Part shown: piece after piece, positions 1 to 23,878 of the stretch
Layout of the letters: the number at the start of each line of letters is the position of its first letter
Numbering within the stretch: the stretch's first letter is position 1
Virus record (IMG/VR): IMGVR_UViG_3300032278_000118
Coordinates: 1-23,878 of that record
Strand: one strand, 5' to 3'
DNA length: 23,878 bases
From: a virus
Notes under the pieces: model-generated
The model's input: only the letters and a program-made list of their open reading frames with translations
Told to the model about the DNA's origin: nothing
Databases searched by the model: none
Made by a program: the position numbers and the translations under genes

Positions 1-860
1 AATTGAATTAAAAATTCTTCCGTTAATATGGTGTCTTGGGTGCCACTCTTTTGACGATACTGTTCGTCAATCATCATAAGTCTTTCTTGTAATGGACCTT
101 GTACTTGCTCAACGGAGGCGCCTTGTGCAATAGCGTCTTTAGCTGCATCAACCGCTTGCATGGCCAATTCTTGATAAGCCCGCTTAATAGCAGATGTATC
201 CGTAGGCCCTTGGTCCTCCGTTACTGTTACTGTTTCTTCGACTGTTTCCGTTGGTCCTATGTCCGATAACGAAGGACTAACGCTCCCTGACATCATGTTC
301 AAGGCTTCATTAATGTCCTGATCGCCTCCTTCAAATAAATCCAAAGCAAGACCACCTGTTTGCATCTTAGGAGGTCCCATGGCTTGTGCCAGGGCTTCGT
401 GTAAGGTAATTAAACCGGTGGCAAATTGATTAATGACCTCATCAGAAAGAGTAACTCCTTTTGCTTGTATCATTTGTCTTAGGATCATGGCCCGTGCTTC
501 TACAGGGCTAATTCCCATTTTAGCGGCAAGTTCCGCTACTTGTTGTTCGATTGAAGGTTCTTCAGCTCCTTCAAATAATCCTCCGCCTTGCATACCTTCT
601 TGACCAAATAATACAATGTCCTCTGGTCCAGGCCGCCCTCTGGGCAGTGGTAGTAGTCCACTGATAGAGGGTCTATCTGTAGAATGGCTATGTAACTCAG
701 GATGAGTATGATAATTATTAGAAAGTTGAGGTAATACGTCGCCACCATCTTCATAACTCGGATAAGGCACGTTTCCGCCGCCCGTCATACTAATAGGAGA
801 TAAACCGGACACGATTCCGTGCTCACGGTCGGAGAACAATTGTCTAGTTTTCCAGTTCAT
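1..860 (-). CDS. Ejection/internal virion protein, N-terminal part (runs off left edge)
   Basis: An ATG at 860 directly follows the TAA of the previous gene. The frame is open to position 1, so about 286 residues are visible and the C-terminus lies outside the window. It starts MNWKTRQLFSDREHGIVSGL, has a His-rich HTHPELHSHS (51-60), and an Ala-rich helix with QQVAELAAKMGISPVEARAM (106-125) then GVTLSDEVINQFATGLITLH. A Thr/Glu/Val-rich stretch (ETVEETVTVTE) and another helix follow. The composition resembles the neighbouring internal virion proteins. A P22 gp16-like large ejection protein is possible but not shown. Confidence 0.8.
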   Translation of the reverse strand, partial: MNWKTRQLFSDREHGIVSGLSPISMTGGGNVPYPSYEDGGDVLPQLSNNYHTHPELHSHSTDRPSISGLLPLPRGRPGPEDIVLFGQEGMQGGGLFEGAEEPSIEQQVAELAAKMGISPVEARAMILRQMIQAKGVTLSDEVINQFATGLITLHEALAQAMGPPKMQTGGLALDLFEGGDQDINEALNMMSGSVSPSLSDIGPTETVEETVTVTEDQGPTDTSAIKRAYQELAMQAVDAAKDAIAQGASVEQVQGPLQERLMMIDEQYRQKSGTQDTILTEEFLIQ

Positions 861-1673
861 TTATTTAATTGCCCCCAATAATTTAAGCAGCCCCGCCAAA
901 GGATTTACTCCTGCCTCAGTGCCGTATTCTGTTCGTGCCATGGTCGGCGGCAACATGCCCAACATACCTTGCCATTGACCCATACGTTGCCATGGTTCCT
1001 GGGCCATACGCTGTGCTCCACCGTATTGAGCGCCATACATTTGTTGCTGTATGTCCCTTCCGGTGGTACCTAATCCTTCAAGCGTACTTATTTGATTCAG
1101 TAAGCCCCTTTGTCCGGTCATACCGAGATTTCCAAAACCCTGTCCCATAGCTCCTAGTCCTTGGCCCGCCGTCTGTGCGCCTTGCAGGGCTTGACCCCAG
1201 CCTTGGGCGCGTAACCCACCGATGCCTTCCGTCATGCCACGGCCAAAAGCTCTTTCTCTTTCTTCTTCCATGAGTCTGCCGCGGGATCCGCCAAAAGCTC
1301 CTTGGCTAATGGCTCTGGCCCTATCGCCTATGCCTCGTTGTTCATTGGCTTTTTGTAAATCCGTAATGGTCTGTTGCACTACATCCGTTTCATAGGGATT
1401 GTAAAAATCTTGTATTCCCGATGGCGCGTAGTAACCTGCTCCCTGCTGCATCATCTCGGCCCCTTGACTGAGATATGGCGTGAAACCACCTAGGCCGCCC
1501 GCTATTTTACGTGCCTGCATTTGATAAGGATCCAACGGAGCAATCTGCTCTACCGGAACCGGCATGGGCTGTTTAGCTAATGCGGCACCGGACTCCAAAA
1601 AGCCACGGCGCATGGCACCGGCATAAGGCTCTTCATATAAAGCGGTAGTTTTTGGATCTAAATAACTTGCCAT
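861..1673 (-). CDS. Internal virion/DNA-ejection-type protein, 270 aa
   Basis: The N-terminus reads MASYLDPKTTALYEEPYAGA. Residues 90-147 form helices with DVVQQTITDLQKANEQRGIG and the AFGGSR motif (126-131) recurrent in marine phage ejection-type proteins, followed by an Arg/Glu-rich helix. The Gly/Gln/Met-rich C-terminal half has many QG, GLG and GAQ repeats, and the end is hydrophobic (LAGLLKLLGAIK), as membrane-penetrating P22 gp7/gp20-like proteins may have. It overlaps its upstream neighbour by one base and is followed directly by the next ATG. The role in DNA ejection is inferred from pattern and place. Confidence 0.75.
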   Translation of the reverse strand: MASYLDPKTTALYEEPYAGAMRRGFLESGAALAKQPMPVPVEQIAPLDPYQMQARKIAGGLGGFTPYLSQGAEMMQQGAGYYAPSGIQDFYNPYETDVVQQTITDLQKANEQRGIGDRARAISQGAFGGSRGRLMEEERERAFGRGMTEGIGGLRAQGWGQALQGAQTAGQGLGAMGQGFGNLGMTGQRGLLNQISTLEGLGTTGRDIQQQMYGAQYGGAQRMAQEPWQRMGQWQGMLGMLPPTMARTEYGTEAGVNPLAGLLKLLGAIK

Positions 1674-2524
1674 TAGCCCATTCCCTCTGCTTGTTTCATC
1701 ATTCTATATAAGTTCTGTGCGCCTATGTTATCAGTGGCTTTTTTTGTTACCACGAATTCTCCGGGTTCCAATTTTGCCAGGGTAATGTCTCCGGGTCCTT
1801 CCTGACTAGCCAAACTGGCAATGCCGCCGTGCCGCATGGGCGGCGGGGGAGTTTCCGGTTGGGCTACATTGGCGTAGGCTACCCCCGGCATTAAAGCCGG
1901 TTGTAAATTTGTTACACGGTAATCGGGGATATTCTGTCCGGCACCACCATAGGCTTCCTGCCCAATAGGCACATAACCGCCACTTCCCTCTTTGTCCTTT
2001 TTCAATAAATAATTACCCAATAGGATTTTAACTAGATCATTGTCCAACATGTTTTTACCAAGGCCCATAATTCCTTTGCCATCTTTTCCACCAATAAGAG
2101 CCATAAGAGCATCCAAGACTCCACCATCAGATGTTGCCTCTCCTGGAGATGTTCCCTCTCCTGGAGTGCCATAGCCATAATCTGCTGTATAGCCTTCTGG
2201 GAGCTCATCACCATAGGTAGCTGTATAGCCTTCTGGAAGGTCATAATTAGGATCTATTCCCAGTATATACTCCATAAATTTATCAAAATCGGTAAAGGTT
2301 TCCCCTGTCGCAGAAGTCCCAGCAGCTGGAATGCCATAATCTGCTGTATAGCCTTCTGGGAGATCATTACCATAGGTAGCTGTATAGCCTTCTGGAAGGT
2401 CATCGCCATAGGTAGTTGTATAGTCCCCTGAAAGATCATCGTCGTCATCCCAAAGATTCTTTAATATACCTTTGTCATCCTCTCCGGGTACTAGCCATTC
2501 CCAAAAATCTTTAAGCCAATCCAT
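1673..2524 (-). CDS. Repeat-containing internal virion/ejection protein, 283 aa
   Basis: The acidic N-terminus (MDWLKDFWEWLVPGEDDKG) is followed by five copies of a 12-residue unit DLPEGYTATYGD (30-65 in three copies, the first degenerate, and 95-118 in two). A hydrophobic helix lies near 152-175. The C-terminus has RHGGIASLASQEGPGDITLA and LEPGEFVVTKKATDNIGAQN, a conserved-looking end in marine phage ejection-type proteins. It lies in the block after lysis genes, where P22-like phages often carry gp7/gp20/gp16-type injected proteins. An ejection role is inferred. Confidence 0.75.
   Translation of the reverse strand: MDWLKDFWEWLVPGEDDKGILKNLWDDDDDLSGDYTTTYGDDLPEGYTATYGNDLPEGYTADYGIPAAGTSATGETFTDFDKFMEYILGIDPNYDLPEGYTATYGDELPEGYTADYGYGTPGEGTSPGEATSDGGVLDALMALIGGKDGKGIMGLGKNMLDNDLVKILLGNYLLKKDKEGSGGYVPIGQEAYGGAGQNIPDYRVTNLQPALMPGVAYANVAQPETPPPPMRHGGIASLASQEGPGDITLAKLEPGEFVVTKKATDNIGAQNLYRMMKQAEGMG
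2171..2437 (-). repeat. 36-base repeats: five DLPEGYT units with a duplicated two-unit block
   Basis: Three units occupy 2330-2437 and two occupy 2171-2242. The two-unit DNA at 2171-2242 and 2330-2401 is nearly identical over about 72 bases (for example TGCTGTATAGCCTTCTGGGA in both), and about 87 bases of unique sequence separate the blocks. This suggests a recent segmental duplication on top of an older tandem array. Confidence 0.9.
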
Positions 2525-2526
2525 AA

Positions 2527-3012
2527 CTACTTCTCACTTTCCTTATTAGAGGCACCAAAATAAAAACTGGAGATGCCTGATACCAGTCCACCCAGATACC
2601 CCAATACTAAAGAAACTATGGTATCAGAATTTGAGTCCGGTGGCTGCATGGTCACTAAAAATATGTAACCGACAAAACCGAACAGAGCCGTAAGTCCAAA
2701 GATCCTCGGTGTCCAGTCCTTGGCAAAAGCTTTCCTGGCGTCCTGTACGTCTGCTGTTTCCAGCTTGAATAGGTCCACGTCCAACTCTTTCATGCGCGCT
2801 TCAAAGTCTCCCTCTACCTTTTTAAGCTCGGCTAATTGCTCAGGAGTGGCAGCTTCCATGGCCGCCTGCATCTTTTGCGGAGAGGCAGCCGGATCTATCT
2901 TTAGGACTTTGGAAATCATGTTAACCGCCATACCGCCCATGGGACCACCTAACGCAGTGCCGAGGGTTGGAGCGACCGTGCCTATTATGGTCTTTAATAT
3001 GCCTAGTTTCAT
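2527..3012 (-). CDS. Holin, 3TM (GTA-type) family, 161 aa
   Basis: The N-terminal hydrophobic hairpin-like segment (LKTIIGTVAPTLGTALGGPM), the helical middle with ATPEQLAELKKVEGDFEARM and two C-terminal membrane segments (about 102-121 RIFGLTALFGFVGYIFLVTM and 131-151) match the 3TM holin family also found in gene-transfer agents. It would permeabilise the inner membrane and let the cytosolic lysozyme reach the wall. It stands next to the lysozyme and the basic microprotein, forming a lysis cassette. The family call is good, though the function has not been tested in this phage. Confidence 0.85.
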   Translation of the reverse strand: MKLGILKTIIGTVAPTLGTALGGPMGGMAVNMISKVLKIDPAASPQKMQAAMEAATPEQLAELKKVEGDFEARMKELDVDLFKLETADVQDARKAFAKDWTPRIFGLTALFGFVGYIFLVTMQPPDSNSDTIVSLVLGYLGGLVSGISSFYFGASNKESEK

Positions 3013-3028
3013 GCCCTTTTCTTAGCCA

Positions 3029-3193
3029 TCAAGGCCTCCTCTGTGCTTGTTTATAACTGGATACTTTACCATTTTTACTGGCGTGTTGTCTTGCTTTAAT
3101 GGCTCTAAGGCGCCGTTCAGCCGCCTTTTTACTAGGGGAAATCCCCTTGGTATTGACGATTTTCCAGCCTCCTTCGACCTTATTTATTGGCAT
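3029..3193 (-). CDS. Basic microprotein within the lysis cassette, 54 aa
   Basis: The ATG at 3193 overlaps the lysozyme end by 14 bases. The protein reads MPINKVEGGWKIVNTKGISP, then SKKAAERRLRAIKARQHASK and NGKVSSYKQAQRRP, ending TGA at 3029. The C-terminal helix is strongly basic. I recall similar PINKV-GG-KI-N-KG-S proteins in marine phage lysis regions, with no known function. It fits exactly between lysozyme and holin genes. Confidence 0.72.
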   Translation of the reverse strand: MPINKVEGGWKIVNTKGISPSKKAAERRLRAIKARQHASKNGKVSSYKQAQRRP

Positions 3194-3626
3194 GTAACAT
3201 CCTGTCTCTTAATCTTTTTGCTCTATCTCCCACCTGGGTAGACCATTTACTGTCCATCATTTCTATTGCAGCTTCTTCAAACTTTTTAAGTTGTAGGGCG
3301 TGTAAAAATTTTTTAAACCCTTTTAAACGTGGATAGCCCAGGTTAAAGCACATATTCGCTAATATCCTTTGGCGGTTGTCATCCAGCCCCCGCCACCAGG
3401 GCTCGTAGGTGTCCAGCTCCTGGCACACAATCTTAATATCATTGTTTAAGCATTCCGTAATACGCTCATCGTGCACGACAGTTCCCACTTCCTTTCCGTG
3501 TTCTTCGTCTTTTTCGGTGATTAAATGACCGACACCAAGCGTGGGAAAGCCTAAATGGTCCAGGTATATTTCGTACTTATAGCCTTCGTCCATAATCAAT
3601 TCTTTCATTAGTTTATCGGCGTCCAT
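3180..3626 (-). CDS. Endolysin, T4-type lysozyme (GH24), 148 aa
   Basis: The ATG at 3626 is chosen because it overlaps the upstream stop (TGATG) and places the catalytic residues exactly as in T4 lysozyme. A longer frame opening at 3728 only shadows the upstream gene. With this start Glu14 (IMDEG), Asp23 (YLDHLG) and Thr29 (FPTLGVGH) have the T4 spacing Glu11/Asp20/Thr26. The C-terminal helices hold NMCFNLGYPRLKGFKKFLHA and the KWSTQVGDRAKRLRDRM segment. It cleaves the glycan strands of peptidoglycan. No signal peptide or SAR anchor is present, so it needs a holin to reach the wall. Confidence 0.92.
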   Translation of the reverse strand: MDADKLMKELIMDEGYKYEIYLDHLGFPTLGVGHLITEKDEEHGKEVGTVVHDERITECLNNDIKIVCQELDTYEPWWRGLDDNRQRILANMCFNLGYPRLKGFKKFLHALQLKKFEEAAIEMMDSKWSTQVGDRAKRLRDRMLHANK

Positions 3627-3949
3627 CAAAGAGCTATCTCGGTTGCACCGTTGACGCTGACCGTCAAAGAGCCGACGGAGCCAGTTGCTGCTAGACCGAC
3701 CTCTGTTCTTGTTGATATATCCTGCCATTTATTCCCCGTATAAACCTGTAAAACACTTTTGTTGGTATTCCATATTACATCCCCTGCATTAAATTGGTTT
3801 TGATTCAGTTCCGTATCGTTGTATTCTGGAGTAGCGGTCGTATCAAAACGATCCAGATTAATCTCCAAAATCCGTACCATACGGTTATAAACTCCGGCAT
3901 CGACTTCATTAATCGCTATTGGTAGGCGTGTTTCCAGCAATTTTCCCAT
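3626..3949 (-). CDS. Small tail-associated protein, 107 aa
   Basis: The start overlaps the gp10-like stop, and the stop overlaps the lysozyme start (TGATG). It begins MGKLLETRLPIAINEVDAGV and YNRMVRILEINLDRF. Residues 53-79 have FNAGDVIWNTNKSVLQVYTG then KWQDIS, a small beta-module with a Gly-Trp pattern resembling that in the 412-aa repeat protein. The place between hub and lysis genes suggests a tail needle or fibre-connecting part; this is only an inference. Confidence 0.72.
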   Translation of the reverse strand: MGKLLETRLPIAINEVDAGVYNRMVRILEINLDRFDTTATPEYNDTELNQNQFNAGDVIWNTNKSVLQVYTGNKWQDISTRTEVGLAATGSVGSLTVSVNGATEIAL

Positions 3950-5832
3950 TATCTTCTACCATCGGGTTTAATATCCAGACGTGTGTCTCCCAGCCTCCAG
4001 CCAACGCCCATGCGATAAGGTTCGGTATTATCATCATCGGACTCTACGCGTAGAGCCGCTTGCCTGGCGCGCAGGCGCGTGTTCAATTTCTGTGTGGTTC
4101 CGGTTACGGTTTGAGTGGTGTTGGTAGTTAACGTATCCCCCGGATAGTTTCTGGATTTCAGGATAAAGTTAATGGTTTGGTCTGTTCCACCGTCGCCGGT
4201 AAATTTTACGTCCGGGATAACATTCTTAACAAAAGAAATTAACTCACCGTCGTCCAAGTCAAAATCACTGGACTCAATAAACACGTTGTCCATGGGCGAA
4301 CCGTCCGCGTCATTGCCGGTTTCGTGTTGGTATAAATACTGCGTGGAGCTGACAGCGCCCGTGGCCCTGGGATAATCGACAATTCCCTCATCGATCCACG
4401 CATAACGGGCCAATTGTCCGATGGTCCAAACCTGTTCTGCATAGTTATAGACCACGTACCGGTCTATTTCCGTGCTGGAACCGGAGGGATAGAACCAACC
4501 GACCTCGTTAAATTGTTTGTTAACAAAGGCAAAACATTTAAAAGATTGACTCTCGTTCAAGTCACTAAATACATAATAATGCACACTGCACGGAACAATC
4601 TCTATATTACCGTTGTACTTATAAAATCCTTTATGGTCCATCCAGAATACCCCCATGGGAGTATTCACCACAGCTTTCGGCCCCATAAGCCCGACACCCT
4701 GGTTAATCAGATTAGTGCCAAAAGTATAAGGGGGACCAATAAACTGCATGGAGTACATGGAACTATTTGTCCATATCAATATTTCTTCCCTGGAGGAAAG
4801 TCCCCCGATAATGTTTGATCCGGAGGATATTCTAATGGAACCCGCCGTGTTGGTAGGCTTGGGCTCCCATTCAGCAGCACTTTCCTGGTCACTCCAACAA
4901 ATAAACATCGGGTCGAGGCTACCGGTTCGCGAGCCCCCTGATAGGGGATCCGCTCCCAGGCAAATAACGTGTCGATCTTTTTGTGAAACCAATACCTGTA
5001 AGGCCTTGGTCGGAGCTAGATTAGCTCCCGTCAAAGCGGTTAAAGCAACGGCCCTGGTGCTAGTACCGGCCGATTCATCCCAGTAATAGATCCCACCGGC
5101 CCTTGGGTTCATCACCAGATCCTCTCCAAAATTGTCATGGGACCATAAACGTAACTGGTTGGTGTCGCTCAAAGCAGTAGATTCCCCCCATCCGCCCGCT
5201 CCCCACAGGCCTCCTCCCCAACCGGTGCCGGAAACATAATCATCCAAGCCTACGTTAATTTGATAAGTGCCTACTGTACTGCCGCCGCCATTACCGCTGT
5301 CGCTACTATTAGCTGTTACGGTATCCCCATCGGTATCCTTGGCTTCAATGGTATAGCTATTGGTATTAACCACAGTGGCTATTTGGTACTCCTGATTAAG
5401 AACAGTAGCGGTGATAAGACCACCCAATGTAGCTGCGCCACTGAAGGTTACAAAATCATTTTTAACCGCACCATGAGAAGTGTCTGTTATCGTAACCGTT
5501 GCATCTCCGTTTGTTGCCGAAAAAGTAACATCTCCAGCTGAAGTGGTTGCGCGTATGGGGGTAATATCGTTAAACGTTCCCCCTAATTCGGCATAATACT
5601 TATATGTTGTGCCAAGGCCCAGGTAACGACTTCCGGAAAGATCTACCCAACCGTGTAAAGCACGGCTTGTTCCCAGATAATAATTAGAACTTTGTTTTGT
5701 CCATCCGCCAATTTTTTCCGGACGGCCCTTACGAAAACGTACTAAATTGGAGTTGTACCAACCCCCTTCATTACTGTAGTCCGTTCCTTCTCGGTTTATC
5801 CCCGGATTAAATTTGTATTTGGCGTAGGGCAT
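3949..5832 (-). CDS. Tail hub/DNA-stabilisation protein, P22 gp10-like, 627 aa
   Basis: The N-terminus (PGINREGTDYSNEGGWYNSN, then LVRFRKGRPEKIGGW) is characteristic of the P22 gp10-like family, which forms the hub beneath the adaptor ring and keeps packaged DNA in. Beta-propeller-like motifs follow (VLVSQKDRHVICLG, FICWSDQESAAEWEP, REEILIWTNSSMYSMQF, GVFWMDHKGFYKYNG). Residues about 96-190 are an inserted beta-domain (HGAVKNDFVTFSGAATLGG, then YTIEAKDTDGDTV). Next comes a Trp-Gly stretch TGWGGGLWGAGGWGES (203-218). The C-terminus is a beta-sandwich-like region ending RLGDTRLDIKPDGRR. The assignment is good; the insert is the unusual part. Confidence 0.85.
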   Translation of the reverse strand: MPYAKYKFNPGINREGTDYSNEGGWYNSNLVRFRKGRPEKIGGWTKQSSNYYLGTSRALHGWVDLSGSRYLGLGTTYKYYAELGGTFNDITPIRATTSAGDVTFSATNGDATVTITDTSHGAVKNDFVTFSGAATLGGLITATVLNQEYQIATVVNTNSYTIEAKDTDGDTVTANSSDSGNGGGSTVGTYQINVGLDDYVSGTGWGGGLWGAGGWGESTALSDTNQLRLWSHDNFGEDLVMNPRAGGIYYWDESAGTSTRAVALTALTGANLAPTKALQVLVSQKDRHVICLGADPLSGGSRTGSLDPMFICWSDQESAAEWEPKPTNTAGSIRISSGSNIIGGLSSREEILIWTNSSMYSMQFIGPPYTFGTNLINQGVGLMGPKAVVNTPMGVFWMDHKGFYKYNGNIEIVPCSVHYYVFSDLNESQSFKCFAFVNKQFNEVGWFYPSGSSTEIDRYVVYNYAEQVWTIGQLARYAWIDEGIVDYPRATGAVSSTQYLYQHETGNDADGSPMDNVFIESSDFDLDDGELISFVKNVIPDVKFTGDGGTDQTINFILKSRNYPGDTLTTNTTQTVTGTTQKLNTRLRARQAALRVESDDDNTEPYRMGVGWRLGDTRLDIKPDGRR

Positions 5833-5838
5833 TGCACG

Positions 5839-6027
5839 TTATTTTTTAAATCTTTCTTTGACCTTGCCTACATTTAAAGCACAAAGATCAATGAGCCATT
5901 GTATTTTGCCCAATGTTTTCTTTACCAAAGCATCGTCTTTTTTGCTTTTAGTAATAGGAGATATTGCGGAGATCAAAGATGCTATCGCAATTATCCATAC
6001 TATTATATTTAATATTGTCCAAATCAT
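5839..6027 (-). CDS. Small membrane protein, 62 aa
   Basis: An excellent AAGGAGG ribosome site lies just before the ATG. An N-terminal membrane segment (residues 2-22, IWTILNIIVWIIAIASLIS) is followed by a charged soluble part SPITKSKKDDALVKKTLGK and IDLCALNVGKVKERFKK. The combination of TM segment, KKDD stretch and final LNVGK-K resembles other small marine phage proteins of unknown function. A holin-like or lysis-accessory role is possible given the neighbouring XhlA-like gene. Confidence 0.72.
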   Translation of the reverse strand: MIWTILNIIVWIIAIASLISAISPITKSKKDDALVKKTLGKIQWLIDLCALNVGKVKERFKK

Positions 6028-6039
6028 AACTTCCTCCTT

Positions 6040-6216
6040 TTAAAAAAGTTGCTCTATTAAAATACTCCCCATGCCAATAAGCAAAGTAACTAAAGTAGCT
6101 ACGATAAACCATTCTACTCGTTTTACTCGGTTTAGTATTTCTAGCCAACGCTCCGCACAAACTGCTTCGTGCTTTGAGAGCTCACTAGCTACTTGATTCA
6201 CTGTCGTCTTTGCCAT
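6040..6216 (-). CDS. XhlA-like small membrane protein, 58 aa
   Basis: An ATG at 6216 lies inside the 78-aa gene. The frame reads MAKTTVNQVASELSKHEAVC, AERWLEILNRVKRVEWFIVA and TLVTLLIGMGSILIEQLF, ending at TAA 6040. An N-terminal amphipathic helix with the H-E-x-x-C-A-E-R-W pattern is followed by one membrane segment (about 36-51). This is the layout of haemolysin XhlA-like phage proteins, which act with holins in some phages. It is very likely a real gene, given the pattern and the filling of an otherwise empty 143-base gap. The role in lysis is inferred. Confidence 0.75.
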   Translation of the reverse strand: MAKTTVNQVASELSKHEAVCAERWLEILNRVKRVEWFIVATLVTLLIGMGSILIEQLF

Positions 6217-6421
6217 TTGCCTGTGGTTCTTTTTGCATCGCTCCTTCGTATGCGTTCTTTGCAGTAATACGAATATCCAAAGCGTACTGTACCTTTAATA
6301 ATTCCTGTTGCAGAGTATCTATTTCCTTGTTCAAGTTCTCCATATAAATAGCAGCTCTCGCCACTTGTGGATCAACGGCTGGAACCTCTACTACTTCTTC
6401 GGTTACTGTTTCTTTTGCCAT
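6185..6421 (-). CDS. Small coiled-coil protein, 78 aa
   Basis: An ATG follows AAGGAGC. The N-terminus is acidic (MAKETVTEEVVEVPAVDPQV). Residues 22-55 form a heptad-like helix (RAAIYMENLNKEIDTLQQEL, then LKVQYALDI). The C-terminus is polar and ends in Ser. It overlaps the next gene (XhlA-like) by about 32 bases in another frame. The function is unknown; the helix suggests oligomerisation. Confidence 0.7.
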   Translation of the reverse strand: MAKETVTEEVVEVPAVDPQVARAAIYMENLNKEIDTLQQELLKVQYALDIRITAKNAYEGAMQKEPQANGKDDSESSS

Positions 6422-6432
6422 TACTGCTCCTT

Positions 6433-6768
6433 TTAACTAGGGATAACGTAACTTGGATCAGGCACAGGCTTGTCAGGGGGATTGGTAATTACAGTGTCGT
6501 ACTGATTCGCAAATATAGAATCCCATTCTGCTGTAGGACATAAAGCAATTATCTCTGCCTTAGTCCAACTCGACTCAGCCTTGGGGGTAAAATTTACATT
6601 ACCATATCTATCTGTTGCAGGAATTACCTCATTAAAATCCGACTCATAATAAGTCGGTGGACTTGCACTTTTGCTCCCTTGATTGTACGTCATAGTCAAA
6701 TCCCACTTTTGTACTTTACTATCTTTATTAAAAGGAACAGCTTTTATAAGTGTCTTAGTTACTGCCAT
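6433..6768 (-). CDS. Small protein after the tail fibre, 111 aa
   Basis: The gene overlaps the fibre gene's end by 14 bases and has its own AAGGGG ribosome site. The protein begins MAVTKTLIKAVPFNKDSKVQ, has KWDLTMTYNQGSK and a C-terminal half with AESSWTKAEIIALCPTAEWD, and ends in a Pro-rich tail (PPDKPVPDPSYVIPS). The pattern recurs after fibre genes in marine phages as I recall it. A fibre-associated part or assembly helper is an inference from the position. Confidence 0.7.
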   Translation of the reverse strand: MAVTKTLIKAVPFNKDSKVQKWDLTMTYNQGSKSASPPTYYESDFNEVIPATDRYGNVNFTPKAESSWTKAEIIALCPTAEWDSIFANQYDTVITNPPDKPVPDPSYVIPS

Positions 6769-8947
6769 TATTTTTCCCCTTTTTTAATTCTTCGACTTCT
6801 GCCGAAAGTTCTTGAACTGCTTTTACTAACATGGGAACAAATTTACTATATTTTATTCCATACATCTGTTCATCTTCGCTTGAATGAAAAGTTAAATTAG
6901 TCTTATCAGATAATTTATGACCATACTGTTCTTCTATGGCTTCTACATCTTGTGCTAAGAAACCACCTTCCAGTTGTTCTTCTTTGTGTGTTCCATCAGG
7001 ACTAACACTTTGATCTTTACTATATTTACTACGCTTATCCCAACGATAAGTAACTGGTTCCAGTTGGTTAATAAATTCCAATCCTAAGTCTAAAGATTCT
7101 ACATCAGTTTTATCTCGCTTATCTGAAGCAATAGTCCAATCAACCTGAATATGGGCATTAGCTATATTTTCATCCCCTAGACATACCTGATTACTTCCTG
7201 TTGTTACAGCACCACCCGGAGAACCAGACTGTCCTGCGTCATAACCTAGTATTAAATTAAAATCACCAGAGGTAACAGCTTTTCCTGTTCTAAAACCAAC
7301 GCAAGTATTTCCTTGAGAATTATTACCATATAAAGACTCAAACCCAATAGCAATATTATCATCTTCTGTCGTTAAAGCCCCTAAAGCACTGGCTCCTATG
7401 GCAATATTGTTATCGCCAGTATAATTGCCATCTCCACACGATGGCCCGATAGAAATACAGTTAATAGTGTCTAAATAATCTTTTCCTGCTACATAACCCA
7501 TTGCCACATTGTGATAACCACTGGTTATATCTTCGCCTGTAAGATAGCCCAAAAAAGAGTTACCATATCCAGTATTCAGGTCATCCGCAGAACCATAGCC
7601 AATACATACATTGTAATCGCCAGTTGTAATAGTATCTAAAGCTAATGTTCCCAAAGCAACATTTTTTTCTGCTGTATCAGTTGTACCAGAAGGATCAGAA
7701 CCGAGCCAGATAGAATTACTTTCCACCAAGCCTGTTAGACCTGATATACCACCACCAGAAGCATCTTCCCAACTTATGTCTGTTCCATCTGAAGTTAATA
7801 CTTGGTCGGCTGAACCTTGTCCTAAGACTGTTGTTGCACTACTGGCGTTTCCATAGAGGATGCTTCCTCTGTCCAGACCATCCAGTAAATTTAACTCTGC
7901 TGCTGTAGATGTAACTGCTGTACTACCTATAACAAGTCCACTAGCTGGAACTACTACTCTAGCAGCACCAGCAAGGATTAAATCATCGGCAGACTCATCC
8001 CAAAGCATATAGGCACTAGCGGTAGCTCCGAAGAATTTGACATCGTAACCTGTATCATCCACGCCAACTGTAACTGTACCATCAATATCGACTGTGCAAG
8101 TTTGATATAAAGTATCTGCTGATTCGTCCCAAAAAACTTTTTGTCCAGAAGTGGCTCCGAAAAAATTTACATCATGTCCAGTATCATTTACGCCAACTGT
8201 AAGGGGACAAGAAAATGTAGAAGTGCTTGTAAGTGCAATTAAATCAGAACCGCCAACTTCTATCGTTATGGTATCGTCTGCTGAAGCCCTGATGCTTGTA
8301 TCGTTGTCTGTATCGAGATCAATACGATTGCCATTAGTAACCATATCAATATCGCCATTAACCAAAAGTGAATCAGCACTTTCGTCCCAAAGCATATAAT
8401 TACCAGAGGTGGCTCCGAAAAGTTTAACGTCATAGCCTGTGTCATCGACACCGACTGTAAGAGTTCCTTGATTGGATAACGCACCTGCGTTAGTTAAGGC
8501 TGCGGTTTTAGTGGTTCCTGCTAAGTTTGTATCTGTTAATACATCATAGACAACAGCACCAGAACCAGCACCGTCTGTAGCAAGCATTTTTGTTTCACCT
8601 GCTAGGATTGCTACGTTAGCTCCACTACCTTGCGTAAAGGTCAGCGTATAGCTTGTAACATTTTCTATTATCCAAACTTTAGACGCTGTATTAGGTGCTA
8701 ATGTAACCGTACACGCTTGCCCACCACCTGTAAGTTTAAGATACATAGCTCTTGGCTCACTATCCGTTTCAGTTCCATCAGGAATAGTTAGAGTGGCAGT
8801 AGAAGCATCAGCTATTGCTTTAGTTGCGTACCCAAATGCTTCCCCGATAAGCGTTAAATTCGTATTTGTTGTTACACCCCATGTGCCACTACCATCGCCA
8901 GTAGCCATTTCATCGAGTCTTAAATTATTTACATATGTACTTGCCAT
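6755..8947 (-). CDS. Tail fibre with YadA-like head repeats and S74 chaperone domain, 730 aa
   Basis: The N-terminal 130 residues (TYVNNLRLDEMATGDGSGTW onward) are typical virion-attaching tail fibre sequence. Three long repeats follow (162-195, 249-281, 292-325). Residues about 429-570 are left-handed-roll repeats of the YadA/Hia head kind (NVALG, NVAMG, NNIAIG, DNIAIGF). Residues 606-720 form a Peptidase S74 intramolecular chaperone: IASDKRDKTDVESLDLGLEF with the SDxRxK motif starting at Ser608, then EPVTYRWDKR, GGFLAQDVEAIEEQYG and a terminal coiled coil. In this family the C-terminal chaperone trimerises the fibre and is cut off at the Ser. It recognises the host surface. Confidence 0.9.
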   Translation of the reverse strand: MASTYVNNLRLDEMATGDGSGTWGVTTNTNLTLIGEAFGYATKAIADASTATLTIPDGTETDSEPRAMYLKLTGGGQACTVTLAPNTASKVWIIENVTSYTLTFTQGSGANVAILAGETKMLATDGAGSGAVVYDVLTDTNLAGTTKTAALTNAGALSNQGTLTVGVDDTGYDVKLFGATSGNYMLWDESADSLLVNGDIDMVTNGNRIDLDTDNDTSIRASADDTITIEVGGSDLIALTSTSTFSCPLTVGVNDTGHDVNFFGATSGQKVFWDESADTLYQTCTVDIDGTVTVGVDDTGYDVKFFGATASAYMLWDESADDLILAGAARVVVPASGLVIGSTAVTSTAAELNLLDGLDRGSILYGNASSATTVLGQGSADQVLTSDGTDISWEDASGGGISGLTGLVESNSIWLGSDPSGTTDTAEKNVALGTLALDTITTGDYNVCIGYGSADDLNTGYGNSFLGYLTGEDITSGYHNVAMGYVAGKDYLDTINCISIGPSCGDGNYTGDNNIAIGASALGALTTEDDNIAIGFESLYGNNSQGNTCVGFRTGKAVTSGDFNLILGYDAGQSGSPGGAVTTGSNQVCLGDENIANAHIQVDWTIASDKRDKTDVESLDLGLEFINQLEPVTYRWDKRSKYSKDQSVSPDGTHKEEQLEGGFLAQDVEAIEEQYGHKLSDKTNLTFHSSEDEQMYGIKYSKFVPMLVKAVQELSAEVEELKKGKNNGSN
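7973..8464 (-). repeat. Three ~100-base in-frame repeats within the tail fibre
   Basis: Residues 162-195, 249-281 and 292-325 (DNA 8363-8464, 8105-8203, 7973-8074) are copies of a 33-34-residue unit with consensus TVGVDDTGYDVKFFGATSG followed by an MLWDESADSL-like end. The DNA copies are also clearly similar (for example the ACGCCAACTGTAA segment seen near 8071 and 8190). They are unevenly spaced. Confidence 0.85.
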
Positions 8948-8968
8948 TTTTCTTCTCCATGCTCATTG

Positions 8969-8997
8969 ATTATAATATCTTTTTTCAGTTTAGTTAA
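8969..8997 (-). promoter_or_regulatory. Possible sigma70-like promoter before the tail fibre gene
   Basis: On the minus strand TTAACT (8997-8992) and a perfect TATAAT (8974-8969) are 17 bases apart in the 46-base gap before the fibre gene. The -35 overlaps the end of the upstream gene. The leader would be short, about 15 bases, but includes GGAGAAG (8958-8952), a good ribosome site. AT-rich sequence can give such matches by chance. Confidence 0.4.
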
Positions 8998-9524
8998 GCC
9001 ACTTCTTTCCAGGCAGGGGTTTGATCTGAGTCCACACCCGACCAATCTGTTGTTATTCCTGGATCTATTTCGCCCCAAACGGTTAATGAATTAATTCCTC
9101 CTGTTACATATACTCCTGTTACAGAAACACCTGCTCCTGCTTGAGGAGTTAAAGAACCAACAGCTCCTGTACCAGCTAACCCTGTTATAGAAAGTATATT
9201 GTTTGTAATGGTACTTACACTTCCTACTGCTCCTGTTCCTGCGACTGTGGTTGGATAAACATTAGCACCACCCGTAACTGTCTCATCTCCCTGAGATACT
9301 GTAGAAGCGGTTCCTGAAACCCCTGTAATAGCTGCTCCATTAGCAACTACTGTACCAACTGCACCTGTTGCTGATGCTCCAGTAAGGGATATTGTGGCTC
9401 CTGCACTAACAGATTCAGTACCTAAAGCAGTTGTACCTGCTACTCCTGTTATTTCAACAGGTAAAGGCTCACCCCAAGTGAGTTGACCCCAAGTGCCTCT
9501 ACCCCAGCCAGTAATATTAGCCAT
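8994..9524 (-). CDS. Gly/Ala/Thr-rich tail protein with Trp-Gly N-terminus, 176 aa
   Basis: The N-terminus has a striking TGWGRGTWGQLTWGEPLPVE motif (residues 5-24). The body is made of degenerate repeats around GTGAVGS or TGAVGT with ITG-V-GTA variants, about 25-30 residues apart, which suggests a repeated short beta-structure. The C-terminus reads DWSGVDSDQTPAWKEVA. The related Trp-Gly motif appears in the gp10-like hub at 3949-5832. It lies directly before the tail fibre gene, so a fibre-base or spike component is likely but unproven. Confidence 0.7.
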   Translation of the reverse strand: MANITGWGRGTWGQLTWGEPLPVEITGVAGTTALGTESVSAGATISLTGASATGAVGTVVANGAAITGVSGTASTVSQGDETVTGGANVYPTTVAGTGAVGSVSTITNNILSITGLAGTGAVGSLTPQAGAGVSVTGVYVTGGINSLTVWGEIDPGITTDWSGVDSDQTPAWKEVA

Positions 9525-9533
9525 TGGCTAAAT

Positions 9534-9962
9534 CTACGCTATTCTGATAACAGCGTTACTTGCGTCAGCAGTAGGGAAAGAAATCGTAAAGCTACCAGCA
9601 GTGGAAGTCTTGTCTCCACCGAAATCAAAAACCGCAACCGCAGGATCTCCCGAAGCCGTGTCGTTGAAAATCATACAACCTCTCGCAGTAATCGTACAGG
9701 TACCAAAAGTTAAATCAGCAAAATCTGTAAACGCTGTGGTTCCAGATGTAGTTGGAGCCACTTTAGTTAAAGTACCTCCTTTTGCTGTGTAATTGGTTCC
9801 TGTCGCTTCCTGGCTAGTGCTATAAGCTGTGGTGGAAGCACTCATAGTCGCTGAACTCGTATAAAGAGCCAACTGGAAAGTATTTCCATTGGTTGCAAAA
9901 TTATGTGTAGCAGTCATTAATTCACTTTTGAAAGACGTACACATTGCCTGTGTTATTGCCAT
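9534..9962 (-). CDS. Small tail/virion protein, 142 aa
   Basis: The protein starts MAITQAMCTSFKSELMTATH and is then Thr/Ser/Ala-rich beta (FQLALYTSSATMSASTTAY, GTNYTAKGGTLTKVAPTTSG). It ends FTISFPTADASNAVIRIA. I have seen this FKSELM...FQLALYTSSA pattern in phage tail regions. Its function has not been assigned, but its place between tail proteins suggests a virion part. It has no membrane or signal segment. Confidence 0.72.
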   Translation of the reverse strand: MAITQAMCTSFKSELMTATHNFATNGNTFQLALYTSSATMSASTTAYSTSQEATGTNYTAKGGTLTKVAPTTSGTTAFTDFADLTFGTCTITARGCMIFNDTASGDPAVAVFDFGGDKTSTAGSFTISFPTADASNAVIRIA

Positions 9963-10252
9963 TATAGTCTCCTAATAATATTAGCTAGGTCTTTATGACC
10001 TTGTTTTTCTAGTGCATTGCATATCGTACACATGTGGTTATTAACCGCTTCTTGCATGTAATACGCAACAATCTTTTTGCATGTCTCTTTAAAAACATGT
10101 GCTTGTTCCCTAATGGGTGCAGGGGCGGTTTCACTAATAGAGACTATTTTATCCATTGCCATATTAGCAATTTCCTCTACCGAATGACCCCTGTGGTCTT
10201 TTGTAATAACTCCAAGATTTCCAACTTCTGTTTCTGTTTCAAACGACAACAT
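9962..10252 (-). CDS. Small helical protein of unknown function, 96 aa
   Basis: The protein starts MLSFETETEVGNLGVITKDH and carries RGHSVEEIANMAMDKIVSIS. A helical second half contains APIREQAHVFKETCKKIVAYY, then NNHMCTICNALEKQGHKDLA. Cys and His residues cluster near 74-86 (HMCTIC, then GH), but the spacing is not a standard zinc finger. Both ends overlap neighbouring genes. I recognise the DHRGHSVEEIA pattern as recurrent in marine phages without a known function. Confidence 0.7.
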   Translation of the reverse strand: MLSFETETEVGNLGVITKDHRGHSVEEIANMAMDKIVSISETAPAPIREQAHVFKETCKKIVAYYMQEAVNNHMCTICNALEKQGHKDLANIIRRL

Positions 10253-10998
10253 TAGTATTTCTCAGGTTCTACAATTAAACCTTCCTGTACCTGGCCATCT
10301 TTTCTTCCTACTAATCCCATAGGAATCGCTTTTTGTTTTTCTACTTCTGACCATCTACAAATCTTTAATTTATTTTCTACCATATAAGTAACAAAAGGAT
10401 CTTCAAGCCTATGATACCCGTACATTTTTTCTTGAAGGGGCACATCCGCATCTAGTAATCCAGACGTTACAGCTACCTGAACAATAATACCTTCATCCAT
10501 ACACTTTGCCAACCAGAACTCACAACAGGCTCGACCTGATTCGGCAAAAAGCAAATTGCTTTTATAAGTAAAATCAGCACCAAACATATTAATACCTCCT
10601 ACTTCATTCCATAAAGCAAAAGCAATGGCATACGAAATCGTGTTATTAAAGTATCCACAATCAAGATCTTTAACTATAGTTTCGATAGGATATTCCTCCA
10701 AAGCAGGCACTCTTTTGTCCAATTCACAGGTGTAAATAGGGCACTCAACTGTAGGAAGAGTTTCTCTCATCATCGTCGTCATATTACCTGCATCATCGGT
10801 ATCGAAAAAACGGCTTACGGGATCCATAATAAATGCTCTATCCACTCTCTTTAAAACTCCTACCATGGCATTTATAGCCCACACTTCATCAAATTTTTTA
10901 CTGTGTGTAACCATTTTGTGATAGTCCAATTGACTGTTGCCCATGGCTAGGATAGCTATATTTTTACCTTTTAATTCAGGGATAGGATTTTTTATCAT
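10252..10998 (-). CDS. Rossmann-like protein, possibly DUF115/sialyltransferase-type, 248 aa
   Basis: Residues 12-45 form a nucleotide-binding-like beta-alpha-beta unit (KNIAILAMGNSQLDYHKM, then FDEVWAINAMV), and RAFIMDP follows at 54-60. Residues 117-145 (FNNTISYAIAFALWNEVG, then INMFGADFTY) resemble the second half of DUF115/MptE-like and GT42 sialyltransferase folds, where a helix is followed by a strand ending in G-D/DF. No signal peptide is present. These families transfer sugars or pyrophosphate. A phage version could modify a virion protein or host glycan, but no substrate can be seen. It lies inside the tail gene run and overlaps both neighbours, so it is co-translated with them. Confidence 0.6.
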   Translation of the reverse strand: MIKNPIPELKGKNIAILAMGNSQLDYHKMVTHSKKFDEVWAINAMVGVLKRVDRAFIMDPVSRFFDTDDAGNMTTMMRETLPTVECPIYTCELDKRVPALEEYPIETIVKDLDCGYFNNTISYAIAFALWNEVGGINMFGADFTYKSNLLFAESGRACCEFWLAKCMDEGIIVQVAVTSGLLDADVPLQEKMYGYHRLEDPFVTYMVENKLKICRWSEVEKQKAIPMGLVGRKDGQVQEGLIVEPEKY

Positions 10999-11654
10999 TG
11001 TTCTCTTGGAACTGTGCCAATAGAACTAGCATAACGATACTCATCCTTATTATTGACGCCTTCTTCTAACATTCCTTTTACACCATTAACCGCAGCCACA
11101 AATCGTGCCTCAAACATTTGAAGTTCTTCCAGATTTAATTTTAAGAAAGTAGCTGCTTCTACGAGACTACCATAAAGAAGCGCGTCAGGGGCATTCGTCC
11201 CTATCCAACTCGTTCCGTCTGAGGAGGCCGTAATAGAGGTTGGACGATAAAGATAATGCAATTCAAAGGTAAAATCAGCACTGGGCGCAGGGGCTAAAAT
11301 AAAGCTATTATCATCAAAAATAGCATAATATTTAGGGGCACCGGTTGTGGCTGCTGTTGGAATGTATTCCCTAACAAAAGTAACGTGTTTTAATAATAAG
11401 AAGTTATACGCACTATCACCATCCAATACCGCTAGACTGAGAGGAGTTAAAAAATCAGAGGGGGTAGCTAAATAAGTATTTCCCGAAGTTCCAGTTCCCG
11501 TTACATTTTTACGAAACACAGATAACTGGGTATTTTTTAAAATTCTTTCTTCTGCTTCCTTAATAAAAACAGGTAAGTTAGTGGTAAAGGTGGTTTCAGA
11601 ACTATCTACATAGTCCTGAATAGCTGTTTTTAATGTAGTGTAAGTCCAACTCAT
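10995..11654 (-). CDS. Second adaptor-like protein (SU10-adaptor type), 219 aa
   Basis: N-terminal helices read YTTLKTAIQDYVDSSETTF and FIKEAEERILKNTQLSVFRK. A beta part has TYLATPSDFLTPLSL, then APKYYAIFDDNSFILAPAP and FTFELHYLYRP. C-terminal helices contain PDALLYGSLVEAATFLKLN. I recognise this pattern from phage adaptor proteins described in SU10-like podoviruses and common in marine phages. It likely forms part of the neck or tail ring. The gene overlaps both neighbours by 1 to 4 bases. It may be paralogous to the protein at 13012-13671. Confidence 0.75.
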   Translation of the reverse strand: MSWTYTTLKTAIQDYVDSSETTFTTNLPVFIKEAEERILKNTQLSVFRKNVTGTGTSGNTYLATPSDFLTPLSLAVLDGDSAYNFLLLKHVTFVREYIPTAATTGAPKYYAIFDDNSFILAPAPSADFTFELHYLYRPTSITASSDGTSWIGTNAPDALLYGSLVEAATFLKLNLEELQMFEARFVAAVNGVKGMLEEGVNNKDEYRYASSIGTVPREQ

Positions 11655-12412
11655 TATACTGGCCCCGCTGTTGCGGTACTACCACCACCGGAAATATCTC
11701 CCGTAGTAGCTGTACCCGTTGATGTAAAACTATATTCGTTTGTGTCCACGACAGTTATTGTATACCCACTTGCGCTTTCAAGCACGGTTGTTGTAACTCC
11801 GTCAAAAGCTTGTGTCGATCTAAAGCGCACGGTATCGCCCGTGGTCCGATTGTGTTTAAACTCGGTCACAGAAATAACTGTATTGGCTCCCGCAGCTCCG
11901 CTCCGGAAAGGATTTAAGGGCAATAAAGCCTGTGCAGGACCTACTGTAACAAAGGGCCCTCCGCCTCTTGCACCCACTGTTCCCGTCCCTGCAATTGCAC
12001 TAAATGTATAGGTATCGGAATCTACTTTAGTTATAGAGTACCCATCTGGATCTTGTAACGTATCAACAGTAAATCCATCAAAAGCTTCCACATTTCTAAA
12101 GCGTACCTTATCCCCCGTAGATTTGCCGTGGTCATCCTGAAATACTTTAATAACCGCACTCGATGCTGTGGATAGAAGGGGGTTACTGGTCAACATGGAC
12201 ACGGCCGCTGGTTCCGTGCGATCGGGCCTGGGATTTAGAATTGCTTCGGGATCTGCTCCAACAGGGGGAGGATCTAGCTGCGGTTGTTTAAGGTCAAAGC
12301 ATTCGGGGCATGCCTTAAAACCATCCCATTGTTCTTTAAGCTGTCTTAAGCGATAACGTTGTCCGCACGTATCGCAAATCCCCCATGCAAGTTTGCCCGC
12401 TGCAAAGGCCAC
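11654..12412 (-). CDS. Zinc-ribbon protein with two beta-domain repeats, 252 aa
   Basis: Residues 13-38 hold a four-cysteine zinc ribbon (CDTC and CPEC, with 18 residues between the pairs). A Pro-rich linker spans about 44-70. Two homologous beta-domains follow at about 87-147 and 179-238. Both contain a TGD-VRFR strand, an AFDG turn, a GYSIT or GYTIT strand and a final YTF/YSF strand. The domains also resemble the insert in the gp10-like protein at 3949-5832. The stop overlaps the next start by one base (TAATG). A tail or head-tail structural role is inferred from neighbours; what the zinc ribbon does there is unknown. Confidence 0.75.
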   Translation of the reverse strand: MAFAAGKLAWGICDTCGQRYRLRQLKEQWDGFKACPECFDLKQPQLDPPPVGADPEAILNPRPDRTEPAAVSMLTSNPLLSTASSAVIKVFQDDHGKSTGDKVRFRNVEAFDGFTVDTLQDPDGYSITKVDSDTYTFSAIAGTGTVGARGGGPFVTVGPAQALLPLNPFRSGAAGANTVISVTEFKHNRTTGDTVRFRSTQAFDGVTTTVLESASGYTITVVDTNEYSFTSTGTATTGDISGGGSTATAGPV

Positions 12413-12413
12413 A

Positions 12414-13001
12414 TTAGTCCCCCGGAGGAAATACCCTAGGAGGATTAGTAAGCGCTTGAAGTTTCTGAATTTGGCTATTTAGTTCCTGTAATTGAGCCTC
12501 TAAAGCACTCTTTTGAACTAAAAGATCCTGTAGCCTCTGCCCCGGTGTTTGAGGCATTGGTGGTATTTGTTCCGGTCCTGGAAAATCATACCCAGGCGGT
12601 AATGATTTGCCCGTTGGCCCCAAGTGAATTGCCGTTCCCGTTGGATCCTCTTGCACACCCTCATATGCGATTGGGTTTTTTGCTTCTAGTTCGGCGAGCC
12701 GAGCAACGCCTTGGTCGGCTCCCGCTCCGAACCGTCCTAGTCTAGCGTCTTTAGTTGGGAGTGGAGAAGGTGGTATGCCTGGTAAAAGGTCAGGATTGAT
12801 TTGCCCCTGCCCCTGCCGGAGAGGCGGTCGGCGCTCAGGCGGTGTAAGTTCAATGGGTAAAAATTCAGAAGTCCAAGGCTGAGTAGGTTTTAAATCTGAT
12901 GGAATATTGGACCAGAGATCGATTAAAGATTCTATCCCAGATCCTTCTGGTGGGGGTGGTGGTAGTGGTTGCTTAAAAAATTTTTCCCAGTTGGTAGCCA
13001 T
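12414..13001 (-). CDS. Proline-rich protein with C-terminal coiled coil, 195 aa
   Basis: Pro-rich stretches occur throughout (QPLPPPPPEG at 11-20, PPERRPPLRQGQGQ at 54-67, LLPGIPPSPLPTK at 72-84). Residues 154-183 form a clear Leu/Gln coiled coil (QRLQDLLVQKSALEAQLQEL). The middle contains IHLGPTGKSLPPGYDFPGP. It has a good AGGAG ribosome site. There is no recognisable enzyme or membrane segment. The design suggests a flexible linker that oligomerises through its C-terminus, perhaps a head-tail or internal virion part. The family is unknown. Confidence 0.7.
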   Translation of the reverse strand: MATNWEKFFKQPLPPPPPEGSGIESLIDLWSNIPSDLKPTQPWTSEFLPIELTPPERRPPLRQGQGQINPDLLPGIPPSPLPTKDARLGRFGAGADQGVARLAELEAKNPIAYEGVQEDPTGTAIHLGPTGKSLPPGYDFPGPEQIPPMPQTPGQRLQDLLVQKSALEAQLQELNSQIQKLQALTNPPRVFPPGD

Positions 13002-13011
13002 TGTTTTCTCC

Positions 13012-13671
13012 TTAAATTATAAGTCGAGGAGGTACAAACCTAGAGCTAACTGAATCTATATCTTCAAAAGCTGCTCGGTCAAATTCCTCATCATAAATCT
13101 GTTTTAATAACTGTACTCTATCCGGCGCTCTTTTCATAGCTAAATAATAAGCCAGCCCTGCCGTCATACACGGGAGAAATCTGAATACAGTCTCCATATT
13201 ATTAGTGTAATCTCCGGCATCTTGCATTCTGGTTAACGCATAGTAATAAATTATATCCGTAGAATTTTCCGGTGCCGGATAAAGATATACTCTCGGTGTT
13301 ATATGTCTTTCTAAAAAGAACTGTGTTGGTCTACTTTTACTGGCCTTATTTGGCGTGTATAAATAATCCGAACGACTAATCCTATTTAACTGGTAATCAA
13401 TATTGTCCCGTTGAATAGCAGCAGATGTTATGTCAACAATATCCGTGCCCAGGTCATAATAGGTATCTCCTTCCGTAACCGTGAAATTACTTTTGGTAAT
13501 AAGCCATTGATTAAGGCCTCGATTGCCCCATTCAGCAATTAAAAGATTTAGGGAACGACGGGCTGTGTCTAAATCATAGCCCGTACGTAATTCAATACCA
13601 CAACGCTCATAAGCCTCTTCTATAAGCTCATCTACGCTAAGATCAAATGAAGTAGTTCCTGAAGTAGCCAT
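13012..13671 (-). CDS. Head-tail adaptor-like protein (P22 gp4/T7 gp11 type), 219 aa
   Basis: The N-terminal helices (VDELIEEAYERCGIELRTGY and ARRSLNLLIAEWGNRGLNQW) are followed by a beta part with TVTEGDTYYDLG and RVYLYPAPEN at about 65-134. C-terminal helices contain FLPCMTAGLAYYLAMKRAP. This layout matches the gatekeeper/adaptor proteins that form a ring under the portal and lengthen the channel in short-tailed phages. It lies after the head genes and before tail genes, as expected. It has the same length as, and a similar plan to, the protein at 10995-11654. The family call is moderately firm; the exact P22 equivalent is inferred. Confidence 0.75.
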   Translation of the reverse strand: MATSGTTSFDLSVDELIEEAYERCGIELRTGYDLDTARRSLNLLIAEWGNRGLNQWLITKSNFTVTEGDTYYDLGTDIVDITSAAIQRDNIDYQLNRISRSDYLYTPNKASKSRPTQFFLERHITPRVYLYPAPENSTDIIYYYALTRMQDAGDYTNNMETVFRFLPCMTAGLAYYLAMKRAPDRVQLLKQIYDEEFDRAAFEDIDSVSSRFVPPRLII

Positions 13672-13674
13672 ACA

Positions 13675-13815
13675 TTAATAACCACTAGGCGCTTTAGGTT
13701 TTTTCTTCCCTTTTTTAACTACACCGCCTTTTTTATAACTAAGGACATAACTGTCGCTTTTGCTCCAGTCTATTCCTTTTCGTATAGCATTTCTTCTCCG
13801 TGTTAATCCAGGCAT
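13675..13815 (-). CDS. Basic microprotein, 46 aa
   Basis: An ATG at 13815 starts MPGLTRRRNAIRKGIDWSKS, continues DSYVLSYKKGGVVKKGKKKP and ends KAPSGY at TAA 13675. The protein is very basic with a Lys/Gly C-terminal half. Nine bases separate it from the previous microprotein stop and three from the next ATG. Another ATG (13819) in a different frame gives only a short peptide. The function is unknown; the layout favours a real gene. Confidence 0.65.
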   Translation of the reverse strand: MPGLTRRRNAIRKGIDWSKSDSYVLSYKKGGVVKKGKKKPKAPSGY

Positions 13816-13824
13816 CCATTACTC

Positions 13825-13935
13825 CTAAAAATACTTAGTTACTTTTCTACGACTTTCCATGACCTTTCCACATCCCACAGCAATTTTAGCTTTCACTGGT
13901 TTCTTTGAAGAAACTTTTGCCGTTTTCTTAGTCAT
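13825..13935 (-). CDS. Basic microprotein, 36 aa
   Basis: An ATG at 13935 opens a 36-residue frame ending TAG at 13825. The protein is MTKKTAKVSSKKPVKAKIAV, then GCGKVMESRRKVTKYF. It is strongly basic, with a distinctive GCGKVMESRRK core. I have the impression that similar tiny proteins occur in other marine phages, which would support it being real. Only 5 bases separate its ATG from the previous stop. The function is unknown; DNA or RNA binding is a guess from charge. Confidence 0.6.
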   Translation of the reverse strand: MTKKTAKVSSKKPVKAKIAVGCGKVMESRRKVTKYF

Positions 13936-13940
13936 TTCTC

Positions 13941-14366
13941 CTAATTATGTGGTGCCTCGTAATATTTTAAGAATTCACCCCAAACCGTGTATTCATTACC
14001 AGCATCAGCTGTAGAAGGTATAACCAATAGGACATCGCCAGTATAACCGGATGCTTCTGTATTTATCAAACCACCTATATCACTGAAATCGAACGCATTG
14101 TCATACGCCAATGTTAAAAAAGTAACGTCTGTCGTTGCGTCCCAATCTAGAGAGGCCGGTGCATCAGGGGCGCCACTTACGGTGTACCAAATTTTATTTA
14201 GCGCAACGTGTGTGCATGATTTACCGTTTGTAGTCGATTTTTCAAGTGCAGAGACATCAACTAATGTTGTGCTACTACCACTTCCATCCGAATATACAGA
14301 ACAATACGTAACTAGCTTCTTATCAAAATCGTACTGAATAGTTGGTCCTGTGACTGAATCAGCCAT
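13941..14366 (-). CDS. Small structural protein, 141 aa
   Basis: The acidic protein (many Asp, Thr and Ser) begins MADSVTGPTIQYDFDKKLVT and ends EFLKYYEAPHN. It has an alternating beta pattern and a motif-like SDIGGLINTEASGYTGDVLL. It has no membrane segment. It follows the 305-aa gene by 12 bases and is presumably made from the same transcript. I do not recognise the family. A second small head or head-tail component is the likeliest reading. Confidence 0.65.
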   Translation of the reverse strand: MADSVTGPTIQYDFDKKLVTYCSVYSDGSGSSTTLVDVSALEKSTTNGKSCTHVALNKIWYTVSGAPDAPASLDWDATTDVTFLTLAYDNAFDFSDIGGLINTEASGYTGDVLLVIPSTADAGNEYTVWGEFLKYYEAPHN

Positions 14367-14378
14367 GTTTACCCCTAC

Positions 14379-15296
14379 TTATATATTAAGTTTGATTAGT
14401 GAATAATCAGTAGTTACATCAACCAACATACATGTACCAACAATATCTAAGATGTCGCTTGTTGCTGGGGCTACGCCACCTGCAACTGTTGCTGATCTCA
14501 CTACGTTATGCCCAAGCACTACAGTTCCTACTGTTAATACTGCTGCTGGTCCATAAGTTTGGAACCAACCGTAAGCACTAGCTGCCATATCAACAACTGG
14601 ACAACCCATTGCTGCGCCTGTTTCTGCTGCTGGTGCAACTACAAGTCCAGACCAAGGGTCTGACATTAAAGAAACTTTAGATGAAGTTGCTATTGCTGTA
14701 GCCAACGCATCGTGACATGTTATTACAACTGAAGGATCATCCGAATGATCGTGTACTGGATTAGACTTAATTTTTAAACATTGTCCTTCACCTGCACCAT
14801 CATTTACATAAAGATAACCACCTGCATACTGATTTAAAGTAAGGTCAGTTCCTGCTGTTTCCACTGAAATCTCATACTCACCTGCTGCAACTGCTGCGGT
14901 TGGGGCTAAGTCTTGGTGATCAGCCTTTGTTCCAACAATAGTTTGAACAAGTTTTCCTGCTGTTAATGCAACACCACCATTTAAACCATATCTAAATACT
15001 CTGTCACCGTAGTAAAGAACTGATCCTAAAGGAATATCGTTTCCTAAAGAGTCTGTTACAGAAGTTGTGCCACTTGCGAAAGGGTCGATAACTGAGTCTG
15101 GGTTAGATCCCTTACCAGTAAAAAAGTCCGTAGGTGCAAAACCTAGTATTGAACTTGTTCCAGTTGTACTGCCTATAGCGTACTGACCACCTTCTGTAGT
15201 TCCGTAAGTAGTTTCTGCTCCTGTTGTGGAATTAACTCGGTAAGTTATAAAACCGTTTTTGGACCTGACTGGTCCACTAAAACTTGAGTTTGCCAT
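14379..15296 (-). CDS. Structural protein, beta-rich, 305 aa (possible decoration or spike)
   Basis: This protein is rich in Gly, Ala, Thr, Val and Ser, with short beta-strands throughout. It opens MANSSFSGPVRSKNGFITYR and ends DYSLIKLNI. The middle has GYLYVNDGAGEGQCLKIKSN and VHDHSDDPSVVITCHDALAT, and the last third has PWSGLVVAPAAETGAAMGCP. It resembles phage head proteins with jelly-roll or beta-barrel decoration domains, but I cannot name the family. It is the first gene after the promoter, and a strong ribosome site suggests abundant expression. A virion role is very likely; the exact role is not known. Confidence 0.75.
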   Translation of the reverse strand: MANSSFSGPVRSKNGFITYRVNSTTGAETTYGTTEGGQYAIGSTTGTSSILGFAPTDFFTGKGSNPDSVIDPFASGTTSVTDSLGNDIPLGSVLYYGDRVFRYGLNGGVALTAGKLVQTIVGTKADHQDLAPTAAVAAGEYEISVETAGTDLTLNQYAGGYLYVNDGAGEGQCLKIKSNPVHDHSDDPSVVITCHDALATAIATSSKVSLMSDPWSGLVVAPAAETGAAMGCPVVDMAASAYGWFQTYGPAAVLTVGTVVLGHNVVRSATVAGGVAPATSDILDIVGTCMLVDVTTDYSLIKLNI

Positions 15297-15385
15297 AATT
15301 TATTCTCCTAATTAAAGCTGTTGCATCATCTTGGAGTTTGTCTGCCGAGCCAGTTGATACAACAAATTATCTCGGTATAAAATTG

Positions 15386-15415
15386 AGTATAGCAGAAAAT
15401 TTTTGAAAGTGTCTA
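15386..15415 (-). promoter_or_regulatory. Sigma70-like promoter for the downstream structural block
   Basis: On the minus strand TAGACA (15415-15410, five of six matches to the -35 consensus) and TATACT (15391-15386, five of six to the -10) are 18 bases apart. They lie within the only long intergenic gap (15297-15476), just past the terminator hairpin. Transcription would begin near 15379, leaving a leader of about 80 bases before the ATG at 15296, which has a TTAGGAG ribosome site. Confidence 0.6.
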
Positions 15416-15423
15416 GAAATAAA

Positions 15424-15460
15424 GTGCCGGGTTGAGTAAGAAACCCCCGGCGGGGTTCCA
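15424..15460 (-). terminator. Hairpin terminator after the capsid gene
   Basis: On the minus strand, 17 bases past the capsid stop, GGAACCCC and GGGGTTTC (15459-15440) form an 8-bp stem (one G-U pair) with a GCCG loop, followed by TTACTC. A second, mutually exclusive pairing joins GCCGGG (15451-15446) with CCCGGC (15431-15426) and is followed by a T-rich ACTTTATTTC. Either could end transcription. The U-tract is weak for the first hairpin and better for the second. Confidence 0.65.
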
Positions 15461-15476
15461 TAATTACATACTAGCC

Positions 15477-16385
15477 TTACGCTCCAGGGCTACCGAATAC
15501 ACAACGGGGGTCAGACCACCCGAATGAGTATCTCTCGCGAGCCTTGTACCTAACATTACCGGTATCGAAATCAGCTTCCATCGAAGTTCTGATTGGCGAA
15601 CGATCAAACATTTTGAATCCGTTCGGACAATCAGTTTTGATGAACCAAGCATCAGTATCCGTTAGATAATGATTAACTGTATAGCCTTCAGGGACCATGC
15701 CCATATTGCGTATAGCGTTAATGTCATTATCAGCGGTACTTACTCTGCCTGGTGATTCCAATATTCTATCAGACACGAATTGTAGTTCTTTAGGGATAAT
15801 TAACTTAGTCCCTTGAAGAGCTACTTTTAATCCACGCTCATCAGTAAATGCTGCTATGTCAATCAATGCTTGTTCCAACGAAGTTTCGCTCAGGTCCGCA
15901 GATGTTGAAAGCTCATTACGCAAGTTAGCACCACCCACAGTTGGGTGGTCAGTTGCACAAAGTTCTTTCGTATCACCGCCTGGGTAACTTGAATTGAACG
16001 CACGATTTAACACAGAAGCACCTTTGATTTGCTTGGTATTCGCCATACTTCTTGCAAGCGCTCTTGTATATCTTGCCGATAATCTATCGTACAAGTTATC
16101 TTCGACCGCTTCTTCTGTAATACTGAATGCCAGCGCCACAGTTTCATGTGTGTAGCGTGATGTGAAAGCCTCTTGGGCTTGGTCAAACGCTACGCCTGCT
16201 CCTTCCGACTTAACCGGTGCGGTATCAAAGCCTGTAAGCATTACTTCTTCCTCGAAAGCACGATCACTTGACTCGGTTTCAAAAATTTCTTCTGATTCCT
16301 TATCATATCTATCGTACTCAAGGCCGAATAATGCGTTCAAGCCTGGAAGTAATTCTTTGACTAATTGACCTCTGGTAATTGCCAT
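15477..16385 (-). CDS. Major capsid protein (probable HK97 fold), 302 aa
   Basis: The sequence shows an acidic N-terminal region (DRYDKESEEIFETESSDRAF), a spine-helix-like part rich in Ala and Arg (LSARYTRALARSMANTKQIK), the CATDHPTVGGANLRN segment, and a C-terminal strand region with CPNGFKMFDRSPIRTSMEAD and SFGWSDPRCVFG. These are recognisable features of Mu gpT-type and related marine phage major head proteins. Length, position after the scaffold gene, and a strong AAGGAG site 9 bases before the ATG all fit a highly expressed coat protein. A terminator-like hairpin just after its stop would end the head transcript. No prohead protease gene was found in the window. Confidence 0.85.
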   Translation of the reverse strand: MAITRGQLVKELLPGLNALFGLEYDRYDKESEEIFETESSDRAFEEEVMLTGFDTAPVKSEGAGVAFDQAQEAFTSRYTHETVALAFSITEEAVEDNLYDRLSARYTRALARSMANTKQIKGASVLNRAFNSSYPGGDTKELCATDHPTVGGANLRNELSTSADLSETSLEQALIDIAAFTDERGLKVALQGTKLIIPKELQFVSDRILESPGRVSTADNDINAIRNMGMVPEGYTVNHYLTDTDAWFIKTDCPNGFKMFDRSPIRTSMEADFDTGNVRYKARERYSFGWSDPRCVFGSPGA

Positions 16386-16397
16386 TTATATTACTCC

Positions 16398-16979
16398 TTA
16401 TGTACCAGCAACTCCACCGCGCATGTAATGCTCATTAATTAAAACAATTAAATTCGCATTATCGGCAGTGAGATCACCGTTTACGTCATCTTGGACCACG
16501 CCTACAATCTTAAGCTGAAGTGCTAAAGTAGTGTCAATGGTAGTAGAGTCGAGTTCGCGAGTAGCAACACCAGTTGTTGTACTACCACCTATCCCATCAG
16601 TATCAGCATTTCTGCCTATACATGTTTGGGCCGAAGCACCGTCCGCCTGAACAACAAACAATTGGTTAGGATCGTCATAGATATAAGCCTCTATGGGTCC
16701 GCTTCCAAGTGCCGTTGTACTGGCTGGATAGTAATTCTTAAAGGTGGGAGTTCCGTCAGTAGCAACATAGTAGCAATGCGAAAACGCACCAACAATATTG
16801 GCAGAGCTCGCTGCCGCAGTGTTAATAAAACCAGCTGCGAATATAGTTATGTCACCTTGATAGATGCTTGTGCCATATCCAGCCGTGCTAATATTGTACT
16901 TGTTAACTATCTGAACAGAAGAACCGGCGCTGACTCCCTTATAGGGATTTAAGCCAAAAGCTTTGTCTACATTTGCCAT
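16398..16979 (-). CDS. Probable head decoration/capsid-associated protein, 193 aa
   Basis: The protein is small, beta-rich and Ala/Thr/Gly-rich, beginning MANVDKAFGLNPYKGVSAGS. It contains YGTSIYQGDITIFAAGF and VGAFSHCYYVATDGTPTF, then a run of short strands ending NLIVLINEHYMRGG. The opening (MANVDKAFGL.PYK) is typical of small capsid-neighbour proteins in marine podoviruses. It lies directly before the coat gene with only a 12-base gap, and has no signal peptide or membrane segment. A decoration or capsid-stabilising role is the best guess. It could instead be a minor coat protein. Confidence 0.7.
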   Translation of the reverse strand: MANVDKAFGLNPYKGVSAGSSVQIVNKYNISTAGYGTSIYQGDITIFAAGFINTAAASSANIVGAFSHCYYVATDGTPTFKNYYPASTTALGSGPIEAYIYDDPNQLFVVQADGASAQTCIGRNADTDGIGGSTTTGVATRELDSTTIDTTLALQLKIVGVVQDDVNGDLTADNANLIVLINEHYMRGGVAGT

Positions 16980-17008
16980 TCTTTCTCTCTAATTTCCAAG
17001 AATTAAAA

Positions 17009-17509
17009 TCAAGAACCCTTATTCAGTGAAGAATTTTGGGTTCCACCAATTGATACGCGAGACTGTCTCTCAGGTCTACTGATAGACATTGAAGGATGAC
17101 TTCCATCTCTCATCATATCGTTATCGACAGCATCTATCTGATTCTGCGTCTTAGACGCAAAATGATCAGATCTCTCCTGTACGGTTTCGATAGGAATCCT
17201 ACATAGAATCAACCCACCAACTCCAATTACCCCTTCAAATTTACCTTCTTCGACTACTGGTGATTCAAAGTCCGGGTATTCATCTGCTCTCACAGGTACC
17301 CAGCCTTCTCGAAGTTTGGCCATGACGTTCTTACGATCGTCCTGTCCTCTTACTTCCATTCTCACCCATCGATGAACGTGTCCTTCGGGGGGGTTTGGTG
17401 CATCTAGTGCAGATGGTGGTGCCCATGGTTTTCTCGCTTGTTTTTTCTCGCGAGTTTGGGCTTCGCGTGGTTCACGATTCTCATCAGTGTTTTTATTTTT
17501 CGTTGTCAT
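17009..17509 (-). CDS. Conserved-looking head-module protein of unknown function, 166 aa
   Basis: The N-terminal 30 residues are highly charged (Lys, Arg, Glu). The core (about 27-115) begins KPWAPPSALDAPNPPEGHVH, continues with RWVRMEVRGQDDRKNV and AKLREGWVPVRADEYPDF, and ends in a small hydrophobic patch GVIGVGGLILCRIP. The C-terminal 50 residues are Ser/Arg-rich and look disordered. I recall similar proteins beside scaffold and capsid genes of marine phages but know no function. It starts at an ATG behind a GGAGC site. A structural or assembly role is inferred from its position only. Confidence 0.75.
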   Translation of the reverse strand: MTTKNKNTDENREPREAQTREKKQARKPWAPPSALDAPNPPEGHVHRWVRMEVRGQDDRKNVMAKLREGWVPVRADEYPDFESPVVEEGKFEGVIGVGGLILCRIPIETVQERSDHFASKTQNQIDAVDNDMMRDGSHPSMSISRPERQSRVSIGGTQNSSLNKGS

Positions 17510-17521
17510 TGTTGCTCCACG

Positions 17522-18484
17522 TTATTCAACATATTTCGCGTACTCTTCTAAAGGCACACCCAATTTTTTTGCTATCGTAACCTGTGAAGGTGTGAGTCTC
17601 ACAGTTTTGCGCCCAGACTTGGTACTGCGTTTAGCAGGAGCCACTGCTTGGGCGGGCCGACTCGTTGGGGTAGCTTCCTCAAACTTGTGAGGGAACTCCG
17701 TACGAATTCGTTTATTAACTTCATCATAATACTCATTACTGGTGGCGTCAAACCCTTCGTTGAGTAAATCCTGATGAATTACAAAAGAAGTCATGGTCAT
17801 TGCCCGGTCATTTCCGAACCAAGAATTCTCTTCTGCCCAATCTTGGGCTTTAGGATCCGGGTCTGGATATGTTGGTTGGGGCTGTGGCACAGTTTCTTGT
17901 GTAAATTGTTGTGGTGCCGTTACCTGTCCTTGTCGGACATTGCGCTCTTGATTCAGGGCCTGCACGCGTTGGGCTTCCACTGCAAGAGCAGCTATTTTTT
18001 GTTGTGCGTTTACTTGTGCGTCGGTATCTGCTTCTTCGTTAGCTTTCTTTAATACATTCTTTGCTGCTTCGGTTTCGGCTGTAATTCTATTGGCTTCAGA
18101 AATAATGTAGTTACCATCTAAATTCTGCTTTTGTTGTTGTAATTGTTGATTCTCGGTATGTACGTTCTTAGCATATTCAGTTGCTGCTTTTTCTCTGCGT
18201 TCAGATTCTCTAAGTTTACCGGTTAATTTATCAATACGTTTTTTTACATTCTTGCTATATTCTTCGTGTTCGTCAGTTTCGGCAACTACTTCTTCTTTCT
18301 CTACTATTTTTACTTCTGGTATGGCTTCCGCGCCTCCTTCGCCCCCTAATATGGGTTTGTCAGGCTGCTGTGGTTCTATCGGAAGTTCGGGGCTTTCGTC
18401 AATATCAACATCTACTGCGGGACCGGTATCATCTATAGGTACGGATTCTTCAGCTGCGTTGAGATTTAGTTTATGCTTTGGCAT
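17522..18484 (-). CDS. Capsid scaffolding/assembly protein, 320 aa
   Basis: The protein has the composition and shape of a scaffold. Residues 1-75 are acidic and disordered. About 75-185 form a long charged helix or coiled coil (KKRIDKLTGKLRESERREKA, then Gln/Glu/Ala-rich heptads). A Pro/Gln-rich linker spans 186-210. Residues 213-270 hold a segment with AQDWAEENSWFGNDRAMT. The basic C-terminal helix reads RLTPSQVTIAKKLGVPLEEY. In P22 and T7 the scaffold's C-terminal basic helix binds the coat protein and directs prohead formation. The position between portal/chaperonin and coat genes supports the call. No protease domain is visible, so scaffold exit without cleavage is possible but unproven. 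Confidence 0.82.
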   Translation of the reverse strand: MPKHKLNLNAAEESVPIDDTGPAVDVDIDESPELPIEPQQPDKPILGGEGGAEAIPEVKIVEKEEVVAETDEHEEYSKNVKKRIDKLTGKLRESERREKAATEYAKNVHTENQQLQQQKQNLDGNYIISEANRITAETEAAKNVLKKANEEADTDAQVNAQQKIAALAVEAQRVQALNQERNVRQGQVTAPQQFTQETVPQPQPTYPDPDPKAQDWAEENSWFGNDRAMTMTSFVIHQDLLNEGFDATSNEYYDEVNKRIRTEFPHKFEEATPTSRPAQAVAPAKRSTKSGRKTVRLTPSQVTIAKKLGVPLEEYAKYVE

Positions 18485-18499
18485 GGTTCTTCTCCATGG

Positions 18500-18979
18500 T
18501 TAAAATTGATGCAGAATTGCTTCTGGGTCAGGTACTGTAGCAATGATTTCATCATCGTTCAGTAACTTTATTTCTCCACCTTCGATGTGTATTCTAGACC
18601 CTGCGTATCTTCCAATCAATACCCAGTCCCCAGGTTTACACCACGGTCCGGCAGAAAATCTTTCTCCTTCGTAAGCTTGTGGGCCTACTTTGAGTACATA
18701 TCCAAGGATACTTCCGACTTGTTGCCGCTCCACCGTTTCACTGGTGAGCAGTATTCCTGCGTCGGTTTGTCCTTGGCCCATGTATGGTAAAATCATAATG
18801 CGCCAGCCTGTTGGTTCCGGCAATTGGTCCAACAGCTTCGAGTCCAATTTGTCGGGGTTTAAGGTACCGGCATCGCCTTTTTTCTTACCCCCTTCGTAAA
18901 CTTTTTCCAAAGCAGATTTTTTATCTTCCGCTTTTTTCCATTCCTTTTCCATGGCTAAAGTATTCTGATTAGTCATCAT
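18500..18979 (-). CDS. GroES-like co-chaperonin (Cpn10 fold) in the head module, 159 aa
   Basis: Residues 53-150 look like a Cpn10 domain. WRIMILPYMGQG forms the first strand. A mobile loop with AGILLTSETVERQQ (74-87) has GILL in the place of the GroEL-binding hydrophobic tripeptide of GroES. Then come GYVLKVGPQAY, CKPGDWVLIGRYAG and a C-terminal DDEIIATVPDPEAIL. Residues 1-52 are a Lys/Glu-rich extension absent from bacterial GroES. Co-chaperonins of this type (T4 gp31 is the classic case) cap host GroEL to fold large capsid proteins, and the gene lies just before scaffold and coat genes. Two ATGs are possible. The second (18976) is 7 bases from an AGGAG (18984-18988) and is the better start. 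No GroEL gene is visible in the window. Confidence 0.85.
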   Translation of the reverse strand: MMTNQNTLAMEKEWKKAEDKKSALEKVYEGGKKKGDAGTLNPDKLDSKLLDQLPEPTGWRIMILPYMGQGQTDAGILLTSETVERQQVGSILGYVLKVGPQAYEGERFSAGPWCKPGDWVLIGRYAGSRIHIEGGEIKLLNDDEIIATVPDPEAILHQF

Positions 18980-19166
18980 CTATCTCCTGGTTTTTTAATA
19001 TGGTCCTTATTTCTTCGCGCACATGGTTCAACGCTTCAATATGACCAGTCAAATTGCGATAGTGTTCCCAATCTTTGACCTCGCCATTGGTCATCATTTC
19101 TTGGATTTGCTGCTCTTTTTTATCGATGGCGCGCGTTACAGCTGTCGCGAATTGTATTATATCTAT
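18969..19166 (-). CDS. Small acidic/helical protein, start codon uncertain
   Basis: A coding-looking frame runs from just after the repeat-protein stop to TAA at 18969-18971. It reads IDIIQFATAVTRAIDKK, then EQQIQEMMTNGEVKDWEHYR, then NLTGHIEALNHVREEIRTIL and KNQEIDDD. It resembles the small helical proteins found between portal and scaffold genes in other phages. No ATG, GTG or TTG lies in frame before the double ATG at 19097/19094, which would leave 42 residues or fewer. The fuller form would need the ATA at 19166, which overlaps the upstream TAG as ATAG with a GGGGA tract before it. The stop codon overlaps the start of the chaperonin gene. The function is unknown. Confidence 0.6.
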   Translation of the reverse strand: MDIIQFATAVTRAIDKKEQQIQEMMTNGEVKDWEHYRNLTGHIEALNHVREEIRTILKNQEIDDD

Positions 19167-20401
19167 GTTGTCCCCGGTGCTTTATATGAATAAGTGGCGG
19201 GAACCGGTATGGTTGTAATGCCCCCCATTTCGGGAACACCGGCCGTTCCATACGGGCTCGACGCATATTGACCACTCTCATAAGGATTATAACCTATGGA
19301 GGGTCCGGTTAATGTGTATTGTCCGGCCATGGTTGCCGCTTGGTCGATGGCCGCTTGTCGAGCTGTGTCCTGTGCTGCTTGTTGTGCGTTCTGGTCGGCC
19401 AAGATACCAGCCCACCATTCGTTGAGATATGTTTCAAAATCAAAATCTTCTCCGGTTCCGGTAGTATCTCCGGCTCCTCCGGTTCCGGTAGTATCTCCGG
19501 CTCCTCCGGTTCCGGTAGTATCTCCGGCTCCTCCGGTTCCGGTAGTATCTCCGGCTCCAGGTCCTCCGGCTCCTCCGTTTTCTATAGACCCAGCTCCTGT
19601 TCCTACTCCTCCGGATATTTCCCCTGGCATAGTACCGACACCTCCCCCGGTTTCAGGTTCTCCCGGCAAACCGGCTCCGGCTCCTCCGGTTCCGGTAGTA
19701 TCTCCGGTTCCGGTAGTATCTCCGGTTCCGGTAGTATCTCCGGCTCCTCCGGTTCCAGGTCCTCCGGTTCCGGGTCCTCCGGTTCCGGGTCCTTCACTAG
19801 CGAGATCTACTCTATTCCATTGTCCTTGAGCAAAGGTCCAAGTCACATGATTTGCATCTATATACACTTGACCCACATAAGGATTAGCAGGAAATCCTCC
19901 TGCATCAACTGGGCCGGTTCCCGTTCCTGTAGTTCCTCCTCCTACTGCTGCTGCCACTGCATCAGCAATTATTTCATCTGCGGAACTAGGGTGGGAAGAT
20001 ACTCCTCCCGGTTCTGCTCTCCCTGCTCCTAGCTGTGGTGAACCACCACCAACTGCGGCGGCCACGGCTGCATTGGGGTCAGAACTATAGCCGGTTCCTG
20101 CTCCCGTTGATACGACAGGGCCAGTTATTGGTCCCTCATAATAAGGGGCTCCAGGCTCCCCGTATGTGCTTGCTGTTATTGTTGGATCTCTAAGATAATC
20201 ATAACCGCCTCCAAATTGTGGAAAATTCACGGAAGTCGTTGGAGGAGAGGTTGGAGGGCTTGGTGACACGACAGGGGGCGTAACTACAGGTGCTCCAGGC
20301 TCCCCGTATCGACGGCGCATGCCCTGGGATTCGTCCAGTCTATCTTTATAAGTCTGGTGTGCAATAGGCCTTAAATACGGAGATCCCTGAAAAAATAGCA
20401 T
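19163..20401 (-). CDS. Gly/Pro/Thr-rich repeat virion protein, 412 aa
   Basis: This is a low-complexity protein between portal and chaperonin genes, translationally coupled to the portal by TAATG. Residues 33-60 are Pro-rich, and YGEPGAP occurs twice (32-38 and 80-86). AAVAAAVGGG and DAVAAAVGGG form another internal duplication (111-120 and 148-156). Residues 174-199 hold a small beta-module (VGQVYIDANHVTWTF with QWNRVD) of a kind common in fibre proteins. Two blocks of perfect GTG-DTT repeats follow (203-240 and 282-317). The C-terminal 90 residues contain an acidic/aromatic helix (EDFDFETYLNEWWAGIL), an Ala/Gln-rich helix and a Tyr/Gly/Pro tail. The function is unknown. Its place suggests a head-associated or flexible surface protein. 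The family is not recognised. Confidence 0.75.
   Translation of the reverse strand: MLFFQGSPYLRPIAHQTYKDRLDESQGMRRRYGEPGAPVVTPPVVSPSPPTSPPTTSVNFPQFGGGYDYLRDPTITASTYGEPGAPYYEGPITGPVVSTGAGTGYSSDPNAAVAAAVGGGSPQLGAGRAEPGGVSSHPSSADEIIADAVAAAVGGGTTGTGTGPVDAGGFPANPYVGQVYIDANHVTWTFAQGQWNRVDLASEGPGTGGPGTGGPGTGGAGDTTGTGDTTGTGDTTGTGGAGAGLPGEPETGGGVGTMPGEISGGVGTGAGSIENGGAGGPGAGDTTGTGGAGDTTGTGGAGDTTGTGGAGDTTGTGEDFDFETYLNEWWAGILADQNAQQAAQDTARQAAIDQAATMAGQYTLTGPSIGYNPYESGQYASSPYGTAGVPEMGGITTIPVPATYSYKAPGTT
19451..19558 (-). repeat. In-frame tandem repeats, block 2 (four 27-base units)
   Basis: Residues 282-317 consist of four copies of the nine-residue unit AGDTTGTGG. At DNA level the 27-base units look essentially identical, including third codon positions. 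Such identity suggests recent expansion, with copy number likely to vary between related phages. The unit shares the GDTTGT core with block 1. Confidence 0.88.
19682..19795 (-). repeat. In-frame tandem repeats, block 1 of the repeat protein
   Basis: Residues 203-240 of the 412-aa protein are encoded by short tandem units. Three GPGTG-G units (15 bases) are followed by three GDTTGT units (18 bases). The 18-base units are almost identical at DNA level (CCGGTTCCGGTAGTATCT on the plus strand), which points to recent slippage or unequal recombination. Confidence 0.85.
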
Positions 20402-22815
20402 TAGTCCTTACTCCCGGATTTCTTTTCCTGTTTAATACGTTGTCTTTCCACGTTTGCCTTCAATGCCGCAATATCTTCCTGCGATTTTATCTTTTCCTCT
20501 TCGGACTGATCCTTCTGTCTAAGCTTGGCTTTGTCCAGTTTAATTTTCTTCTCGGCAATTATTTTATCATCTTCATTTTCTTTTGCACGTATAGCGAGTT
20601 CTTGTTGCTTCAATGCGACCACGCCATCGTCCGGCGGTGACATCACATTTTCAAGTCTTGGCATGATTTGTTCAATAAGTTGCAATTCTATTTTGGCCTT
20701 CAACGCTTCCTTTTCCGGATTAGGTGGTGGCGGTGGTTGTGCCATGCCCCCTTGTTGCATCTGCGGAGGCATTTGTTGTGGTGGCTCCGGCATTTGTTGA
20801 TCCACCAGGTTTTGTGCTTCGAGCGAAACGTGCTGGAAGATATGCGATACCAACATTGGCATCGCCGCCGGATTGGCCATGGCAATGCCCGTTTCCAAAA
20901 AGGATAAATGCACCTCAATATGTACCATGTGTAACTGCTCTGGAAAAGCAATCAGAGGTGCACCCATCAAGGCCGCGCCATCCTCTTGGGCGGGGTCCAC
21001 CGGAACGGGAGGTGGTGGATCGGGAACAAATAAGGCGTCGATGTTTTCAGAACCAAGGGCCTGATACATTCTGCGATAGGATTCTTTAATGTTATGTATT
21101 TCCGGATTGCTTTGTACTAATTGCAATTCCTGTTGCGCTAAAGTAATTCGCTGACTCATGGAAAAGAAGTTTGGATCACTGACGGGAACGACATCCACGC
21201 GATCGTCGAAGTCCGATTGCTTAATGGCCTGGTCGCCGCCGACCACTTGATAGGGGTATTGAGGAGGAAGGAATTCAGAGAATAACCTAGCCAGTATTCT
21301 AAATTCTGTTTTCTGTGCGTAATGTAATCTCTTGTGCACGGCCGACATGACTCTGGTCCCTTGTTCCAGTAGCGCCATGGTCGTACCCACCGGCATTTCC
21401 TGATTGCCTTCACCTATTTGTAAATTCGTAATGGAAGCAAATCTTTGTCCGGCCTCTACACAAAAACCGAGTAATTGCATGAGTGTCTGTGACGGCTCCT
21501 TGTAAGGCAATGGCACCAGGGAATCCCTGAGTGCTCCGCCCGGTGCGTCCACGTCCCGGAACTCGCCCGGCTCCAGCGGTGTTTCATCGTCACGAATTCT
21601 GAGTCCCCTGGCCTTGAACCCAGCGGGGAGATTAGCCAGGGTTCCGGCATCAATGAGCTGTCTAAGAGCACCGGTCGCCGTCCGTGACAAACCGCCGATC
21701 ATGTGAATTAGCCCAAAGCCGTAAAAACCAAGGCCAGGGAGAAACTTATAGTGTACGAAATATTGTATTTTTCTTTTGAGTGGATCGTCCGGTCGATAAT
21801 TCCTACGGATGGATAAGACCTGTCCGGAAGTACGATCGACAGTAATAATGAAGGGAAGGTGAAAACCGTCCGGATCTTCAAATCCCGGTACATCGGTAGA
21901 GACATGAAATTCCAGTAATTCATAAAGCATTTCATTGGCCCCAGGACGAATGCCTTCGAGTTCATCTTCCTTGTCCTTGGGGTCATTAGCAATATTGGTT
22001 TCCGCAGGCTGTAGCGGAATGTCCCGATAAAAGCCCGCGAGTTGTTGAGTGCGAACTTCGTTATATGTCATCTTGACAATATGTGTTATACGTTCACAAG
22101 TGGCCAAATCGCTGGCGGTATAAGGTACCACCAAATCTTCCACCGGGACAAACGTACTGACGGCGCGTTGTTTGCTCGCGTCATAATAAACTTTCTTGAA
22201 TGCGGTACCCGCCAACGGCAAATAGAACAGTAATTGGTCCATTTCCGGGGTGTATTCTTCCATTACAGTAGTTATCTGATAATTCATAAATTCCTGGACT
22301 CTTCTCGCCTGGTCCTCCGTTTCCGGGGTTTCGTCCCCCATAACACGGGTTTTGACCGGTCCTTTCGGGGGTAATAGCTCTTTAAAGGCTTGTGCCTGGA
22401 ACTGCGTTATGGACTCTGCCAACAGTGGATGGGTAACTCCGGAGGCACCGGGAAAAGGGCGGTCCCTTTCCTCGTATTTAAAGCCCAACAGTTCCAGACC
22501 TTTAACATAAGCTTCCTCCCATTCGGAACGACTGCTGCGATCTTCTTCAAACTCCCCGATTAAATCATTGGCTATTCTGCCCAGGTCCGTGTCGTCCAGA
22601 TGTTCCGCCAGGTTGGCGTCAAAGGGTACCTCTTCCATGGGATCTTCGTCCGGAAAATAATTGACCTGTGCCTCACCGGCATCGGATAGCTCCACGGAAA
22701 CCTCACCGTTGGGGGCCAAAGGCTCTTCTATTTCAACTTCCGTGCCATCCTCGACCTCCAGATCAATGAGATCGGAAAGTCTCTCGATATTAGTGGGTAC
22801 TTTATTCTCGGCCAT
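20401..22815 (-). CDS. Phage portal protein (P22-like size class), 804 aa
   Basis: The protein would form the dodecameric ring at one capsid vertex, through which the terminase pumps DNA and to which the tail attaches. Its size is close to the P22 portal (about 725 aa) and far larger than HK97-type portals. Residues 1-75 are very acidic. Residues about 120-155 hold the conserved-looking FPGASGVTHPLLAE and KELLPPKGPVKTRV segments. A long alpha/beta body follows, then a Pro/Met/Gln-rich linker near 700-725 and a charged coiled-coil tail (about 730-804, Lys/Glu/Gln rich) that could form a barrel. It sits directly after the terminase, and its stop overlaps the next ATG by one base (TAATG). The assignment rests on recognisable portal motifs, length and position. 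Confidence 0.9.
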   Translation of the reverse strand: MAENKVPTNIERLSDLIDLEVEDGTEVEIEEPLAPNGEVSVELSDAGEAQVNYFPDEDPMEEVPFDANLAEHLDDTDLGRIANDLIGEFEEDRSSRSEWEEAYVKGLELLGFKYEERDRPFPGASGVTHPLLAESITQFQAQAFKELLPPKGPVKTRVMGDETPETEDQARRVQEFMNYQITTVMEEYTPEMDQLLFYLPLAGTAFKKVYYDASKQRAVSTFVPVEDLVVPYTASDLATCERITHIVKMTYNEVRTQQLAGFYRDIPLQPAETNIANDPKDKEDELEGIRPGANEMLYELLEFHVSTDVPGFEDPDGFHLPFIITVDRTSGQVLSIRRNYRPDDPLKRKIQYFVHYKFLPGLGFYGFGLIHMIGGLSRTATGALRQLIDAGTLANLPAGFKARGLRIRDDETPLEPGEFRDVDAPGGALRDSLVPLPYKEPSQTLMQLLGFCVEAGQRFASITNLQIGEGNQEMPVGTTMALLEQGTRVMSAVHKRLHYAQKTEFRILARLFSEFLPPQYPYQVVGGDQAIKQSDFDDRVDVVPVSDPNFFSMSQRITLAQQELQLVQSNPEIHNIKESYRRMYQALGSENIDALFVPDPPPPVPVDPAQEDGAALMGAPLIAFPEQLHMVHIEVHLSFLETGIAMANPAAMPMLVSHIFQHVSLEAQNLVDQQMPEPPQQMPPQMQQGGMAQPPPPPNPEKEALKAKIELQLIEQIMPRLENVMSPPDDGVVALKQQELAIRAKENEDDKIIAEKKIKLDKAKLRQKDQSEEEKIKSQEDIAALKANVERQRIKQEKKSGSKD

Positions 22816-22817
22816 TA

Positions 22818-22952
22818 TTATCTCGGTATGGGAGAAAGTAGGTCCATTCCCTGTGCCCTTTTAAAAGCAGCTACACTTTTTAAATTACGGACTTGGGTCT
22901 TTGGACTGAATACCTTTTTTCCAGCCTTACCTAAAATTCCGCTTAATCCCAT
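22818..22952 (-). CDS. Microprotein just upstream of portal, 44 aa
   Basis: An ATG at 22952 follows the previous stop by 9 bases. The frame runs 44 residues to a TAA only 2 bases before the portal ATG (TAATAATGG). The protein starts MGLSGILGKAGKKVFSPKTQ and ends MDLLSPIPR. It is basic in its first half and has a weakly hydrophobic N-terminus too short for a clear membrane segment. I do not recognise a family. The tight fit between neighbours suggests translation coupled to the portal gene. Confidence 0.65.
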   Translation of the reverse strand: MGLSGILGKAGKKVFSPKTQVRNLKSVAAFKRAQGMDLLSPIPR

Positions 22953-22961
22953 AGGGATCTC

Positions 22962-23123
22962 CTAGTAAACGCCAGTAAACTTGGTGCCTCTGAGGGCTTC
23001 TCCCCCACCACGACTCTTGCCTTTTCCCGCGCCGGGTTTAGGTCCTTTGGTCGTAGGTTGGGTTTTCTGTTTTGCGTAAGGAACAAAGCCTTGGTCCTTT
23101 ATCTTTTCGCCTTTGTCTGCCAT
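22962..23123 (-). CDS. Basic microprotein between terminase and portal, 53 aa
   Basis: An ATG at 23123 opens a 53-residue frame that ends at TAG (22962-22964), 9 bases after the terminase stop. The protein begins MADKGEKIKDQGFVPYAKQK. Its middle (about residues 21-43) is rich in Lys, Gly and Pro, and it ends in FTGVY. It has no membrane segment and no fold I recognise. A complete ATG-to-stop frame filling the gap between two certain genes, with no other candidate there, supports it being real. A virion or nucleic-acid-binding role is only a guess from the basic composition. Confidence 0.7.
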   Translation of the reverse strand: MADKGEKIKDQGFVPYAKQKTQPTTKGPKPGAGKGKSRGGGEALRGTKFTGVY

Positions 23124-23132
23124 TGTGTACTC

Positions 23133-23878
23133 CTAGTAATACTCTTTTAACCTGCGCGGATAGTTATCCTGCATATTGTCGTCAGATTCTAAACCAATAA
23201 AGCCACCCTGTCGATAACGCATTAATGCCTGCGTGGTGGAATCCACCAGGTCATCGTAGTCGCCGAATGGAAAAGCCGCGCATTCCTCGACCAGTTCCTC
23301 CGCCCAACGCGTTTCCGGGACGTATACCATGCCCGATTCCAATAGCGGCGCCACCGCATTTACCCGGGCAATCTTGTCGTGGCCCTTACCCGGTGAATAG
23401 TTCACCACCGGTATCCCCGCCTGGCGCAGTTCGTCCGTGAGTGGCAGGCCCGATGCCTTGGCCTCGATGATGATGGTGTCCGGGTCCCAATAAGTGTATT
23501 GTTCATAAGCGACTTTTTTCAATTTGGGAAAATCCCAGCGCCCTTTTTTAACATCTAATAATAACAGCGCCGGTCGCCCAGAGCCCTCCTCCGGATAAAA
23601 TACGCACCAGGTAGTGATTGCCGAATAGTCGGAGGTTTCCTTTTTGGTGTAAGCGGTGTCGTAGGATTGAATGACATATTGCATTTGCGGTACCTCCTCC
23701 TCGTCCCAGGTCTGCCACCATTCCCTTTTCAGTATCGCGCCTTCCTCCGAGGTCGGGTTTTGCATCCATTGCGCTTCCCATTTGCTCACCGGCAGCGAGG
23801 CCTTGACCCCTTCCAATTCCGGCAGCGTCCAATACTCCGGCCACAGGGCCTTGCCACTCTCCGGGAAAATAGCCGGGA
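23133..23878 (-). CDS. terL: Phage terminase large subunit, C-terminal nuclease part (5' end outside window)
   Basis: About 247 residues are visible. The reading frame stays open to the right edge, so the ATPase half lies outside the window. The TTG at 23816 is an internal leucine, because upstream codons continue a typical terminase linker (PAIFPESGKALWPEYWTL, then PVSKWEAQWMQNPTSEEG). The RNase H-like nuclease fold shows its expected acidic residues: an Asp in QSYDTAY, a Glu in IIIEAKASG and an Asp in the DYDDLVDSTTQAL motif near the C-terminus. In this family the enzyme cuts concatemeric DNA and pumps it through the portal into the prohead. It stands upstream of the portal gene, the normal phage order. 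The identification is strong. The packaging type (pac or cos) cannot be judged without the N-terminus and the small subunit. Confidence 0.95.
   Translation of the reverse strand, partial: PAIFPESGKALWPEYWTLPELEGVKASLPVSKWEAQWMQNPTSEEGAILKREWWQTWDEEEVPQMQYVIQSYDTAYTKKETSDYSAITTWCVFYPEEGSGRPALLLLDVKKGRWDFPKLKKVAYEQYTYWDPDTIIIEAKASGLPLTDELRQAGIPVVNYSPGKGHDKIARVNAVAPLLESGMVYVPETRWAEELVEECAAFPFGDYDDLVDSTTQALMRYRQGGFIGLESDDNMQDNYPRRLKEYY

Follow-up and report, generated by a model that had tools for sequence, protein, structure and literature searches.

A GroES co-chaperonin gene tied to one phage coat lineage encodes a branch-specific N-terminal tail

The window analysed here, the whole stretch of 23,878 nucleotides, is an incomplete IMG/VR virus record of 23.9 kb. 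On its minus strand a gene for a GroES co-chaperonin is followed in order by genes for a scaffold-like protein, a 166-amino-acid protein, a 193-amino-acid protein and the major coat protein. The features of this region, listed in the direction of the minus strand, are as follows.

23133-23876, minus strand: terminase large subunit, its 5′ end beyond the window edge (Terminase_6C, phrog_38)
20401-22815, minus strand: portal protein, 804 amino acids (phrog_1216)
18969-19097, minus strand: small open reading frame of 42 amino acids, overlapping the GroES start from upstream and kept in relatives
18500-18979, minus strand: viral Cpn10/GroES gene, 159 amino acids, ATG start (Pfam, PHROG, PDB phmmer, AlphaFold2 and Foldseek)
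18824-18979, minus strand: N-terminal extension of GroES, about 52 residues, with the motifs ALEKVY (hxx[AVK]Y type) and NPDKL (absent from host GroES; dN/dS; motifs)
18533-18823, minus strand: Cpn10 core with the AGILL mobile loop and a roof-loop segment as long as that of the host (Pfam, AlphaFold2, Foldseek and host alignment)
18500-18532, minus strand: C-terminal extension PDPEAILHQF and stop codon (conserved in relatives, absent from host GroES)
18509-18526, minus strand: nucleotide-conserved element CCAGAAGCAATTCTGCAT over the codons for PEAILH (synonymous conservation; possible hairpin CAGAA-GCAA-UUCUG)
18482-18499, minus strand: hairpin CCATGGAGAAGAACCATG at the scaffold start, its loop holding the Shine-Dalgarno sequence and its stem the AUG (in 52 of 94 unique start regions)
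17522-18484, minus strand: scaffold-like protein, 320 amino acids (position ahead of the coat gene; phrog_28737, unknown function)
17009-17509, minus strand: conserved block gene, 166 amino acids (phrog_36003, unknown function)
16398-16979, minus strand: conserved block gene, 193 amino acids (phrog_37556, unknown function)
15477-16385, minus strand: major coat protein, 302 amino acids, 33.4 kDa (Phage_capsid_4, phrog_371)

A sequence-only reading of this DNA had placed a GroES gene directly before scaffold and coat genes. GroES does lie immediately ahead of the scaffold-like gene (18484-17522); the coat gene is the third gene after that one. The model of the scaffold-like protein contains an 80-residue helix and a helical C-terminus, and a fold search with it gave no named scaffold, its matches at E ≤ 0.001 all being uncharacterised phage proteins. 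In 109 of 116 loci a small open reading frame precedes groES; 44 or more of these frames are sequence-related to the 42-amino-acid frame of the window, for which a PHROG search gave no match. Between the portal gene and groES, a gene at 19163-20401 (minus strand) encodes a Gly/Thr-rich protein of 412 amino acids without a match in Pfam or PHROG and contains tandem repeats, exact ones of 27 bp and near-exact ones of 18 bp, built of GDTTGTGGA units. A second set of tandem repeats, imperfect and 36 bp long with DLPEGYTATYGD units, lies at 2343-2440, near the N-terminus of a 283-amino-acid protein encoded at 1673-2524 on the minus strand.

The open reading frame at 18500-18979 is a genuine member of the Cpn10/GroES family. 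Pfam Cpn10 matches residues 56-148 (E = 4.5e-8; 33.4 bits, above the cut-off of 21.1), PHROG places the protein in phrog_3188, ‘co-chaperonin GroES’ (E = 5e-17), and a phmmer search of PDB sequences retrieves chains of plastid Cpn20 and of bacterial GroES (E = 2e-6 to 5e-6, with GroES at about 4e-6). An AlphaFold2 model built with 83 viral relatives is confident in the core, with block means mostly of 71-93, and of low confidence for residues 1-36, rising nearer the core. Its strands form the Cpn10 β-barrel, and Foldseek matches it to GroES/Hsp10 (E = 3.9e-7, probability 1.00), so that the fold expected from the letters alone was recovered by prediction. The mobile loop that had been read from the sequence also holds up: AGILL (residues 74-78) supplies the mobile-loop hydrophobic residues, aligns with GGIII of the host and GGIVL of E. 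coli, and has its hydrophobic positions kept in all viral sequences aligned with host proteins. In the same alignment four extra residues follow the mobile loop in the viral proteins, whose roof-loop segment equals that of host GroES in length.

Neither the window nor any of 13 related viral records encodes a detectable Cpn60/GroEL, which extends the earlier remark that no GroEL gene is visible here; all 14 of these records encode Cpn10, and among them are a contig of 59 kb and 12 records of phage genomes. Among six single-cell genomes with such viral contigs, four contain host GroEL and host GroES, and neither was detected in the other two, both of which are incomplete genomes. In the three Pelagibacteraceae with both, the host groES frame has 99-102 codons and adjoins groEL, and the viral copies have 145-162 codons. 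Host Pelagibacteraceae GroES, from a groESL operon, shares the Cpn10 core, mobile loop and roof-loop segment with the viral protein but has neither its N-terminal tail nor its C-terminal extension. The retained mobile loop and fold, together with the absence of a phage GroEL, support a role of the viral protein as a lid for the GroEL of the host.

The occurrence of co-chaperonin GroES in this group of phages is already known, as it is among the 13 core genes of HTVC023P-type pelagiphages (PMC9599517), and the window protein is another member. The coat of the window is 78% identical to that of DSL-LC04, 73% to 023Pt_psg01, 70% to HTVC023P and 67% to HTVC027P, and its terminase fragment (TerL) is 58-64% identical to those of the same four phages. 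Judged by these homologous terminase and coat sequences together with GroES, the window carries a head module of HTVC023P type. Clues to the host diverge: relatives infect SAR11, and the closest coat comes from the freshwater gammaproteobacterial phage DSL-LC04. The GroES proteins of HTVC027P (gp55), HTVC023P (gp36), 023Pt_psg01 and DSL-LC04 are homologous to that of the window over most of their length and share its gene order; identity is 42-49% with the tail included in three of them and 45% over residues 48-159 for HTVC023P, and the tails diverge outside short motifs. The best viral structural match, A0A221S4I5 (BFVD, an environmental sequence deposited as an uncultured virus co-chaperonin GroES of 155 amino acids), is 46% identical over an alignment of 162 columns that runs through the tail, so tailed viral GroES proteins have been deposited already. 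Our analysis adds a tight tie of the gene to one coat lineage, a branch-specific tail bearing conserved motifs, and a hairpin at the scaffold start.

The order from GroES to coat is identical in annotated phages of Pelagibacter, Roseobacter, Planktothrix and Caulobacter, in Manatee Spring phages and in Alcaligenes phage QDWS535. Starting from GroES, we found the coat gene downstream on the same strand in all 116 viral loci with room to test, and downstream in 27 of 27 testable contigs from genome collections. Starting from the coat, we found Cpn10 upstream at a distance of 1.98-2.22 kb in each of the 43 testable relatives; in six loci of a distant coat clade Cpn10 is not adjacent to the coat gene. 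Among 21 phage records whose coat is related, at least 20 encode Cpn10, which covers every record tested; the remaining one, MW202604, shares its coat match with MW202601. Several of the counted records are close relatives, which makes the effective numbers smaller. GroES lies within the block in 18 of the 21 (coat identity of 38% or more), and Cpn10 is encoded away from the coat gene in two distant records (coat identity 24-27%). An identical search found Cpn10 in none of eight control phages that have a related terminase and lack this coat, and E. coli GroES matches 89 of 50,697 records. Distances between GroES cores correlate with distances between coats (rho = 0.74; at most 0.19 in shuffles).

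Two apparent exceptions and one apparent host origin were set aside. From coat-side annotation vir526 (L175, BK063670.1) and ct7ZZ929 (L176, MW202601.1) seemed to be coat relatives without GroES, yet each has a Cpn10 gene at another place. In 41 contigs of bacterial or archaeal genomes the GroES relatives had the appearance of host genes, and every one of these contigs bears portal, scaffold or coat genes of the viral block. Of the distant coat relatives L175 and L176, with Cpn10 off the coat gene, one is assigned a Methanomicrobiales host.

The sequence-only reading had pointed to T4 gp31 as a precedent. That co-chaperonin has no roof loops and serves a coat protein of about 56 kDa that is slightly too big for the normal cage (PMC6318259, a review). 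The viral GroES resembles gp31 in being a phage-encoded lid without a phage GroEL and in its Cpn10 fold, although the Foldseek match is weak (E = 2.8e-3) and gp31 is absent among the PDB sequence matches up to E = 1. In the features that set gp31 apart the parallel fails, as the coat of the window is a protein of 33 kDa and the roof-loop segment is present at host length. With a coat of this size the cage-size argument made for T4 does not carry over, and a 33 kDa coat should fit the normal cage. Other possible reasons for a special lid are that it may be supplied late in infection or that its surface may suit the coat.

Taking these results together, we think it probable that the viral GroES is a lid for host GroEL that serves folding of the coat protein. 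By analogy with the family, seven copies would form the lid, and the AGILL mobile loop would cap the host's GroEL, because the phage brings none of its own. Its main client is most likely the coat of the phage itself, which would be made abundantly from the same gene block; this choice of client follows from the linkage of the two genes and from the correlation between their distances. The linkage could also reflect inheritance of the head module as a unit, with no client relation behind it.

A less probable reading, to which we still give appreciable weight, is a general take-over of the host chaperonin, in which the viral lid replaces or outcompetes host GroES for many phage proteins, such as polymerase, portal and tail, and its place before the coat gene is a matter of timing and operon position. 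The location of Cpn10 outside the head block in the two most distant coat clades fits such a role, as does a coat small enough for the ordinary cage. It accounts poorly for a nearly fixed spacing of 2.0-2.2 kb to the coat gene in phages of many hosts, and for the absence of Cpn10 from controls that share the terminase family and not the coat.

We regard it as unlikely that the Cpn10 fold has been reused for a head-assembly or structural factor that is no longer a GroEL lid and whose tail and C-terminal extension bind scaffold or coat. The strict place beside scaffold and coat genes, the extension of both termini with conserved motifs, and a core only 25-36% identical to the Cpn10 proteins that other phages with related coats encode are all compatible with such reuse, which is opposed by retention of the hydrophobic mobile loop, a feature needed only for GroEL binding.

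The C-terminal extension, which the sequence-only reading had overlooked, contains a conserved PE..H motif that host GroES lacks, with P152 and H157 at least 90% conserved across 83 relatives. Across 57 unique relatives the codons for PEAILH are almost devoid of synonymous change and form the lowest nine-codon window of six head genes. In seven deeper relatives, 39 of 41 codons of the element are identical, compared with 276 of 629 elsewhere. This scarcity of synonymous change suggests a putative overlapping RNA or DNA signal at the end of groES. A CAGAA-GCAA-UUCUG hairpin is one possible reading of the element; the folding z-score around it is only -1.5, and an Rfam search with it gave no match. 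We rejected a repeated promoter, since the window contains one perfect copy of the element and one with three mismatches and a promoter scan stayed close to chance level. Separately, the end of the scaffold gene (KLGVPLEEY; 17522-17564, minus strand) has the second-lowest synonymous diversity among the head genes examined.

An inverted repeat, CATGG..CCATG, spans the scaffold start. A perfect 5-bp hairpin is present at 52 of 94 unique scaffold starts, compared with 0.98, and at most 5, in shuffles, and is found mostly in marine branches. Its stem occurs as CATGG (27), CATAG (17), CATGA (4), CATGT (3) and CATAT (1), with paired changes at two positions (CATGG/CCATG, CATAG/CTATG and CATGA/TCATG). 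The same hairpin is rare or absent at the other starts of the block: 0 of 71 for the 166-amino-acid gene, 0 of 83 for the 193-amino-acid gene, 1 of 76 for the coat and 1 of 95 for GroES. On sequence evidence, covariation of this kind points to a candidate element for control of scaffold translation.

The N-terminal tail had been described as a charged extension of some 50 residues that bacterial GroES lacks. Its length of about 52 residues and its absence from the host protein stand: in the alignment, the GroES proteins from host single cells (three Pelagibacteraceae and one Flavobacterium) begin at the core itself, as does that of E. coli, which makes the tail a true addition. Charge does not stand as its conserved feature, because the window tail is near neutral (11 K against 10 D+E) and net charge among relatives spans -9 to +4. 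Across 54 distinct close relatives dN/dS is 0.097 in the tail, indicating purifying selection on it, and 0.072 in the core. A hydrophobic-x-x-[AVK]-[YF] motif, mostly 23-32 residues ahead of the core, occurs in 53 of 66 non-redundant tails (6.6 expected from shuffles), and an LDPEKL-type motif in 32 of the 66 (1.9 expected). It is highly improbable that the tail arises from a wrongly assigned start codon or from neutral read-through, with translation beginning near the core, and this reading was dismissed: automated choice of starts is fallible, and two members of the group with coats at least 60% identical (L145 and L117) initially seemed tailless through miscalled starts and are both tailed, but such an artefact is at odds with the Shine-Dalgarno-like CAGGAG immediately 5′ of the distal ATG, with the tail dN/dS and with motif counts far above shuffled expectation.

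Tails are about 35-72 residues long in phages whose coat is at least 60% identical to that of the window. At coat identities of 38-59%, with gene order unchanged, they measure 1-29 residues. Short tails despite an identical gene order indicate that the tail is a feature of one branch and not a requirement of the coat lineage. The suggestion that coat folding depends on the tail thus finds no general support; a lineage-specific role in coat folding is possible. Within our preferred reading, a lid for host GroEL that serves the coat, the tail probably acts as a flexible arm, restricted to the HTVC023P-type branch, that bears two short motifs for binding and would tune or localise the activity of the lid; this is the weakest step of the proposed mechanism. 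More speculatively, and with a good deal of doubt, the arm motifs (hxxAY and LDPEKL) of the HTVC023P-type branch might draw in coat or scaffold, or keep the lid where capsids are assembled, seven arms per ring coupling the folding chamber to capsid assembly, with the following scaffold gene under separate translation control by the hairpin.

Confinement of the tail to one branch amounts to a natural experiment on what an arm can do on a GroES lid. More broadly, a lid gene tied to one coat lineage in phages whose hosts range from SAR11 to cyanobacteria and Caulobacter suggests that reliance on the chaperonin is a property of the coat fold. A 33 kDa coat, which should do without a bigger cage, offers a way to test this idea.
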